Origin: Rhizobium brockwellii
GTDB lineage: Bacteria; Pseudomonadota; Alphaproteobacteria; Rhizobiales; Rhizobiaceae
Assembly: GCF_000769405.2 (NCBI RefSeq)
Contig: NZ_CP053442.1
Span: 1 to 64,000 of the forward strand
Length of the DNA: 64,000 nucleotides
Reading direction: 5' to 3'
The translations under genes and the position numbers were made by a program. The first letter of the stretch is position 1; the number at the start of each line of letters is the position of its first letter. The notes beneath the pieces are model-generated. The model was not told the origin of the DNA. It was given only the letters and a program-made list of their open reading frames with translations, and made no database searches. Of this stretch, positions 1 to 64,000 are shown in pieces.

Positions 1-1197
1 ATGAACGCGTTTAGCCCGCTACCGTCGTTTGAGTTTGACGACAAGATTCTGATGCAAGGTGCGGAAATTTCGCGCAAGCTCGATCAGCTGCGTCTGGAGA
101 ATTTTCCCCCGAACGCGAAAAAGAACCTGCGCCAGTTCTCGCTCGCGGAGGTCGCACACTATCTTGGCGTCACCCCGAGCAACTTGAAGCGCCTCTATCT
201 CGACGGCAAGGGCCCGAAGCCAATCACAATGTCGGGAAATCGCAGATATTATACTGCCGAGCAGATGTTGGAGCTGCGTTTTTTTCTCGACAGGACGGGT
301 AAGTCGGAAGCTAAGAAATATGTTCCTCACCGCAAGCCGGGCGATAAATTGCAGGTAATTGCGGTCGTCAACTTCAAGGGAGGCTCTGGCAAGACGACCA
401 CCACGGCTCACCTTGCGCAGCACTTGGCGCTTACCGGACACCGTGTGCTTGCAATTGATCTTGACCCACAGGCGTCGCTCTCGGCTCTGCACGGTTTCCA
501 GCCGGAGCTTGATCGAAATCCCTCGCTCTACGATGCGATACGCTATGACGACGAGCGCAAGTCGATTGCCGACGTCATTCTGCCGACCAATTTCCCTGGT
601 CTCGATATTGTCCCGGCGAATTTAGAATTGCAGGAATATGAATACGACACGCCTCTTGCGATGCAGACTGGCGCCGATGGGAAGCGCTTCTTCACACGTC
701 TCGGTAAGTCGCTCGAGGAAGTTGACAGCCGCTACGACGTTGTGGTGGTCGATTGCCCTCCGCAACTGGGATATCTCACCTTAACCGCGCTCACCGCGGC
801 GACCTCCGTCTTGATTACAGTCCATCCGCAAATGTTGGACCTGATGTCGATGTCGCAGTTCCTGCTCATGCTCGGCAATATCACCAAGACAATCAAAAAG
901 GCGGGCGCCAATGTGCGTATGGACTGGCTCCGTTACCTGATCACCAGATTTGAGCCTACCGATGTTCCACAGGTGCAGATGCTGGGCTTCATGCAATCGA
1001 TGTTCGCTGAGGAAATCCTCAAGAGCCCGATGGTGAAGACAACTGCGATCTCCGATGCCGGCTTGACGAAACGCACCCTCTACGAGCTCGATCGCTCAAA
1101 TTTCACGCGAGAAACCTACGACCGCGCGATCGAATGCATGGATGCCGTCAATTTCGAGATCCAAGGATTGATCCATAGGGCTTGGGGGAGGCTCTAA
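1..1197 (+). CDS. repA: Plasmid partitioning ATPase RepA (ParA family)
   Basis: RepA is the ParA-type ATPase of the repABC segregation system; with RepB and parS it moves plasmid copies apart and it also autorepresses the repABC operon. The 398-residue protein has an N-terminal helix-turn-helix/MerR-like DNA-binding region (about residues 45-90, FSLAEVAHYLGVTPSNLKR), then a deviant Walker A motif KGGSGKTT at about 126-133, a Walker A' region AIDLDPQASL at about 151-160 and a Walker B-like VVVVDCPPQLG near 250. Length is normal for the family. The start codon is the first base of the window, so the operon promoter lies outside. repB follows after 75 bp. Identification is secure. Confidence 0.97.
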   Translation: MNAFSPLPSFEFDDKILMQGAEISRKLDQLRLENFPPNAKKNLRQFSLAEVAHYLGVTPSNLKRLYLDGKGPKPITMSGNRRYYTAEQMLELRFFLDRTGKSEAKKYVPHRKPGDKLQVIAVVNFKGGSGKTTTTAHLAQHLALTGHRVLAIDLDPQASLSALHGFQPELDRNPSLYDAIRYDDERKSIADVILPTNFPGLDIVPANLELQEYEYDTPLAMQTGADGKRFFTRLGKSLEEVDSRYDVVVVDCPPQLGYLTLTALTAATSVLITVHPQMLDLMSMSQFLLMLGNITKTIKKAGANVRMDWLRYLITRFEPTDVPQVQMLGFMQSMFAEEILKSPMVKTTAISDAGLTKRTLYELDRSNFTRETYDRAIECMDAVNFEIQGLIHRAWGRL

Positions 1198-1201
1198 CGA
1201 T

Positions 1202-1217
1202 GTTGACCGCCGTCAAA
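1202..1217. promoter_or_regulatory. parS: Candidate parS centromere-like site
   Basis: The 16-mer GTTGACCGCCGTCAAA lies in the repA-repB gap and matches 15 of 16 positions of the palindromic repABC parS pattern as I recall it (GTTNACNGCNGTNAAC); only the last base deviates. RepB would bind here. The repA-repB spacer is a known parS location in some repABC plasmids. I did not see a second equally good copy near repC. Confidence 0.65.
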
Positions 1218-1272
1218 ACTACAAGATTTTGCAACCGAAACAAACCGATAACGAGGCTTCGAGGATAGCGAT

Positions 1273-2253
1273 ATGGCTCGGAAAAACCCATTCGCGAATG
1301 TGATGAGCGACTCGCCGGCCGACAACAACCGGGCGGTGTTTGATTACACCATCCGGGGCGCTTCTAAGTCGATCCTGAATTCCATCGATGAGATGGCGGC
1401 CCGTGCAGACAAGCTGCTGGAGGGCGAGACTGTCATCGAATTGGACCCGGATCTAGTCGATGCATCATTCGTGCGCGATCGCATTGAGGAAGACGAACAG
1501 GAGTTTAACGAATTGCTTTCGGCAATTCGGGAGCGAGGGCAGGACAGCCCGATCCTGGTGAGGCCTCACCCCAAGGATTCCGAGCGCTATATGGTGGTGT
1601 TCGGGCATCGACGTCTTCGAGCGGCAAGGGCGCTCGGAAGAAACGTACGTGCAGTCGTCAAAGACCTAAAAGATAGCGATCATCTAGTCGCGCAGGGGCA
1701 AGAGAATTCGGCGCGCGCCAATCTGTCATTTTTTGAGAAGGCAATGTTCGCGAGTGAAATCGCGCGGCTTCACTTCGATGGTGACAACGCAATTATTCTC
1801 TCAGCACTCTCCGTGGACAGGGCGACCCTTTCGAAGATGCTGGCGGTGGCGAGCATGCCTCGCGAATTGCTGGATGCGGTCGGAGCAGCCAAGGGCATTG
1901 GACGTGACCGGTGGTATGAGCTGAAGACCCTGTTGGAGCGCCCCTCGAATTTGGAGAGGGCACGTGCTTTCCTCGGAACCGAGGAATTCAACGCGAAGAC
2001 AGGCGACGATCGGTTTAACGTCATGCTGACGCATATCAAGGCATCCGGCCGATCAGGTCCATCGAAACAAGTTCGTGCGAGCAAATGGATTTCTGAAGAT
2101 AGGTCCGTCGCCGCCGATCTACGGAGCGACGGACGAACTTTTACACTGGCGTTGAAGGCCAAGGATGCGGTTGGGTTTGGAGATTTCCTCTCCGAGAACC
2201 TGACGGATCTCTACAAGGCTTATCGAGGCCGAAACGTTCAACAAGGAGAGTAG
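1273..2253 (+). CDS. repB: Plasmid partitioning protein RepB (ParB family)
   Basis: RepB is the ParB-type adaptor that binds parS and stimulates RepA. The 326-residue protein carries the ParB N-terminal nuclease-like domain with FGHRRLRAARALG (about residues 115-127) followed by QENSARANLSFFEKAMFASEI, the usual ParB/RepB box, and a central helix-turn-helix around ALSVDRATLSKMLAVA (about 178-193). The start ATG at 1273 has weak Shine-Dalgarno complementarity but aligns with the family N-terminus MARKNPFANVM. It sits in the expected repA-repB-repC order and ends with a strong AGGAGAG stretch at its stop, followed by the ctRNA gene. Confidence 0.96.
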   Translation: MARKNPFANVMSDSPADNNRAVFDYTIRGASKSILNSIDEMAARADKLLEGETVIELDPDLVDASFVRDRIEEDEQEFNELLSAIRERGQDSPILVRPHPKDSERYMVVFGHRRLRAARALGRNVRAVVKDLKDSDHLVAQGQENSARANLSFFEKAMFASEIARLHFDGDNAIILSALSVDRATLSKMLAVASMPRELLDAVGAAKGIGRDRWYELKTLLERPSNLERARAFLGTEEFNAKTGDDRFNVMLTHIKASGRSGPSKQVRASKWISEDRSVAADLRSDGRTFTLALKAKDAVGFGDFLSENLTDLYKAYRGRNVQQGE

Positions 2254-2256
2254 ACC

Positions 2257-2313
2257 GCAAAAGAAAAAGGCCCCCAACGACGCCGTCGTGGAAGCCTTCC
2301 TCGTATTCCTAGC
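2257..2313 (-). ncRNA. incA: Counter-transcribed antisense RNA (ctRNA/incA) of the repABC replicon
   Basis: In repABC plasmids an antisense RNA of roughly 55-60 nt from the repB-repC gap controls RepC synthesis and incompatibility. Here the minus strand has a terminator hairpin at 2267-2298 (AAGGC arms outside, ACGAC/GTCGT arms inside) followed by TTTCTTTT. The upstream promoter (-35 TTGACT, 17-bp spacer, -10 GATTCT) predicts a start near 2313, so the RNA would be about 57 nt, matching the family. The ends are inferred from the promoter and terminator, not measured. Confidence 0.8.
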
Positions 2314-2319
2314 AGATCG

Positions 2320-2348
2320 AGAATCGCATTTCCACGAATCACAGTCAA
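2320..2348 (-). promoter_or_regulatory. Promoter of the ctRNA
   Basis: Reading the minus strand, TTGACT (2348-2343) is followed by exactly 17 bp and GATTCT (2325-2320). The -35 is strong and the -10 weak. Placement gives a transcript of the expected ctRNA length ending in the 2267-2298 terminator. Confidence 0.6.
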
Positions 2349-2382
2349 GAGTCTTGGCGCCGTTTTTGGTGAGCAGAATTCT

Positions 2383-2408
2383 TTTGCCTAAACTGAGGTG
2401 AAGGCAAA
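2383..2408 (+). promoter_or_regulatory. repC leader hairpin holding the ribosome-binding site
   Basis: TTTGCCT (2383-2389) is complementary to AGGCAAA (2402-2408), whose last A is the first base of the repC start codon. The Shine-Dalgarno-like GAGGTG (2395-2400) lies in the loop. Such a structure next to a ctRNA target is consistent with the known model in which antisense pairing changes the repC leader fold and blocks RepC synthesis. The hairpin is seen; the regulatory role is inferred. Confidence 0.5.
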
Positions 2409-3712
2409 TGGAGAGTGGATATGTGACGACGCCCTTTGGGCGGCGGCCGATGTCGCTTGGCATGCTGGCAAGCCAGCAACTGGCCGAGACCATCGAGCCG
2501 GGAATGAAACGCAGCAAATGGAAGCTGTTCAGGGCGATCTGCGAAGCACGGCCGGCGCTTGGCGTCACCGATCGGGCGTTGACGGTGCTCGACGCGCTTC
2601 TGACCTTCTACCCTGACGACGAAATCTCCGAGGAAAAGGGACTGATTGTCTTCCCGTCGAATGCGCAGCTTTCGTTGCGCGCCCGCGGCATGACGCCGGC
2701 AACCCTCAGGCGGCATCTTGCCGTCCTGGTCGAGGCCGGCCTGATCCTGCGCAAGGACAGCCCGAATGGAAAGCGCTATGCGCGCCGCGACAGGGCAGGG
2801 GCCGTCGGCGAGGCCTTCGGCTTCAGTGTCGCACCGCTTCTGGCACGTGCTGCCGAGATCGAAAGCCTGGCCGCCCGGACCGTAACCGACCGGGAGCTGT
2901 TGCGAGTGACCAGGGAACGCCTGACGCTATGCCGGCGTGACATTTCCAAATTGATCATGACGGCACTCGAAGAAGGGGTTTCCGGTGATTGGGAAGGCAT
3001 TTCGGCGATGTTTCGAACGCTTCTCGCCCGGATTCCACGCGTGGCGACAGCCGAAGATCTGGTACCGCTGCTCGATGAGATGGGGCTGCTGCGCGCAGAG
3101 ATCGTCAACATGCTGGAAAGACGGATAAAAACACAAAAAATAGACGCCAATGAGTCTCAAATTGAGCATCACAAACAGAATTCAAAACCCGACTCCATTT
3201 ATGAACTTGAACCAAGCTTCGAAACGAAGCAGGGCGAAAAGGCAGCGGCCGATAACAACCCGAACGCCGGGCCGCTGGAGGAGCAAAGATTGAAACAGCA
3301 AAAGCCTTCCGTCGGGATGAGCAACAGGGCGGGAGGCGCGGCCGATCCGGGCGCCGGACCAGGCCTGAAATCCTTCCCGCTCGGCCTCGTCCTCCAAGCC
3401 TGCCCCAGTATTCTCGACTATGGGCCCGGCGGAAGCATCGGCAATTGGCGAGACCTGATGTCGGCTGCCGTCGTCGTGCGCTCGATGCTCGGCGTCAGTC
3501 CCTCGGCCTATGAGGAAGCCTGCTCGGGCATGGGGCCGGAAAACGCCGCCACCGTGATCGCCTGCATCCTGGAGAGGGGAGGGCACATCAACTCACCCGG
3601 CGGTTATCTCAGAGATCTGACCCGAAGGACCGAAAGAGGCGAGTTTGCAATCGGACCGATGCTGATGGCGCTCGCGCGGGCGAATGGGCCGACGGCGAGG
3701 CAGGCCAGCTGA
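2408..3712 (+). CDS. repC: Replication initiator RepC
   Basis: RepC is the limiting initiator of repABC plasmids and acts on an origin inside its own gene. The 434-residue protein shows the conserved winged-helix N-terminal half (VFPSNAQLSLRARGMTPATL then RRHLAVLVEAGLILRKDSPN at about residues 81-120) and a variable polar linker before a conserved C-terminal domain (SCPSILDYGPGG-like region near residue 340). Start ATG 2408 is chosen because the family begins MESGYVTTPFGRR and GAGGTGAAGG lies just upstream. An overlapping 72-aa frame from 2398 is a shadow. Length is typical. Confidence 0.96.
   Translation: MESGYVTTPFGRRPMSLGMLASQQLAETIEPGMKRSKWKLFRAICEARPALGVTDRALTVLDALLTFYPDDEISEEKGLIVFPSNAQLSLRARGMTPATLRRHLAVLVEAGLILRKDSPNGKRYARRDRAGAVGEAFGFSVAPLLARAAEIESLAARTVTDRELLRVTRERLTLCRRDISKLIMTALEEGVSGDWEGISAMFRTLLARIPRVATAEDLVPLLDEMGLLRAEIVNMLERRIKTQKIDANESQIEHHKQNSKPDSIYELEPSFETKQGEKAAADNNPNAGPLEEQRLKQQKPSVGMSNRAGGAADPGAGPGLKSFPLGLVLQACPSILDYGPGGSIGNWRDLMSAAVVVRSMLGVSPSAYEEACSGMGPENAATVIACILERGGHINSPGGYLRDLTRRTERGEFAIGPMLMALARANGPTARQAS
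3118..3230. other. Probable oriV inside repC (AT-rich tract)
   Basis: This stretch, encoding roughly RRIKTQKIDANESQIEHHKQ and the following residues, is markedly A/T-rich compared with the GC-rich sequence on either side. In characterised repABC replicons the origin lies in the AT-rich middle of repC. I infer the same here; no iteron-like repeats are visible. Confidence 0.5.
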
Positions 3713-4361
3713 GGGGAGGGGAGGCGGGTGTCTGCTTCGGCCGAAAATGCCTGCCCGGATGAGGTTCACTTTGGCGGAGCGATTTCCTCCACTGTCGCGG
3801 CCGGCGTCAGGATCGAATGGGCTTTGGGGATGAGAGCGGTGGTTGTCTCTGTCAACTCTATCGTTCAGCGGCCCATCGGTCTCATTAGGCCCGGTGGCTT
3901 CCATCAAGGGGTCCGAAAGCCTTGGAATTTAGTCGACCTTTCATGCGTCAAGGCTGGTTTCCTGGCAAATAATCACTCGTCAATCCTGACGAGCGTCGGT
4001 GGGATCCCAGCGACACGGAAGAGAAGGCAATGCAATGGCGGAAGTAATCTGAGATATAGCTTCTAGTTAACGAGGTGTTTACCATAATTTCAATGTGTTG
4101 TGCATCAACATTATCTCTCACATCATGCGGCGCGGTGGGGATAACGGGTGGCGGATCGTCATTGTTATGATTGACGGTGACAGCGTTGAAGGAATTGTGG
4201 GCGCAGCATCGGCGACGAACGATCCAGACGCAATTGGTCGGCCCAGTAGGTTCCGGCGACCTCATTCGCCATTGCCGTTTCGAACCAAAGCGGCAAGTCC
4301 GTGAAGTGGGGGAGCTCCCTGCGGACTTTTCATCCGAAGCTCAGCCCAAGAGGAACGCAGC
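3713..4361. other. Non-coding stretch, no supportable gene
   Basis: This 649-bp gap after repC has lower GC than its surroundings (notably 4060-4130) and many short open frames on both strands, none with a convincing start, codon bias or recognisable motif. It probably contains decayed sequence upstream of the GH15 remnant. No tRNA, terminator with a T-run, or IS end was recognised. Confidence 0.5.
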
Positions 4362-5372
4362 ATGGATGCAAGTGGCGATTTGATCGAGAATATAGTTGCC
4401 GCCGAACATAGCCAGCTGGACGCAGCCGTCGTTCCGCGCGCGATAGAGAACCACGGCGTCATCGGCGATCGCGCTTGTCGCTACCGATGGCACGATAGAC
4501 TTTCTGTGCTGGCCCGATTTCGACAGTCCGACGATTTTTGCGGCGCTGCTCGAACCGGAGCGTGGTGGCATGTTTCAGCTTGCTCCGGAGCTTGCAGATG
4601 CCCGCGTGACGCAACAGTACCTTCCGGATACAAAGGTATTGCTCACACGTTGAATGGCAAGCGACGAACTCACTGACTTTATGTAAGTGAAGAACAGACG
4701 TAGCGGCGGCTCGAGCATGATCGTCCAGCGCTTTCGTGCGACGCGCGGGAGTTTGAAAGTGCGTATGTCATGCGCTCCTCGGTTCGAATACGCGACGAGA
4801 CAGATCCCAGTGGAATCTGAAGACGGCGCTGTGATCGCAGATGATGACCCTCCAAGCTGGATGTGCTGGGTGGCGGTCGATCGGGGAATTCGCCTCGCGA
4901 CCAGGCGATCCCTCGCAGCGCCCTTTTCCAAGGGCGCATGACATCAGGAACGACATTTACGGAGACATTTGGAAAAATTTCTGGAACGAGGAGAAGGGGC
5001 ACTTTGTGCAGACCAAGAGCGGCGACATGCTACGACGCGTCGCTGCTGCTCATGCCGCTTGTGAGGTTTGTCAGGGCCACGGATCGGAGGTGGCTGTCGA
5101 CCTTGAAGGCGATCGGCGACCAACTGGCGGACGACGGCGTCGAGCACCGGTATCGCAGTAACGACGGCCTTGAGGGGGAGGAGGGCGCCTTTTCAGCCTG
5201 CTCGTTCTGGTATGCCGAGCGTCTTGCACGAGCAGGCGACACCAAGAGAGCCCGCAAGGTCTTTGAGTCAATTCTGAACTATGCCAACCATCTCGGCCTG
5301 TACGCCGAAGAGTTTGATACTAAGGCACAGCTCGCTGGCAATTTCTCCCATTATTATCCAAGCCGTTTGTAG
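4362..5372 (+). pseudogene. Decayed GH15 glycoside hydrolase (glucoamylase/trehalase family)
   Basis: Pieces of one GH15 protein lie in order but in different frames. The ATG at 4362 opens a frame reading ENHGVIGD (near 4450-4470). After a frameshift the other frame reads ALVATDGTIDFLCWPDFDSP then a typical GH15 N-domain up to VLLTR and an in-frame TGA near 4652. A further piece (IVQRFRATRGSLKVRMSCAP) follows at 4719-4780. The C-terminal catalytic-barrel end (DASLLLMPLVRFVRATDRRW, LACSFWYAERLARAGDT-like, LYAEEFD, GNFSHYY) runs to the stop at 5370-5372. GH15 proteins are about 600 residues; only about 320 remain, so a central block of the barrel is deleted. It is non-functional. Confidence 0.85.
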
Positions 5373-5376
5373 CATC

Positions 5377-5414
5377 GACCTCACCTCCGTGGCGCAAGCC
5401 ACGGAGGTGAGGTC
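5377..5414. repeat. Perfect 17-bp inverted repeat with GCAA loop
   Basis: GACCTCACCTCCGTGGC (5377-5393) is the exact complement of 5398-5414, separated by GCAA. As RNA this is a 17-bp hairpin with a GNRA tetraloop. It starts 4 bp after the GH15 remnant stop. There is no T-run, so an ordinary intrinsic terminator is doubtful; a palindromic repeat or processed RNA element is possible. Confidence 0.75.
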
Positions 5415-5612
5415 CCACTTGCTATTCGTCCGCGGTTTGAAAAAGGGAGTCTTTGCGCGAAAAAGAAGCACATCATGCGCTCACCGCATAGCTGAGATGA
5501 GAGATTGTGGCTGTTTTAAACCGATTGAAGCGCCTATATCTCCATCATCGAAACGGCGCCGGAACCAACCAAGGTTGCTGACGTCAGACAGCCCTCATGA
5601 AAGGGGATCATC

Positions 5613-5759
5613 ATGAACGTAGCACGCTCTTTCAACAACTGGCGCAAGTTCCGTCAGACGGTCACCGAACTCGGACGCATGTCCAGCCGTGAACTGCAGG
5701 ACCTCGGCATCGATCGGGCAGACATTCGCAGCGTTGCCCGCGCCTCGATCGCGCGCTAA
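5613..5759 (+). CDS. DUF1127 (YjiS-like) small basic protein, 48 aa
   Basis: This 48-residue basic protein carries the DUF1127 signature: a tryptophan-arginine pair at residues 10-11 (NNWRKFR) and the motif LGRMSSRELQDLGIDRADIR at about 20-39. In Rhodobacter sphaeroides a DUF1127 protein (CcaF1) is an RNA-binding factor encoded with the CCUCCUCCC-motif CcsR small RNAs. Start ATG 5613 follows GAAAGGGGA with good spacing. A CTATAT -10-like element lies at 5534-5539 but I see no clear -35. A terminator follows at 5792, and an sRNA gene with four CCUCCUCCC-type motifs lies about 190 bp downstream, the same pairing as in Rhodobacter. Function here is inferred from that association. Confidence 0.88.
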   Translation: MNVARSFNNWRKFRQTVTELGRMSSRELQDLGIDRADIRSVARASIAR

Positions 5760-5791
5760 CCGCCCAGCACGACTTGAATCCACATCGGTTG

Positions 5792-5818
5792 ATGCCCGCT
5801 CCTAAGGCGGGCATTTTT
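5792..5818 (+). terminator. Intrinsic terminator of the DUF1127 gene
   Basis: TGCCCGC (5793-5799) pairs with GCGGGCA (5807-5813), loop of 7, followed by five T. It lies 33 bp after the DUF1127 stop codon and separates that gene from the downstream small RNA. Confidence 0.85.
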
Positions 5819-5913
5819 GCGTCGAGGGCCGTGCCCGGCGACGTATGGAGCTCCGGTCGTATTGGATTCTTGCGGTTTGCGCCTTACGCATGGCTGCGGT
5901 GCAACATAAGACA

Positions 5914-5941
5914 TTTGCATCGTCCGGGGCCTGTGTATGAT
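5914..5941 (+). promoter_or_regulatory. Candidate promoter of the CCUCCUCCC sRNA
   Basis: TATGAT (5936-5941) is a good -10. The -35 is TTTGCA (5914-5919, 16-bp spacer) or TTGCAT (5915-5920, 15-bp spacer); both spacers are short. This places the start near 5948, just before the first hairpin. Confidence 0.45.
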
Positions 5942-5947
5942 TGTATC

Positions 5948-6103
5948 TGTCGAAGCAATGCACCTCCTCCCGCAAAGCTTCGCTTTCAGCCGGCCCACTT
6001 CTCCTCCCATGGGACGTCTGTAAAAACAGCGGCACTCCTCCTCCCAGTCGCTGTTCGATCTTCAAAAAGCCTGCCGCACCTCCTCCCGCGGCAGGCTTTT
6101 TTT
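5948..6103 (+). ncRNA. Small RNA with four anti-Shine-Dalgarno CCUCCUCCC motifs (alpha-r14/NfeR1- and cuckoo/CcsR-like)
   Basis: A predicted transcript of about 156 nt contains four CUCCUCCC copies: 5963-5971, 6001-6008 (first base of the nine-mer changed), 6037-6045 and 6079-6087. Each lies in a loop. The hairpins are CGAAGC/GCTTCG (5951-5982), a weak CCCA/TGGG (5994-6013), AACAGCG/CGCTGTT (6025-6055), and a terminator with 14-bp arms (6064-6077 and 6088-6101) plus T-run. Rhizobial alpha-r14 sRNAs such as NfeR1 and the Rhodobacter CcsR RNAs share repeated anti-SD loops; these RNAs bind ribosome-binding sites of ABC-transporter and stress mRNAs. Alpha-r14 members are usually described with three hairpins, so four is notable. 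The 5' end is inferred; if transcription starts later, only three motifs are in the RNA. Confidence 0.82.
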
Positions 6104-6314
6104 GTATCAAGCCTCTTCCCGACGCAGATTAAGATCGAGTGCAGCCGTCCCCAACCTCGTCACTCAGCCTGCCGGACTCGGCTGCCCCTGGCACCGGGCC
6201 GGCAGTTCGCTCGAGAGCGATATCCCGCACAGCTACTGCTGGTCTCGGAGGACACGCTGATCCAATACCGGCGCCGATGCCGTCAGTCATCGCATCATAA
6301 GGAGGTGCCGATCG

Positions 6315-6707
6315 CTACGAGCCTTCGCCCGCCTCAACGGCTTCGATGAACTCATCGAATGTTCGTCCTAGCACGCGGACCTCTTCCGACCACGCGCCGG
6401 CAAAGACAAACGGAATGGAGATGTAACTTCCGCTGATTATCCCATAAGCGGTCGGGCCGCTATTCGAACCAATCAAGAACCGGTCGACCTGAAACTCGAG
6501 GAGTTGATAACCGTCGGCCTTGGCAAGTTCCGCGACACTCCACAGAACGAGATATCCTTGACCGACTTCATCGTTGAATCCATTCGAGATGCGCAAAAAC
6601 GCCTTGTAGTCTTCCGGCAAGATGATCAAGAGCGAAGTCTCACATGCCTCGATCTCCGACAAATTGGCGCCAGGCAATTGATATCCATGCAGCAACCTTC
6701 CCAGCAT
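6315..6707 (-). CDS. SUKH (SMI1/KNR4) family protein, likely orphan immunity protein
   Basis: The protein has the SUKH-fold signature: IEACETSLLIILPEDYKAFL, RISNGF with the conserved W later (LWSVAELAKADGYQ), and the terminal LGRTFDEFIEAVE. Bacterial SUKH proteins commonly act as immunity proteins against polymorphic toxins. The open frame extends to a TTG at 6776, but ATG 6707 is preferred because GGAG lies 8 nt upstream and the extension has no family similarity; this gives 130 residues. No toxin, Rhs or secretion gene is adjacent, so it appears orphaned. A short opposite-strand frame at about 6770-6865 ending SLDKAYVTSV may be a remnant but I could not assign it. Confidence 0.75.
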   Translation of the reverse strand: MLGRLLHGYQLPGANLSEIEACETSLLIILPEDYKAFLRISNGFNDEVGQGYLVLWSVAELAKADGYQLLEFQVDRFLIGSNSGPTAYGIISGSYISIPFVFAGAWSEEVRVLGRTFDEFIEAVEAGEGS

Positions 6708-6851
6708 GCGAGACACTCCGGTTCGAAATGCAAGGCGTTGACGAGCGCAGAATTGGGCATCCCACTCCGCATGCAACCGCGCCTGCGGATACGGACCCCG
6801 CCGGTCGATTCGACGCCAAGGAGCATAAGATCAGTCTCGACAAGGCCTACG

Positions 6852-7718
6852 TTACGAGCGTTTAGCCGCCCTGAAATCTGTTGGGCTCGAGCCGATCAGT
6901 TGCCGGAACTGGGTCGAAAAATGGAACGCCGAGTGAAAACCCAGGAGACCGGCGATCTCCTTGATCGATTTGTCTGTGTTCACCAGAAGGTCGATGGCCC
7001 GCTGGAGGCGTACCCTCATCTGATACTGCTTGGCCGACATGCCAGTCTGCTCGCGAAAAAGACGCCGGAAATAGGGATAGCTGACGCCAAGTTCGTCGGC
7101 AAGCTGCTCAACGGACAGAGGCTGGCCGCAGCGTTCCATGAGAATCATCCGTGCACGATCAACGAGCCTGTCGGCAGCGTTGCTATTGAGATCGGCTGGG
7201 CGGCATAAAAGGGCGAGCAGCTGAAGTCCAAGGGTCGACAGCAGCGGCTGATTGCGCAGGCAATCGTCCTGCGCCAACGCGTGAATTGACGCGAATACAT
7301 CGGCAATTTCGGAGCTGCTGGCGTGGACAGGCTGCTCAGGGCGCAACAGACCTGCATCGCAGGCAAAATCGAAGGCGCTCCCCCGGCATTCGATCCAGTG
7401 CTCAACCCAACCGGCCCGACGATCTGGCGCAAAACGGTGCCATACGCCGGGAAAAAGCAGGAAAATCGAGCCGCCGGCGATGGCAACTTGCCGACGCGAT
7501 GGTCCGAATTCCAGCCGGCCGCTGCCGGCGCTGATCTGGACGATCTGATAGGCGCTCAGGATCCGGCCACGCGACCAGCTGAAATGGTGGTCGTTGGGAT
7601 GACGGCTCGGCGGGTAGTCGGAATTCGATCCGATCTCTGTATACCCGGTGGAGATGGCCGTACAGCCCCATGCGGCGCAGAGGCGATTGTCGGGCATGTA
7701 GACGAAGTAACTTTGCAT
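6852..7718 (-). CDS. AraC-family transcriptional regulator of the adjacent sugar operon
   Basis: This is a two-domain AraC/XylS regulator. Residues about 1-150 form a cupin sensor domain; the C-terminal 100 residues contain two helix-turn-helix motifs (LSVEQLADELGVSYPYFRRL and IKEIAGLLGFHSAFHFSTQF) ending with the typical GSSPTDFR. ATG 7718 is chosen over the TTG at 7730, giving 288 residues. It is divergent from the RbsABC-type importer at 7914, the usual arrangement for a local activator responding to the imported sugar. The shared intergenic region has a TTTTGCATGCAAAA palindrome. Ligand unknown. Confidence 0.88.
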   Translation of the reverse strand: MQSYFVYMPDNRLCAAWGCTAISTGYTEIGSNSDYPPSRHPNDHHFSWSRGRILSAYQIVQISAGSGRLEFGPSRRQVAIAGGSIFLLFPGVWHRFAPDRRAGWVEHWIECRGSAFDFACDAGLLRPEQPVHASSSEIADVFASIHALAQDDCLRNQPLLSTLGLQLLALLCRPADLNSNAADRLVDRARMILMERCGQPLSVEQLADELGVSYPYFRRLFREQTGMSAKQYQMRVRLQRAIDLLVNTDKSIKEIAGLLGFHSAFHFSTQFRQLIGSSPTDFRAAKRS

Positions 7719-7744
7719 GACGGCGGCCAAGTCTGAGGATCATA

Positions 7745-7758
7745 TTTTGCATGCAAAA
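7745..7758. promoter_or_regulatory. Palindrome TTTTGCATGCAAAA, candidate regulator site
   Basis: A perfect 14-bp palindrome 27 bp before the AraC-type gene, in the divergent intergenic region. A TTTTGC half repeats nearby on the same strand, and GCAAAATATTTGC follows near 7846. AraC proteins usually bind direct repeats, so this could instead be another factor's site. Confidence 0.4.
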
Positions 7759-7913
7759 GATCACTTTTGCGGAAATTGCCGACGTGTCAACGAAAATTCC
7801 TAGTGTTAACGTCACTATGCAAGGTCAGTTTTAGAATGACGCTGCAAAATATTTGCTGAGATCATCAGCGGGCCGCCGCTGCCGGGGAGGGCAGTGGCCG
7901 GGAGGAGAAAGAC

Positions 7914-9083
7914 ATGAAAAATCAAGCCACACTGCTGGTGGTTGCCGCGTGCCTTGCGGCTTCCGCTTCTTATGCCGAGGACTTTCACGGGTTCGATCCG
8001 GCGAAGTTCGACGGCAAGATGCTATCGACCGAAAATCTGAAGGCGATGGTGGTCGATGCGACCAAGGCAACGCCACCGAGAAACGGAAAGAGTTACAGTA
8101 TCGGATTCGCGAACCTGCAGCGCGACATCGCCTTCGGCGTGCTCGTCGAAAAGGGGATCCAGGAAAATGCCGATGCTGCCGGCGTCGACCTCGTGATTGC
8201 GGATAACCGCCTCGACGGGCCGACTGCGCTCGCCAATGCCAAATCCTTTGCAGAGCGCAAGGTTGACTACGTCATCGAATTTCAGACGGACGCCAATTTC
8301 GGGCAGACGGTGATGGATGTGTTCAAACCGGATGGCACAAAGGTCACTGCGATCGACATCCCGATGCCGGGCGCGAGCTTCTTCGGGGTCAACAACCCGA
8401 AATCTGGCTTCATGGGTGGGTCCTATCTCGCAACGGCGGCTGCAAAGAAATTCGGCGCCGATGTCGTGAAGACCGGTTATCTGGTCATCGGCGCTTTACC
8501 GCAGTCGGGCGTCATCCCGCGCATGCGCACGGATGGGCAGCGGGCCGGCTTTATGGCGCTGACCAAGGATTTCCCCGCCGATCATATCATCGAGATCGAT
8601 ACCAAGAACACGCTGCAGGAATCTTTTGCGCAGATGAACAATGTCATCGGTCGCATTCCGCCCGGCGCGCCGATCCTCATCATTGCCATCAACGATCAGG
8701 CAACGATGGGGATGCTGCAGGCCGTGCGGGCTGCCGGTCGCGTCGATCAGGCAATTGCGGTTGGCAATGGGGCAGATGAGGCTGAGGCGCTCGCCACCGA
8801 TCCGAACCTGGTTGCTGCGACCGGTTCATTCCCCGGCAGCTACGGCAATTATCTAATTCCAATCGCGCTCTCCGCACTTGCCGGAAAGCCGGTTCCGGAG
8901 GCGACCTTCGTGACGCACCAAATGGTCACCAAGGCCAATATCTGCAAGTTCTACAAGGAGTTTGCCTGCGCCGGCGAGGCGGATGGATACGTGTTTCCGG
9001 AAGCGGAATTTTCAACCTACCTCGCAGACCTGAAGAAGCAGGATTGGCTGAAGGGCTATGAGGCCATTCTCCCTCAGCAATGA
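7914..9083 (+). CDS. Sugar ABC transporter periplasmic binding protein (RbsB-like, type I)
   Basis: A secreted solute receptor for a CUT2-type sugar importer. Residues 1-21 are a signal peptide (KNQATLLVVAACLAASASYA, cut before EDFHG). The mature part has the periplasmic-binding type I fold pattern: IGFANLQRDIAFGVLVEKGI, LVIADNRLDGPTALANAKSF and the hinge-region AINDQATMGMLQAVRAAG. At 389 residues it is longer than RbsB (about 300), mainly at the termini. ATG 7914 follows GGGAGGAG. It is first in an operon with a double-domain ATPase, a permease and a sugar-isomerase-like protein. The bound sugar cannot be read from sequence; a pentose or deoxyhexose is suggested only by the isomerase. Confidence 0.88.
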   Translation: MKNQATLLVVAACLAASASYAEDFHGFDPAKFDGKMLSTENLKAMVVDATKATPPRNGKSYSIGFANLQRDIAFGVLVEKGIQENADAAGVDLVIADNRLDGPTALANAKSFAERKVDYVIEFQTDANFGQTVMDVFKPDGTKVTAIDIPMPGASFFGVNNPKSGFMGGSYLATAAAKKFGADVVKTGYLVIGALPQSGVIPRMRTDGQRAGFMALTKDFPADHIIEIDTKNTLQESFAQMNNVIGRIPPGAPILIIAINDQATMGMLQAVRAAGRVDQAIAVGNGADEAEALATDPNLVAATGSFPGSYGNYLIPIALSALAGKPVPEATFVTHQMVTKANICKFYKEFACAGEADGYVFPEAEFSTYLADLKKQDWLKGYEAILPQQ

Positions 9084-9108
9084 GCGAGACTGCGTCAGGG
9101 AGCGTGAC

Positions 9109-10674
9109 ATGACCGTCCATAGCACCGAAGGGAGCCGCAATCGGCGGCTCCAGATCGCCAATGTCAGCAAAGCATTTGCCGGCGTGACGGTACTGAAGAA
9201 CGTGTCGCTTTCTGCCGATGCGGGTGAGATCGTGGCGCTTCTTGGCGCCAATGGCGCAGGTAAGTCTACGCTCATGAAAATCCTCTCCGGTGTCTACACG
9301 CTGGACACCGGACAGATTAGAATTGACGACACGCCCAGGAATATCTCCACGCCTCGGGATGCCGTTGCGGCCGGCATCCGGCTGATGCCACAGGAGCTTT
9401 CCGTACATCCGGACCTTTCGGTCGCCGAAAACATCGCGCTTGGCTCCATGCCGAAGCGCCGCTTTTTGGGTATTCCGATGATCGATCAGGTGGCCGTCGA
9501 CGCACAGGCGCGGGCGCTCCTGAAGCGATTGCGGCTCGACCATATCGAGCCCGGCCGGCGCATGGGCTCGCTGCCATTGTCCGAACAGCGCATTGTCGAA
9601 ATCGCCCGCGCGCTGGCCGGCAAGGCGCGGATCCTGATCATGGACGAGCCGACGGCGTCGCTGAGTGAGGCAGATGCCGACAATCTGTTCGATGTCATCG
9701 AGGCCCTGAAAGCCCAAGGCGTCACCATCATCTATATTTCGCATTATCTGGACGAGGTCTTCCGGCTAAGCGACCGTATTGTTGTCTTGCGTGACGGCGA
9801 GGTCCGAGGTCAGTTCGAAACCCGTGACACCAGTCGCGACGCAATTCTGACGGCGATGCTCGGCAGCGAACTCGGCGACCTCTACCCCGTAAAATCGAAA
9901 GTGCTTCAGGGCGCAAAGACCGTCCTGTCGGTCGATGGACTGTCACTTCCTGGATGGCTCGACGGCGTGGCATTGACCGTGCGACGCGGTGAGGTTTTCG
10001 GCGTCTTTGGCCTTATCGGCTCCGGCGCCGAGAAGATAGGCCGGGCAATCTATGGCGCCGAGCCTGCCGCCCATGCCGAGGCCATTCTGCTGAACGATGT
10101 GGACATTGGTCTCTCTGGGCCGCGAAAGAGAGTGCGTAGCGGCATCGGGTTCGTGGCCGCGGAGCGAAAGCGCCAGGGCCTGATTGGCAATTTGTCGGTG
10201 CGAACCAACACGACACTGCCTTACCTCGGACTGTTCACGCTATCCGGCGTTGTCGACCAAAAGCGGGAAGACGACAGCACCCGTGAATGGATCAAAACCC
10301 TGCGGGTCAAGACCTCAGGTCCGGACCAAGAGATCCGCCTTCTGTCCGGCGGCAATCAGCAAAAGATCTGCCTTGCGCGTTGGCTGCTCGGAAACCCGGA
10401 TGTTCTGATCCTCGAAGAGCCGACACGCGGGGTCGATCTTGGTGCCCGGCGCGAGATCTACATGGAAATCCGCCGGCTGGCGGAGGCGGGGCTGGCGATC
10501 CTGATCGTCTCCTCGGATGCGGAAGAGGTGGCGGGGCTCGCAGATCGCTGCCTCGTACTCGAGGATGGCAAGGTCGTCGCCGAGCTTGGGCAGGACGCAA
10601 CCGCGACGGACCTGATGCAGGCAGCCGAGCCGCGGGCAGCCCTCCGCGATACGAATGAACTGGAGAAAACATGA
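9109..10674 (+). CDS. Sugar ABC transporter ATP-binding protein (RbsA/MglA type, two ABC domains)
   Basis: This 521-residue cytoplasmic ATPase has two ABC cassettes, as usual for CUT2 importers. The first has Walker A GANGAGKST (about residues 47-55), signature LPLSEQRIVEIARALA and Walker B ILIMDEPTASL. The second has a degenerate Walker A (GLIGSGAEKIG) but an intact signature LSGGNQQKICLARWL and Walker B VLILEEPTRGVD, the family's normal asymmetry. The frame is open from 9058, but ATG 9109 after CAGGGAG is the likely start. The stop overlaps the permease start by 4 bp (ATGA). Confidence 0.93.
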   Translation: MTVHSTEGSRNRRLQIANVSKAFAGVTVLKNVSLSADAGEIVALLGANGAGKSTLMKILSGVYTLDTGQIRIDDTPRNISTPRDAVAAGIRLMPQELSVHPDLSVAENIALGSMPKRRFLGIPMIDQVAVDAQARALLKRLRLDHIEPGRRMGSLPLSEQRIVEIARALAGKARILIMDEPTASLSEADADNLFDVIEALKAQGVTIIYISHYLDEVFRLSDRIVVLRDGEVRGQFETRDTSRDAILTAMLGSELGDLYPVKSKVLQGAKTVLSVDGLSLPGWLDGVALTVRRGEVFGVFGLIGSGAEKIGRAIYGAEPAAHAEAILLNDVDIGLSGPRKRVRSGIGFVAAERKRQGLIGNLSVRTNTTLPYLGLFTLSGVVDQKREDDSTREWIKTLRVKTSGPDQEIRLLSGGNQQKICLARWLLGNPDVLILEEPTRGVDLGARREIYMEIRRLAEAGLAILIVSSDAEEVAGLADRCLVLEDGKVVAELGQDATATDLMQAAEPRAALRDTNELEKT

Positions 10675-11675
10675 CCAACTCGTCTTCCATTCCCTCAGCG
10701 TCGGAATCGTCGAAGAGGTCGGCAAATTCACTCAGCGACCTTCTTGGCCGCCCGGCCGCCGGCATCGTTCTTTTGCTGGTGTTCTACGCCCTGCTGCTGA
10801 TCGCCTTTTCGGTTTTCTCCCCCTATTTCCTGACGCTGAGCAACCTGTCCAACATCGGCACCAATATGGCCTTCATCGGGCTGATGGCAGCCGCGGGCAC
10901 GCCGCTGATCATCGGCGGAGGGCTCGATCTGTCCGTCGCCGCCGTCGCCGGTCTTGCTGGCGTTATCGTGGCGCTGATGCATGCCAAGGGAATCAATATC
11001 TGGGCGGGCTGCGTCACCGCTCTCATCATCGGCTGCGCGGTCGGCGTCCTGAACGGCTTTATCGTCACCCGGCTGAAACTCAATCCGCTCATCGCCACGC
11101 TCGGCACAATGAGCATCTTTTCCGGTCTCTCCATGGTGCTGACCGGCGGCCTTTCGAAGCCGCTCTTCATTCCGGCTTTCAACTGGCTCGGGTCAGGGCG
11201 CCTCTTTGGTATCCCGTTTCCAATCATCCTGATGCTGTTGGTCTTCGTCGCACTTTGGCTGATCCTGTCGAAGACACCGTTCGGACGCTTCGCCTATGCG
11301 AGCGGCGGCAATCCGGAAGCAAGCAGCCTGCTTGGCGTGCCCGTCGAGCGGACCCAGATGGTGCTCTATGTCGTCTCCGGCCTTTCGGGGGCGGCAGCTG
11401 GCATCATCCTTGCAGCAATGCTCGGCGCCGCAGCACCCAACGCCGCGGGCCAGCACCTGCTCACCATCATCGCCGCCATCATCCTTGGTGGCACCAGCCT
11501 CTTTGGTGGACGAGGCAGCGTCTGGGGCACGCTGATTGCCGTTTTGATCCTTGGCACGCTGAACAACGGCCTGACGCTGATGAACGTGTCCTCCTTCTGG
11601 CAGGACGTGACTCGAGGCGTCGTCCTTCTAATGGCCGTCGGCCTCGATCAGCTTCGCGTGCGCCTGCAGAGCTGA
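10671..11675 (+). CDS. Sugar ABC transporter permease (RbsC type)
   Basis: A 334-residue inner-membrane permease with about eight to ten hydrophobic segments and the CUT2 permease landmarks GGGLDLSVAAVAGLAGV (after TM3) and GGTSLFGGRGSVWGT near the C-terminus. It starts inside the last codon of the ATPase gene (ATGA overlap), implying translational coupling. With the preceding binding protein and ATPase it completes a sugar importer regulated probably by the divergent AraC protein. Confidence 0.92.
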   Translation: MTNSSSIPSASESSKRSANSLSDLLGRPAAGIVLLLVFYALLLIAFSVFSPYFLTLSNLSNIGTNMAFIGLMAAAGTPLIIGGGLDLSVAAVAGLAGVIVALMHAKGINIWAGCVTALIIGCAVGVLNGFIVTRLKLNPLIATLGTMSIFSGLSMVLTGGLSKPLFIPAFNWLGSGRLFGIPFPIILMLLVFVALWLILSKTPFGRFAYASGGNPEASSLLGVPVERTQMVLYVVSGLSGAAAGIILAAMLGAAAPNAAGQHLLTIIAAIILGGTSLFGGRGSVWGTLIAVLILGTLNNGLTLMNVSSFWQDVTRGVVLLMAVGLDQLRVRLQS

Positions 11676-11705
11676 CGTCATTCTCACCCCATCGGAGAAA
11701 CAGAA

Positions 11706-13133
11706 ATGTCTGAACGCCCCTTGAAGGCCGGCCTTTTCGGTATCGGTCTGGAGGCCTATTGGTCGCAATTCAACGGCCTGGAAGCGCGGTTGCGCGGCTA
11801 TGTCGATACCGTCGAGGCAAAGCTTGCGCGCCCAGGCGTCGAGGTCGTCAACCTCGGGCTGATCGACACGCCCGAAAAGGCTATCGAGGCCGGTCACCAG
11901 TTTCGCCAAGCCGATGTCGATATCATCTTTCTCTACATCACCACCTATGCGTTGTCGTCGACGGTTCTTCCAGTGGTCCGTCGCGCCAAGGTTCCGGTGA
12001 TCATCCTCAATCTGCAGCCGACCGCAGCCATCGACTATGCCACTTTCAATGCCCTCGGCGATCGGACAGCGATGACTGGCGACTGGCTGGCGCATTGCTC
12101 TGCCTGCCCCGTCCCAGAGATCGCCAATGTCTTCCGTCGGGCGGGCATCAGCTTTCACCAGGTGACTGGCGTTCTCACCGGCGATCCCGTCGTCGAAAAC
12201 GAGATCAACGGCTGGATCGAGGCCGCCCGCGTCGCGCATGTGATGGCGCATAACCGGCTCGGCGTCTTGGGCCGCTACTACAACGGCATGCTGGATATCT
12301 ATTCAGACCTCACCGCGCAGGCAGCGGCCTTCGGCACCCATATCGAGGTGCTGGAAATCGACGAACTGGCGCAGTTGCGGCGTGATGTGAGCGAAGAAGA
12401 CGTCTCCACCTGCTTGGCGACGATCATCGCCGAATTCGATGTCCAGCCGGATTGCGACCCCAAGGAACTGGCCCGTGCGGCCAAGACAGCCGTGGCGCTT
12501 CGTCAGCTGGTCGACAAGAAATCGCTCGGCTCACTTGCCTATTACTACGAATCCCAGCCCGGCCACGAATATGAGGATATCATCACCTCGGTCATCGTCG
12601 GCTGTTCGATATTGACGGCCAGCGGCGTGCCGGTTGCGGGCGAATATGAGATCAAGAACGCCCAGGCGATGAAAATCATGGACAGCTTCGGCGCTGGCGG
12701 CTCATTCACCGAGTATTATGCCATGGATTTCGCCGCGGATGTCGTGCTGATGGGGCATGACGGGCCGGGGCATACGAAAATTGCTCAGGGGCGTACGAAG
12801 ATCCGGCCCCTCAGCATCTTTCACGGCAAGGTCGGCTCCGGCGTCAGCGTTGAAATGTCGGTTCAGCACGGACCGGTGACGCTGCTCTCTATCGTCGAAG
12901 ACGCCGGCAAAATCAGGCTGCTCTGCGCCGAAGGCGCCTCTGTGGCGGGCCCGATCCTCGAAATCGGCAACACCAACAGCCGTTATCGATTTCCACTTGG
13001 AGCCCGGCGCTTTGTTGAGGCGTGGAACGCACAGGGACCCGCCCACCATTGCGCAGTTGGCGTCGGACACATTGCCGGGCGCATCGAGAAGCTTGGAAAA
13101 CTCCTGGATCTGGACGTCGTAAAAGTCTGCTGA
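11706..13133 (+). CDS. L-arabinose/L-fucose isomerase-family protein
   Basis: The 475-residue protein resembles the AraA/FucI isomerase fold: an N-terminal Rossmann-like region (KAGLFGIGLEAYWSQFNGLE) with conserved ...YITTYALSSTVLPVV..., a central DPKEL...ALRQLV segment and a C-terminal metal-site-like part (MKIMDSFGAGGSFTEYYAMD, VLMGHDGPGHTKIAQG). Such enzymes interconvert aldoses and ketoses in the cytoplasm. It lies 30 bp after the permease, so it likely acts on the imported sugar. No kinase or epimerase for an arabinose or fucose route is next to it, so the pathway is incomplete here and the substrate is unknown. Family assignment is good; exact reaction is not established. Confidence 0.78.
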   Translation: MSERPLKAGLFGIGLEAYWSQFNGLEARLRGYVDTVEAKLARPGVEVVNLGLIDTPEKAIEAGHQFRQADVDIIFLYITTYALSSTVLPVVRRAKVPVIILNLQPTAAIDYATFNALGDRTAMTGDWLAHCSACPVPEIANVFRRAGISFHQVTGVLTGDPVVENEINGWIEAARVAHVMAHNRLGVLGRYYNGMLDIYSDLTAQAAAFGTHIEVLEIDELAQLRRDVSEEDVSTCLATIIAEFDVQPDCDPKELARAAKTAVALRQLVDKKSLGSLAYYYESQPGHEYEDIITSVIVGCSILTASGVPVAGEYEIKNAQAMKIMDSFGAGGSFTEYYAMDFAADVVLMGHDGPGHTKIAQGRTKIRPLSIFHGKVGSGVSVEMSVQHGPVTLLSIVEDAGKIRLLCAEGASVAGPILEIGNTNSRYRFPLGARRFVEAWNAQGPAHHCAVGVGHIAGRIEKLGKLLDLDVVKVC

Positions 13134-13648
13134 CAAGATGGGATGCGGAAGCGCGCCATAGTGGGCAACCGCTTCATCGTGCGAAAGCGCTTGCAAGATA
13201 CGTTCGGGCCATTGCGGCAAAGCACCTACCCGTCAGCGTTCGTTCAGTCCCGCGTGCCGGGGTAATGAACCGTCGTGGGCGCTTTGCGGGGGAGGCAAAC
13301 ACCATAAGCCTGGCCAGCGATGCCAGCTCCTTGACCTGTCCCCCACGCATCTGCGTAACTGTTGCTTCGGCTGTTTCGGGCATCTGGATGTCCTCGCGGC
13401 TTCCTTTGCCCACGCGTGCTCCAAAGCGGAGACAACTTGGTTCTCTTGAACGAAGACGCGCGTGACAGGACTGCGCCGCCTTTCAGATTTCAGAAACCGG
13501 CCCGCGCAAAGCCTCGCGCTATTGTTCCTTCTGCCAAGTAGGCCCTTTTTCTGGAAGCGCCACCGACCGCCCGTCTGGGGCGATCAGCCGCAACTCGCCA
13601 AATGACGCGAGCCTGAGCTCTATGCGGGTATCACCTCGGTGTGCCTGA
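13134..13648. other. Intergenic stretch with a possible minus-strand regulator remnant
   Basis: No intact gene is supported in these 515 bp. On the minus strand near 13540-13622 a frame reads IELRLASFGELRLIAPDGRS then VALPEKGPTWQKEQ and stops; this resembles the N-terminal start of SARP/BTAD-type regulators or adenylate cyclases (FGxLRL..DGR.VALP.KKA) and may be a truncated remnant. The rest holds short unsupported frames. Confidence 0.35.
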
Positions 13649-14107
13649 TTACTCTCCGAGCGGATGAGTGATATCCGCTTTGGAGGTCCCCAATGTCAGA
13701 CCATCGCCTTCCGCCTGCGCCATCGCCTTCACCAGCGCGATGACCGTTTCGCGGATATTGCTGTCGGCGATCTTTAGAAAGGCGCGATTGAGCACCAATC
13801 CCTCTTTCGTTCGCAGGAATTCAGCGACCGGGTCCATATTCGCGGATAGATCCAGTCCTTGCAGCGTCAACGACTCGGAATTCTCCTGCTCGAAGAAGAA
13901 GCTTGGCGACGTCTGAAGCACCTCGGCGATCCGCTGCAGCCGGCTGGCGCCGATGCGATTGATGCCCTTCTCGTACTTCTGAACCTGCTGAAAGGTCACC
14001 CCGATCTGCTCGCCAAGCCGTTCCTGGCTCATCCCGAGCAACTGCCGGCGCATTCTGATGCGCGCTCCGACATAGCTGTCTATTGCATTCGCTGTCTTGA
14101 CATTCAT
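13649..14107 (-). CDS. Xre-family HTH regulator (PraR-like)
   Basis: A 152-residue DNA-binding protein with a Cro/C1 helix-turn-helix at about residues 12-70 (IRMRRQLLGMSQERLGEQIG, VTFQQVQKYEKGINRIGASR) and a short C-terminal region. The layout and the motifs VGARIRMRR, SQERLG and QKYEKG.NRIGASRLQ match the rhizobial PraR/SinR-like group, which in Rhizobium leguminosarum represses quorum-sensing genes and biofilm functions. It could therefore be a plasmid-borne paralogue of PraR. The start ATG has a weak Shine-Dalgarno. It stands alone on the minus strand between two larger plus-strand groups. Confidence 0.85.
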   Translation of the reverse strand: MNVKTANAIDSYVGARIRMRRQLLGMSQERLGEQIGVTFQQVQKYEKGINRIGASRLQRIAEVLQTSPSFFFEQENSESLTLQGLDLSANMDPVAEFLRTKEGLVLNRAFLKIADSNIRETVIALVKAMAQAEGDGLTLGTSKADITHPLGE

Positions 14108-14462
14108 CGTGTGTTTTCAGCCTCGATCGCATTTTCAATCGGCGCAGCTGTAGTATCCCCCGCATGGCTTTTCCATGGTTGTTTTCATATGGCATAGTGG
14201 ATATGCGACGATCGCGACTGACTGTGATATGAAAGCCCCCCAAAAAGACGTGAAATCACGCAGTAATCACGCGGCGGAAGCGCAAATCGAACAAAAGCCG
14301 TACCGATTAGGATAAAACTGGGCTGTAGTTGCGTCCCGGCTTGCGTTAAATGCTCTTCAGCGACCGCCGCACGAGAGTCTTCCCAGCCCCGATCGCCCGA
14401 AAATCCATCGAATAATAGCGACGTGGCACGGCACCGGCCGTGCCTGTGCAGGAGAAGTATTG
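14108..14462. other. Divergent intergenic region
   Basis: The gap between the Xre regulator and the MFS gene has no supported coding sequence. GGCACGG (14425-14431) pairs with CCGTGCC (14438-14444), a short hairpin directly before the MFS Shine-Dalgarno GGAGA (14451-14455). It might influence translation initiation or be incidental. Confidence 0.4.
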
Positions 14463-15665
14463 ATGGCAACCGTTGCCGAGAGCGCGCCTCGTTTCGAAAA
14501 AACAACCATGTCTATTCTGATGGCGGTCAGCTTCTGCCACATGTTGAACGACATCATGCAGTCGCTGCTCGCCTCACTCTATCCGCTGTTCAAGGCGAAC
14601 TACGATCTCGATTTCGTGCAGATCGGCCTCCTTACCATGACGTTCCAGGTCACGGCTTCACTGCTGCAGCCGCTGGTCGGCATCGTCACCGACCGCTGGC
14701 CGATGCCCTATTCGCTGCCCGTCGGCATGGCCAGCACCTTTTGCGGGCTCATTCTGCTCGGCAATGCCGGCAGCTTCGCCCTGCTGCTGGTTGCCGCAAG
14801 CCTGATCGGCTTCGGCTCGGCGGTCTTCCACCCGGAATCTTCGCGTGTTGCCCGTCTTGCCTCTGGCGGCCGCCACGGTTTCGCGCAATCCTTCTTCCAG
14901 GTCGGCGGCAATGCCGGCCAGGCGATCGGTCCGCTGCTTGCCGCCTTCATCGTGCTGCCGCTCGGTCAGCACAGCGTCTCATGGTTCGCCGCCATCGCCA
15001 TGGTCGGCATGGTCGTGCTGAGCTGGGTCGGTAACTGGTACATCAGCCACAGGCGCCAGAATGCCAGCAAGCCGGCGGTAAGCCGGACCCTGCCGCTGCC
15101 GCAGAACAGGGTCGTCTGGGCGCTGCTCATCCTCGTGCTGCTGACGGCAACGAAGAATGTCTACATGGCCAGCGTATCGAGCTACTTCACCTTCTATGTC
15201 ATCGACAAGTTCGAGCTCAGCGTGCAGCAGGCACAGCTGATGCTCTTCCTGTTCCTCGGTTCGGTCGCCGTCGGCACCTTCCTTGGCGGGCCGATCGGTG
15301 ACCGCTTCGGTGCCCGTTTTGTCATCTGGTTCTCGATCCTCGGCGTCATTCCCTTCGCGCTCCTGCTTCCCTATGCCAACCTCTTCTGGACGGGTGTGCT
15401 CAGCGTCGTCATCGGCCTGATCTTCGCTTCGGCCTTCTCTGCAATCGTCGTCTTCGCGCAGGAACTGGTGCCCGGCCGCGTCGGGCTGATTGCCGGGGTC
15501 TTCTTCGGCTTCGCATTCGGGGCAGGGGGGCTTGGTGCAGCCCTGCTCGGCAGTTTCGCCGACACCCATGGCATCGATTTCGTCTACCGCATCTGCTCCT
15601 ACCTGCCGCTGCTCGGTCTCCTCACGGTCTTCCTGCCGCGTATTCCCAAGCAGAAACCAGTCTGA
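14463..15665 (+). CDS. MFS transporter, fosmidomycin-resistance (Fsr)-like
   Basis: A 400-residue inner-membrane protein with about 12 hydrophobic segments in two six-helix halves. The N-terminal half has the Fsr-like stretch FCHMLNDIMQSLLASLYPLF and GIVTDRWPMPYSL, and FHPESSRVARLASGGRHGFA is typical of the fosmidomycin-resistance exporter group. A second-half motif GGPIGDRFGARFV corresponds to the MFS loop motif A. ATG 14463 follows GGAGAAG; a TTG one codon upstream is ignored. It probably exports a small molecule; substrate not determined. It is upstream of, but 210 bp from, the sulfur block. Confidence 0.87.
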   Translation: MATVAESAPRFEKTTMSILMAVSFCHMLNDIMQSLLASLYPLFKANYDLDFVQIGLLTMTFQVTASLLQPLVGIVTDRWPMPYSLPVGMASTFCGLILLGNAGSFALLLVAASLIGFGSAVFHPESSRVARLASGGRHGFAQSFFQVGGNAGQAIGPLLAAFIVLPLGQHSVSWFAAIAMVGMVVLSWVGNWYISHRRQNASKPAVSRTLPLPQNRVVWALLILVLLTATKNVYMASVSSYFTFYVIDKFELSVQQAQLMLFLFLGSVAVGTFLGGPIGDRFGARFVIWFSILGVIPFALLLPYANLFWTGVLSVVIGLIFASAFSAIVVFAQELVPGRVGLIAGVFFGFAFGAGGLGAALLGSFADTHGIDFVYRICSYLPLLGLLTVFLPRIPKQKPV

Positions 15666-15808
15666 GGCGACATCGCCATCGATCGAGCCGGAATGTCACC
15701 GACACTCCGGCCCGGTTCATCATGCAGTTTCGCACGTCGCCTTCGCCCACAGGCCCGAACGTATTTTTCTCCTCCTATGGGGAAGAGGGATCACCATTCC
15801 TTTAATCC

Positions 15809-15841
15809 ACTATTTTTATAGATAATATTCGTGAGAATAGT
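15809..15841. promoter_or_regulatory. AT-rich interrupted palindrome before the FMN reductase gene
   Basis: ACTATT (15809-15814) is mirrored by AATAGT (15836-15841) around an AT-rich core with ATAGATAATAT. It lies 37 bp before the start of the FMN reductase, where a promoter and a LysR/CysB-type activator site would be expected for a sulfur-starvation gene. Assignment is tentative. Confidence 0.35.
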
Positions 15842-15877
15842 GACGTCGATCTCGGCACGATATTGGAAGGAAATGGC

Positions 15878-16438
15878 ATGTCTGCTCACAAACTGGTCGG
15901 CCTTGCGGGTAGCTTCAACCGCCCCTCGAAGACCTTTGCGCTTGTCGAAAACGTTGCCGGTCTCGCCGCTGAGAAATACGGCTTCGACAACACCATCTAC
16001 GATCTGACCGATGTCGGCCCCTCGCTTGGCCAGGCGCTGCGCCGTGACGATCTCGACAGTCGCGCCAGGGAAGTGATCGACGACATCGTCAATGCCGACG
16101 TACTTGTCATCGGCGCTCCGACCTACAAGGGCAGCTATCCCGGTCTCTTCAAGCACCTGATCGACCTAATCGATCCGCATGAACTGCGCGCCAAGCCGAT
16201 CGTCATCACCGCAACCGGCGGCGGCGACCGTCATGCGCTGATGGTCGAGCACCAGCTCCGCCCGCTCTTCGGTTTTTTCATGTCGCACACGCTGCCGACC
16301 GCGGTTTACGCGTCCGACCGCGACTTCACCGATTACCGCGTCTCATCCGATCCACTTTCCAAGCGAATCGGGGAAGTCATCGGCGAGCTCGAGGCGTTCT
16401 TTCCCAGCCGGAATCAGGCGCTGATCGCTGCCGAGTAA
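15878..16438 (+). CDS. msuE: NAD(P)H-dependent FMN reductase (MsuE-like)
   Basis: A 186-residue flavodoxin-fold reductase. It has the N-terminal VGLAGSFNRPSKTFALVENV phosphate-binding loop and VLVIGAPTYKGSYPGLFKHL characteristic of MsuE/SsuE reductases that deliver reduced FMN to partner monooxygenases. The frame opens at a TTG (15863), but ATG 15878 has GGAAGGA seven bases upstream. A clear terminator follows at 16459. Its most likely partner is the NtaA/SnaA/DszA-type monooxygenase at 19606-20964, which needs free reduced flavin. The exact symbol is by similarity. Confidence 0.87.
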   Translation: MSAHKLVGLAGSFNRPSKTFALVENVAGLAAEKYGFDNTIYDLTDVGPSLGQALRRDDLDSRAREVIDDIVNADVLVIGAPTYKGSYPGLFKHLIDLIDPHELRAKPIVITATGGGDRHALMVEHQLRPLFGFFMSHTLPTAVYASDRDFTDYRVSSDPLSKRIGEVIGELEAFFPSRNQALIAAE

Positions 16439-16458
16439 AGAGCGTCGGGATAAGCTTG

Positions 16459-16490
16459 AAACGGCGCCACGAAGGCGCCGTTTTCATTTT
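16459..16490 (+). terminator. Intrinsic terminator of the FMN reductase gene
   Basis: AAACGGCGCC (16459-16468) pairs with GGCGCCGTTT (16474-16483), a 10-bp perfect stem with a 5-nt loop, followed by TTTTCATTTTT. Confidence 0.9.
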
Positions 16491-16520
16491 TGGAGCATGC
16501 TCTCGAGCCCCAATTAATCC

Positions 16521-16541
16521 ATAAATTTGGTGGAAATTTAT
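16521..16541. promoter_or_regulatory. Perfect palindrome upstream of metQ, candidate operator
   Basis: ATAAATTT (16521-16528) and AAATTTAT (16534-16541) form a perfect 8-bp inverted repeat with a GGTGG spacer, 140 bp before the metQ-like start. Together with its AT-richness this suggests an operator or activator site. No SAM riboswitch motif was recognised in this leader. Confidence 0.4.
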
Positions 16542-16682
16542 CCTGCCGATATCGATGGCAGGGCAAGAGTTTTTCCGGGCCTTGCTCCACATCAGACATT
16601 CGTGCTTCGCTCGCGATCTGCGCATTTGCCATGATCGGCCCGCTCGGGGCGTTCGGCCTCTTTCAGTCAGACGGGATATACA

Positions 16683-17522
16683 ATGACCAAGAACAAAAAT
16701 CTTCACGGCTTCCACCTTTCGCGCCGGGCGGCTCTTGCCGCCGTCGCCATTTCCGCGGCCGCAGTCTTTTCCTTTGCCGCACCCGCGCCTTCCCATGCCG
16801 AGGATAAGTCGATCAAGGTCGGCATCATGGCCGGCGAGGAGGAGGATATTTGGCGCGTGGTCGCAAGCGAGGCGGGCAAGAAGGGTCTCAAGATCGAGAC
16901 CGTCATCTTCAACGACTACACCCAGCCGAATGAAGCGCTGGAGCGCGGCGAAGTCGATGCCAACGCCTTCCAGCACCAGCCCTATCTCGACAACCAGATC
17001 CAGCAGCACGGCTATCACATCGTTCGCGTCGGTTATACCGGGGTCTGGCCGATCGGCCTTTACACCAAGAAATACAAGTCCGTCGCCGAGATCCCGGAAG
17101 GTGCCGTCATCGGCGTGCCGAACGATCCCTCGAACGAAGGACGCGCACTGCGCGTTCTCCAGAGCGAAGGCCTGATCAAACTGAAGGACGGCACCGGTAT
17201 TCTCGCCACCGTCGCCGACGTCACCGACAATCCAAAGAAGATCGAGATCAAGGAACTCGACGCCGGCATCGTCGGCCGTTCGATCGACGATCTGGATGCC
17301 GGTATCGTCAACACCGACTGGGCGCTGAAGAGCGGTCTTTCGCCGGCCGAACGCATTGCCCAGGAGCCGATCGCTGATAATCCATACCGCAACTTCATCG
17401 CCGTCAAGGACGACAACAAGGATGCCGAATGGGTCAAGACGCTTGTGTCTTCTTATCAGAACGACACCGTCAAGGCCGAATTCGACAAGGTCTACAAGGG
17501 CACCGGTCTCAGCGCCTATTGA
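16683..17522 (+). CDS. metQ: MetQ/NlpA-family substrate-binding protein
   Basis: The periplasmic receptor of a methionine-type (MUT) ABC importer. Residues 1-40 contain a twin-arginine-like start (HLSRRAALAAVAISAA) and signal peptide cut at about SHAED; there is no lipobox cysteine, so it is likely soluble. The NlpA family pattern is clear: VGIMAGEEEDIWRVVASEAG, NDYTQPNEALERGEVDANAF, HQPYLDNQI, VGYTGVWPIGLYTKKYKSV, VPNDPSNEGRALRVLQSEGL. Length 279 is normal. metN and metI follow after a 274-bp repeat element. Because the neighbours are an FMN reductase and an organosulfur monooxygenase, the ligand may be another sulfur compound rather than methionine. Confidence 0.9.
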   Translation: MTKNKNLHGFHLSRRAALAAVAISAAAVFSFAAPAPSHAEDKSIKVGIMAGEEEDIWRVVASEAGKKGLKIETVIFNDYTQPNEALERGEVDANAFQHQPYLDNQIQQHGYHIVRVGYTGVWPIGLYTKKYKSVAEIPEGAVIGVPNDPSNEGRALRVLQSEGLIKLKDGTGILATVADVTDNPKKIEIKELDAGIVGRSIDDLDAGIVNTDWALKSGLSPAERIAQEPIADNPYRNFIAVKDDNKDAEWVKTLVSSYQNDTVKAEFDKVYKGTGLSAY

Positions 17523-17540
17523 TCCGAGGCAGGGCTGGGG

Positions 17541-17814
17541 TTAGAGCCTTTCCGGGTTAGATTGAAGCATTCTGTTGGCTCAAACGGAGTCGGATGGTCG
17601 ACCGGCCGGCGCGCGTCGTAGCCAAGCTCTACGGCCAAGCCGGCCGGTCGATCAGGCGGCCCGTTTCAGCCAACCCGAAGGGCCGGGCATCTTTGCGCCA
17701 GGGCAAAGGCGATCGGCTCGGACGTACCAAGAGGTATGCCCGTCGCCAATCGCCTTTGCCCTGACGAAAACCTGCTCCGGCAGAATGCTTCAATCTAACC
17801 CGGAAAGGCTCTAA
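17541..17814. repeat. 274-bp MITE-like element with 34-bp perfect terminal inverted repeats
   Basis: The first 34 bp (17541-17574, beginning TTAGAGCCTTTCCGGG) are the exact complement of the last 34 bp (17781-17814). Inside are two more palindromes. One pairs TTGGCT.CAAACGG (from 17575) with CCGTTT.CAGCCAA (to 17673) and TCGACCGGCCGG with CCGGCCGGTCGA. The other pairs GGGCAAAGGCGAT (near 17701) with ATCGCCTTTGCCC (to about 17761). The whole folds as a cloverleaf. It encodes no protein and sits between metQ and metN. It looks like a non-autonomous transposable element or rhizobial mosaic repeat. Confidence 0.85.
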
Positions 17815-17881
17815 GGCCTGCCGAAAGGCGGTCCGGGCGTTCTCTGCCCGGACCGCCTTCAGTGTTTGTAAGGAAAACCAC

Positions 17882-18970
17882 ATGAATTCCCTTGTTTCCA
17901 CCACGGCGATCGAGGCGCAGTCGCAAGCGGCGGCTTCCGAAGAGGTGGTGAGACTGACCGACTTGAAGCGACGGTTCGGAACCACTGCAGCCCTCGATGG
18001 CATTTCGCTGACGGTGAAGAGAGGCGAGATCCTCGGTATCATCGGCCGCAGCGGCGCCGGCAAATCGACGCTGATCCGCTGCCTGAACGGCCTGGAGCGC
18101 GCCGATAGCGGCGAGGTCCTCATCGAGGGCCGAGACATCACCGGACTTTCAGAACGGGACCTGCAGCCGCTGCGCCGCCGCATCGGCATGATCTTCCAGC
18201 ATTTCAATCTGCTTTCTGCCAAAACCGTCGAAGAAAACGTCGCGCTGCCGCTGAAGATCGAGGGTCTTGCAAAGAGCGAGCGCCTGAAACGGGCGCATGA
18301 GCTGCTCGAACTCGTCGGCCTTGCAGACAAGGCGAAGGCTTATCCCGTATCGCTATCCGGCGGCCAGAAGCAACGCGTCGGCATCGCCCGGGCGCTGGCG
18401 GCACGCCCGGCACTGCTGTTGTCCGACGAGGCGACATCGGCGCTCGATCCGGAAACGACCCGGTCGATCCTGGCATTGCTGAAGGACATCAACCGTAAGC
18501 TCGGACTGACCATTCTGCTGATCACCCACGAGATGGAAGTGGTCCGCGGCATTGCCGATCGCGTCGCGGTCATCGATGCCGGGCGGATCGTCGAGGAAGG
18601 GCAGGTCTGGTCGGTCTTCGCCAATCCGCAGGCTGAAATCACCGGGAGCCTGCTTTGCGGCATCCGCCCGCAGCTTCCTGAGCATATCGCCGGCCGGCTG
18701 TCAGCGACGGCGGGCAGCGAAGCGATCCTCAGCGTCGATCTCGCCGGGCCGCAGGCGCAGGGCGCGCTGTTTGCCGAACTCTCGGCAGCTTTGCCGCATT
18801 CCTTCCGCCTCGTCCATGGCGGCATCGACCATATCCAGAACCAGCCGGTGGCGCGGTTCTTCATCGCCGTTCCCGCACGCGACCCGGCGCTTGCCGGAAA
18901 GGTCGAACAATTCCTGACGGCCCGGTCCGCCCGGGTGGAGGTGCTTGGTTATGACACCGATCATGCTTGA
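17882..18970 (+). CDS. metN: MetN-type ABC transporter ATP-binding protein
   Basis: Cytoplasmic ATPase of the MetQNI-type importer, 362 residues. After a 20-residue leader the cassette has Walker A GRSGAGKST (about 58-66), Q-loop GMIFQHFNLLSAKTV, signature LSGGQKQRVGIARALA and Walker B LLLSDEATSALD followed by the H-loop LLITHEMEVV. A C-terminal ACT-like NIL domain (about 270-360) is present; in MetN this domain binds the substrate and mediates transinhibition. ATG 17882 follows AAGGAAA. metI overlaps its end by 20 bp. Confidence 0.92.
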   Translation: MNSLVSTTAIEAQSQAAASEEVVRLTDLKRRFGTTAALDGISLTVKRGEILGIIGRSGAGKSTLIRCLNGLERADSGEVLIEGRDITGLSERDLQPLRRRIGMIFQHFNLLSAKTVEENVALPLKIEGLAKSERLKRAHELLELVGLADKAKAYPVSLSGGQKQRVGIARALAARPALLLSDEATSALDPETTRSILALLKDINRKLGLTILLITHEMEVVRGIADRVAVIDAGRIVEEGQVWSVFANPQAEITGSLLCGIRPQLPEHIAGRLSATAGSEAILSVDLAGPQAQGALFAELSAALPHSFRLVHGGIDHIQNQPVARFFIAVPARDPALAGKVEQFLTARSARVEVLGYDTDHA

Positions 18971-19604
18971 ACTGCTTGTTCGCTCCCTTTGGGAGACGAT
19001 CCTGATGACCCTCGCCTCGGGAGTGATCTCGCTCGTCGCCGGCCTGCCGCTCGGCCTGGCACTGGTCGCGACGGCGCGCGGCGGCATCGCCGAAAGCCTG
19101 TGGATCAATCGCGTCCTCGGCGCAGTCATCAACGGCTTTCGTTCAGTGCCTTTCATCATCCTGCTGGTGGCGCTGATCCCGCTGACGCGGCTGATCGTCG
19201 GCACCGCGCTCGGCACCTGGGCGGCCATCGTGCCGCTCGCCATCGCCGCAACGCCCTATTACGCCCGTATCGCCGAAGTATCGCTGCGCGAGGTCGACCG
19301 CGGGTTGATCGACGCCGTGCGCGCCATGGGCGGCAACCGCTGGACGATCATCCGCGAGGTGCTGGTGCCTGAAGCGCTGCCAGGAATCGTCGCTGGTTTC
19401 ACCGTCACCCTGGTGACGCTGATCGGCGCCTCGGCCATGGCGGGCGCGATCGGCGCCGGCGGCCTCGGCGATCTCGCCATCCGCTACGGCTATCAGCGTT
19501 TCGAAACCAGCGTGATGATCGCGGTAGTGGCCGTCCTCATCGTGCTCGTCTGCGGCATCCAGTGGCTTGGCGACAAGCTGGTTGCCGGGCTGGACCACCG
19601 ATAA
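18951..19604 (+). CDS. metI: MetI-type ABC transporter permease
   Basis: A 217-residue inner-membrane permease with five hydrophobic segments, the MetI number, and the coupling motif EVDRGLIDAVRAMGGNRWTI (EAA loop). ATG 18951 is preferred to the TTG at 18945; it lies inside the end of metN, so the two are translationally coupled. It converges on the monooxygenase gene with a single base between the two stop codons, and no separate terminator is visible. Confidence 0.92.
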   Translation: MTPIMLELLVRSLWETILMTLASGVISLVAGLPLGLALVATARGGIAESLWINRVLGAVINGFRSVPFIILLVALIPLTRLIVGTALGTWAAIVPLAIAATPYYARIAEVSLREVDRGLIDAVRAMGGNRWTIIREVLVPEALPGIVAGFTVTLVTLIGASAMAGAIGAGGLGDLAIRYGYQRFETSVMIAVVAVLIVLVCGIQWLGDKLVAGLDHR

Positions 19605-19605
19605 A

Positions 19606-20964
19606 TCAACGCCGGAACTGGGCGGCGGGATGAGCAGCCGGCAACCTGCCGTTCCCGCCGCCGAAAAGCTTCTGCCGCAAGGGTCCTGCAGCATAGTCCG
19701 CCTTGAAGACGCCGCGCTCCTGCAGCACCGGCACGACCAGATTGACGAAATCGCGCAGGCTTTCCGGCGCCACTGTCCGCGACAGATTGAAGCCGTCGAT
19801 GTCACCCTCTTCGATCCATGTCGTGAGATGATCGGCGATCTGTTCGGGCGAGCCGACCACCGGTTTCATCCGGCTGCCGAGTATCGTCTGGTCGATGATC
19901 TCACGCAGCGTCACCGGCTTCGCCGCCTGTTTCGTAATGGCCGCAAGTGCGGATTGATTGGCATTGGTCGAGCTCTGGTCGATGACGTCGTCCAATCCAT
20001 ACTTCGAAAAATCGACACCTGTCGAAGCGGAATAATGCGCAAGCGAGGCCTCGACGCTCGCATGGCGGCGATAGTCCTCGAGCTTGTCCTGGGCTTCCTT
20101 CTCCGTCCGACCGACGACGACGGTGATCAGGCTCAGGATCTTCAATGCATCCGCGCCGCGGCCGAATTCCTCCGCCTTCGCCCGCAGCGCATCGACGGTC
20201 GGCTTGGCCGCCTTGGGATTCGGCCCGGCAATGAAGACGCATTCGGCGTGGCGGGCGGCAAAGTCCTGCCCGCGTGCCGAGGCGCCGGCCTGGAAGAGCA
20301 GGGGCGTGCGCTGCGGCGAGGGTTCTGAGAGATGGATGCCTTCCATCCGGTAATATTTGCCGTCGTGACGGACAGAGCGCACTCTGGAGGGGTCGGCATA
20401 GACACCGCCTGCCTTGTCGCGCACCACCGCATCGTCGTCCCAGCTGCCTTCCCAGAGCTTATAGAGAATTTCGAGATATTCTTCGGCTGCGTCGTAGCGC
20501 GCATCATGTTCCGGCAGCTTGTCGAAACCCATGCTGCGGGCGGCGCTGTCGAGATAACCGGTGACGATGTTCCATCCGATCCGTCCCTTGGTCAGGTGGT
20601 CGAGCGTCGACATGCGCCGCGCCAACAGGAAGGGTGGCTCGTAGGTAGTGTTGACGGTCACGCCAAAACCCAGATGTTTGGTGACATAGGCCATCGCCGA
20701 AACCGGGATCAGCGGATCATTGACCGGGATCTGCGCGCCCGCCTCGATCACCGGTGCCGGGCTGCCCTTGTAGACATCATAGACACCGACGATATCGGCC
20801 AGGAAGATGCCGTCCAGCTTGCCGCGTTCGGCGGTCTTGGCAAGCTCCGTCCAGTAGTCGAGATCGGTATAATGCGCTGAGCGGTCGCGCGGATGCGTCC
20901 ACAGGCCGTGGTTGATGTGCCCGACGCAGTTCATGTCGAAGGCATAGATCTGCATTGTCTTCAT
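19606..20964 (-). CDS. FMN-dependent monooxygenase (NtaA/SnaA/DszA/SoxA family)
   Basis: A flavin-dependent luciferase-like TIM-barrel monooxygenase of 452 residues. Landmarks include the N-terminal MQIYAFDMNCVGHINHGLWT, TELAKTAERGKLDGIFLAD, the ARRMSTLDHLTKGRIGWNIV block (flavin phosphate contact region in the family) and the late VVGSPEQIADHLTTW segment. Family members such as DszA, NtaA and SnaA use reduced FMN from a separate reductase to cleave C-S or C-N bonds. The MsuE-like reductase at 15878 is the likely partner. ATG 20964 is used (the frame is open from a TTG at 20997). Probable role: releasing sulfite from an organosulfur compound imported by the MetQNI-type system. Confidence 0.88.
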   Translation of the reverse strand: MKTMQIYAFDMNCVGHINHGLWTHPRDRSAHYTDLDYWTELAKTAERGKLDGIFLADIVGVYDVYKGSPAPVIEAGAQIPVNDPLIPVSAMAYVTKHLGFGVTVNTTYEPPFLLARRMSTLDHLTKGRIGWNIVTGYLDSAARSMGFDKLPEHDARYDAAEEYLEILYKLWEGSWDDDAVVRDKAGGVYADPSRVRSVRHDGKYYRMEGIHLSEPSPQRTPLLFQAGASARGQDFAARHAECVFIAGPNPKAAKPTVDALRAKAEEFGRGADALKILSLITVVVGRTEKEAQDKLEDYRRHASVEASLAHYSASTGVDFSKYGLDDVIDQSSTNANQSALAAITKQAAKPVTLREIIDQTILGSRMKPVVGSPEQIADHLTTWIEEGDIDGFNLSRTVAPESLRDFVNLVVPVLQERGVFKADYAAGPLRQKLFGGGNGRLPAAHPAAQFRR

Positions 20965-21022
20965 GAGGCGGTTCCCAAAGCCGGCAATAGAAATCAAGGA
21001 TTTGCCGCATTAATTATCCTGG

Positions 21023-21132
21023 AGCATGATGCCGAAAAGTGTGAGTGGTTTTCGGGCGACATCATGCTCTAACTATATAATATAGAACAGGATTCAGATT
21101 TTAGGCCGGCTCGGCCTAAAATCATCCTGTTC
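21023..21132. repeat. Compound palindromic repeat (two adjacent hairpins)
   Basis: Hairpin 1: AGCATGATG and CCGAAAA (21023-21038) pair with TTTTCGG (21049-21055) and CATCATGCT (21060-21068). Hairpin 2: GAACAGGAT (21085-21093) and GATTTTAGGCCG (21097-21108) pair with CGGCCTAAAATC (21112-21123) and ATCCTGTTC (21124-21132), a 21-bp stem with a 3-nt bulge and 3-nt loop. Between them lies CTATATAATATAG. This resembles the RIME-like intergenic mosaic elements of Rhizobium. It fills the gap between the monooxygenase and mutase genes and could separate their transcription. Confidence 0.75.
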
Positions 21133-21197
21133 GGGCTCTATCGCACGAGAGGCCGGTGAAATGGTAGGGTGGGGATGAAAAAAGCCGGAGGAACCGC

Positions 21198-23336
<2,139 letters not shown>

Positions 23337-23344
23337 GCTGCAAC

Positions 23345-23403
23345 AATTCCCGGAAAAGTACGACGCGGTTTTTTCGGAATCGCGTCAAACAAAAGGTTAG
23401 AGC
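23345..23403. repeat. Short palindromic repeat, copy A
   Basis: AATTCCCGGAAAAGTACGAC and the following GCGGTTTTTTCGGAATCGCG, ending in ACAAAAGGTTAGAGC, match the layout of a second copy at 44971-45037. The stop codon of the FAH-family gene on the minus strand (TTA at 23397-23399 read from the plus strand) lies inside the repeat. Confidence 0.6.
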
Positions 23404-24557
23404 AGGCCGCGCTTTGCGAGGTTGCTCATCAGCGCCGAAATGCCGAAGGTCCAGGGTGGGCATTCGGTGGAAAGCCGCACGGTGTTGATGAGCGCGCCAA
23501 GGCCTGCCGAGGAAATCTCGACGACATCGCCGATCTTGTGCGTAAAGCCTTGCTTCGGCGCGTCGCGGTCCTGCGTCGGCGCAAACAGCGTGCCGAGGAA
23601 AAGCATGAAACCGTCGGGATATTGATGATGGGCGCCGACCGTCTGCTTGACGAGATCGGTCGGATCGCGACTGATCTGCGACATCGAACTCTTGCCGTGC
23701 ATCACGAAGCCGTCCTGGCCTGACACCTTCAGGTCGAGTTCAGCCTTGCGTACATCATCGAGGCTGTAGCCGGCATCGAACAAGCGGATGAAAGGACCGA
23801 TGGAGCAGGAGGCGTTGTTATCCTTGGCCTTGCCGAGCAGCAGCGCCGAGCGGCCCTCGACGTCGCGCAGGTTGACGTCGTTGCCGAGCGTCGCGCCCGT
23901 GATTTCGCCGCGGCTGTTGACCGCGAGCACGATTTCCGGCTCGGGATTGTTCCAGGTCGAGATCGGATGCAGGCCGACATCCGCACCCCAGCCGACGGAG
24001 GAGAGCACCGGTGACTTGGTGAAGACTTCGGCGTCCGGCCCGATACCGACCTCAAGATATTGCGACCACATGCCTTCGTCGATCAGTGCCTGCTTGACTT
24101 TGGCAGCCTCCGGCGAACCGGCCTTCAGATTGGTGAGGCTGCCACCGATCAGCGTGCTGACGCGCTCGCGGATCGAGGCGGCACGCTCCGGACTGCCGGC
24201 CGCCTTCTCCTCGATGACGCGCTCGATCATCGACTGCGCAAAGGTGACGCCGCAGGCCTTCACTGCCTGAAGGTCGACGGGCGCCAGGAGATAGGGACGC
24301 GCTTCATCCGGCGTGCCGGTGCTGTTGGCGGCGATATCCTGCAACGAGCCGATCGCCTTGCCGCTCGCAGCGCGCACGAAACCAGCAGCGTCCTGTCGCT
24401 CGAGCAGCGCGCTCAGTGTCGGCGCCTCGCGCGAGGTGATGTCGACCAGCTCCTCCTCTCGAAGCGTCACGATGCTTGGCCCGGCAACCTCGGGATTCCA
24501 GGCGCGGCCGACAAAAAGACCATCCGAAGCGGCGGCATCGAGCAGAGGTTGAGACAT
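23397..24557 (-). CDS. Fumarylacetoacetate hydrolase (FAH) family protein
   Basis: A 386-residue member of the FAH superfamily, metal-dependent hydrolases/hydratases that cleave or dehydrate 2-keto acids. The C-terminal FAH fold is recognisable by GVGWGADVGL-type loop, NNPEPEIVLAVNSRGEITG (the metal-binding E-x-E region), GNDVNLRDVEGRSALLLGKA and KDNNASCSIGPFI. The N-terminal 100 residues are an extra domain. In sugar clusters such proteins can act as 2-keto-3-deoxy acid dehydratases. It is divergent from the Gfo/Idh/MocA operon at 24928, which supports a sugar-acid role. Its stop codon falls inside a palindromic repeat. Substrate not established. Confidence 0.82.
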   Translation of the reverse strand: MSQPLLDAAASDGLFVGRAWNPEVAGPSIVTLREEELVDITSREAPTLSALLERQDAAGFVRAASGKAIGSLQDIAANSTGTPDEARPYLLAPVDLQAVKACGVTFAQSMIERVIEEKAAGSPERAASIRERVSTLIGGSLTNLKAGSPEAAKVKQALIDEGMWSQYLEVGIGPDAEVFTKSPVLSSVGWGADVGLHPISTWNNPEPEIVLAVNSRGEITGATLGNDVNLRDVEGRSALLLGKAKDNNASCSIGPFIRLFDAGYSLDDVRKAELDLKVSGQDGFVMHGKSSMSQISRDPTDLVKQTVGAHHQYPDGFMLFLGTLFAPTQDRDAPKQGFTHKIGDVVEISSAGLGALINTVRLSTECPPWTFGISALMSNLAKRGLL

Positions 24558-24927
24558 GGTGATCTTCCGTCACAGGCGAGCGGGGAGCGCTCTTCAAAAC
24601 ATTGCGGGGTGTTGCCGCCCTCCACCCCGGCGGCGGCCGAAATCGATCACATTCACGGAGATGGGGCAAGATGCGTCGGGCAAAAAAAGACTTTCGCCCG
24701 ATCGGTTCAAGCCGTGGCCCGTTGTCGAAAGACCAAGCGTAAAAACCTACAAAATAACTATTTAGATACAAATTAGTCGTTATATTTCATATGTTTAATT
24801 TGCAACATGGTCGGTTTGCCCCCTCATCTCGCCTTGACAGGAGGCGGCTTTCGTTATCTGTTTTGCCCGACATGGAGGAGGCTGGCGTCACGCGGCCACA
24901 CGAAAATCCCAGGAGGATATTGCAGCG
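24558..24927. other. Divergent promoter region
   Basis: This 370-bp gap separates the FAH-family gene (minus) from the oxidoreductase operon (plus). It is AT-rich between about 24740 and 24800, a likely promoter and operator zone. A TTGACA at 24835-24840 is a good -35 for the plus-strand operon, but the -10 is not clear. No RNA gene recognised. Confidence 0.45.
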
Positions 24928-25938
24928 ATGTTGAGATTTGCCGTCGTCGGAATCGACCATGGGCACACATTCGATCACGTAAAGGGGTTGCTGGCCGCAG
25001 GCGGCGAGTTCGTCGGCTATTGCCCGCAGACCTCGGTGCCGGCACTGCGCGAGGCCTTCGAGAAGACCTATCCTGACGCGCCGCAGATCGACAGGCAAAA
25101 GCTGTTCGACGATCCGTCGATCGATGTCATCTGCATTTCCGCGATTCCGCGTGATCGTGCCGGGCTTGCCATCCGCGCAATGAGGTCGGGCAAGGACGTG
25201 ATGACCGACAAGCCGGGCGTGACGACCTTCGCCCAACTTGAGGACGTCAGGCGTACCGTTGCCGAGACCGGCAAGATCTTCTCGATCTGCTTTTCCGAGC
25301 GCCACTGCGTCCGCTCCGCCGTCAAGGCCGGCAAGCTCGTCGCCGAAGGCGCGATCGGCAAGGTGATCCAGACGCTCGGCGTCGGTCCACACCGGCTGCA
25401 ACTGCCGACCCGGCCGGACTGGTTCTTCGATCCCGAAGCCTTCGGCGGCATCATCGTCGATATCGCTTCACACCAGGTCGACCAGTTCCTGTTCTACACC
25501 GGCTCGACCACAGGCGAAGTCATCGCAAGCTCGATCGGCAATTTCGGCATGCCTGACAAGCCCGCCTTCGAAGATTTCGGCGAGGTGCTTCTGCGCTCCG
25601 ACAAGGCGGCGGGCTATGTCCGTGTCGACTGGTTCACGCCGGAGGCGCTGCCGACCTGGGGGGACGGGCGCCTGACCATCCTCGGCACCGAAGGCTACAT
25701 CGAACTGCGCAAATATATCGATATCGCCGGCCGGCCGGGCAAGGATCACCTCTTCCTGGTCAACGGCAAGGAAATGACCCATATCGATTGCAGCGGCGAA
25801 AAACTCGACTATTTCGACGCTTTCACCGCCGACGTCGGCAACCGCACACAGACGGCGATGACCCAGGATCACGTTTTTGAAGTCTGCCGCCTTTCGCTCG
25901 AAGCCCAGACGAAAGCCGCGCGCATCGGCGCTCGCTGA
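24928..25938 (+). CDS. Gfo/Idh/MocA-family oxidoreductase
   Basis: A 336-residue NAD(P)-dependent sugar or polyol dehydrogenase-like protein. The N-terminal Rossmann segment reads LRFAVVGIDHGHTFDHVKGL, a variant without the usual GxGxxG, followed by VICISAIPRDRAGLAIRAM and the catalytic-site-type DKPG (normally EKP). The C-terminal half has GGIIVDIASHQVDQFLFYTG, matching the conserved D/H region. ATG 24928 follows CAGGAGG. The gene is first in an operon with a second oxidoreductase 10 bp downstream and a VOC protein. The atypical nucleotide loop marks a distinct subfamily; cofactor unknown. Confidence 0.85.
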   Translation: MLRFAVVGIDHGHTFDHVKGLLAAGGEFVGYCPQTSVPALREAFEKTYPDAPQIDRQKLFDDPSIDVICISAIPRDRAGLAIRAMRSGKDVMTDKPGVTTFAQLEDVRRTVAETGKIFSICFSERHCVRSAVKAGKLVAEGAIGKVIQTLGVGPHRLQLPTRPDWFFDPEAFGGIIVDIASHQVDQFLFYTGSTTGEVIASSIGNFGMPDKPAFEDFGEVLLRSDKAAGYVRVDWFTPEALPTWGDGRLTILGTEGYIELRKYIDIAGRPGKDHLFLVNGKEMTHIDCSGEKLDYFDAFTADVGNRTQTAMTQDHVFEVCRLSLEAQTKAARIGAR

Positions 25939-25948
25939 GGAGGATATC

Positions 25949-27046
25949 ATGACCAGGAAATTGCGCGTCGGCGTCATCGGCGCAGGCATCGCTGCGCGGC
26001 ATCTGGCCGGCTTCGGGTGGAACAAGGAGCTTTTCGAAGTCCCCGTGCTCTGCTCGCTCGACGAGGAACGCGGCAAGGCGCTGTGCGAGGAGTACGGCAT
26101 TGGCGAATACACGCAGGATGCGGATGCGCTGTTTGCCCGTGACGATCTCGACATCATCGACATTTCGACGCCGCCGAGTTCGCATTTCGAACTCTGCCGC
26201 AAGGGTATCGAGTCAGGCAAGCACGTGATCTGCGAGAAGCCGCTCTTCGGCTCGATCGCCGAGGTCGACGAGATGGGGCGCATCCTCGATCGTTACCCCG
26301 GCAGGAAGCTGATGCCGATCTTCCAGTATCGCTATGGTTCCGGCCTGCAGAAGCTGAAGCTGCTGATCGAACGTGGCCTGGCCGGCAAGCCGTTTTTGAC
26401 GACGATCGAAACCCATTGGTGGCGCGGGCCGGATTATTATGCCGTGCCGTGGCGCGGCAAATGGGCGAGCGAACTCGGCGGTGGCCTTCTCGGCCACGCC
26501 ATCCACGCCCATGACATGCTGAACTATGTGCATGGCCCCTGCGCCGAGGTGTTTTCCTATGGGGCGACACTGGTCAATCCGATCGAGGTCGAGGATACGG
26601 CAGCCCTTTCGGTGAAGATGCAGAATGGCTCGCTGGCGACGCTGTCGATGACGCTGGGTTCGCGCAAGGAGATCTCGCGGCTGCGCTTCTGCTTCAACGA
26701 CCTCGTCGCCGAAAGCATCATCGAACCCTATACGATGGGCCGTGATCCGTGGACGTTCGTCGCCGGGACAGAGGAACATCAGGCGCGGATCGACGAAGTG
26801 CTCGCTGGCTATGTGCCTGGCGAGGATGGCTACACCCGTCAGTTCGAGCTCTTCCACAAGGCGATCGTCGAGGACACCGACCCACCGGTGACGCTGCAGG
26901 ATGCCCGCAATTCGCTGGAACTGGTAACGGCCGCCTATTTCTCGCAGCGAACCGGACAACCGACACCGATGCCGATCGCCGCCGATCATCCGCTCTATCG
27001 CTCCTGGCTTCCGGCAGGGGAATGGCGGGCTGCGGCGACCGTCTGA
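25949..27046 (+). CDS. Gfo/Idh/MocA-family oxidoreductase
   Basis: A 365-residue oxidoreductase with a canonical nucleotide-binding loop VGVIGAGIAARHLAGF, the IDISTPPSSHFELCRKG strand and the catalytic EKP in VICEKPLFGS. The C-terminal domain shows GGGLLGHAIHAHDMLNY, the usual metal-free catalytic histidine region. ATG 25949 follows GAGGAGGATATC; an upstream open frame from 25877 belongs to the preceding gene. It lies 10 bp after the other oxidoreductase and 18 bp before the VOC gene, so the three are probably co-transcribed and act in one sugar or polyol pathway. Confidence 0.9.
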   Translation: MTRKLRVGVIGAGIAARHLAGFGWNKELFEVPVLCSLDEERGKALCEEYGIGEYTQDADALFARDDLDIIDISTPPSSHFELCRKGIESGKHVICEKPLFGSIAEVDEMGRILDRYPGRKLMPIFQYRYGSGLQKLKLLIERGLAGKPFLTTIETHWWRGPDYYAVPWRGKWASELGGGLLGHAIHAHDMLNYVHGPCAEVFSYGATLVNPIEVEDTAALSVKMQNGSLATLSMTLGSRKEISRLRFCFNDLVAESIIEPYTMGRDPWTFVAGTEEHQARIDEVLAGYVPGEDGYTRQFELFHKAIVEDTDPPVTLQDARNSLELVTAAYFSQRTGQPTPMPIAADHPLYRSWLPAGEWRAAATV

Positions 27047-27064
27047 ACCGGGAAGGGCTCTCCC

Positions 27065-27475
27065 ATGCTGAAATCCTTCGAGCATGTCGGCATGACGGTC
27101 GGCGACATGGACCGCACCGTCGATTTCTACTGTGGCCTGCTCGGCCTCAGCCTGGTGCTGCGCAAGACGATGGCGAATGGCATGCAGGTCGCGTTCCTCG
27201 ATGCAGGCGGCGGCATGCTGGAGGTCTTTGCGCCGCCCGGCAGCGCGTCGAGGGCGGTCGACGTGCCTGACGATACGGCCGGCGTCCGCCACCTCACCTT
27301 CAATTTCGACAATGTCGAAGAGACCTTCGCCCGCCTTGAACAGGCGGGCGTCGAGATCAAGGAGCGGCCGCGCTTCGCTGTCCACTCCGAGATGCTGAAC
27401 AAGATCGCCTTCGTTCGCGACCCCGACGGAATTATCGTCGAGCTTGCCGAACGCTCTCAGAACCGCCAGGGCTGA
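27065..27475 (+). CDS. VOC-superfamily (glyoxalase/dioxygenase fold) protein
   Basis: A 136-residue vicinal-oxygen-chelate protein with two beta-alpha-beta-beta-beta modules: FEHVGMTVGDMDRTVDFYCG and VRHLTFNFDNVEETFARLEQ. Metal-ligand candidates are His5-Val-Gly and the late E in DPDGIIVELAE. The family includes glyoxalase I, epimerases such as methylmalonyl-CoA epimerase, and isomerases. Placement after two sugar oxidoreductases suggests an epimerase or lyase step on the same substrate. It is only 136 residues, typical for a single-domain VOC protein. Its 3' end overlaps a short minus-strand frame. Confidence 0.85.
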   Translation: MLKSFEHVGMTVGDMDRTVDFYCGLLGLSLVLRKTMANGMQVAFLDAGGGMLEVFAPPGSASRAVDVPDDTAGVRHLTFNFDNVEETFARLEQAGVEIKERPRFAVHSEMLNKIAFVRDPDGIIVELAERSQNRQG

Positions 27476-27560
27476 CACAGGTGCTGCCGATCGCTTCGCT
27501 GCGGGCGGTCAGACCGTCCCGCAGCAGATCGATCAGGCACTGGGCGAGTTTTGTTGCCAT
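27432..27560 (-). CDS. Small ORF with strong ribosome-binding site behind allophanate hydrolase (possibly truncated gene)
   Basis: A 42-codon frame starts at ATG 27560, preceded by GAGGAGAG at ideal spacing and 12 bp after the allophanate hydrolase stop. It reads MATKLAQCLIDLLRDGLTAR and continues to a stop at 27432-27434, overlapping the 3' end of the VOC gene on the other strand. I do not recognise the product. The good Shine-Dalgarno suggests it was the start of a further operon gene whose remainder has been lost, or a genuine small protein. Confidence 0.35.
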   Translation of the reverse strand: MATKLAQCLIDLLRDGLTARSEAIGSTCVSPGGSESVRQARR

Positions 27561-27572
27561 GTTAGGCTCTCC

Positions 27573-29378
27573 TCAGCTCGCCAGCTTGGCGCTGATATAG
27601 TTGCGCCAGCCGCCAAGTGCGGTGATTTCCTCGGCACCTTTCACCGCATGGGCCTCGCAGACGAAGCCGGAGACGCTGGAGCCATCTTCGAGCGTCAGCT
27701 TACCGATGCCGAGGGGTGCCGGAATCTTCTGGACGAACCTGCCGAAAGCATCGGCCGGCAGTGCCCAGACCTCGACCTCCAGCCCCTGACCCTTGTGGCC
27801 GGGTTCGCGCAGCAGCCCCGGTTTCGGCGGCGTGGTATTGGGTAAGACGAAGAGGCGATAATCGCCTGATGTGCGGCAGGTCTTGACCAGACGCCCGCCT
27901 GCGCCTGCCAGTTCGTGATTGAGCGGCATGCCGGTCAGATGCGCACCGACGACCGCGATTTCGATGAAACCGTCATCGCCAGGCACAACACGGCTTGCTT
28001 CGGGGATCGCGGCCTGCCGGTCGATGCCCATGCCGGAGCTTGCTGCGCGGTGCAGCGCATCGGCAAGTGGGGCCAGGGCATCGTCGGTGAAGGCCGGTGC
28101 GATGACGGTGACGCCGCCCGGCAGGCCGTCTTTGCCGAAGCCGGCCGGAACGGCAATCGCTGCGCAATCGAGCAGGTTGACGAAATTGGTGTAGCGGCCG
28201 AGGCGGCCGTTGAGCACGACGGGATTGGCCAGCATGTCCGCAACGGTGTAGGTGGTCGGTGCGGTCGGCAGCAGAAGCACGTCGGCCTTTTCCCATTCGG
28301 CCTCGGTCTTGCGACGCAATTCTTCCAGCCGGTATCGGCCGTTGAAAGCCTCGACCGCCGTCTTGCCCTTGGCGCCTTCGATAATCCCTCTGACCGTCGG
28401 GTCGAAATCAGCCGCGTTCGTGGCGAGGAAATCTTCGACTGCCGCCAGACGTTCGGCGACCCAAGGCCCGTCATAGAGAAGGGCGGCCGCCTCGCGGAAT
28501 GGCGCGTAATCGAAAGGCACGATGGTCGCACCGAGCGCTTTGGCGCGTTCGATCGCCTGATCGTAGAGCGCCTCCACCTCCTTGTCGCCGAAGAATTCCC
28601 GTTCGGCATCGGTCAGGACGCCAATGCGCAACCTCGACACAGGCAGGGTCGCCGGTTTGGCGCGACGCGAGAAAGGATCGGCGGCATCGAAGCCCTCGGC
28701 GACCTTGCGGATCGCAACACCGTCGCCGACGGTCGCGGCAAAGATCGTGATGCAGTCGACGCTCTTGCAGGCAGGCACGGCGCCGGTGTTCGGCAGAAGG
28801 CCCGGCGTCGGCTTGATGCCGACCAGATTGTTGAAGGCAGCCGGCACGCGGCCGGAGCCGGCCGTATCGGTACCGAGTGCGAAGGCGGCAAGGCCCGAGG
28901 CGACCGTGACTGATGATCCGGAGCTCGATCCGCCGGAGATATAGGCCGCATCGAAGACCGAACGCGGCGCGCCATAGGGCGAGCGCGTGCCGTTGAGGCC
29001 GGTCGCGAACTGGTCGAGATTGGTCTTGCCGATGATGATGGCGCCAGCCGCCTTCAACCGGGCAACGACGGTGGAGTCGGCTTCCGGCCGATACTCATAG
29101 GCCGGGCAGGCCGCGGTCGTCGGCAGGCCGGCGGCATCGATATTGTCTTTGACGGCGAAGGGAACGCCCCAGAGCGGCAGGCTGTTTGCCTCAGGCGCGC
29201 GTGTCATCAGCGCTTTTGCGGCAGCGCGCAGCTCCTCATCCGGCACCGGCGTGATGAAGGTTGCCGGGTCTTTCGAGGCGGCGCGGCGGGCGATCACCTC
29301 TTCGATGGCGTCGAGCGGCGTCAGGCCGGATTGATAGGCGGCGCGAAGGCTTGAGAGATCGAGGATGGTCGGCAGCAT
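27573..29378 (-). CDS. atzF: Allophanate hydrolase
   Basis: Hydrolyses allophanate to two ammonia and CO2, the last step of guanidine or urea-carboxylase degradation. The 601-residue protein has the amidase-signature domain: Lys in VPFAVKDNIDAAGLPT, the glycine-serine block ISGGSSSGSSVTVASGLAAF and ALGTDTAGSGRVPAAFNN, giving the Ser-Ser-Lys triad. A C-terminal domain of about 130 residues (VGAHLTGMPLNHELAGAGGR onward) is that of AtzF/DUR1,2-type hydrolases. ATG 29378 is chosen; one base separates it from the carboxylase stop. An apparent extension to 29468 is an artefact of the overlapping frame. It ends the operon's recognisable genes. Confidence 0.93.
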   Translation of the reverse strand: MLPTILDLSSLRAAYQSGLTPLDAIEEVIARRAASKDPATFITPVPDEELRAAAKALMTRAPEANSLPLWGVPFAVKDNIDAAGLPTTAACPAYEYRPEADSTVVARLKAAGAIIIGKTNLDQFATGLNGTRSPYGAPRSVFDAAYISGGSSSGSSVTVASGLAAFALGTDTAGSGRVPAAFNNLVGIKPTPGLLPNTGAVPACKSVDCITIFAATVGDGVAIRKVAEGFDAADPFSRRAKPATLPVSRLRIGVLTDAEREFFGDKEVEALYDQAIERAKALGATIVPFDYAPFREAAALLYDGPWVAERLAAVEDFLATNAADFDPTVRGIIEGAKGKTAVEAFNGRYRLEELRRKTEAEWEKADVLLLPTAPTTYTVADMLANPVVLNGRLGRYTNFVNLLDCAAIAVPAGFGKDGLPGGVTVIAPAFTDDALAPLADALHRAASSGMGIDRQAAIPEASRVVPGDDGFIEIAVVGAHLTGMPLNHELAGAGGRLVKTCRTSGDYRLFVLPNTTPPKPGLLREPGHKGQGLEVEVWALPADAFGRFVQKIPAPLGIGKLTLEDGSSVSGFVCEAHAVKGAEEITALGGWRNYISAKLAS

Positions 29379-29379
29379 G

Positions 29380-32300
29380 TCAGCATTCCTCCAGAACGAC
29401 GATGATATCGCCGGCTTTGACGTTTCTTCCCGGCCCGGCACGCAGATCGCGGACGCGACCTGCCGCATGGGCGGTGACGTTGATTTCCATCTTCATCGAT
29501 TCGATGATGGCGAGTGTATCGCCGGCCGCAACCGAGGCACCCGGCTCGACCAGCAATTTCCAGATATTGCCGGGTACGGCGCTGGCAACACCGAAGCAGC
29601 CGACGGGAATATCCCCATCCGGGCTTTCGCCCGCGCCTTCGTCGGTGACGAAGCTATCGAGCCCGGCTTCCTTCCAGCGCTGGCGCTCAGTATCGAAGGC
29701 GGCCTGCTGCGTTGCCTTGAAACGGCCGATCGACGCCGAATTCGCCTGCAATTCCTTCTCGTAGGCAGCATAGGAGAATTCCGTCTCCTCGATCCGGATC
29801 GGATAGCCGCCGTGCGGGAAGGCGGCGCGCGCCTCCGTCAGTTCCTGGTTACTAACAGGGAAGAAACGGATCTGGTCGAAGAAGTTCAGCAGCCAGGGTT
29901 TGCCCCTGGCAAAGGCCGGCGTCTCCCGCCAGGTGTTCCAGACCTGGATGGTACGGCCGAAGAGCTGGTAGCCGCCCGGTCCTTCCATGCCGTAGATGCA
30001 CATATAGGCGCCGCCGATGCCGACGGCGTTCTCAGGAGTCCAGGTGCGGGCGGGATTATACTTGGTCGTCACGAGGCGATGGCGCGGATCGGTCGGGGTC
30101 GCAACCGGCGCGCCAAGATAGACATCGCCGAGACCGAGCACCAGGTAGCTTGCATCAAAGACGATATCGCGGACGGCCTGTTCGTCGGGAAGACCGTTGA
30201 TGCGGCGGATGAACTCGATGTTCGACGGGCACCAGGGCGCGTTCGGGCGCACGAGCTCCTGATATTTGCGCATCGCGAGCTCCGCATCCGGATCGTTCCA
30301 GGAAAGCGGCAGATGCACGATGCGGCTCGGCACCGTGACCTCCTGGGCTGCCGGAAGCGTCGCCTCGATCTCGGAGAGCAATCCCAGCAGCCGCCGGCGC
30401 GTCAACTGCGTACCGTCGTAATGAATCTGCAGGGAACGGATGCCGGGGGTGAGGTCAACGACGCCGGGAAGGTGGGCCTCGATGACCGCCTGCATCAGCA
30501 GGTGCACCCGGAGCCGCAGGGCGATATCAAGCGTCATCGGCCCATATTCGACAAGCAGATTGTCGTCGCCCTGGCGGCGATAAACGACAGAAACCGGGCC
30601 ATCCTCGCTGATGCCGAGGATCGGCGAACCTGCTTCTTCCGAGGGCCGCCGGACCGCCGGGCCGGCGATCGGGTCTCCCGGCCGCATGACTGCATGAAAA
30701 CGGATACGGTCGCCGGGCTTGAACTGGCCCATCTTCCACTGCTCGTCGCGGGCAATCACTGCAGGGCAAACGAAGCCGCCAAGGCTCGGACCGTCGGGAC
30801 CGAGAATGATCGGCATATCGCCGGTGAAATCGATCGCCCCGATCGCATAGGCATTATCGTGCAGGTTGGAGGGATGCAGCCCCGCCTCACCGCCGTCGCT
30901 ACGTGCCCAAACCGGGGCGGGACCGATGAGGCGAACGCCGGTGCGGGCGCTGTTGAAATGCACCTCGTAGGCGGTCGAAAACAGCGTCTCGATATCGCTA
31001 TCCTGAAAGAAATCGGGCGCCCCGTGCGGACCGTAGACCACGCCGACATCCCATTCACGCGTCAAGACGGCTGCCTCCGTCGCTGGCCTCACCGGTTCGG
31101 CCGGTACTTGGCGGGCAAAGTGCAGCACATGCCCTGTCTTCAGGGTGCCGGTGGCGTTGCCGCCGAATTGGCCAAGGCCGAAAGTCGCGCGCGAGCCGAG
31201 CACAACGGGAGCGGCAAAACCACCGGCGACCGCGAGATAGGCGCGCTGCCCCGGCCCTTCGATCGTACCGATCGACAGAACCTGACCGGCGCGGATCAAT
31301 ACCGGGGTGTCATGCGGCAATCTTGCGCCGTCGCATGTCATAGGCATCCGGGCGCCGGCAAGCGCGATCGTCTGGTCGGCATAGAACCGCAATGTCGGAC
31401 CGGAAACGGTCAGTTCGAGTGCTGCCGTCACATCGTCATTGCCGACCAGCCGGTTGGCATGGCGGAAGGAGCGCTCGTCCATCGGCCCGCTCGGCGGCAC
31501 GCCGACATGCCAGAGGCCGAGCCGGCCCGGCAGTTCCTGGATGCTTGACTGCGCGCCGGGCGCGAGGACCTCGACGACATCGGGAACGAAGGCGAAGTCG
31601 CGTAGAGCCGTCGTTGCCACCTTGGCGCTGGCCAGCAATTCGGAAGCGGCGATCGTTCTCAAGTAATCGAGATTGGTCTCGATGCCTGATATCGACGTTT
31701 CGGCGAGCGCTGTCTTCAGCTTCTCGATCGCCGCCGGCCGGTCTTCCGCCGCTACGATCAGCTTGGCAAGCATCGGGTCATAGAAGGGCGTGACCTCGGT
31801 TCCCGTCTCGATCCAGCCGTCGACGCGGGCGCTTTCCGGAAAAATGACCTCGGTCAAAAGGCCGGCACTCGGGCGGAAATCGGCATGCGGCATCTCGGCA
31901 TAAACACGCATCTCGATCGCCGCACCCTTCGGCGTCAGGGCCTTAGCATCCGAGAGCACGTCCTCGCCGGCCGCCTGCCGGATCATCCATTCGACGAGGT
32001 CGATGCCGAAGACGGCCTCCGTCACCGGATGCTCGACCTGAAGACGGGTATTGACCTCGAGGAAATAGAATTCCTCGCGCTGGGGATCATAGATGAATTC
32101 GACGGTGCCGGCCGATTCATAGGAGACCGAGCTTCCCAAATCGATCGCAGCCTTGTGCAGCTGCGCCCTTGTCTCCCCGGAAAGGCCAGGAGCAGGCGTC
32201 TCCTCGACGACCTTCTGGTTCCGCCGCTGCAGCGAGCAGTCACGTTCGCCGAGCGCAATCACTCCGCCCTTGCCGTCGCCGAAGATCTGCACCTCGACAT

Positions 32301-32919
32301 GGCGCGCTTCGGCAACGAATCGCTCGATGTAGACGCGCGCATCCCCGAAGCTGGCGCGCGCGGTCCGCTGCACGCTTTCGAAGGAAGCCTTGAGGCCTGC
32401 CGCATCGGCGCAGAGCTGCATGCCGATGCCGCCGCCGCCGGCCGTGCTTTTCAACATGACGGGATAACCGACGGTTTCTGCGGCCGAAAGCGCCTCGTCG
32501 ACGCTCTGCAAGAGATGGGTGCCGGGCAGCAGCGGCACGCCGCTGGCTTTCGCCAATTCGCGCGCCGTATGCTTCAGGCCGAAGGCGGACAGATGCTCCG
32601 GCCGCGGGCCGATGAAGGCGATGCCTTCAGCGGCGAGCCGCTCGGCAAAACCGATATTCTCCGAGAGGAAGCCGTAGCCTGGGTGCACGGCCTCAGCGCC
32701 CGTCGCCTTGCAGGCAGCAATGACGGCATCGACGTCAAGATAACTTTCGGAAGCAGGCGCCGGGCCGAGGCGGACGGCCTCATCAGCGGTCAGCGCCGGC
32801 TTCGAGAACCGGTCGGCATCGGAATAGACGGCAACCGAGGCAATGCCCATCCGCTTCAATGTGCGGATGACGCGGACGGCGATTTCACCGCGATTGGCGA
32901 TAAGGACTTTGGTGAACAT
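29380..32919 (-). CDS. Biotin-dependent guanidine/urea carboxylase
   Basis: An ATP- and biotin-dependent carboxylase of 1179 residues. Domain order is biotin carboxylase (1-450; ANRGEIAVRVIRTLKRMGIA, ATP loop KSTAGGGGIGMQLC, FLEVNTRLQVEHPVTEAVFG), two KipI/KipA-like carboxyltransferase segments (about 460-1040) and a C-terminal biotinyl domain with ESMKME (Lys about 1148). Proteins of this architecture were named urea carboxylases; those in ykkC-controlled operons with the two associated proteins were shown to carboxylate guanidine. The guanidine-I riboswitch and the paired deiminase genes here favour guanidine. Start ATG 32919 leads directly into MFTKVLIANRG. Substrate choice is inferred from context. 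Confidence 0.93.
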   Translation of the reverse strand: MFTKVLIANRGEIAVRVIRTLKRMGIASVAVYSDADRFSKPALTADEAVRLGPAPASESYLDVDAVIAACKATGAEAVHPGYGFLSENIGFAERLAAEGIAFIGPRPEHLSAFGLKHTARELAKASGVPLLPGTHLLQSVDEALSAAETVGYPVMLKSTAGGGGIGMQLCADAAGLKASFESVQRTARASFGDARVYIERFVAEARHVEVQIFGDGKGGVIALGERDCSLQRRNQKVVEETPAPGLSGETRAQLHKAAIDLGSSVSYESAGTVEFIYDPQREEFYFLEVNTRLQVEHPVTEAVFGIDLVEWMIRQAAGEDVLSDAKALTPKGAAIEMRVYAEMPHADFRPSAGLLTEVIFPESARVDGWIETGTEVTPFYDPMLAKLIVAAEDRPAAIEKLKTALAETSISGIETNLDYLRTIAASELLASAKVATTALRDFAFVPDVVEVLAPGAQSSIQELPGRLGLWHVGVPPSGPMDERSFRHANRLVGNDDVTAALELTVSGPTLRFYADQTIALAGARMPMTCDGARLPHDTPVLIRAGQVLSIGTIEGPGQRAYLAVAGGFAAPVVLGSRATFGLGQFGGNATGTLKTGHVLHFARQVPAEPVRPATEAAVLTREWDVGVVYGPHGAPDFFQDSDIETLFSTAYEVHFNSARTGVRLIGPAPVWARSDGGEAGLHPSNLHDNAYAIGAIDFTGDMPIILGPDGPSLGGFVCPAVIARDEQWKMGQFKPGDRIRFHAVMRPGDPIAGPAVRRPSEEAGSPILGISEDGPVSVVYRRQGDDNLLVEYGPMTLDIALRLRVHLLMQAVIEAHLPGVVDLTPGIRSLQIHYDGTQLTRRRLLGLLSEIEATLPAAQEVTVPSRIVHLPLSWNDPDAELAMRKYQELVRPNAPWCPSNIEFIRRINGLPDEQAVRDIVFDASYLVLGLGDVYLGAPVATPTDPRHRLVTTKYNPARTWTPENAVGIGGAYMCIYGMEGPGGYQLFGRTIQVWNTWRETPAFARGKPWLLNFFDQIRFFPVSNQELTEARAAFPHGGYPIRIEETEFSYAAYEKELQANSASIGRFKATQQAAFDTERQRWKEAGLDSFVTDEGAGESPDGDIPVGCFGVASAVPGNIWKLLVEPGASVAAGDTLAIIESMKMEINVTAHAAGRVRDLRAGPGRNVKAGDIIVVLEEC

Positions 32920-32922
32920 CGA

Positions 32923-33573
32923 TCAGTCCTCGCCGTCCCAGATCAGCACCCGGATCGGCGTCGGATCGAAACCGTTGCAGGGATTGTTGATCTGCGGGCA
33001 ATTGGAGATGACGCAGAGCACGTCCATCTCCGCCACCAGTTCGACATAGTCGCCAGACGCAGAAATGCCGTCGACGATGGTCATCTCGCCGTTCGGCTTG
33101 ATCGGCACGTTCATGAAGAAATTGATGTTCGGCACGATGTCGCGCTTGCTCATGCCGTGTTTAGTCACCTCGAGCACGAAATTGTCGCGGCAGGCATGCA
33201 GGTATTTGGTGCCGTGGCCAAAGCGCACCGTGTTGCTCTCGCAGGAGCAGGCGCCGGCCGACGTATCGTGGCGGCCGCAGCTGTCGGCCGTCATGATCAG
33301 CATGACGTTGCCCTCGTTCGAAATGATCTTCGTGCCGGTGCCGATATAGGCGCCACCTTGCGTCCGCATCGTATCCTGGCTGGAATAACGCTCGGCAAAG
33401 TCATCGGCACGATAAAACAGCGTATCGATTGCCTGTTGGCCGTAGCTGTCCTCGATGCGGATGGTCTGACCCTTGCGCACGATGCCGGACCACGGCGCTT
33501 CGGCCGGGATGAAATGTTCCTGCACGGCATTTTCGAGGCTGCGCGAAGCTGAAGTCTTGATGAAATCGGTCAT
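32923..33573 (-). CDS. cgdB: Carboxyguanidine deiminase subunit (urea carboxylase-associated protein 1, DUF1989)
   Basis: A 216-residue member of the urea-carboxylase-associated (DUF1989) family. Conserved features include VRKGQTIRIEDSYGQQAIDT, YSSQDTMRTQGGAYIGTGTK and a Cys-rich segment CGRHDTSAGACSCESNTVRF that can hold a metal, then NINFFMNVPI and SNCPQINNPCNGF. In the guanidine pathway two such proteins form a deiminase that turns carboxyguanidine into allophanate. ATG 33573 is preferred to the one at 33579, which abuts the GGGAGG ribosome-binding site. It lies 12 bp downstream of its partner gene. The A/B subunit naming here is tentative. Confidence 0.85.
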   Translation of the reverse strand: MTDFIKTSASRSLENAVQEHFIPAEAPWSGIVRKGQTIRIEDSYGQQAIDTLFYRADDFAERYSSQDTMRTQGGAYIGTGTKIISNEGNVMLIMTADSCGRHDTSAGACSCESNTVRFGHGTKYLHACRDNFVLEVTKHGMSKRDIVPNINFFMNVPIKPNGEMTIVDGISASGDYVELVAEMDVLCVISNCPQINNPCNGFDPTPIRVLIWDGED

Positions 33574-33585
33574 CGTCATCCTCCC

Positions 33586-34407
33586 TCAGGCCAGCATCGA
33601 GGCGTTGTTCTCGAAGCCGCGAAGGGCTTCGGCGGTCGCCGTGCGCGAGAGGTCGTCGACTGCGGGTACGGGCGCGCGAAAGCGCGTGACGATCACCGGC
33701 TTCGGCGCATAGACCGGGTCGGGATCGAGCGGATGCGGGCAATTGGAAAGGCCGACAATCATGTCCATTTCGGCGCGCAGTTCGGCATAGTCGCCGCTAT
33801 TGGAGAGTTTGCCGCGCCAGTGGAAGCCACCGTCATCGTCGACGCGGACGGGAGCGAAGAGATTGAGAATTGCGGGAATATCGCGCCTGGTGAGACCAAG
33901 CTTGCCGGCAACGAGCACGAGATTGTCGCGGGTGTTGCGGGTCTTGACGCCGGGATATTTTGCAGCGTTCGAAGCTGCCGTCGAGCCGCCCATGAGGCAG
34001 TCGTGGGCGCCGGAGCTATCCTCGATCAGCGAAAACATCACCCGGCCCATGTCTGAGAAGATGACGCGGCCTTTGCCGAGGGCGGTCGTCCACTGCACCT
34101 TGACCGTATCGACGAGATTGAGCCGTTCGCTCGTGTCAGCGGCGTTCCAGGCGACGAGCGCCACGGTCGATCCGCCTTCGGCCTGATCAATGCGGAGCGC
34201 TTCGCCGCGCTTCAGCGCCGTCGACCAGTGCCAGCCGCCCGGGATGGTTTCCTGATGGATGATCGCAGCCGCATCGATTGCGGGGGCGGGAAGGGGGCTC
34301 GGCGCCGGCAAGGCCTTCGGCGCAAATTCCAGCCCCTTCTTCTGATGTTCCTCGTAACGCTGCCGGTTGGCAGCGATTTCCTCGGGCGAACGTCTGACAT
34401 GCATCAT
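33586..34407 (-). CDS. cgdA: Carboxyguanidine deiminase subunit (urea carboxylase-associated protein 2, DUF1989)
   Basis: A 273-residue DUF1989-family partner of the previous protein. It shares the pattern IRIDQAEGGSTVALVAWNAA, DTVKVQWTTALGKGRVIFSD, MGGSTAASNAAKYPG (replacing the Cys-rich motif of the partner) and LSNCPHPLDPDPVYAPKPVI. The two act together on carboxyguanidine, making allophanate for AtzF. The ATG overlaps the end of the ATPase gene, showing coupling. The subunit lacks the Cys-rich segment, so any metal site would be in the other subunit; this is my inference from the two sequences. Confidence 0.85.
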   Translation of the reverse strand: MMHVRRSPEEIAANRQRYEEHQKKGLEFAPKALPAPSPLPAPAIDAAAIIHQETIPGGWHWSTALKRGEALRIDQAEGGSTVALVAWNAADTSERLNLVDTVKVQWTTALGKGRVIFSDMGRVMFSLIEDSSGAHDCLMGGSTAASNAAKYPGVKTRNTRDNLVLVAGKLGLTRRDIPAILNLFAPVRVDDDGGFHWRGKLSNSGDYAELRAEMDMIVGLSNCPHPLDPDPVYAPKPVIVTRFRAPVPAVDDLSRTATAEALRGFENNASMLA

Positions 34408-35234
34408 GGTTTTTCTCCTGACGGACTGGAAGCCGGGTCGTCCCGGCGAAGGCCCAGAGAAATGACCGGGCCGTCCCGGTCGGGGCTGAAGATGGAGGGC
34501 GCGCCGGCGAGCCTCGGCGGCCAGATCGAAATATCCTTGGTGATCGTCGCGCCGTAGCGCTCCTTTTCCTCCGGGCGGTCACGCTTGCGCTCGAAGGCGA
34601 CGACCCGCGTCGCTAGCGTGAAGGCTTCGCGCATGTCATGTGTCACCATGACGACGGTCATCTGCGTTTCGTGCCAGAGCCGCTTCATCAATGTGTGGAT
34701 CTCGGCGCGGATGCCGGGATCGAGCGCACCGAAGGGCTCGTCGAGCAGCAGCACCTTCGGCTTCATGATCAGCGCCTGCGCCAGCGCCAGGCGCTGCTGC
34801 ATGCCGCCTGACAGTTGCGCCGGATATTTGTCCTCGGCGCCGGAAAGGCCGACCTCGCCGATCAGTCGCCGCGCTTCGTCGATGGCGTTGCGACGGGCTG
34901 CGCCGAAAAGCTTGGCTTTATAGCGAGACGCCGAGAGTTCCCGCCCAAGCAGCACATTGCCGAGTACGGTCAGATGCGGGAAGACGGAATAGCGCTGGAA
35001 GACGACGCCGCGATCCGGCCCTGGCTCCTGCGGCAGCGCTTTGCCGTCCAGCAGTATGGTCCCTCGCGTTGGCCGCTCCTGGCCGAGCAGCATGCGCAGG
35101 AACGTCGACTTGCCGCAGCCGGACGGGCCGACAAGGGCGACGAAGGCGCGCGAAGCGACGGTCAGCGACACATCTTCGAGTACGATCTGGTCGCCATACT
35201 CTTTCCAGACCTTTTCGATCACCAGTTCGCTCAT
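34404..35234 (-). CDS. ABC transporter ATP-binding protein of the guanidine operon (NitT/TauT type)
   Basis: A 276-residue ATPase of the nitrate/sulfonate/taurine importer class. Walker A is GPSGCGKST (about 36-44), Q-loop GVVFQRYSVFPHLTV, signature LSGGMQQRLALAQALI, Walker B VLLLDEPFGALD and H-loop VMVTHDMREAF. The C-terminal 50 residues are a polar extension. It overlaps the permease stop by 4 bp (35231-35234) and the deiminase start at the other end. Together with the permease and the binding protein it forms the importer of this operon, most simply for guanidine. Confidence 0.9.
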   Translation of the reverse strand: MSELVIEKVWKEYGDQIVLEDVSLTVASRAFVALVGPSGCGKSTFLRMLLGQERPTRGTILLDGKALPQEPGPDRGVVFQRYSVFPHLTVLGNVLLGRELSASRYKAKLFGAARRNAIDEARRLIGEVGLSGAEDKYPAQLSGGMQQRLALAQALIMKPKVLLLDEPFGALDPGIRAEIHTLMKRLWHETQMTVVMVTHDMREAFTLATRVVAFERKRDRPEEKERYGATITKDISIWPPRLAGAPSIFSPDRDGPVISLGLRRDDPASSPSGEKP

Positions 35235-36049
35235 GCCTGCTTCTCCAGCTCCGACCAGGGGAAGACGGCGATGCGGATGCGATCGAGGATATAATTCATG
35301 ACCACGGCGAGCAGCGTGATCCAGACGACATAGGGAAAGATGACGTCCATCGAGAGATAGCGGCGGACGAGGAAGATGCGGTAGCCGAGACCGGAATCCG
35401 ACGAGATCGCTTCGGCGGCGATCAGGAACAGCCAGGCAGGCCCGAGCTGAAGCCTGAGGCAGGTGATCAGCCGCGGCAGGATCTGCGGCAGCACGACACG
35501 AAGGCCGATCTGCCAGGAGGAGCCGCCGAGCGTTTCAGCCTTGACGATCTGTTCGCGCGGCAGCTCCAGCGCCTTCAGCGCAAGGTCGCGGATCATCGTC
35601 GGCGCAACGCCAATGGCGATCAGCGCGATCTTCGAGGCTTCGCCAAGCCCCATGGCGATGAAAAGGATCGGCAGCAGCGCCAGCGGCGGCACCATCGAGA
35701 TGACGGCGACGAAGGGCGAGAGCAGGGCTCGGAGATACGGCAGCATGCCGATCAGCATGCCGATGACGAGCGCGGTGATCGTGGAGATACCAAGGCCGGC
35801 AAACAGGCGCATCAGGCTCGCGCCGGTATCGGACCAGAGCAAGTATTGGCCGGTGCGCGAATCGGCGATGAAGGCCAGGCGATCGATCGCATCGGCAAAA
35901 CCGGCAAGACCGGGTAGCAGCTTGTCATTGGCATTTTCCGCCAGCCGAGCCGCCGAGCCGAAAGTGTAGGCAACGATCAGCAGCACGAAGGGCAACAGCG
36001 TCAAGGCAAGTTGCGCGCCCCGGCTCGGCCTGGTGTTGATCCAGCGCAT
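35231..36049 (-). CDS. ABC transporter permease of the guanidine operon (NitT/TauT type)
   Basis: A 272-residue inner-membrane permease with about six hydrophobic segments (first LALTLLPFVLLIVAYTFGSA) and the EAA coupling loop KALELPREQIVKAETLGGSS, which contacts the ATPase. Family and length are those of SsuC/TauC-type permeases. It starts 65 bp downstream of the binding-protein gene and is coupled to the ATPase. Substrate is inferred from the operon. Confidence 0.9.
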   Translation of the reverse strand: MRWINTRPSRGAQLALTLLPFVLLIVAYTFGSAARLAENANDKLLPGLAGFADAIDRLAFIADSRTGQYLLWSDTGASLMRLFAGLGISTITALVIGMLIGMLPYLRALLSPFVAVISMVPPLALLPILFIAMGLGEASKIALIAIGVAPTMIRDLALKALELPREQIVKAETLGGSSWQIGLRVVLPQILPRLITCLRLQLGPAWLFLIAAEAISSDSGLGYRIFLVRRYLSMDVIFPYVVWITLLAVVMNYILDRIRIAVFPWSELEKQA

Positions 36050-36114
36050 GAGGAAAGCTCCACTGATGAAGGTTGGGCGGTACGGTCAAAGCCGCACCGC
36101 TGCTTTAAGATCGC

Positions 36115-37188
36115 TTAGAGCGAACCGTCGGCGGCTGCCTTCATGTAGGTCTCGGTGAAGCGCAGCTTGACGTTGCCGCTGTCACCGAGGATCTTGCCAT
36201 CAGGCATTTCGATGCCGATGACATCGGCCGACGGCGCGCCATTGCCGAGCAGGCCCTTCTCGAACAGGAAGTTGCGGACAAGATCCATTGTCTTCGGTAG
36301 GCTGCCCGACGAAGTGAAGGCAACGGCATCGGCCGGCTTGGCAAACAGCTTGGTGGCCGCAAGCTGGGATTCGAAGCCCTTGAGATCGGTGCCCGATGCC
36401 TGGCCCATCGCCTCGCGGGCGGCCTTGCCGTTGGCACTGTCGGCAGTCAGCAGTGCTGCGGTTTCATACCAGATGCCGGCGAGCGCCTTGCCGAAATTCG
36501 GATTGTCCTTCAGCACGCCTGAATTGGCGACCATCAGGTCGATGATCTCGCCCGGCACCTGCGAGCTGTCGAAGACCTTCTTGGCCGTGGGATCCTCGAG
36601 AATGGTCGAGACCAGCGGGTTCCAGGTGACAACCGCGGTCACGTCAGCCGTCTTGTAGGCGGCGACCATATCGGCGTCGGAGGTGTTGACCACTTTCACG
36701 TCGCGCTCGGTCAGCTTGATGCTTTCGAGCGCTCGGGCGAGCAGGTAGTGCGAGACGGAAAATTCGACGAGATTGACGTTCTGTCCCTTGATGTCGGCCA
36801 GGCTCGCCTTGTCCTTGAGGATGACGGCATCATTGCCGTTCGAAAAGTCGCCGACAATCACGGCCGTCGTATCGACGCCGCCGGCAGCCGGGATCGACAG
36901 ACCGTCCATATTGGTCAGCGTCACGGCGTCGAAGGCGCCGGCGGTATATTGGTTCATCGATTCGACGTAGTCGTTGAACTGCGTCACCTCGATCTTGATG
37001 CCGTATTTGTCGGCCCATTTCTTGACGATGCCGTGATCAGCGGCATAACCCCAGGGCATCCAGCCGACATAGATCGACCAGGCGACCTTGAAATCGGTCT
37101 TCTGTTCGGCCTTGGCGATGGAGCCGAGTCCCAGCGCCAGGGACGCCGTCAGTGCGGTAATGGATAGGATCTTCGAAAAAGTCTGCAT
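36115..37188 (-). CDS. ABC transporter substrate-binding protein of the guanidine operon
   Basis: A 357-residue periplasmic receptor. Signal peptide MQTFSKILSITALTASLALG with cleavage near IAKAEQ. The mature protein is of the NMT1/SsuA/TauA class: AWSIYVGWMPWGYAADHGIV, the TQFNDYVESMNQYTAGAFDA loop and EFSVSHYLLARALE. ATG 37188 is used because it follows AAAAGGGGAA at correct spacing; the frame extends to 37215 inside the leader. As first gene of the operon it lies directly behind the guanidine-I riboswitch and is the direct target of its expression platform. A guanidine ligand is likely but unproven. Confidence 0.88.
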   Translation of the reverse strand: MQTFSKILSITALTASLALGLGSIAKAEQKTDFKVAWSIYVGWMPWGYAADHGIVKKWADKYGIKIEVTQFNDYVESMNQYTAGAFDAVTLTNMDGLSIPAAGGVDTTAVIVGDFSNGNDAVILKDKASLADIKGQNVNLVEFSVSHYLLARALESIKLTERDVKVVNTSDADMVAAYKTADVTAVVTWNPLVSTILEDPTAKKVFDSSQVPGEIIDLMVANSGVLKDNPNFGKALAGIWYETAALLTADSANGKAAREAMGQASGTDLKGFESQLAATKLFAKPADAVAFTSSGSLPKTMDLVRNFLFEKGLLGNGAPSADVIGIEMPDGKILGDSGNVKLRFTETYMKAAADGSL

Positions 37189-37193
37189 TGAAA

Positions 37194-37252
37194 TTCCCCT
37201 TTTGCTTTTCTTCAAAAGGGATCGGCAATGACCATCGTGCCGCCAATCCCTT
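37194..37252 (-). promoter_or_regulatory. Expression platform of the riboswitch: two mutually exclusive hairpins
   Basis: Hairpin A pairs 37242-37252 with 37216-37226 (AAGGGATNGGC/GCCNATCCCTT). Hairpin B pairs CAAAAGGG (37213-37220) with CCCTTTTG (37197-37204); on the minus strand B contains the Shine-Dalgarno GGGGAA (37194-37199). They share bases 37216-37220, so only one can form. Formation of B would hide the ribosome-binding site of the binding-protein gene. Ligand-stabilised A would free it, an ON switch at translation. A weak T-run after A makes transcription termination less likely. Confidence 0.55.
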
Positions 37253-37256
37253 GGCT

Positions 37257-37372
37257 TACGAGGTCTCCCGGGCTTTTGTCCCGCCGTGCACCCGGCGGGA
37301 TGTCTCCCCTGCCGGTGGTAGCTCTCGGACCAGCCACGCCTTGCGACGCCGGAACCCTAGCCACCAACTCTG
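37257..37372 (-). promoter_or_regulatory. Guanidine-I riboswitch (ykkC-yxkD class)
   Basis: Reading the minus strand, the leader contains the ykkC consensus blocks in order: GGTGGCTAGGGTTCCGG, then CTGGTCCGAGAGCTACC, then a stem capped by GTGCACGG, and GGGACAAAAGCCCGGGAGAC. These are the conserved guanidine-binding core elements. The aptamer starts essentially at the transcription start predicted from the sigma-54 promoter and precedes the first gene by about 70 nt. It reports free guanidine and normally turns expression on. This supports guanidine, not urea, as the operon's substrate. Confidence 0.93.
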
Positions 37373-37382
37373 CAACTATCGA

Positions 37383-37398
37383 AGCAAAGTGCGTGCCA
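37383..37398 (-). promoter_or_regulatory. Sigma-54 (RpoN) promoter of the guanidine operon
   Basis: On the minus strand TGGCACG, CACT, TTGCT is an exact match to the consensus TGGCACG-N4-TTGCW. The start would be near 37372, just before the riboswitch aptamer. RpoN promoters need an activator such as NtrC, implying that nitrogen limitation gates transcription. Confidence 0.85.
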
Positions 37399-37471
37399 AA
37401 TTATAAATCATTGATTTTATTGAGAGTGCGATGGCACCAATTCCCTGGTAAATGCAATAGTGCATGCACTT

Positions 37472-37486
37472 GCACAGAAAATGTGC
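37472..37486. promoter_or_regulatory. NtrC-like enhancer site
   Basis: GCACAGAAAATGTGC has the GCAC-N7-GTGC geometry of NtrC sites (model GCACTATTTTGGTGC). It lies 100-114 bp upstream of the predicted start, the usual enhancer distance. A half-site ATAGTGC at 37457-37463 may be a second, weaker contact. Confidence 0.6.
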
Positions 37487-37583
37487 GTATTCTGCCGCCG
37501 TCTTAGGCGCTGATTCATTTTTGCCCAGTGAAAAACAAGTCGCAGGCAGACGCACAGAACGCCGAATTGCGGCTGGCCCTGAG

Positions 37584-38501
37584 CTAGTTCCGGAAAGCAC
37601 CGGCCGGGACCGTCGTCACCAGCCGGATATCACGGCGGAAGTCCGATGGTGACATGCCGGCGATGTGGCGGAAGGACTTGTTGAAGGCGCTGATCGAGCC
37701 GAAGCCGCTGTCCATCGCCACTTGCAGCACGTTGGCGCCCTCGCTCATCAGCATCGCCTGGGCGCGCGACAGCCGCAGCAGCGTCACATATTTGCTGAGC
37801 GTCATGCCGGTCGATCGCTTGAACAGGTTCATCGCATATTTCGGATGCAGGTCAGCGGCGCGGGCGATATCGACCGAATCGATGTCGTGCAGGAAATTGG
37901 CGGCGATGAAATCGCACATGCGCGCGACGCTGCGCGAGGAATGCGGATACGGGTGATCGCCGTCGAGATTGATGGCCGTCTGCGACGTCATCGAATAGGG
38001 TTCGAGCGCGATCCGTTCGATGCGCAGCAGCAGCTCGTCGACGGCGTGCTGGGCCTTGGCGGGATCGCCTGAGTTGGCATAGCGGAACCAGCGGGTGAAG
38101 TTCTCCCTGTCGGCGGCATCCGTTGCCGAGGTCAGCAGCGTCTCGCCCTTCATCAACCGGCTGGAAACGCTGATCGGCAGGCGCAGCCGGAAGAAATAGA
38201 CGAGCGGCAGATGGGCGCCGGCATAGAGCGAATCATCCGAGGATTCGTCCATCTGATGTGGCTGACCACCCCAGAAGAGGCACATTTCGCCGGCGTTCAG
38301 CCGGAATTCGTGGTCGCTCATCCGGTAGTGCACGGTGCCGCGCATCACGTAGTTGACCTCGACCTGTGCGTGCCAGTGCGGCATGGCCATAACAGGCGGA
38401 TGGGCATGAAACATCTGCAGCGCTGTCGGCAAACCCTCGATGCTGCTCGCGCCGGGCTGATAGATTGCACGTGTGCCGACCTTACTTTCCGCCAAATTCA
38501 T
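37584..38501 (-). CDS. AraC-family transcriptional regulator of the adjacent sugar operon
   Basis: A 305-residue regulator with an N-terminal cupin sensor (about 30-110; PHWHAQVEVNYVMRGTVHYR, the typical metal/sugar pocket of MelR-like proteins) and a C-terminal double helix-turn-helix (VDIARAADLHPKYAMNLFKR, VLQVAMDSGFGSISAFNKSF) ending GMSPSDFRRD. It is divergent from the importer operon at 38588, with only 86 bp between the starts, so it probably controls that operon and itself. The ligand would be the imported sugar. Confidence 0.9.
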   Translation of the reverse strand: MNLAESKVGTRAIYQPGASSIEGLPTALQMFHAHPPVMAMPHWHAQVEVNYVMRGTVHYRMSDHEFRLNAGEMCLFWGGQPHQMDESSDDSLYAGAHLPLVYFFRLRLPISVSSRLMKGETLLTSATDAADRENFTRWFRYANSGDPAKAQHAVDELLLRIERIALEPYSMTSQTAINLDGDHPYPHSSRSVARMCDFIAANFLHDIDSVDIARAADLHPKYAMNLFKRSTGMTLSKYVTLLRLSRAQAMLMSEGANVLQVAMDSGFGSISAFNKSFRHIAGMSPSDFRRDIRLVTTVPAGAFRN

Positions 38502-38587
38502 GTTCCCTTTTTAGGAGACACCCGCTCCCTTACAGATAGTCTAACCGCGTTCGTGAAAGATCGGCAATTGAAAAGGGAGGATTTTCA

Positions 38588-39862
38588 ATGCGCTTCAAAC
38601 TTCTCGCTGCGACCGCAGCTGTCGCAGTGCTTGCTTCCGGCTCCGCATTCGCGCAGTCGGCCAATCTCACCATCTGGAGCTGGAATACGGCCGCATCAGG
38701 GCTGAAGTCCACACTCGCAGGCTTCAACAAACAGTTTCCCGATATCAAAATCACGGTGGAGGATCTTGGAAACGGCCAGGTCTTCGACAAGACGCTCGCT
38801 GCCTGCGCTGCCGGTGGCGATGGCTTGCCTGATATCGTCAGCATCGAAAACTTCGAGGCTGAAATCTTCTGGAGCCGTTTCCCGGATTGCTTCGCCAATC
38901 TGAAGGAGCTCGGCTATACGCCCGAGATCCAGGCGAAATTCCCCGAATTCAAGCGCACCGAGCTCGAGGTCGGCGACGTCGCCTACGCCATGCCGTGGGA
39001 TTCCGGCCCTGTCGCCGTCTTTTACCGCCGCGACCTCTACGAAAAGGCCGGCGTCGATCCGAGCACCATCAGCACCTGGGACGATTTCATCGCTGCCGGC
39101 AAGAAGATTTCCGCCGCCAATCCCGGCGTGGTTATGGCCCAGGCCGACTTCAACGGCGACAGCGAATGGTTTCGCATGATCGCCAACGAACAGGGTTGCG
39201 GCTATTACTCGACCGACGGCCAGAATATCACCATCAACCAGCCGGCCTGCGTTGCCACGCTGCAAAAGGTGAAGGAGATGAAGGATGCCGGTACGCTGAC
39301 CGCGGCCAACTGGGAAGAGAAAATCCAGGCCGATACTGCCGGCAAGGCTGCAAGCCAGATGTATGGCGGCTGGTATGAGGGCACCGTGCGCTCGACCTCT
39401 CCCGATCTCAAGGGCAAGTGGGGTGTCTACAGAATGCCGAGCCTGACGGCCGACGGGCCCCATGCCGCCAATCTCGGCGGTTCGTCGCTCGCCATTTCGG
39501 CGACGTCCGCGAATAAGGAAGCCGCCTGGAAATTCGTGAACTACGCCCTCGGCACGGATGAGGGTCAGATCACCATGCTGAAGGAGTTCGGTCTGGTCCC
39601 GTCGCTGCTTTCGGCCGAGAAAGATCCCTTCGTCAGTGAGGCGCAGCCCTATTGGGGCGGCCAGAAGGTCTGGGCCGATATCCTGGCGACGCTGCCGAAG
39701 ATCGTACCGAGCCGCGGCACCGCCTTCCAGAGCGATGCCGACGCCATCTACAAGGCGACGCAGACGAAGTTCTTCTCTGGCGGCTATCCCGATGCGAAGG
39801 CGGCTCTCGACGATGCCGCCAAGCAGATCGCTTCAGCGACCGGCCTTCCGATCGCGCAATGA
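38588..39862 (+). CDS. Sugar ABC transporter substrate-binding protein (family 1, CUT1)
   Basis: A 424-residue periplasmic receptor with signal peptide RFKLLAATAAVAVLASGSAF cut near AFAQSA. The family-1 pattern is present: LTIWSWNTAASGLKSTLAGF, DLGNGQVFDKTLAACAAGGD, the DIVSIENFEAEIFWSRFPDC stretch and a late GGSSLAISATSANKEAAWKF. ATG 38588 follows GGGAGGATTTTCA. It begins an operon with two permeases, a MsmK/UgpC-type ATPase and a fused oxidoreductase. Substrate is probably an oligosaccharide or glycoside; sequence alone cannot decide. Confidence 0.9.
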   Translation: MRFKLLAATAAVAVLASGSAFAQSANLTIWSWNTAASGLKSTLAGFNKQFPDIKITVEDLGNGQVFDKTLAACAAGGDGLPDIVSIENFEAEIFWSRFPDCFANLKELGYTPEIQAKFPEFKRTELEVGDVAYAMPWDSGPVAVFYRRDLYEKAGVDPSTISTWDDFIAAGKKISAANPGVVMAQADFNGDSEWFRMIANEQGCGYYSTDGQNITINQPACVATLQKVKEMKDAGTLTAANWEEKIQADTAGKAASQMYGGWYEGTVRSTSPDLKGKWGVYRMPSLTADGPHAANLGGSSLAISATSANKEAAWKFVNYALGTDEGQITMLKEFGLVPSLLSAEKDPFVSEAQPYWGGQKVWADILATLPKIVPSRGTAFQSDADAIYKATQTKFFSGGYPDAKAALDDAAKQIASATGLPIAQ

Positions 39863-39945
39863 ATGACGATGCCGGGCGCTTCAGGCGCCCGGCTTTCCCC
39901 CGGCTTGCAAAGCGGCCGGTCATTCGTTCGTGAGGAGGAGGCTTG

Positions 39946-40806
39946 ATGCCGTTCAGAACCCGGAGCGCCTATGCGTTCCTCGCCCCCTATCTGCTGGTCT
40001 TTGCCACCTTCTGGCTCTGGCCAATCATCAATTCGTTCCTGATCTCCTTTCAGAACACGCGCATTAACCCGTGGAAATATAGTTTCCAGGCCAATTGGGG
40101 CCGGCTCTTCTATGACCCGGCCTTCTACAACGCTCTCTACAATACGCTCATCATCCTGGTGATCCAGGTGCCCATCATGATCGCGCTTGCAACCGTGATG
40201 GCGGTGCTGCTCAATTCACCGCTGCTGAAAGCGCGCCCGCTCTTCCGCTTCGCCTTCTTTGCCCCCGTGGTCGTCGGCGAGGTCGCCTATGCCGCAGTGT
40301 TCCGGCTGATGTTCAGTCTCGATTTCGGCATCATCAACAAAATGATTTCAGCCATCGGCTTCAGTCCGGTTTCCTGGTTCGACAATGCGAATGCGGCAAT
40401 GGCGGTGTTGATCATCGCCGTCACATGGCGCTGGGCGGGCTATAACGCCATCATCCTCCTTGCCGGACTGCAGTCGATCCCCGAGGACGTTTACGAGGCG
40501 GCAACTCTCGACCGGGTGAGCAAGACGCAGCAATTCTTTCACATCACCCTGCCGCTTCTGAAACCGATCATCCTCTTCTGCGTGGTACTTTCGGTGATCG
40601 GCACCATGCAGCTGTTCACCGAGCCCTACCTCATCACCTATCGCGGTGGCCCGGGCGGCGGCACGGAGACCCTCGGTCTGCTGCTCTACCGCCAGGGCTT
40701 CACCTCGCTGAACTTCGGTTATGCCTCGGCGATCGCCTATACGATAGCAGCCCTTGCCGTGGTGATCTCGCTTCTCAATCTCTGGGTCGGGAGGGATCCG
40801 AAATGA
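39946..40806 (+). CDS. Sugar ABC transporter permease (MalF type)
   Basis: A 286-residue inner-membrane permease with six hydrophobic segments and the EAA loop (EDVYEAATLDRVSKTQQFFH). ATG 39946 follows GAGGAGGAG; a TTG three bases upstream is ignored. Its 3' end overlaps the next permease by 4 bp (ATGA). It corresponds to the first permease of CUT1 importers and pairs with the MalG-type protein downstream. Confidence 0.92.
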   Translation: MPFRTRSAYAFLAPYLLVFATFWLWPIINSFLISFQNTRINPWKYSFQANWGRLFYDPAFYNALYNTLIILVIQVPIMIALATVMAVLLNSPLLKARPLFRFAFFAPVVVGEVAYAAVFRLMFSLDFGIINKMISAIGFSPVSWFDNANAAMAVLIIAVTWRWAGYNAIILLAGLQSIPEDVYEAATLDRVSKTQQFFHITLPLLKPIILFCVVLSVIGTMQLFTEPYLITYRGGPGGGTETLGLLLYRQGFTSLNFGYASAIAYTIAALAVVISLLNLWVGRDPK

Positions 40807-41639
40807 GATCCAAATCGCAATCTCTTCTGCTGCGCCAGATCGCGCTGCATGCCGCGCTGGCGCCGCTTGCGATAATCTGGCTGTTTCCGCTCTGGATGAT
40901 GTTCGTCTTCTCGACCATGCCCGACAACGGCATCTTCAGCCCTGACATCGTGCTCTGGCCATCGACCAACTTCGTCGAGAATTTCAAGAACCTGCAGGCC
41001 GATACCGATTTCATCGGCGCGATGCTGATCTCGATCGGCGTCGCGGTCATCTACACCGTGCTCTCGGTGATGCTGACCTCGATGGCGGGCTGGGCGCTGG
41101 CGCGTTACCGTTTCGTCGGCCGTTCCATCGTCATCGCCATCATCCTCGGCACGATCACGCTGCCGTTTTCGGTGGTCGTCATCCCGCAATTCATCATGGT
41201 GGCACGCGAATTCAAACTGGCAAACACCTGGGTGGCGCTGATCGTGCCGCCGCTGTTCAATTCGCTCGGCGTGCTGTTCATGCGGCAGTCCTTCTCGATG
41301 ATGCCGGGCGAGCTTTTCGATGCCGCCCGCGTCGAGGGCGTCAAGGAATGGCAGATCTTCCTGCGCATCGCCCTGCCGCTGGCGCGCCCGACCATGGCCG
41401 CACTGGCGATCATCCTCTTCCTCGCCTCCTGGAACAACTACCTCTGGCCCCTGCTGATCAATTCCAAACCGGGAATGATGACGGCGCCGGTGGCACTGGG
41501 AACGCTGATCGGCCTCACCAAGGTCTCCTGGGGCGGCATCATGGCCGGCGCGGTGCTCCTGACGGCGCCGATCCTCGTCATCTTCGTGGCTCTTCAACGC
41601 CATTTCATCGCCGGCATCGCGGCCGGCGCAATCAAATAA
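40803..41639 (+). CDS. Sugar ABC transporter permease (MalG type)
   Basis: A 278-residue inner-membrane permease with six hydrophobic segments and the MalG-type coupling loop (GELFDAARVEGVKEWQIFLR). Overlap of start and the preceding stop shows translational coupling. The C-terminal TAPILVIFVALQRHFIAGIA is typical of CUT1 second permeases. A repeated TCGGG(C)AAATAAT motif lies between its stop and the ATPase start. Confidence 0.92.
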   Translation: MRSKSQSLLLRQIALHAALAPLAIIWLFPLWMMFVFSTMPDNGIFSPDIVLWPSTNFVENFKNLQADTDFIGAMLISIGVAVIYTVLSVMLTSMAGWALARYRFVGRSIVIAIILGTITLPFSVVVIPQFIMVAREFKLANTWVALIVPPLFNSLGVLFMRQSFSMMPGELFDAARVEGVKEWQIFLRIALPLARPTMAALAIILFLASWNNYLWPLLINSKPGMMTAPVALGTLIGLTKVSWGGIMAGAVLLTAPILVIFVALQRHFIAGIAAGAIK

Positions 41640-41663
41640 TCGGGCAAATAATCGGGAGGCTGC

Positions 41664-42746
41664 ATGGCAGAGCTTTCACTCAGCAACATCGTCAAGCGCT
41701 TCGGCGGCTTTGAGATCATCCACGGCGCCAATCTGGAGGTGAAGGACGGCGAATTCGTCGTCTTCGTCGGACCTTCCGGCTGCGGCAAGTCCACGCTGCT
41801 CAGGATGATCGCCGGCCTCGAGGACATTACATCAGGCGAGCTTCAGATCGGCGGCAGGGTCGTCAACGACGTGGAGCCGGCCGATCGCGGCATTGCCATG
41901 GTCTTCCAGTCCTATGCGCTCTATCCGCACCTGACCGTCGAGGAAAATTTGAGCTTCGGCCTGCGCATGAACGGCAATCCGAAGGCCGACACCGAGCGGC
42001 GCGTGCGCCATGTCGCAGAGATCCTGCAGATCACCGAGCTGATGAAGCGTCGGCCGAAGCAGCTTTCCGGCGGCCAGCGCCAGCGCGTCGCGATCGGCCG
42101 CGCCATCGTCCGCGAACCACAGGTCTTCCTGTTCGACGAACCATTGTCGAACCTCGACGCCGAACTGCGCGTGCAGATGCGCGTCGAAATATCAAGACTG
42201 CACAAGAAGCTCGGCACGACGATGATCTACGTCACCCACGACCAGACGGAAGCGATGACGCTCGCCGACAGGATCGTCGTGCTGCGCGCCGGCAATATCG
42301 AGCAGATCGGCGCGCCGCTCGACCTATACGATGATCCCGCCAATCAGTTCGTCGCCGGCTTCGTCGGCTCGCCGAAGATGAATTTTCTTAAGGCCGTGGT
42401 GGTTGAGACGCAGCCGGGCAGGGCGGTGATCGGGCTGGAAAGTGACGCCAATACCCGCCTGACGCTGCCGGTCGCCGATCCCATCGCAGCCGGCGCAAAA
42501 GTGACGTTCGGCATCCGTCCCGAACATTTCGTCGATGCGGGCACGGGCGATGCCGACCTCACCGTCACCATCGACGTCGCCGAACACCTCGGCAATACCA
42601 GTTACATCTACGCCACCATAGGCCCCGAGCAACTGATCATCGAGCGGCCGGAATCGCGCGTCGCCGGCAATCGCGACACGCTGACAGTCGGCCTTCCCGC
42701 CAACCGCTCATTCCTTTTCGACGGCGCCGGCAAGCGGCTTCGCTGA
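41664..42746 (+). CDS. Sugar ABC transporter ATP-binding protein (UgpC/MsmK type)
   Basis: A 360-residue ATPase with Walker [10 protein letters not shown] (about 36-44), Q-loop [16 protein letters not shown], signature [16 protein letters not shown], Walker [13 protein letters not shown] and H-loop [10 protein letters not shown]. The C-terminal OB/TOBE domain (from about 235; [31 protein letters not shown]) is that of sugar-phosphate/oligosaccharide importers. ATG 41664 follows GGGAGGC. It energises the two permeases before it; these ATPases often serve more than one importer. Confidence 0.93.
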
Positions 42747-42785
42747 ACTAAAATCCAAAGACACAAAGACGAAAGAGGATTTTCC

Positions 42786-44789
42786 ATGACTTCAGATCAA
42801 CCGATCCGCTGGGGCATCATCGGCCCCGGCACCATCGCCCGCACCTTTGCCGATGGCGTCGCTCATTCGCGCACCGGCAGACTGGTGGCGATCGCCACCC
42901 GCAATCCTGCAAAGCCGGGTCTTGCCGAAGGTTTCCCCGGCGCCCGCATCGTCGATGGTTACGAGGCGTTGCTCTCCGATAAGGAGATCGATGCGATCTA
43001 TATCGCCGTCCCGCACACCGGCCATGCCGAATGGGCGATCAAGGCGGCACGTGCCGGCAAGCACATCCTGGTGGAAAAGCCGATCGCGCTTTCGGCCTAC
43101 GATGCCGAGGCCGTTTACTACGAGGCGAAAAAAGCCGGCGTCTTCGCCGGAGAGGCCTTCATGTACCGCGTGCATCCGCAGACGGAGAAGCTGGTCGAAC
43201 TCGTCAAAAGCGGCGTCATCGGCACCGTTCGCATCATCCGCTCGAGCTTCGGCTTCAACATGGGCAGCTATAAGCCGGAACACCGGCTTTTCGCCAACGA
43301 CACCGCCGGTGGCGGCATTCTCGATGTCGGCGGTTATCCGGTCTCGATGGCCAGACTGATATCAGGCGCCGCGGAGGGCAAGGCCTTCCTCGAACCGGAG
43401 AAGGTCTCGGGCGTCGCCCACCTCGGAGAGAGCGGTGTCGATGAATGGGCATCGGCCGTCCTCAAGTTCCCGAACGAGATCATCGCCGAAGTCTCCTGCT
43501 CGATCATGGCGCAGCAGGACAATGTGCTGCGCATCATCGGCTCGGAAGGCCGGATCGAGGTCCAGGACTTCTGGTTCGCCTCCGGCCACAAGGGCGGCGT
43601 CGGCAAGATCGAGATCTTCAAGGGCGGCAGCCGCGAAACTGTCGAACTCAGGGAGGATCGCTGGCTCTATTCCTTCGAGGCGGACGCGGCCGGCGATGCC
43701 ATCCGCGCCGGCAAGACCGAATTCAGCTCTCCCGGCATGAGCTGGGCGGATTCGATCGGAAACCTGCGTGTGCTCGACCAGTGGCGTGCCTCTGTCGGCC
43801 TCGAATACGGCGTGGAGAAAGCCAGTAAACGCACGGCAAACATTGCCGGCGGCGCGATCGCGCGCGGCAATACCGTCCCGCAGCGTCAAATTCCCGGCAT
43901 TTCCAAGCCGGCTTCCGTCGTGACGCTCGGCTTCGAGTTCTTTCCGAACTTCGCCTCTGCCTCGTTGACGCTCGACGCCTTTTACGAAGCCGGCGGCAAT
44001 GCCTTCGACACGGCCTATGTCTACGGCGGCGGCAAGACGGAGGCGATCTTCGGCGACTGGCACACGAGCCGCAAGGTGGCTCGCGAGGAGATCGTGCTGA
44101 TCGGCAAGGGCGCCCATTCGCCGCTCTGCTATCCGGATATGATCGCAAAGCAGCTCGACCAGTCGCTTGCCCGGCTGAAGACCGATTATGTCGACATTTA
44201 TTTCATGCATCGCGACAATACCGACATACCCGTCGGCGAATTCGTCGATGCCATGGATGCCGAGGTCAAACGCGGCCGCATTCGCGGCATCTTCGGCGGC
44301 TCGAACTGGTCGCGGGCGCGCTTCGACGAGGCGATCGCCTATGCCGAAAAGTCAGGCAAGACGGCGCCGGCCGCACTCTCCAACAACTTCTCGCTCGCCG
44401 AGATGCTCGACCCGATCTGGGCCGGCTGCGTTGCCGCTTCCGATGACGACTGGAAGAAATGGTTGAACGAGAAGCAGATCCCGAACTTCGCCTGGTCGAG
44501 CCAGGGCCGCGGCTTCTTCACCGACCGTGCCGGCCGCGACAAGCGCGATGATGAAGAGATCGTCCGGGTCTGGTACTCCGAACGCAATTTCGGACGCCGC
44601 GACCGCGCCATCGAACTCGCCAACAAGCTCGGCCGCAACCCGATCCACATCGCGCTCGCCTATGTGATCGCCCAGCCTTTCCCGGTCATCCCGCTGATCG
44701 GGCCGCGCACCGTCGCCGAGCTGGAAGACAGCCTCTCGGCACTCGACATCAAGCTGACGCCCGAGCAGGTGAAGTGGCTGGAAGGCTGA
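42786..44789 (+). CDS. Fused Gfo/Idh/MocA oxidoreductase and aldo-keto reductase
   Basis: One 667-residue protein joins two enzyme families. Residues about 1-345 are a Gfo/Idh/MocA oxidoreductase: nucleotide loop WGIIGPGTIARTF, EKP in ILVEKPIALSAYDAE, GGGILDVGGYPVSM. Residues about 375-667 are an aldo-keto reductase with the catalytic tetrad Asp/Tyr (FDTAYVYGG), Lys (VLIGKGAH), His (YFMHRDN), and the late ALAYVIAQPFPVIPLIGPRT. A 30-residue linker separates them. The fused arrangement suggests substrate or cofactor passing between two dehydrogenation steps on an imported sugar. It follows the importer genes in the same operon and ends at a strong terminator. Confidence 0.9.
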   Translation: MTSDQPIRWGIIGPGTIARTFADGVAHSRTGRLVAIATRNPAKPGLAEGFPGARIVDGYEALLSDKEIDAIYIAVPHTGHAEWAIKAARAGKHILVEKPIALSAYDAEAVYYEAKKAGVFAGEAFMYRVHPQTEKLVELVKSGVIGTVRIIRSSFGFNMGSYKPEHRLFANDTAGGGILDVGGYPVSMARLISGAAEGKAFLEPEKVSGVAHLGESGVDEWASAVLKFPNEIIAEVSCSIMAQQDNVLRIIGSEGRIEVQDFWFASGHKGGVGKIEIFKGGSRETVELREDRWLYSFEADAAGDAIRAGKTEFSSPGMSWADSIGNLRVLDQWRASVGLEYGVEKASKRTANIAGGAIARGNTVPQRQIPGISKPASVVTLGFEFFPNFASASLTLDAFYEAGGNAFDTAYVYGGGKTEAIFGDWHTSRKVAREEIVLIGKGAHSPLCYPDMIAKQLDQSLARLKTDYVDIYFMHRDNTDIPVGEFVDAMDAEVKRGRIRGIFGGSNWSRARFDEAIAYAEKSGKTAPAALSNNFSLAEMLDPIWAGCVAASDDDWKKWLNEKQIPNFAWSSQGRGFFTDRAGRDKRDDEEIVRVWYSERNFGRRDRAIELANKLGRNPIHIALAYVIAQPFPVIPLIGPRTVAELEDSLSALDIKLTPEQVKWLEG

Positions 44790-44796
44790 CGTAACA

Positions 44797-44832
44797 GCAA
44801 AGGGCGCGGTTTAAACCGCGCCCTTTGCTTTT
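44797..44832. terminator. Bidirectional intrinsic terminator
   Basis: A near-perfect palindrome: GCAAAGGGCGCGGTTT (44797-44812) followed by its complement (44813-44828), then TTTTC on the plus side. It ends the sugar operon and, read in the other direction, the cyd operon immediately downstream of cydX. Confidence 0.88.
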
Positions 44833-44955
44833 CTACTTGCGCGGCTCGGAAGCTTTCTTCCTGGCCGCATCGTCCATTAGCTCATACCACATGGCGTTGA
44901 GGACGGCGAAGGCTGCGGCCAGCGGCAGGCCGAGGATCCATGCAAAATACCACAT
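44833..44955 (-). CDS. cydX: Cytochrome bd oxidase small subunit CydX
   Basis: A 40-residue single-span membrane protein: MWYFAWILGLPLAAAFAVLN then AMWYELMDDAARKKASEPRK. The N-terminal MWYFAW, the central AxxNAMWxE and the polar tail are the CydX/YbgT signature. CydX stabilises the haem b595-containing cytochrome bd complex in the inner membrane. ATG 44955 follows GAGGGAG. It lies 99 bp beyond cydB with a palindromic repeat between, and just before the terminator. It is below common gene-finder limits and would be easily missed. Confidence 0.9.
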   Translation of the reverse strand: MWYFAWILGLPLAAAFAVLNAMWYELMDDAARKKASEPRK

Positions 44956-44970
44956 CGTTTGGTCTCCCTC

Positions 44971-45037
44971 AGAGCAATTCCAGGAAAAGTGCGAAGCGGT
45001 TTTCCGTCCGGAATTACTAAAAACAAAAGGTTAGAGC
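44971..45037. repeat. Short palindromic repeat, copy B
   Basis: AATTCCAGGAAAAGTGCGAA then GCGGTTTTCCGTCCGGAATT, ending ACAAAAGGTTAGAGC, matches copy A at 23345-23403 in order and spacing. It is followed by AGAGCG...CGCTCT (45033-45056). The cydB stop codon (CTA at 45055-45057 on the plus strand) lies at the edge of this structure. Confidence 0.6.
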
Positions 45038-45054
45038 GGTTCTCCTGAATCGCT

Positions 45055-46209
45055 CTAGTAAGCGTGGCTATTTTTATCGGTGATGGATTTCTCGTCGACC
45101 TTGCCCCACAGGACTTTGTAGACCCAGGCTGTGTAGGCAAAGATGATCGGCAGGAAAATGACCGTCACGACAAGCATGATGAACAGCGTCATTTGGCTGG
45201 AGGATGCATCCCAGACCGTCAGGCTCGATCGCGGATCGAGCGAGGAGGGCAGGATGAACGGGAACATCGAGAGGCCAACCGTCGAGATGATGCCGAAGAT
45301 CGCGAGTTTGCTGAAGAGCAGCGTCATGATCTCGCGCCTTGCCCGCATGGCAATGAAGGCCAAAACTGCGCCGACGAAGCCGAGGACGGGCGCAAGGATC
45401 ATCCACGAATGGGCACCGTAATTGGTGAGCCATGCACCCTTCTCCAGCACCACGGTTTTCAACAGCGGGTTTGAAGGGCCAATCGGGCTGATATCGCTGG
45501 TGATGCGATAGCCGCCGACGCCGATCCAGAGGAAGAGGCCGCCGAGCGCGAAGAGCACGATGACGGCAAGGGCGGCGATGCTGCCATAGCGTCTGGCTCG
45601 TTCGGCCACCGGACCACTCGCCTTCAGCACCAGCCAGGCCGCACCATGCATCGCCAGCATAGCGACCGAAAGCAGGCCGCAGAGCAGCGCATAGGGGTTG
45701 AGCAGGGCGAAGAACGAACCTTCATAAAAGATCCGCATATCGTCGGCGAAGCGGAAGGGCACGCCCTGCAGCACGTTGCCGACTGCGACGCCGAAGATCA
45801 GCGACGGCACGAAACCGCCGATGAAGAGCGCCCAGTCCCAGCCGCTGCGCCAGCGGGGGCTTTCCCGCTTCGAACGATATTTGAAGCCGACCGGGCGCAG
45901 GATGAGCGCGAAGAGGATCGCAAACATCGCCAGATAGAAGCCTGAGAAGGAGACCGCATAAAGCGGCGGCCAGGCAGCAAAGATGGCGCCGCCGCCGAGG
46001 ATCAGCCAGACCTGGTTGCCCTCCCATGTGGCGCCGATGGTGTTGATCGCCACGCGCCTTTCCGTATCGGTCCTGGCAACGAAAGGCAGAAGCGTGCCGA
46101 CGCCGAGATCGAAGCCGCCGGTCGTCGCAAAAGCGATCAGCAGGACGCCAAGCAGCAGCCACCAGATGAGACGCAGGGTTTCATAGTCGATGAGTTCGTG
46201 AAGGATCAT
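45055..46209 (-). CDS. cydB: Cytochrome bd ubiquinol oxidase subunit II
   Basis: A 384-residue inner-membrane protein with eight or nine hydrophobic segments. Typical features: the N-terminal YETLRLIWWLLLGVLLIAFA, GFDLGVGTLLPFV and GTWEGNQVWLILGGGAIFAA, then LKTVVLEKGAW and the C-terminal ...FAYTAWVYKVLWGKVDE. CydB partners CydA in the oxidase. It begins 7 bp after cydA. Length is normal for E. coli-type CydB (379). Confidence 0.96.
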   Translation of the reverse strand: MILHELIDYETLRLIWWLLLGVLLIAFATTGGFDLGVGTLLPFVARTDTERRVAINTIGATWEGNQVWLILGGGAIFAAWPPLYAVSFSGFYLAMFAILFALILRPVGFKYRSKRESPRWRSGWDWALFIGGFVPSLIFGVAVGNVLQGVPFRFADDMRIFYEGSFFALLNPYALLCGLLSVAMLAMHGAAWLVLKASGPVAERARRYGSIAALAVIVLFALGGLFLWIGVGGYRITSDISPIGPSNPLLKTVVLEKGAWLTNYGAHSWMILAPVLGFVGAVLAFIAMRARREIMTLLFSKLAIFGIISTVGLSMFPFILPSSLDPRSSLTVWDASSSQMTLFIMLVVTVIFLPIIFAYTAWVYKVLWGKVDEKSITDKNSHAY

Positions 46210-46215
46210 GGCAGG

Positions 46216-47796
46216 TCACTCCGCGGCCGGGACGAGGGTTTCGGAAATCAGAACAGCTTCCGGCTCGTCGTCCGGCTCAGGTCCTTGCTTGATCGCCTTG
46301 ATCATCAAGCCCATCTCGATCACGATCAGCGTCGTGTAGAGTGCCGCAAAACCGATGATGGTCAGAAGCACGGTGCCTGCGCCGAGGCTGGAGACGGCGG
46401 CGGCCGTCGGCAGCACACCTTCGATCACCCAGGGCTGGCGGCCGAACTCGGCGACGATCCAGCCGAATTCGATGGCGACCCAAGGCAGCGGAATGGCGAA
46501 CACGGCAACCCTTAAAAGAAGCGGGTATTTGTCGAGCTGGCGCCGCGCCGACAGCCAGAAGAAGGTGGCGGTCAGCAGGATGAAGAAAATACCGAGACCA
46601 ACCATGATGCGGAAGGACCAGAAGAGCGTCGGCACGTGGGGGATCGTATCACGCGCAGCCTGAACGATCTGCTCTTCGCTCGCCTGGCGCGGATCGTCGA
46701 CGTAGCGCTTCAGCAGAAGAGCGTAACCGAGGTCATGGCCGAGATCCTCGAAGGAGCTGCGCACTTCCTGCGCAACCTGGTCCTGTGCCGGTGCCGAACG
46801 GATCTGCAGCAGCGCGTCGTAAGCCTTGATGCCGTCCCGGATCCGGGCTTCGGCCTGCTGTTCGAGCTTGTCGATGCCGGGGATTTCGGTGGTCAGCGAA
46901 CGCGTGCCGATCAGACCCATGACCCAGGGAATGTGCACGGCAAAATGCGTTTCGCGAGCCTCCTGATCAGGGAAGCCGAAGGCGGTGAAGGCTGCCGGCG
47001 CCGGTTCCGTCTTCCACATGCCCTCGATCGCGGCGAGCTTCATCTTCTGGTTCTCGGTGGCGAGATAACCGCTCTCGTCGCCAAGCACGACGACCGAAAG
47101 CGCCGAAGCGAGGCCGAAGGAGGCGGCGACCGTCATCGAGCGCTTGGCAAGTTCGATATGCCGGCCCTTGATTATATACCAGGCAGAAACACCGAGCACG
47201 AAGATCGAGGCGCAGACATAGCCCGCCGACACAGTGTGGACGAATTTCGCCTGGGCAACGGGGTTGAAGACCACGTCGAAGAAGCTTGTGATCTCCATGC
47301 GCATGGTCTGCGGATTGAGCGCCGATCCCACCGGGTTCTGCATCCAGCCGTTGGCAATCAGGATCCAGAGAGCCGAGAAGTTCGAGCCAAGCGCCACCGC
47401 CCAGGTCGCGACCAGATGCCCCACTTTCGACAGCTTGTCCCAGCCGAAGAAGAACAGACCGACGAAGGTCGCCTCGAGGAAGAAGGCCATCAGGCCCTCG
47501 ATCGCTAGCGGCGCGCCGAAGATGTCGCCGACATAATAGCTGTAATAGCTCCAGTTCATGCCGAACTGGAATTCCATGACGATGCCGGTGGCGACGCCGA
47601 GCACGAAATTGATGCCGAACAGCGTGCCCCAGAATTTTGTCATCTGCCGCCAGATCTGGCGGCCGGTCATGACATAGACGGTTTCCATGATCGCCAAGAG
47701 CACGGACAGGCCGAGCGTCAAGGGCACGAACAGGAAGTGGTAAAGCGCCGTCAGCGCGAATTGGAAGCGCGATAACGCGACGATATCTAGTTCCAT
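46216..47796 (-). CDS. cydA: Cytochrome bd ubiquinol oxidase subunit I
   Basis: A 526-residue inner-membrane protein binding haems b558, b595 and d. The high-spin haem ligand is His20 in LTALYHFLFVPLTLG; a second His lies in KFVHTVSAGYVCAS (about 186), and the axial Met region in FWSFRIMVGLG. The ubiquinol (Q) loop begins around ENQKMKLAAIEGMWKTEPAP. Together with CydB it reduces oxygen at high affinity without pumping protons. The cydDC neighbours identify a true bd oxidase rather than a cyanide-insensitive variant without its exporter. Confidence 0.96.
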   Translation of the reverse strand: MELDIVALSRFQFALTALYHFLFVPLTLGLSVLLAIMETVYVMTGRQIWRQMTKFWGTLFGINFVLGVATGIVMEFQFGMNWSYYSYYVGDIFGAPLAIEGLMAFFLEATFVGLFFFGWDKLSKVGHLVATWAVALGSNFSALWILIANGWMQNPVGSALNPQTMRMEITSFFDVVFNPVAQAKFVHTVSAGYVCASIFVLGVSAWYIIKGRHIELAKRSMTVAASFGLASALSVVVLGDESGYLATENQKMKLAAIEGMWKTEPAPAAFTAFGFPDQEARETHFAVHIPWVMGLIGTRSLTTEIPGIDKLEQQAEARIRDGIKAYDALLQIRSAPAQDQVAQEVRSSFEDLGHDLGYALLLKRYVDDPRQASEEQIVQAARDTIPHVPTLFWSFRIMVGLGIFFILLTATFFWLSARRQLDKYPLLLRVAVFAIPLPWVAIEFGWIVAEFGRQPWVIEGVLPTAAAVSSLGAGTVLLTIIGFAALYTTLIVIEMGLMIKAIKQGPEPDDEPEAVLISETLVPAAE

Positions 47797-47872
47797 TGTT
47801 TTTCTCCCACGGTCCCACGGGGTACAAGGCGTTCCTCAGCGCCGATCGGCGCTCAGGGCATGCGGTCTCGCG

Positions 47873-49564
47873 CTAGTCCGGCCGAAGCCGGTGGAGTGCC
47901 TTTTCGAACGCCGCCTCTCCACGGCGCGAAACTTCTATGATGCGGCCGCCTTCGATGACGGCGATGCGGTCGGCAATCGCGGCCTCGCGGCGGATATGCG
48001 TGGCGATCACCAGCGAGCGGCCTGTCGCCATGGCCGACAGACGGCTGAGCACGTCGCGGGCGGTGACGCCGTCGAGGCCCTCGGTCGGCTCGTCGAGCAG
48101 CCAGAGCGGCGTGTCGCGCAGGAAGAGCCGGGCAAGCGCCAGCCGGCGCGACTGGCCGCCCGAAAGGCCGAGGCCGCCTTCGCCGAGCGGCGTATCGATC
48201 CCCCGCGGCATGGCCTCGACATCGGCAAGCAGGCCGGCAGCGGCGAGCACCTCGCGAAAACGAACCTCGCTCGCATCCGGGCTCGCAAGAAGCAGGTTGC
48301 CGCGCAGACTATCCTCGAAGAGTTCCGTCCGCTGCGTCAGCAGGGTTGCCCTTGCCGCGGCAACGCTTCCCGCCCTTGCCGGCAATTCGCCGGAAAGCAC
48401 CGCAAGCAGGCTCGATTTGCCGGCGCCGCTGCTGCCGATGACCGCCAGTCGTTCACCCTGCTGAAGCGCGAGCTCGATGCCCTGGAGCGCCGGCGCATTG
48501 GAATTTTCATGGAAGGCGGAAACCTGCGTCAGCGAGAAAGCATATCCCGGCAGCGCCGCCGCCAAGGGCTCTTGTGCTGCGACTGTGGCAAGCCGCGGTG
48601 CGATACGCCTTGCCGCAAGCAATGTCCTGCCGAGTTCCAGCGCGCCGCGGCGCAGTGCTGCGAACGGTTCGGTCGCGGCGAAAGCGACGAGCAGGCCGAG
48701 CGCGGCGACAGGGGCGGTGATCGCCTTCGTTTCCGCAAGTGCCGCGACGGCAAGCAGCGATGCCGTCAGTAGCAAGGGCGAAACGAGGCCGAAACCGAAT
48801 GTCAGGCCGGCCTCGACGCAGTTTAACCGGTCGTCGGCGCGGGCGGCGTAATGGTCGGCCGCAGCGATGGCCTCTCGCTGCGCGGCAAGCCGGCCGGCCA
48901 TCAACAGATCGGTCTGGCCGGCGACAAGATCGATCGTTCGTGACCGCAGCGCTTCGATGCCATCGGCGCGCCTGCGGGCATGCTTGCGTGCCGCCCAGCC
49001 GGCAATCACAGGCAGGCCGAGGCCGGCAGTGGCGAGAAAGAGGCCGAAACACAGGCCGAACAAGGGATGCATCAGCCCCAGCACGATGCTTGCCGCAAGT
49101 GCTGCGCCGATCGCGACTGCAGCCGGCACGAGGATACGGAGGTAGAGGGAATCGAGCGCATCGATATCGGCCGTCAGCCGGAAGAGCAGCTTTGCGGGGC
49201 GATGCAACAGGGCGCGAGCCGCACCCGGTTCGGCAAAGCCGCGAAACAGCCTTTCGCGCAGGGCGGCGAGCACACTGAGCGTTGCGTCATGGGTCGCAAG
49301 CCTTTCACCGTAGCGCGCGGCCGTACGGACAATGGCGAGCAGGCGAATACCGGCTGAGGGCGCAAAGACGTCGAAGGTGATGGCGGCAGCGGCCGAAAGG
49401 CCGGCGAGCGAGGTGGCGGTGATGAACCAGCCGGACAGGCCGAGCAGGGCGATGCCGGCCGTCACCGTCGCCGCCGAAAGTACTGCGCCGAGCAGCAGCG
49501 CACGCCGGCGCTCAGCAAGGAACAGGCGCAGGATCGGTTTGAGGTCTGCAGCAAAGCCGCTCAT
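47873..49564 (-). CDS. cydC: Thiol-reductant ABC exporter subunit CydC
   Basis: A 563-residue fused membrane/ATPase half-transporter. The N-terminal six-span region (LLGAVLSAATVTAGIALLGL onwards) precedes an ATPase with Walker A GSSGAGKSS (about 374-382), signature LSGGQSRRLALARLFL and Walker B PLWLLDEPTEGLD. CydDC exports glutathione and cysteine to keep the periplasm reducing, needed to assemble the bd oxidase. Its ATG overlaps the cydD stop by 4 bp. The gap before cydA is 76 bp. Confidence 0.93.
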   Translation of the reverse strand: MSGFAADLKPILRLFLAERRRALLLGAVLSAATVTAGIALLGLSGWFITATSLAGLSAAAAITFDVFAPSAGIRLLAIVRTAARYGERLATHDATLSVLAALRERLFRGFAEPGAARALLHRPAKLLFRLTADIDALDSLYLRILVPAAVAIGAALAASIVLGLMHPLFGLCFGLFLATAGLGLPVIAGWAARKHARRRADGIEALRSRTIDLVAGQTDLLMAGRLAAQREAIAAADHYAARADDRLNCVEAGLTFGFGLVSPLLLTASLLAVAALAETKAITAPVAALGLLVAFAATEPFAALRRGALELGRTLLAARRIAPRLATVAAQEPLAAALPGYAFSLTQVSAFHENSNAPALQGIELALQQGERLAVIGSSGAGKSSLLAVLSGELPARAGSVAAARATLLTQRTELFEDSLRGNLLLASPDASEVRFREVLAAAGLLADVEAMPRGIDTPLGEGGLGLSGGQSRRLALARLFLRDTPLWLLDEPTEGLDGVTARDVLSRLSAMATGRSLVIATHIRREAAIADRIAVIEGGRIIEVSRRGEAAFEKALHRLRPD

Positions 49565-51321
49565 TCCGCGGCCTCCCGGATGATGACGTCGGGATCCCGG
49601 ATGGCGATATCGACATCCACCCGCACGGTGCGGTGCATGCGGGCGGCAAGCAGCGGATCGTGGGTCGCGACGATCAAGGTGCGACCTCTGGAGAGCGCAA
49701 TCAGGCTTTCGGTGATCTCGGCGGCGGTCGCAGCGTCGAGATGCGCGGTCGGCTCGTCGGCCAGGATGATACTGAGATGCGGATTGCAGGCGGCGCGCGC
49801 GATCGCCAGCCGCAGTGCCTCGCCGCCGGAAAGTCCAATCCCGCCTTCGCCAAGCGGCCGGTTACCATAGGCAGCGGCGACCTTTTCGAGTTTCGCGGCA
49901 TCAAGCGCATCCGCCACATCGCCGCGTGAGATGCCGGGCCTGCCGAGCGCAATGTTGCCTGATATGGTGCCGGCGAAAATATGCGGCGTCTGGCCGATCC
50001 ACGCCATGTCGCCGCGCAAGGCGGCGGCGGTGTCATCCGCAAGCGCGATGCCGCCGATGACGATACGGCCGCCGGTGCAGGGTGCCAGGCCTGATATGAG
50101 CGAAAGCAGCGTCGACTTGCCGGAACCGCTTGTGCCGAGAAGCGCCAGATGTTCGCCGGCTGCGATATCGAGGTTGAAACCGTCGAGGATCAGCGGCTCG
50201 GCAGCGCCGTAGCGGAAATCGAGATTCTCAAGTCGGATAGCCGGCGCTTCGACGACGGCAGATACCGCTGGTGCAACGTCGGCTGTTCCTTGGATGGACA
50301 GGCCGCCGGCAGCGAGTGAGTCGAGGGCTTTCAGCGCCGCTTCGCCGGCCGCCCGGTCATGCCAGACGGCCGAGAGTTCGCGCAGCGGTTCGAAGAAGGC
50401 CGGTGCAAGCAGCAGGATGAACAGTCCCTCGATCAGGTCGAGCCGGCCTACCCAAGTGCCGAAGCGAATTTCGCCGAGCAGGCTGAACCCGACATAGACG
50501 GCAATCATCGCCACGCCGAGTGCGGCGAAAAGTTCGAGCACCGCCGACGACAGAAAGGCGATCTTCAGCACCGCCATGGTGCGCGTACGCAGAGACTCCG
50601 CCTCCGACCGCAGGCGTAGCGCCGTTGCATCGACTGCGTCGAGCGCACGTATGGTCGCCAGTCCGCGCAGCCTATCAAGCAAGAAGCCATTGAGGCCGCC
50701 GGTCGCGACGAGCTGTTTTTCGCTGGCCGCCTGAGCACGCCAGCCGATCAGCGCCATGAAGATAGGGATCAGCGGCGCGGCAAACAGTAAAACCAGCGCG
50801 GCAATCCAGGAGATCGGAAGGATGAAGGCAAGGATGACGAGCGGCACAAGGCTCGCCTTCATGCGCGCCGGCTGAAAACGGGCGAGGTAGGGCACGATCA
50901 GTTCGGCCTGCTCGCCAATGACGCTCGCGGCTTTGCCCGACGCAGGCCGGCTGCGATCGATGGGCGACGACATGGAAAGTACCGCGGCGGCGATCTGCCG
51001 CTTGCGGCTGAGTTCGGCGCGTGCAGCGTGAAAAGCCAGGCGGCCGCCAGCCGCGTCGAGACAGCTTTTTGCAATTCCGAGAATGAGAATGCCGAGTGTG
51101 GGCCAGACGACGTCATGCAGTCCGCCGCCATCGGCGATGCGGCCGACCGAGATCGCCAGCAATGCAGCCTGCGGAATCCAGAAGGCGGCGGCCAGCGCCT
51201 GCAGCATCGCCGCCCTGCGCAGCCCGCTTTTTGCCGCATCACGGTCGGGCGACACGGCTTTGCCATCCAGCAGCGGCGGAGCTTCAGGTCTGTGTCTCGC
51301 GTCGAAGAACGCAGTGCCCAT
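49561..51321 (-). CDS. cydD: Thiol-reductant ABC exporter subunit CydD
   Basis: A 586-residue half-transporter: six membrane spans in the first 330 residues and an ATPase with Walker A GTSGSGKST (about 395-403), signature LSGGEALRLAIARAAC and Walker B IILADEPTAHLD. CydD pairs with CydC. It starts 4 bp after the GbsR-type regulator stop, so the regulator and oxidase genes form one transcription unit, gbsR-cydD-cydC-cydA-cydB-cydX. The start ATG 51321 gives MGTAFFDARHRPEAPP. Confidence 0.93.
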   Translation of the reverse strand: MGTAFFDARHRPEAPPLLDGKAVSPDRDAAKSGLRRAAMLQALAAAFWIPQAALLAISVGRIADGGGLHDVVWPTLGILILGIAKSCLDAAGGRLAFHAARAELSRKRQIAAAVLSMSSPIDRSRPASGKAASVIGEQAELIVPYLARFQPARMKASLVPLVILAFILPISWIAALVLLFAAPLIPIFMALIGWRAQAASEKQLVATGGLNGFLLDRLRGLATIRALDAVDATALRLRSEAESLRTRTMAVLKIAFLSSAVLELFAALGVAMIAVYVGFSLLGEIRFGTWVGRLDLIEGLFILLLAPAFFEPLRELSAVWHDRAAGEAALKALDSLAAGGLSIQGTADVAPAVSAVVEAPAIRLENLDFRYGAAEPLILDGFNLDIAAGEHLALLGTSGSGKSTLLSLISGLAPCTGGRIVIGGIALADDTAAALRGDMAWIGQTPHIFAGTISGNIALGRPGISRGDVADALDAAKLEKVAAAYGNRPLGEGGIGLSGGEALRLAIARAACNPHLSIILADEPTAHLDAATAAEITESLIALSRGRTLIVATHDPLLAARMHRTVRVDVDIAIRDPDVIIREAAE

Positions 51322-51325
51322 GGCG

Positions 51326-51904
51326 CTAACTCTTGTTCGCAGAATATGGCCGGCGGCTACGGCCGAGCGAAACGACTCGGTCCTTGGCCTCCAGAAGCTT
51401 GGTCACTTTCGCGCCAAGCGAGAGTAGCGTTGCGAGCCTTTCTGTTTCAAGTTGTTTTACATCTTCATACCAATGCGTCAGTTGCTCGATCAGCGTGTGC
51501 ATCTCGCTCATCCGTTGCTGCGCATGCCGCTCGGCGTCGCTGGCCGGCCGCTGCATCAGGATCTCACGCAGAACCGACAGCGTCGGATCGACTTCACGCT
51601 TCTTTCGCTCCTCGGCAAGCGTCCTCAATATCTGCCAGACATCATCAGGCGTGGTGAAGAAATCGCGGCGGTCGTCCGGCTTGTGTTTCAGGATGACAAG
51701 GTTCCAGGCCTGCAGTTCGCGCAGGCTCATCGAAACATTGGAGCGCGAGATCCCGAGCGACTCGGCGATCTCCTCCGCGCAGACGGGTGCGGGCGAAACG
51801 AAGAGCAGGGCATAGATCTGGCCGACGGTGCGGTTGATTCCCCAGCGCGATCCCATTTCGCCGAAATGGAGAACGAAGGACTGGACGAGAGGCGGAAGGT
51901 TCAT
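51326..51904 (-). CDS. GbsR/MarR-type transcriptional regulator of the cyd operon
   Basis: A 192-residue winged-helix regulator. GINRTVGQIYALLFVSPAPV and EEIAESLGISRSNVSMSLRE form the HTH, followed by RDFFTTPDDVWQILRTL and a long helical C-terminus, the GbsR-like arrangement. The frame is open to 52000, but ATG 51904 after GAACCTTCC-type leader starts at the family N-terminus MNLPPLVQSFVLHFGEMGSR. It is the first gene of the cyd operon. The 24-bp palindrome 21 bp upstream is a likely operator, suggesting autorepression. The signal it senses is unknown. Confidence 0.87.
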   Translation of the reverse strand: MNLPPLVQSFVLHFGEMGSRWGINRTVGQIYALLFVSPAPVCAEEIAESLGISRSNVSMSLRELQAWNLVILKHKPDDRRDFFTTPDDVWQILRTLAEERKKREVDPTLSVLREILMQRPASDAERHAQQRMSEMHTLIEQLTHWYEDVKQLETERLATLLSLGAKVTKLLEAKDRVVSLGRSRRPYSANKS

Positions 51905-51924
51905 GGTCGTTTCCGTTGCGTCTG

Positions 51925-51948
51925 TGATTTCAGAAATTTCTGAAATCA
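51925..51948. promoter_or_regulatory. Perfect 24-bp palindrome, candidate GbsR operator
   Basis: TGATTTCAGAAA (51925-51936) is followed directly by its exact complement (51937-51948). It lies 21 bp before the gbsR start and about 76-99 bp downstream of the FNR-type promoter's start, where bound protein would block elongation. A TATAGT element overlaps its upstream edge (minus strand), possibly a second promoter. Confidence 0.7.
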
Positions 51949-52030
51949 CTATATCGACTTTCGCGTCTCGCCGGCAATCGGCAAGGCAGCCCTGCGTCAA
52001 TTTGGATGTCCGTTCGTTGATCGTGGGCTA

Positions 52031-52072
52031 GATATAGCCGGACGCAACGTGGCTGGATTTGACTTGGGTCAA
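52031..52072 (-). promoter_or_regulatory. FNR/FixK-type promoter of the gbsR-cyd operon
   Basis: TTGACTTGGGTCAA (52059-52072) is an anaerobox-like palindrome (consensus TTGAT-N4-ATCAA). On the minus strand TATATC (52036-52031) is a -10. The predicted start near 52024 puts the box centre at about -41.5, the classic class II position. This indicates low-oxygen activation of the bd oxidase. Confidence 0.7.
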
Positions 52073-52102
52073 GTCCACAGCACTTTGTAGCGATGACGCA
52101 GA

Positions 52103-52136
52103 AACGCCCGGCAATGCGTTACGCATGCCGGGCGTT
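52103..52136 (-). terminator. Hairpin after hupE, probable terminator
   Basis: AACGCCCGGC (52103-52112) pairs with GCCGGGCGTT (52127-52136), with a further ATGCG/CGCAT inner stem. On the minus strand it is followed only by TTTC, so it is a strong hairpin with a weak T-run, 65 bp beyond the hupE stop. Confidence 0.55.
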
Positions 52137-52200
52137 CTGTCGGATTGAGATGTTAGGGCCTGCAATCGCTGCGGTCCATGTTTCAGGAATGCGGACCGGC

Positions 52201-52800
52201 TTAGATCAAGCCGGTCAGGATGCCGACGCCAGCAATGGCGGCAATACCACCTGCCGTGCGCGTCACGAAGACGCCCTGGCGTTCACCGGCGCGGCCAATG
52301 ACGTAACCAAGGGCGAGACCGGCGACATGCAGCAGCGCCGTCGCGGCCATGAAGCCCGCGGCATAAGCGGCACCGGCGAAATTTTCCGGCATTTCGGAGC
52401 CATGTGCGTGACCGTGGAAGATGGCGAAGAGGCCGACGATGCCGAGTGCTGCGGCGAGCGGCGCCTTTACGTTGAGCGCAACAACGGCGCCGAGGACGAC
52501 GACGGAAAGCGCGATGCCAATTTCAACGAAGGGAACGTTGATGCCGGCAACGCCGAGAGCACCACCGAGTGCCATCACCAGAACGAAGGTCGTCGGCACG
52601 AGCCAGGTGGCGCGGCCACCGAGCTGAAATGCGAAAACACCGACCATCACCATGGCGAGGACATGATCGAGGCCAGACATCGGATGGGCAAAGCCATGGC
52701 TGAAGCCGGCAGCTTCGCCGATCGCGGGATGGGCGGAGGCGACGGTTGGAAGCGCTGCGGCAGCCAAGGCAAGCAGGCCGCTCTTGATTGCTGATTTCAT
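52201..52800 (-). CDS. hupE: HupE/UreJ-family metal (Ni/Co) transporter
   Basis: A 199-residue inner-membrane protein with a signal-like first segment (SGLLALAAAALPTVASAHPA) and about six further spans. The conserved HPMSGLDHVLAM motif (HP-x4-DH-x3-M) is the metal-binding signature of HupE/UreJ, which import nickel or cobalt. A second histidine cluster, FHGHAHGSEMP, lies near residue 130. ATG 52800 follows GAGGGAAATGAG. No hydrogenase or urease is adjacent; cobalt for the B12-dependent mutase at 21198 is one possible use, but that is speculation. Confidence 0.88.
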   Translation of the reverse strand: MKSAIKSGLLALAAAALPTVASAHPAIGEAAGFSHGFAHPMSGLDHVLAMVMVGVFAFQLGGRATWLVPTTFVLVMALGGALGVAGINVPFVEIGIALSVVVLGAVVALNVKAPLAAALGIVGLFAIFHGHAHGSEMPENFAGAAYAAGFMAATALLHVAGLALGYVIGRAGERQGVFVTRTAGGIAAIAGVGILTGLI

Positions 52801-53077
52801 TGCTCATTTCCCTCGTGAGTTTTCGAATATCCTGCGGCGGCCGAACACCGGCATGGTTCCAAGTCGCGCAAATCACGCTAATTCAAAGAGTTCACGCCGT
52901 CAACGAAAAGTCCACGAAATACCAAGCCAATTCAACTGCTTATCTGATAGGCAGATGCCGCTTTCGATAGCGTCCCTCAGCGCGCCGCACCTCAAGATCG
53001 AGCTGGAAACGGTTTCCGACAGGGGCTATCAATCGTTCGGCAGAGACGGCGCAACCCGCCGTGATGGAGGAGACGCC

Positions 53078-54109
53078 ATGACGAATACCGAACGGCCGCT
53101 GGCGATCAGCGCGCCCGAACCGCGCACGCTCGATTTGATCTTCAGCGACAAGGCGCGCGCTGAACTGCGTGCGAAATACGAGATCGTCGAGGCCGATCCC
53201 GAGAATATCGCCGGGCTCGGCGACGAGATCCTGGGCAGGGCACGCTACATCATCGGCCAGCCGCCGCTTTCGACGGACACGCTGGGACGTATGCCGGCCT
53301 TGCGCTCGATCCTCAATGTCGAAAGCAATCTTCTCAACAACATGCCCTATGACGTGCTCTTCCAGCGCGGCATCCATGTCGTCACGACAGGCCAGGTCTT
53401 TGCCGAGCCGGTCGCCGAAATCGGTCTCGGCTTCGCACTGGCCTTGGCGCGCGATATCGTCGATGCGGACGTCGCCTTCCGCCAGGGCACCGAACTCTGG
53501 GGCGGCGAGGGCAATTCGAGTGCGCGGCTGCTCGCCGGTTCCGAGATCGGCATCGTCGGCTTCGGCGATCTTGGCAAGGCGCTGCGCCGTCTCCTGTCCG
53601 GCTTCAGGGCGCGCATCAGAGTATTCGATCCCTGGCTGCCGCGCTCTATCCTCGAGGAAAACGGCGTCGAGCCGGCAAGCCTGGACGATGTCCTGACGAA
53701 GAGCGATTTCGTCTTCGTCGTCGCCGCCGTCACCAGCGAAAACAAGGGATTTCTCAGCACGGAGGCCTTTGCCAGCATGCGCAAAGGCGCGGCCTTCATC
53801 CTTCTCAGCCGCGCCGATGTCGTCAATTTCGATGCGCTGATGGCCGCCGTCTCGTCGGGCCATATCGTCGCGGCGAGCGACGTCTACCCTGAAGAGCCGC
53901 TGCCGCCCGATCATCCGGTGCGGAGCCTGAAAGGTTTCATCCGCTCGGCGCATAGGGCTGGCGCCCTCGACAGCGCCTTCAAGAAGATGGGCGACATGGT
54001 GCTCGAAGACATGGACCTGATGGATCGCGGCCTGCCGCCGATGCGCTGCAAGCGGGCCGAACGCGAGACGGTCTCCCGCATGCGTTCCAAACCGGTGGCG
54101 GTGAATTAG
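53078..54109 (+). CDS. D-isomer-specific 2-hydroxyacid dehydrogenase family protein
   Basis: A 343-residue NAD-dependent dehydrogenase. The nucleotide domain has GSEIGIVGFGDLGKALRRLL, and the catalytic set appears as Arg in LLSRADVVNFDAL, Glu in DVYPEEPLPPDHPVR and His in SAHRAGALDSAF (usually PHIAG). The frame is open from 52784, but ATG 53078 after GGAGGAGACGCC is the real start. The gene is monocistronic and convergent with the Tim44-domain gene; a GC-rich hairpin (54126-54146) spans that gene's stop codon. The substrate cannot be told from sequence. Confidence 0.88.
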   Translation: MTNTERPLAISAPEPRTLDLIFSDKARAELRAKYEIVEADPENIAGLGDEILGRARYIIGQPPLSTDTLGRMPALRSILNVESNLLNNMPYDVLFQRGIHVVTTGQVFAEPVAEIGLGFALALARDIVDADVAFRQGTELWGGEGNSSARLLAGSEIGIVGFGDLGKALRRLLSGFRARIRVFDPWLPRSILEENGVEPASLDDVLTKSDFVFVVAAVTSENKGFLSTEAFASMRKGAAFILLSRADVVNFDALMAAVSSGHIVAASDVYPEEPLPPDHPVRSLKGFIRSAHRAGALDSAFKKMGDMVLEDMDLMDRGLPPMRCKRAERETVSRMRSKPVAVN

Positions 54110-54134
54110 AACAGAATTCCTGTGACGCGCCGCC

Positions 54135-55130
54135 TCAGGCGGCGCGCTCCTCCGCACCCTGGATCGCCGCAAGCTTCCAGTCGGCGCCGGACTTACGCAC
54201 GAAGGTCCAAACCTCGGTGCTTAGACTCGGACGGCGGTCGTCGCCGGAAACGACACGGCCGCTGTCGCGTTCGACCATGGCGTCAACCGAGGAATAACGC
54301 ATGGCGAGCGTCGCAAATTCCTGGCCGTCTTCGCGCCAGGCTTCGGCGATATCGCCTTGCAGCAGCTTGACGTCGGAGACGCGGTTGCGCACGCCGTTGG
54401 TAGCGTTTTCGCCGAGTTCCTCGGCAAGATAGGACATCGCCTCCGGCGTCGTCAGCCGGCGCAGCGTGCCGTAATCCTCAGCGCCGTAAGCGGTCTGCAC
54501 TTGGGTCAGCAGTTCCTCGAACTGATCGAGATCGGCCTGCGCTAGCCCGATCTCGTCACTCGGCCGATTGCTGCGAGACGGCTGGCCGGAACCGGCGCCC
54601 GAACCGATCGTTGGGATCTGGAAGGACGACTTATTCGTGGGCGACATGTTATAGGACTGGCTCTGGCCGCCGACGCCGTAGGAGGGCTGGCGGCGGTTGG
54701 CGAAATAACGCATGGCGAGCATGACGGCGCCGCCGATCAGCGCGATCTGCAGCAACATGCCGAGCAAGCCGAAGCCGCCGCCGAAACCGTGACCGAGCAG
54801 CATGCCGAGAAGGCCGCCGGCAATCAGGCCGCCGATCATAGAACGGCCGAAACCGCCAAATAAGCCAGGGCGCTGGGCGCCGAGAGGCTGCTGCGCGGTA
54901 GCGGGTGCCGTGGTCTGCGAACGCGGCGTCATCGACCGTTCGATCGGTGCTGTGGCCCCAGGTGCGGTGCTGGTGACCGGCGGGGCCTGGAAAGTGCGCG
55001 TGCCGCGGCTTCCGAAACCGCCGCTGCCGGCGCGGCGCGCTTCTGCATCGTCAAGGGAAGCAAAAACGGTAGCGCTCGTCAGAGCGGCAATGGCCGCGAT
55101 CTTGGCAAAACGCGAAACAGCACTCGGCAT
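54135..55130 (-). CDS. Tim44-domain (TIM44-like/MlaC-like) membrane protein
   Basis: A 331-residue protein. Signal-like segment RFAKIAAIAALTSATVFASL, then a low-complexity Pro/Ala/Thr region, then glycine-rich transmembrane segments (GGFGRSMIGGLIAGGLLGML and LQIALIGGAVMLAMRYFANR, about 100-150). The C-terminal Tim44 domain (about 200-330) reads LAQADLDQFEELLTQVQTAY, LRRLTTPEAMSYLAEEL, VSDVKLLQGDIAEAWRE and ends WKLAAIQGAEERAA. Bacterial Tim44-domain proteins are inner-membrane anchored with the domain exposed; precise role unknown. ATG 55130 is used. Its TGA sits in the loop of a GC hairpin, CGCGCCGCC/GGCGGCGCG. Confidence 0.85.
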   Translation of the reverse strand: MPSAVSRFAKIAAIAALTSATVFASLDDAEARRAGSGGFGSRGTRTFQAPPVTSTAPGATAPIERSMTPRSQTTAPATAQQPLGAQRPGLFGGFGRSMIGGLIAGGLLGMLLGHGFGGGFGLLGMLLQIALIGGAVMLAMRYFANRRQPSYGVGGQSQSYNMSPTNKSSFQIPTIGSGAGSGQPSRSNRPSDEIGLAQADLDQFEELLTQVQTAYGAEDYGTLRRLTTPEAMSYLAEELGENATNGVRNRVSDVKLLQGDIAEAWREDGQEFATLAMRYSSVDAMVERDSGRVVSGDDRRPSLSTEVWTFVRKSGADWKLAAIQGAEERAA

Positions 55131-55214
55131 TCCTGATCTCCTGTCATGCACAGTGACGGCATGTTGAGACCTAATATAGGTAGTCTTTCCCGCGTGTGAA
55201 GCTCTTCAGCTGCG

Positions 55215-55673
55215 TTACTGGCAAACGTCGACCCAACTGGCGCCGGTCAGCTCCGCCAGACGTCCGGTTTCGATGCGCACGGCCGAGTTCGTCGAGCCGG
55301 CCGCCGGTACAACTTCATCGAAGCGTTTCAATGAGATATCGCAATAGATGGGCAGCGGTGAAGGCAGGCCGAAGGGGCAGACGCCGCCGACCGGATGGCC
55401 GGTGACGGCCGCAACCTCTTCGGCATCGAGCATGCGCGCCTTGGCTCCAAACGTGTCCTTGAACTTACGATTGTCGAGCCGCGCCGTGCCTCCGGCTACG
55501 ACCAGCATCATCTGCTCGCCGACGCGAAGGCAAATCGTCTTGGCGATCTGGGCCGGCTCGACGCCATGGGCTTCGGCGGCAAGCGCAACCGTCGAGGAGC
55601 TCTCGGCGGTTTCGATGATTTCGATATCGGGTGCGTGGACGCTGAGGAAGGCGCGGACAGATTCAAGGCTCAT
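55215..55673 (-). CDS. ybaK: YbaK/ProX-family aminoacyl-tRNA deacylase
   Basis: A 152-residue protein of the YbaK/EbsC/ProX family, which hydrolyses mischarged tRNAs (Cys-tRNAPro or Ala-tRNAPro). Conserved positions: QIAKTICLRVGEQMMLVVAG (catalytic-region Lys), LDNRKFKDTFGAKARML and GHPVGGVCPFGLPSPLPIYC. The last motif, GHPVGGVCPFG, is diagnostic. The start ATG 55673 has GAATCTGTCC-type weak leader but matches the family N-terminus. The gene is alone on its strand. Confidence 0.9.
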   Translation of the reverse strand: MSLESVRAFLSVHAPDIEIIETAESSSTVALAAEAHGVEPAQIAKTICLRVGEQMMLVVAGGTARLDNRKFKDTFGAKARMLDAEEVAAVTGHPVGGVCPFGLPSPLPIYCDISLKRFDEVVPAAGSTNSAVRIETGRLAELTGASWVDVCQ

Positions 55674-55920
55674 GACGCAATGCTAGCCCAGGAAATACGC
55701 AATTTGAAGCGTAAAAGACGCCTGCCGAAAACCGCCGCTTGCAAGTCGCGCGGACATCGTCATAATAATTTTGCACACGTGCTCAATTTTGTCATTCGGC
55801 CGTTACGTTCAACCCCTAGAGCGGGATACGCCACGTTTTCGTGGGGTTTCGGAGCGGTCATCATCAGCAGTGCTGACCCGTCAAGAGGCCTCACACTGCT
55901 CTTCTAGGGAGACGAAGAAG

Positions 55921-57267
55921 ATGACTATTTTGCCGACACTGAAATCCCTTGCCGTCGCAGCCGCCATCCTGGCGTCGACCTCTGCAATTGCGCTCGCCAA
56001 GGACGTTCACATCAGCGTCTGGGCCGGCGGCACCGGCCCGAACGACGTCTATCGCCTCGACGCCATCGAGATCGCAGCCCAGCAGCTGCAGCGTGAAGCC
56101 GCACTCAAGGGCGAAGACCTGAAGATCACCGTCGAAAAGAAGCCTTATTCGGCCTGGGAGGACTTCAAGCAGGCGCTGACCCTTGCCGCTGAAGCCAAGA
56201 CCGCTCCGAATATCGTCGTCAGCGGCCATGAAGACATAGCACCCTGGTCGCAGGCCGGGCTGATCGTTCCGATCGAGGATTATGTCGATCTCGACTCTTG
56301 GCCGCTCAGTGACATCTATGAAAACCTGTTGCAGATCGCGTCCTATAACGGCACCGTCTACGGTATCCCGCAGGACGCCGAATCCCGTCCGATGTTCTTC
56401 TGGAAGCCTTACATGAAGGCGATCGGTTACAGCGATGCCGATCTGGATGCGCTGCCGCAGAGCGTCCAGGACGGCAAGTACACCATGAAGAACCTGCTCG
56501 AAGACGCCAAGAAGATGCAGGACAAGGGCCTCGTCCAGCCCGGCTATGGTTTCTATCCGCGCACCAGCAACGGCCCTGATTACTGGCAGTTCTACACCAG
56601 CTTCGGCGGCACGATGGAAGAAGGCGGCAAGCTCGTTTTCGACAAGGCCGCGATGACCCGCACCTATCAGTTCTTCGCCGATGCCGTGAAGAGCGGTGTT
56701 ACCAAGAAGAACCACATCGGCATGCCGGGCGACCAGTGGTGGAAGGAAGTCGCCACCGGCAAGGCCGGCATCTGGGACGGCGGCACCTGGCACTATGCTC
56801 GCCTCGTCAACCAGGAAGGCCTGAAGGACTTCTTCGGCAACGTGATCTTCACGCTGATCCCCGCCGGCGAAGGCGGCAAGGCCAACACGCTGACCCATCC
56901 GCTCGTCTACCTGCTAACCGCAGGTCACGACCAGGAAGACACCGAGATCGCCGCCCAGTTGGTCAAGATCGCCTCCGAGCCACGCATCAACGCGCTGCAT
57001 GCAGTCAAATCGGCCCATCTCGGCATCTCCAAGTCGGAATCCACCGTCGAATTCTATTCGGCCGACCGCTGGACCCGCGAAGCTACCGAGCGCCTGCTGC
57101 CGCATGCCAATGCGATGCCGAACAATTCCGATTTCGGCAAATATTGGAACATCATGTGGAAGAACCTTGAAGCATCCTGGACCGGCGCCAAGACCGTAGA
57201 CGCCGCGGTCAGTGATGCAGAGAGCGAGCTGAAGAGCACGCTCGGCGACAAGATCGTCATCCGCTAA
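55921..57267 (+). CDS. ABC transporter substrate-binding protein (family 1, CUT1)
   Basis: A 448-residue periplasmic receptor with signal peptide TILPTLKSLAVAAAILASTS and cut near IALAKD. Family-1 landmarks include VHISVWAGGTGPNDVYRLDA, EKKPYSAWEDFKQALTLAAE, NIVVSGHEDIAPWSQAGLIV and YGIPQDAESRPMFFWKPYMK. The frame is open from 55771; ATG 55921 after AGGGAGACGAAGAAG is used. It begins a seven-gene operon with two permeases, an ATPase, a GDPD, a LacI regulator and an inositol-phosphatase-like protein. Substrate probably a phosphorylated or inositol-bearing compound, from context only. Confidence 0.9.
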   Translation: MTILPTLKSLAVAAAILASTSAIALAKDVHISVWAGGTGPNDVYRLDAIEIAAQQLQREAALKGEDLKITVEKKPYSAWEDFKQALTLAAEAKTAPNIVVSGHEDIAPWSQAGLIVPIEDYVDLDSWPLSDIYENLLQIASYNGTVYGIPQDAESRPMFFWKPYMKAIGYSDADLDALPQSVQDGKYTMKNLLEDAKKMQDKGLVQPGYGFYPRTSNGPDYWQFYTSFGGTMEEGGKLVFDKAAMTRTYQFFADAVKSGVTKKNHIGMPGDQWWKEVATGKAGIWDGGTWHYARLVNQEGLKDFFGNVIFTLIPAGEGGKANTLTHPLVYLLTAGHDQEDTEIAAQLVKIASEPRINALHAVKSAHLGISKSESTVEFYSADRWTREATERLLPHANAMPNNSDFGKYWNIMWKNLEASWTGAKTVDAAVSDAESELKSTLGDKIVIR

Positions 57268-57330
57268 GATCGAAGCACTCTTCCGGGCGGCGACAGCGCT
57301 GCCCGGTCGGTCCGCGACGAGGGGGCTTCC

Positions 57331-58632
57331 ATGAAATCGTCCAGAACGCTCGGACTGGTGATGATCGCGCCTGCGGCGATCATGATCGTTCTTTTCTTCC
57401 TGATGCCGGTCGTTCTGACGGCGGTCTTTTCGATGACCAGCATGACGACGGCGACCGGTATTTCCGGCGGCGTCTATCAGATCGCACCCAACTCGCTGAT
57501 TGCGCTAAAATCGGCAATACCGGACATTGCCGCCGAGATGGCCGAACCGCGTTACACGATCGACGAGGCGGGCCTCAAGGCCGTCGAAGGACTCGGGCTT
57601 GCGCCGGGGATTGCTGGGGAATTGCGCGCCAAACATGCAGGTGAGGTGTTCACGGCACGCCGCGACGTCGAGCGCATGCTCAAGGAGCTCGCCGACCGGC
57701 CTTCGACGCGCGACGTCAAACAGATTTCCGAACAGTTCAACCGCTCTGTTCTCAACACCCGCTTCGACAGCAAGGAGCAGCTCTTTTCGGCGCTGGACAG
57801 TCTGGGTTTCAAACTCACACCCGAGCAGAAGGAAACGGTCGCCAAGGTCACTTATACCGGCTGGGTCTGGACGACCGACAATTTCTCGCGCATGACCACC
57901 TCACCCGACATGGCGCGCGTGCTCTTGAATACCGTGCTCTACGTCGCGCTGGTGCTGATGCTGTTCAATGTCGGCTATGCGCTGCTGCTGGCGATCTGGA
58001 CGCATTACATGCCGCCGACGCCGGCCTCGATCTTCCGCGGCATCTGGCTCCTGCCGCGCATCACCCCCGTCGTCATCTATGTCATGCTATGGAAGTGGCT
58101 TGCCTGGGACACCGGGTTCATTTCGATCCTGATGGGCAAATTCGGCTATCCGCCAAAGAACTACCTTCTCGACAACGCTTACAACGCCTGGTTCTTCGTT
58201 GTGTTGATCAACGGCTTCATCGGCGCCTCGATGGGCATGCTGGTCTTCTCCTCGGCGATGAAGGCCATTCCGAAGAGCCAGTTCTATGCGAGCGAGGTCG
58301 ACGGCGCCTCGCGCTGGCAGCAGATCCGCTACATCATCCTGCCGCAGATGCGCTGGCCGATCCTCTTCGTCACCTGCTACCAGACGCTGTCGCTGCTTGC
58401 CTCCTTCAATGAAATCCTGCTTGCCACCAATGGCGGACCGGGCAATGCGACCGAGGTCTGGGCGCTGTCCGCCTATCACACTGCGCTGAGGAACTACGCC
58501 GGCAACCTCGAATACGGCTTGGGTGCCGCCATGGCTTTGGTGCTCGTCGTCATCGGCGTGACGCTGTCGCTCCTCTATCTGCGCGTTTTCAACTACGGCA
58601 CGCTTGTCGCCAAGCCCTTGATCGAGGATTGA
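57331..58632 (+). CDS. ABC transporter permease with large periplasmic loop (MalF-like)
   Basis: A 433-residue permease, about 140 residues longer than a typical CUT1 permease. The first span is LVMIAPAAIMIVLFFLMPVV (about 8-28). The extra sequence lies between it and the second span at about 195, an alpha-helical, charged segment (IDEAGLKAVEGLGLAPGI then ...AGEVFTARRDVERMLKELAD...) that should sit in the periplasm like the P2 loop of MalF. The rest holds the usual spans and the EAA loop (YASEVDGASRWQQIRYIILP). It lies 63 bp after the receptor gene, and 2 bp separate it from the next permease start. Confidence 0.9.
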   Translation: MKSSRTLGLVMIAPAAIMIVLFFLMPVVLTAVFSMTSMTTATGISGGVYQIAPNSLIALKSAIPDIAAEMAEPRYTIDEAGLKAVEGLGLAPGIAGELRAKHAGEVFTARRDVERMLKELADRPSTRDVKQISEQFNRSVLNTRFDSKEQLFSALDSLGFKLTPEQKETVAKVTYTGWVWTTDNFSRMTTSPDMARVLLNTVLYVALVLMLFNVGYALLLAIWTHYMPPTPASIFRGIWLLPRITPVVIYVMLWKWLAWDTGFISILMGKFGYPPKNYLLDNAYNAWFFVVLINGFIGASMGMLVFSSAMKAIPKSQFYASEVDGASRWQQIRYIILPQMRWPILFVTCYQTLSLLASFNEILLATNGGPGNATEVWALSAYHTALRNYAGNLEYGLGAAMALVLVVIGVTLSLLYLRVFNYGTLVAKPLIED

Positions 58633-58634
58633 CC

Positions 58635-59477
58635 ATGGCCGAACGATCGCAGCCCTCGGCAAATTACCGCAGCTGGCCTGTCATAACGGCGCTGACCATC
58701 GTCAGCCTGCCGCTGCTGCTGATGTATGTCTATCTCTTCCTCGACACCGTAACCGTGAAGCAGGCAGATGCGTTGCTGCCCTCCGGCTTGACGCTCGACC
58801 ACTGGCGCTTCCTGTGGCAGACCACGGAAGGCAAGGCGAACATCTGGCAGGTGACTGTGAATACGCTGCTCTTTGCCGCCTGCACCACCAGCCTCGTGCT
58901 CATCGTCTCGTCGATGGCGGGCTATGTGCTGTCACGGCTGAACGTGCCGGCGCGCGGCTTCTTCCTTGCCGGCGTCATGGTGCTGCATGCCTTCCCGTCG
59001 GTGACGCTGATCATCGCCATCTTCATCGTGTTGCAGATGATCGGCCTCTACAATTCGCTGATCGGCGTCATCCTGGTGAAGGCGGCGATTGACCTGCCGC
59101 TCGGCATCTGGCTGATGAAGGGCTTCTACGACACCGTGCCGTGGGAAATCGAAATGGCCGGCGTCGTCGACGGCGCCTCGCGCTTCCGGGTCTGGCGCAG
59201 CCTCGTGCTGCCGCAGGTCAAGCCCGGCATCATGGCGCTTGGCCTCTTCTCTTTCCTCTCCGGCTGGGGCGAGTTCATTCTGCCGCAGGTGCTGGCGCCT
59301 GGTAATCAGGTGCAGGTGCTTTCGGTCTATCTCGCGGCCTTCCTCGCCGACGATAATAACTATGATTTCAACATGTTCAAAGCAGTCGGCGTCTTCTACC
59401 TCGTTCCGGTGCTGATCGTTTACGCGCTCTTCAACAAATACCTCATGAACATCTATGGCGGCGGGAGCAAAGGCTGA
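58635..59477 (+). CDS. ABC transporter permease (MalG type)
   Basis: A 280-residue inner-membrane permease with six spans and the coupling loop WEIEMAGVVDGASRFRVWRS. ATG 58635 follows GAGGATTGACC; a TTG two codons upstream is ignored. It pairs with the looped permease before it. Its TGA overlaps the next ATG (TGATG). Confidence 0.92.
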   Translation: MAERSQPSANYRSWPVITALTIVSLPLLLMYVYLFLDTVTVKQADALLPSGLTLDHWRFLWQTTEGKANIWQVTVNTLLFAACTTSLVLIVSSMAGYVLSRLNVPARGFFLAGVMVLHAFPSVTLIIAIFIVLQMIGLYNSLIGVILVKAAIDLPLGIWLMKGFYDTVPWEIEMAGVVDGASRFRVWRSLVLPQVKPGIMALGLFSFLSGWGEFILPQVLAPGNQVQVLSVYLAAFLADDNNYDFNMFKAVGVFYLVPVLIVYALFNKYLMNIYGGGSKG

Positions 59478-60532
59478 TGCGCATCCTCCTCGACAATTTC
59501 TCGAAGAGCTTCGGCTCCACCAAGGTCATCGAGAACATGACCCTCGAAGTCCGCAACGGCGAGATGCTGGCGCTGCTCGGCCCTTCCGGCTGCGGCAAAT
59601 CGACGACGCTGTTTTCCGTCTGCGGTATCCATCGGCCAAGCGGCGGACGCATCCTCTTCGGCGACCGCGACGTCACCGACCTGCCGAGCCAGGCTCGCAA
59701 TGTCGGCGTCGTTTTCCAGTCCTATGCGCTCTATCCGCACATGACGGTTACCGAGAACATCGGTTTTCCGCTGAAGGTGAAGGGCATGCCGGCTGCCGAG
59801 ATCCGCAAGGAGGTCGACCTTATCGCCGCCCTCGTGCAGATCGGCAACCTGATGGGCCGCAGGCCGGCCGAGCTTTCCGGCGGCCAGCAGCAGCGCGTCG
59901 CCTTGGCGCGCGCGCTGATCCGCAAGCCGGATGTGCTGCTGCTCGATGAACCGCTCGCCAATCTCGACGCCAAGCTGCGCCTCGAAATGCGATCGGAAAT
60001 CCGCCGCCTGCAACGCGAAACCGGCATCACCGCCATTCTCGTCACCCACGACCAGGTCGAGGCGATGAGCATGTGCGACCGCATCGCCATCATGAAGGAA
60101 GGCGAGATCGTCCAGATCGCCACGCCGGCCGAGATGTACAATGATCCGAAGACCGCCTTCGTCGCCGGCTTTCTCGGCAATCCGCCGATCACCTTCCTGC
60201 GCGGCGTGGTGGACAAGGGCGCATTCACAATCCCGCAAAGCGAGATCCGCGTGCCGCTGCCCGATACCGTCGGTGCCGCCGAAGGTACCAAGCTGATGCT
60301 CGGCGTCCGGCCCGAGCATTTCACGCCGGCAGGCGACATCGCCGTGCCGGGCAAGGTCACCTTCGCCGAAACGCAGGGCCGCGAGAACCTCTACGACGTG
60401 GCTCTTGCCGGCGGACCGCTGTTGCGTTCGATCCAGCCGGTCCGTAGCGATGTTCATGTCGGCGACGACGTCCGCTGGGCGATCGACAGCCGCGGCATAT
60501 TCGTTTTCGACGAAAATGGCAGGAGGCTCTGA
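59477..60532 (+). CDS. ABC transporter ATP-binding protein (UgpC-like)
   Basis: A 351-residue ATPase with Walker [10 protein letters not shown] (about 35-43), Q-loop [17 protein letters not shown], signature LSGGQQQRVALARALI, Walker B VLLLDEPLANLD and H-loop LVTHDQVEAM. A C-terminal TOBE domain (about 240-351; LGVRPEHFTPAGD) matches UgpC-like ATPases of glycerol-phosphate importers. Start and stop overlap both neighbours by one base (TGATG), so the operon is tightly coupled. Confidence 0.93.
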   Translation: MRILLDNFSKSFGSTKVIENMTLEVRNGEMLALLGPSGCGKSTTLFSVCGIHRPSGGRILFGDRDVTDLPSQARNVGVVFQSYALYPHMTVTENIGFPLKVKGMPAAEIRKEVDLIAALVQIGNLMGRRPAELSGGQQQRVALARALIRKPDVLLLDEPLANLDAKLRLEMRSEIRRLQRETGITAILVTHDQVEAMSMCDRIAIMKEGEIVQIATPAEMYNDPKTAFVAGFLGNPPITFLRGVVDKGAFTIPQSEIRVPLPDTVGAAEGTKLMLGVRPEHFTPAGDIAVPGKVTFAETQGRENLYDVALAGGPLLRSIQPVRSDVHVGDDVRWAIDSRGIFVFDENGRRL

Positions 60533-61311
60533 TGACCCGCGATTTCTCGGTATTCTTCCAGCGTTACGGTTGGCCAGCGGCCAAGGGCCGGCTTCCCTTC
60601 TGCATCGGCCATCGCGGCGCCAGTGGCCATGAACGCGAGAATACGATCGCCGCTTTCCGCCGTGCCGCCGAACTCGGCGCGGAAATGTGGGAGCTCGACA
60701 CGCAACTGACCAAGGACGGCGTGGTCGTCGTCTCGCATGACGACCATCTCGATCGTGTCTTCGGCATCGACCGCCGCATTTCCGAAATGACGGCGGCGGA
60801 GCTTGGCGCACTCGAGGGCGTCGACGTGCCGAGTTTTTCAGAGGTCGCCGCACTCGGCCGCGAGACCGGGACCGGCCTTTACGTAGAGCTGAAGGCGCCT
60901 GGGACCGGCATGCGCTGCTGGCGGCACCTTGTCGAAATGAACCAACGTTTCGCCTGTCTCGGCTCCTTCGACACGGCACAGGTGCGCGAACTTAGCGACG
61001 CGGCCTGCGACTTTCCGCTTTCGGTGCTGATCCGGGTCGACCACGATCCGCATGCGCTCGGCGACGAGGCCGGCGCCGATATCCTGCATCTGTGCTGGGA
61101 GAGGGCCGGCGAACGTCCGCAGGATCTGGTGACCGACGCGCTGATGCGCCGCGCTTTCGATGCTGGCCGCGAGATCGTGCTCTGGCACGAGGAGCGGCCG
61201 GCCGTTCTCGATGACATCATGAAGCTTCCGGTTCTCGGCATCTGCACGGATCTACCCGATCTGATGCGGCCGCCTGCGGTTAAGGAAAATGCAATTGGCA
61301 GACAGGGATAA
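60532..61311 (+). CDS. ugpQ: Glycerophosphodiester phosphodiesterase (GDPD) family protein
   Basis: A 259-residue GDPD-family enzyme. The TIM-barrel active site is intact: His-Arg in CIGHRGASGHERENTIAAFR, Glu/Asp metal ligands in EMWELDTQLTKDGVVVVSHD and the second catalytic His in that last segment. Such enzymes split glycerophosphodiesters into glycerol-3-phosphate and an alcohol (or the alternative phosphoester). There is no signal peptide, so it acts in the cytoplasm on an imported ester, consistent with the preceding importer. The symbol is by similarity. Confidence 0.9.
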   Translation: MTRDFSVFFQRYGWPAAKGRLPFCIGHRGASGHERENTIAAFRRAAELGAEMWELDTQLTKDGVVVVSHDDHLDRVFGIDRRISEMTAAELGALEGVDVPSFSEVAALGRETGTGLYVELKAPGTGMRCWRHLVEMNQRFACLGSFDTAQVRELSDAACDFPLSVLIRVDHDPHALGDEAGADILHLCWERAGERPQDLVTDALMRRAFDAGREIVLWHEERPAVLDDIMKLPVLGICTDLPDLMRPPAVKENAIGRQG

Positions 61312-62299
61312 GGGACCGCGCAAGGTAACCTCCTTCGACGTGGCGCGTGTGGCCGGCGTCTCGCGCGCTGCCGTGTCGCGCGCCTTCACGCCGGATGCCA
61401 GCGTCTCGCCGAAGACGCGCGAGAAGGTCTACCAGGCCGCCAAGGAACTTGGCTACCGGGTCAACTATCTTGCTCGAAGCCTGACTAACAAACGCTCCGA
61501 TCTCGTCGGCGTCGTCGCCGCCGGCCTCGATAATCCGTTCCGCACGCTGCAGATCGAGAATCTCGCAAGAGTGCTGCTTTCTCGCAATTTCCGCCCCATC
61601 CTGCTGCCGACCTCGCCTGAGGCGGATATTTCGACAGTCATCGGCCAGTTGCTGCATTACGCCGTCTCCGGCGTCATCGTCACCTCCGACGCGCCGCCGA
61701 CCGAGATCTGCGAGCAGTGCGCGGCCGAAGGCGTGCCGATCGTGCTGATCAACAAGGGCAACGACATCCCCTTCGTCGACCGCATCATCTCCGACGACCG
61801 CATGGCCGGCCATCTCGCCGCCACCCACCTGATCGACAGCGGCGTGCAAAAACCCGCCGTGATGGCCGCACCCGCCATATCCTACACGGCGCGGCGGCGC
61901 AGCGAGGCCTTCATCGCACGCTGCAAGCAGCTCGGCGTCGAGGCCCAGTTCCTGCAGATCAGGATCAACGACTACCGGAGCGGCTATGATGCGGCAGCCG
62001 AACTTGCCGCATCCGGCATCGACGGGCTGTTCTGCGCCAACGACTACATGGCCTGCGGCGTGATCGACCGCGTCATGCGGGGCCGCGGCCGCGATGACGC
62101 GCCGCCGTTGCCCATCATCGGTCATGACGACATTCCCCAGGCGAGCTGGACCGCTTACGATCTCACCACCATCCGTCAACCCTGCGACGTTCAGGCCGAA
62201 AAGACGATCGACCTGCTGATGAGCCGGATGGCTGAGCCGGACCTGACGGCGCGTGTCGAATTCACGCCGGTGACACTGATCAAAAGAAGGACTGCGTGA
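61289..62299 (+). CDS. LacI-family transcriptional regulator of the operon
   Basis: A 336-residue LacI/GalR regulator. The N-terminal HTH reads VTSFDVARVAGVSRAAVSRA (about 13-32) with the hinge LARSLTNKRSDLVGVVAAGL; the rest is a periplasmic-binding-like sensor domain (IISDDRMAGHLAATHLIDSG, ANDYMACGVIDRVMRGRG). It starts inside the GDPD gene (23-bp overlap) and overlaps the phosphatase gene by one base, so it is part of the operon it presumably controls. The ligand is probably the imported compound or a breakdown product. Confidence 0.9.
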   Translation: MQLADRDKGPRKVTSFDVARVAGVSRAAVSRAFTPDASVSPKTREKVYQAAKELGYRVNYLARSLTNKRSDLVGVVAAGLDNPFRTLQIENLARVLLSRNFRPILLPTSPEADISTVIGQLLHYAVSGVIVTSDAPPTEICEQCAAEGVPIVLINKGNDIPFVDRIISDDRMAGHLAATHLIDSGVQKPAVMAAPAISYTARRRSEAFIARCKQLGVEAQFLQIRINDYRSGYDAAAELAASGIDGLFCANDYMACGVIDRVMRGRGRDDAPPLPIIGHDDIPQASWTAYDLTTIRQPCDVQAEKTIDLLMSRMAEPDLTARVEFTPVTLIKRRTA

Positions 62300-63108
62300 T
62301 GAATTCCGCCTTCGATGCCGCCACCATCCGCGCACGGGCGGAGGTCGCCATGTCAGTTGCCCTCGAGGTCGGACGGGAGACGGCACGGTTTCGGCGCGAC
62401 TCTGACCCAGGCACACTGACCGTCGAGAACAAGGGATTGCAGGATTTCGTCACCATCGCCGACAGAAAAGCCGAGCAGGCGATCCACGAAGGGCTGCTCT
62501 CGCGCTTTCCGGATGATAGTTTCATGGGCGAAGAAAGCGGCGGACGATCGGGTAAGGGCGGCACCTGGGTCGTCGATCCGATCGACGGCACGACCAACTA
62601 TATCAGGGGCTTCCGGCACTGGGGTGTCTCGATCGCCTTTGTCGTCGGCGGCAAGGTGGAGATCGGCGTGGTCTACGACGCCGCCGGAGACAAGATCTTT
62701 CACGCCGTGCGCGGCGGCGGCGCCTTCAAGGAGGGGATTCCGGTCCATGCGGCGGCGACCGTCGATCCGGCCAATGCGCTTGTCATCCTCGGCCATTCCC
62801 GCAAGACGAGCTTCGACGACCATCTCGCACTCTCGCGGCGGCTCCACGAACGCGGCATGGATTATCGCCGCATGGGCGCGGCGGCGATCGACCTCGTTCG
62901 TGTCGCCGAAGGTGCTGCCGATCTCTATTACGAACGCCACCTCAATGCCTGGGATATGCTCGCCGGCGCGCTGATCGCCGAAGAGGCCGGCGCTGTGGTG
63001 GCGATGCCGCCGGTCGACAGGCTGCTTGCGCAGGGCGGACCCGTCATCGCCTACTCGCCGGGGCTTGCCGGCGAATTCGCGTTCATCCTCGACATCGAGG
63101 GGCTATAG
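62299..63108 (+). CDS. Inositol monophosphatase family protein
   Basis: A 269-residue Mg-dependent phosphatase of the IMPase/FBPase fold. The metal motifs are complete: GEESGG (about 75-80), VDPIDGTTNYIRGF (about 93-106) and the late WDMLAGALIAEEAGA. The family also includes 3'-nucleotidases and other sugar phosphatases. The usual GTG upstream is not used; ATG 62299 overlaps the lacI stop. Acting after the GDPD it could dephosphorylate an inositol or sugar phosphate released from a glycerophosphodiester. Confidence 0.9.
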   Translation: MNSAFDAATIRARAEVAMSVALEVGRETARFRRDSDPGTLTVENKGLQDFVTIADRKAEQAIHEGLLSRFPDDSFMGEESGGRSGKGGTWVVDPIDGTTNYIRGFRHWGVSIAFVVGGKVEIGVVYDAAGDKIFHAVRGGGAFKEGIPVHAAATVDPANALVILGHSRKTSFDDHLALSRRLHERGMDYRRMGAAAIDLVRVAEGAADLYYERHLNAWDMLAGALIAEEAGAVVAMPPVDRLLAQGGPVIAYSPGLAGEFAFILDIEGL

Positions 63109-63157
63109 ATACACCGTCCCAGAGACGCGATCCGCCCGATTGGCGAAGCTGCGAGCG

Positions 63158-64000
63158 TTACGCAACAACGCGATTGCGACCGCTGTTTTTCGCCGCATAG
63201 AGATTCTGATCGGCGATCGCCAAAACCTCGTTCGGAGACTTGGCAGACAGGGTACCGGCGACACCTATGCTGATCGTCACGTGCAGCCCGTTGCAGATCT
63301 CAGACCAATCCCATCGTTCAATGGCTGAACGCAGCCTCTCGCAGAGATCTGCGGCCCCTCGGGGAGCGCCGGCGAACAGGACGACGAATTCCTCGCCGCC
63401 AAACCGAATTGCCTGATCGGTAATGCGCAACTGGCTGCGCAATATGGTTCCAATGGCACTCAGGACCCGGTCGCCGATCATGTGAGAGAAGTTGTCGTTG
63501 ATCGACTTGAAGTGGTCGACATCCAGCATCGCGATGGAATATGGACGCTTCTCAGACGTCAGTTCCTTAAAGCGGCTGTCGAGATATTTGCGGTTATAGA
63601 GCCCGGTCAGTGCGTCCAGATAGACGGCATTGGCAAGGATATCGGTTTGCTCCTGCAGCTTCTGATAGGAGGCCTCCAGCGTTTCTGCGCGCTTCGACTC
63701 CGTTTCGGCAACTTCCTTGAACCGTTTGGTTTCATAGTAGATTTCGGCGAGACGTGCGCGTCGCTGTGTATTCTCGGCGCTATTGCGCAAATAGGCTTGG
63801 TGGTACTTCTTATGTGTCTCCAGCGCCGGATCGAACTGCCCCAGCCCTTCATAGGCCTGCGACAGGTAAAGATAGATCTGGACATAGGAATCGAAACTGC
63901 CGCCGGCGTCGATCAGCTCCACCGCCTCGAGCAGCGGCGACAGGGCTTCGGTGAATTTTCCGGAATTGTTGTAGATCTGGCCCAAAGTGTAGAGATATTG
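63158..64000 (-). CDS. TPR-GGDEF diguanylate cyclase (5'-truncated by window end)
   Basis: The frame stays open to base 64000, so the N-terminus lies outside. Visible part: tetratricopeptide-like helices (LGQIYNNSGKFTEALSPLLE, YLYLSQAYEGLGQFDPALET, YETKRFKEVAETESKRAETL) followed by a GGDEF domain from about residue 120 of the visible part. It has the active-site motif GGEEF in IRFGGEEFVVLFAG, and an inhibitory I-site RxxD (RITD) exactly five residues before it. It should therefore make cyclic-di-GMP from GTP and be feedback-inhibited. Cytoplasmic, with the TPR part probably binding a partner. Confidence 0.92.
   Translation of the reverse strand, partial: QYLYTLGQIYNNSGKFTEALSPLLEAVELIDAGGSFDSYVQIYLYLSQAYEGLGQFDPALETHKKYHQAYLRNSAENTQRRARLAEIYYETKRFKEVAETESKRAETLEASYQKLQEQTDILANAVYLDALTGLYNRKYLDSRFKELTSEKRPYSIAMLDVDHFKSINDNFSHMIGDRVLSAIGTILRSQLRITDQAIRFGGEEFVVLFAGAPRGAADLCERLRSAIERWDWSEICNGLHVTISIGVAGTLSAKSPNEVLAIADQNLYAAKNSGRNRVVA

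Follow-up and report, generated by a model that had tools for sequence, protein, structure and literature searches.

The ar14 RNA NfeR1 of S. meliloti is described as a 123-nt RNA with three hairpins (PMC10746234), which silences mRNAs by pairing at their translation initiation regions (PMC7143759, PMC10746234). Its promoter is reported to be bound and activated by LsrB and repressed by NtrC (PMC10746234), and only one of the six copies in S. meliloti was reliably detected in Northern blots under the conditions tested there (PMC7143759). Three- and four-hairpin families with CCUCCUCCC in their loops, with several copies per genome and with members in R. leguminosarum, have also been reported (PMC3927594).

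Small DUF1127 proteins are the subject of a separate literature. In Rhodobacter, ccaF1 and the RNAs CcsR1-4 are reported to share one promoter and a precursor that is cut by RNase E (PMC10253847, PMC8625941), and CcaF1 of R. sphaeroides is described to bind RNA and to promote CcsR maturation; the combination of a short DUF1127 gene and a neighbouring CcsR-like RNA is named 'CIN1 locus' there (PMC10253847). Short DUF1127 proteins of A. tumefaciens are described to bind PhoR, with CcaF1 being able to substitute for them, and for YjiS from Salmonella no RNA binding is reported (PMC12501420). According to further reports VtlR activates three DUF1127 genes in Brucella (PMC12595884) and binds the promoter of atu1667, a homologue of one of them, the published VtlR box being GCAT-N3-TG-N3-T and the VtlR/LsrB circuits being described as diverged among species (PMC7486931). 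In the literature searched we found no paper joining 'NfeR1' and 'DUF1127'. The name CIN1 locus reportedly goes back to Reinkensmeier and Giegerich 2015.

Here we describe a locus that joins these two literatures, rhizobial anti-Shine-Dalgarno (anti-SD) RNAs and DUF1127 small proteins. It lies in a stretch of 64,000 nucleotides from Rhizobium brockwellii (contig NZ_CP053442.1, positions 1 to 64,000), called the window below.

Results and Discussion

Structure of the locus and of the RNA

The gene, the RNA and the elements that surround them are the following:

5486-5498, + strand: VtlR/LsrB-type box GCAT-N3-TG-N3-T of the DUF1127 promoter (motif scan)
5534-5539, + strand: likely -10 element CTATAT of the DUF1127 promoter (by eye; TATAT conserved in 29 aligned upstream regions)
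5613-5759, + strand: DUF1127 gene, 48 aa (open reading frame and Pfam match)
5792-5818, + strand: terminator-like stem-loop with T run 3' of the DUF1127 gene (by eye)
5888-5900, + strand: VtlR/LsrB-type box of the RNA promoter (motif scan)
5936-5941, + strand: likely -10 element TATGAT of the RNA promoter (scanner: TTTGCA, 16 nt, TATGAT; TAT conserved)
5949-6103, + strand: ar14/Cuckoo-type anti-SD RNA with four hairpins (Rfam, alignment, fold, covariation)
5951-5982, + strand: additional 5' hairpin carrying motif 1 (not covered by the Rfam model)
5987-6020, + strand: hairpin 2 (motif at 6001-6008)
6025-6055, + strand: hairpin 3 (motif at 6038-6045)
6064-6103, + strand: hairpin 4 and terminator (motif at 6080-6087)

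A preliminary description of this DNA had noted the gene next to the RNA and had interpreted the pair as a plasmid-borne sponge for ribosome-binding sites with its own maturation protein. The observation is confirmed by our analysis, but the interpretation is only partly supported. The 48-aa gene matches PF06568 with 53.9 bits (curated cut-off 23.3), and the nearest tested relatives of its product are the short DUF1127 proteins of A. tumefaciens. Among 28 relatives the gene is under purifying selection with a dN/dS of ~0.15 (mean dN 0.09, mean dS 0.62; ratio taken over 375 of 378 pairs).

The four proposed anti-SD loops with CTCCTCCC are present on the + strand at 5964-5971, 6001-6008, 6038-6045 and 6080-6087, within one base of their earlier coordinates, and the second motif reads TCTCCTCCC. 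As CTCCTCCC is found six times on both strands of the 64-kb window, whereas 100 shuffles averaged 2.23 and one of them reached six, four motifs within 124 nt are not due to chance. The 5' end of the RNA (~5949) was placed from the -10 element and the conserved leader and the 3' end at the T run. The suggested membership in the ar14/NfeR1 family held in the covariance search, with a match to RF02344 of 103.6 bits (gathering score 58.8, E 5e-18) that spans 5981-6103 and covers the model completely (1-123). The fold of the strand from 5949 to 6106 consists of four hairpins whose loops each carry one motif (-55.3 kcal/mol, z -5.87), a stability that was matched by none of 200 shuffles, and the RNA ends in a stable hairpin followed by a T run, a strong terminator as had been proposed.

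When the four-hairpin structure was placed on 41 relatives, 98.0% of the cells were paired and 21 of 40 pairs showed a two-sided change; neither value was reached in 500 shuffles, and slid partners stayed far below as well. Hairpins 2 to 4 contribute most of this covariation. The 5' hairpin hardly varies (one of its eight counted pairs shows a two-sided change) and is supported mainly by its conservation. It is widespread: an additional CTCCTCC not more than 60 nt upstream was found in 41 of 143 ar14 rows from 25 genomes of the same genus, among the matches listed. The leader hairpin of these four-motif rows is commonly of the type CGAAGC-loop-GCTTCG, and the exact leader pattern occurs in 17 of 199 genomes of the family, from 9 of 109 genera, while the reversed control gave no match. 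The Rfam ar14 model represents a widespread subclass without its first hairpin.

Compared to NfeR1, the window RNA shares the match to the whole covariance model, the CCUCCUCCC loops, the terminator hairpin and an LsrB-type box ahead of a sigma-70 promoter, and differs from the three-hairpin NfeR1 (PMC10746234) in its extra 5' hairpin and the upstream DUF1127 gene. Four consecutive hairpins with CCUCCUCCC in each loop, multiple copies per genome and members in R. leguminosarum are also described for the family RFM SmelA099 (Reinkensmeier et al. 2011, PMC3927594), a likeness judged from the published description. We had considered the four-hairpin form as a novelty and rejected this, the SmelA099 family having been published in 2011. 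In the accessible description of SmelA099 (PMC3927594) we found no mention of DUF1127. The CIN1 locus, as described in a citing paper (PMC10253847), likewise combines the gene of a short DUF1127 protein with an adjacent CcsR-like anti-SD RNA. Families that contain the two halves of the window pair, and also their combination, have been described before.

Linkage of the gene and the RNA

Both ar14 and DUF1127 were searched in 41 genomes and the counts rest on the best 150 matches of each. Seven ar14 matches were outside the genus, and the remaining 143 rows include weak ones under the Rfam cut-off and shifted second matches. A DUF1127 match was listed within 2 kb of 61 of the best 150 ar14 rows, on the same strand in all of them. 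A profile made from these matches, run over the 143 loci, gave the gene upstream in 29 rows and downstream in 26, among the matches listed. All 29 copies with the gene upstream have the four-motif RNA; the fourth motif was found by script in 28 of them and by eye in the 29th (L147), which has the same leader and in which a contig end within the RNA has shifted the match. The association of four motifs with an upstream DUF1127 gene is strong (Fisher p 1.2e-13, 99 rows with three body motifs), to be read as a count over related genomes and non-independent events. Where the gene precedes an RNA with four motifs found by script (28 rows), 182-239 nt separate its stop codon from the Rfam start. The distances of the gene and those of the RNA are correlated (Mantel r 0.445, with none of 2000 permutations as high). 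The proposed link between the gene and the RNA is thus real and conserved. As 13 of 41 four-motif rows had no DUF1127 gene upstream among the matches listed, an adjacent gene is not required by the RNA.

Outside the genus, a script found the DUF1127 gene upstream in 12 of 26 pattern loci, one of them (L184) being partial with two motifs only. Three loci that belong to other families within the order have hairpins with the motif 18-44 nt past the DUF1127 stop codon in an operon-like manner, eight of them in L162. These suggest that co-transcription may be the older state, which would have been split later in Rhizobium, a direction drawn from the three loci.

A second conserved ar14-DUF1127 arrangement is seen in the 26 downstream-linked rows (L002 and similar), in which a chromosomal three-hairpin ar14 RNA is followed by two DUF1127 genes on the same strand that differ in subtype (MNF/MNL/MNI... 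and MNP...). Two single loci show further variants. L162 (about 1000-1500) carries a 77-aa DUF1127 open reading frame followed by eight consecutive hairpin-like repeats with CTCCTCCC, twice the number of CcsR RNAs of Rhodobacter. L161 (about 900-2600), from an AT-rich genome, has four tandem DUF1127 genes, and in three of these a CTCC-type motif and hairpins are found 40-41 nt past the stop codon.

Promoters and transcription units

Ahead of both units we found the box GCAT-N3-TG-N3-T. Among the matches listed it is present upstream of the gene in 28 of 29 regions and upstream of the RNA in 37 of 41, being missing in one and four regions, respectively; the background is ~1% (11 of 1031 windows for the gene and 42 of 3143 for the RNA, drawn from the same loci with coding DNA included). 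The spacing between the box and the -10 element has a single value in 26 of the 28 gene regions and 34 of the 37 RNA regions, and in the window 35 nt separate the box from both CTATAT and TATGAT. When compared to the Brucella 15-mer the gene box of the window has 10 of 15 matches and the RNA box (5887-5901) 12 of 15. At least 12 matches are also found at 48 of 58 three-motif ar14 RNAs but only at 1 of 26 and 0 of 26 DUF1127 genes of the downstream-linked class, and LsrB control is therefore not general for DUF1127 genes. The gene of the window resembles the VtlR/LsrB-controlled DUF1127 genes of Brucella and atu1667 in being short and in having the GCAT-N3-TG-N3-T box before its promoter; in the accessible text of these reports (PMC12595884, PMC7486931) no ar14 RNA is described with those genes. 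In the literature searched we found no report of a matched box pair before a DUF1127 gene and an ar14 RNA, and judged from sequence the matched candidate VtlR/LsrB boxes ahead of both units seem to be what is new here. Such matched promoters predict that one LysR regulator fires both units.

Between the two units lies the terminator-like element at 5792-5818, found by eye and absent from the list of the pattern scanner; a comparable element is visible in the aligned DUF1127-linked rows. Together with the strong terminator of the RNA this agrees with the separate terminators that had been described. The term 'its own maturation protein' is not supported: since a terminator-like element and a second promoter separate the gene from the RNA, no shared precursor needs to be cut. 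The ccaF1-CcsR1-4 locus of R. sphaeroides is alike in that RNAs with this loop motif come after a DUF1127 gene. It differs in having one promoter and RNase E processing, whereas the window pair appears to have two promoters with a terminator-like element between them, and the window protein is shorter (48 aa vs 71 aa for CcaF1). Co-transcription of the ccaF1-CcsR type is thus not indicated at the window locus as far as its sequence goes.

The DUF1127 protein could still play a role in trans on the RNA, and as an alternative it might bind the RNA and control its maturation or turnover together with RNase E, as a ccaF1-CcsR-like system. The RNA binding of CcaF1 and its promotion of CcsR maturation (PMC10253847) point in this direction, as do the operon-like spacing of 18-44 nt at the three loci from other families and the four-hairpin RNA at all 29 DUF1127-upstream copies among the matches listed. 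We nevertheless consider this alternative unlikely, as the terminator-like element and the RNA's own promoter split the units, the gene is missing beside 13 of 41 four-motif RNAs (among the matches listed), the A. tumefaciens proteins are reported to bind PhoR and to be replaced by CcaF1, and no RNA binding is reported for Salmonella YjiS (PMC12501420). The matched promoters also caution against automatically regarding a DUF1127 neighbour as a maturation factor.

Replicon context

The window starts with repABC, and two further RNA elements expected before repC were found there by the Rfam search:

2257-2301, - strand: repABC antisense ctRNA
2343-2410, + strand: S-element

The plasmid pRL9b6 of R. 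leguminosarum bv. trifolii 9B is near-identical (99.8% across the first 12 kb) with the same genes annotated. The linkage to repABC, to which attention had been drawn, is incidental, as two further plasmids of the same genome carry the pair far from repC: on C3, C4 and C7 repC starts at ~2.4 kb and the pairs are located at ~377 kb, ~6 kb and ~38 kb, respectively. With the copies on C3 and C7 being distant, the window copy alone is close to repC. DUF1127 and the ar14 RNA are both multi-copy and spread over several replicons, with nine ar14 and 11 DUF1127 matches in the genome, and at least 80% of the pair as query is covered in 107 of 510 matching records, many of them plasmids. This multiplicity would also fit a linkage that results solely from co-spread among plasmids without a common regulator or function. 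Such an origin is improbable given the same strand and order, the gap of 182-239 nt and the matched boxes in 29 rows (among the matches listed), and linkage was found outside the genus, too.

Between repC and the DUF1127 gene (3713-5612) no gene is annotated on the near-identical plasmid record. This interval may be decayed DNA, as had been assumed, since a GH15 gene is among the features listed under a match to NC_012852.1. The copy number in the genome, the neighbouring interval and the reliable Northern signal for only one of six S. meliloti copies (PMC7143759) could all indicate that the pair is a silent or redundant paralogue, little transcribed beside decaying plasmid DNA. Against this, conservation extends to the boxes, the loops, the terminator, the compensatory pairs and the protein, and the window copy has retained all of them, which makes a silent paralogue very unlikely.

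Proposed function

We therefore favour as the probable reading, based on sequence comparison, a two-transcript cassette under LsrB control in which the RNA would act as an anti-SD repressor and the protein separately in trans. The DUF1127 and ar14 units would each be transcribed from their own sigma-70-type promoter, and the LysR regulator LsrB would most likely switch on both together without co-transcription, since the two promoters have a VtlR/LsrB-type box at equal distance. Most likely the CCUCCUCCC loops of the RNA would pair in trans with purine-rich Shine-Dalgarno sequences and block the translation of several mRNAs, as NfeR1 does, an action suggested by family membership and the exposed loops. 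The DUF1127 protein would most likely have a separate role in trans, either by way of a sensor kinase such as PhoR or by binding RNA, and would not be needed for release of the RNA from a precursor. A sponge had been proposed for the RNA; this does not agree with the published mode of NfeR1, repression at translation initiation regions, and we rejected it as the main mode because NfeR1 pairs with these regions.

Many ABC-transporter genes had been proposed as targets, which agrees with published NfeR1 predictions. We scored 39 start regions from one stretch of the near-identical plasmid record against one loop (39 of 40 genes, repA being left out as it has no upstream sequence in the record). 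ABC-transporter genes were not significantly enriched (p 0.08, 14 ABC vs 25 others). Third in rank was a neighbour of the pair, a gene for a sugar ABC substrate-binding protein (7914-9083), with GGGAGGAG at 7900-7907. We also considered the neighbouring DUF1127 gene as a target of the RNA and rejected it, as its start region ranks 31st of 39 in predicted pairing.

More speculatively, the pair might be a brake on nutrient uptake triggered by LsrB, with two arms that fire together from the matched promoters. The RNA would stop transporter mRNAs from being translated by acting at their Shine-Dalgarno sequences, and the DUF1127 protein would act via sensor kinases such as PhoR to lower uptake signalling. 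In that case the linkage would have outlived a lost ancestral shared transcript because both products act on the same physiology. We regard this extension of the two-transcript cassette as rather doubtful at present.

The Rfam search also found two riboswitches in the window that adjoin urea carboxylase and transporter genes:

37263-37371, - strand: guanidine-I riboswitch
34433-34482, - strand: guanidine-II riboswitch
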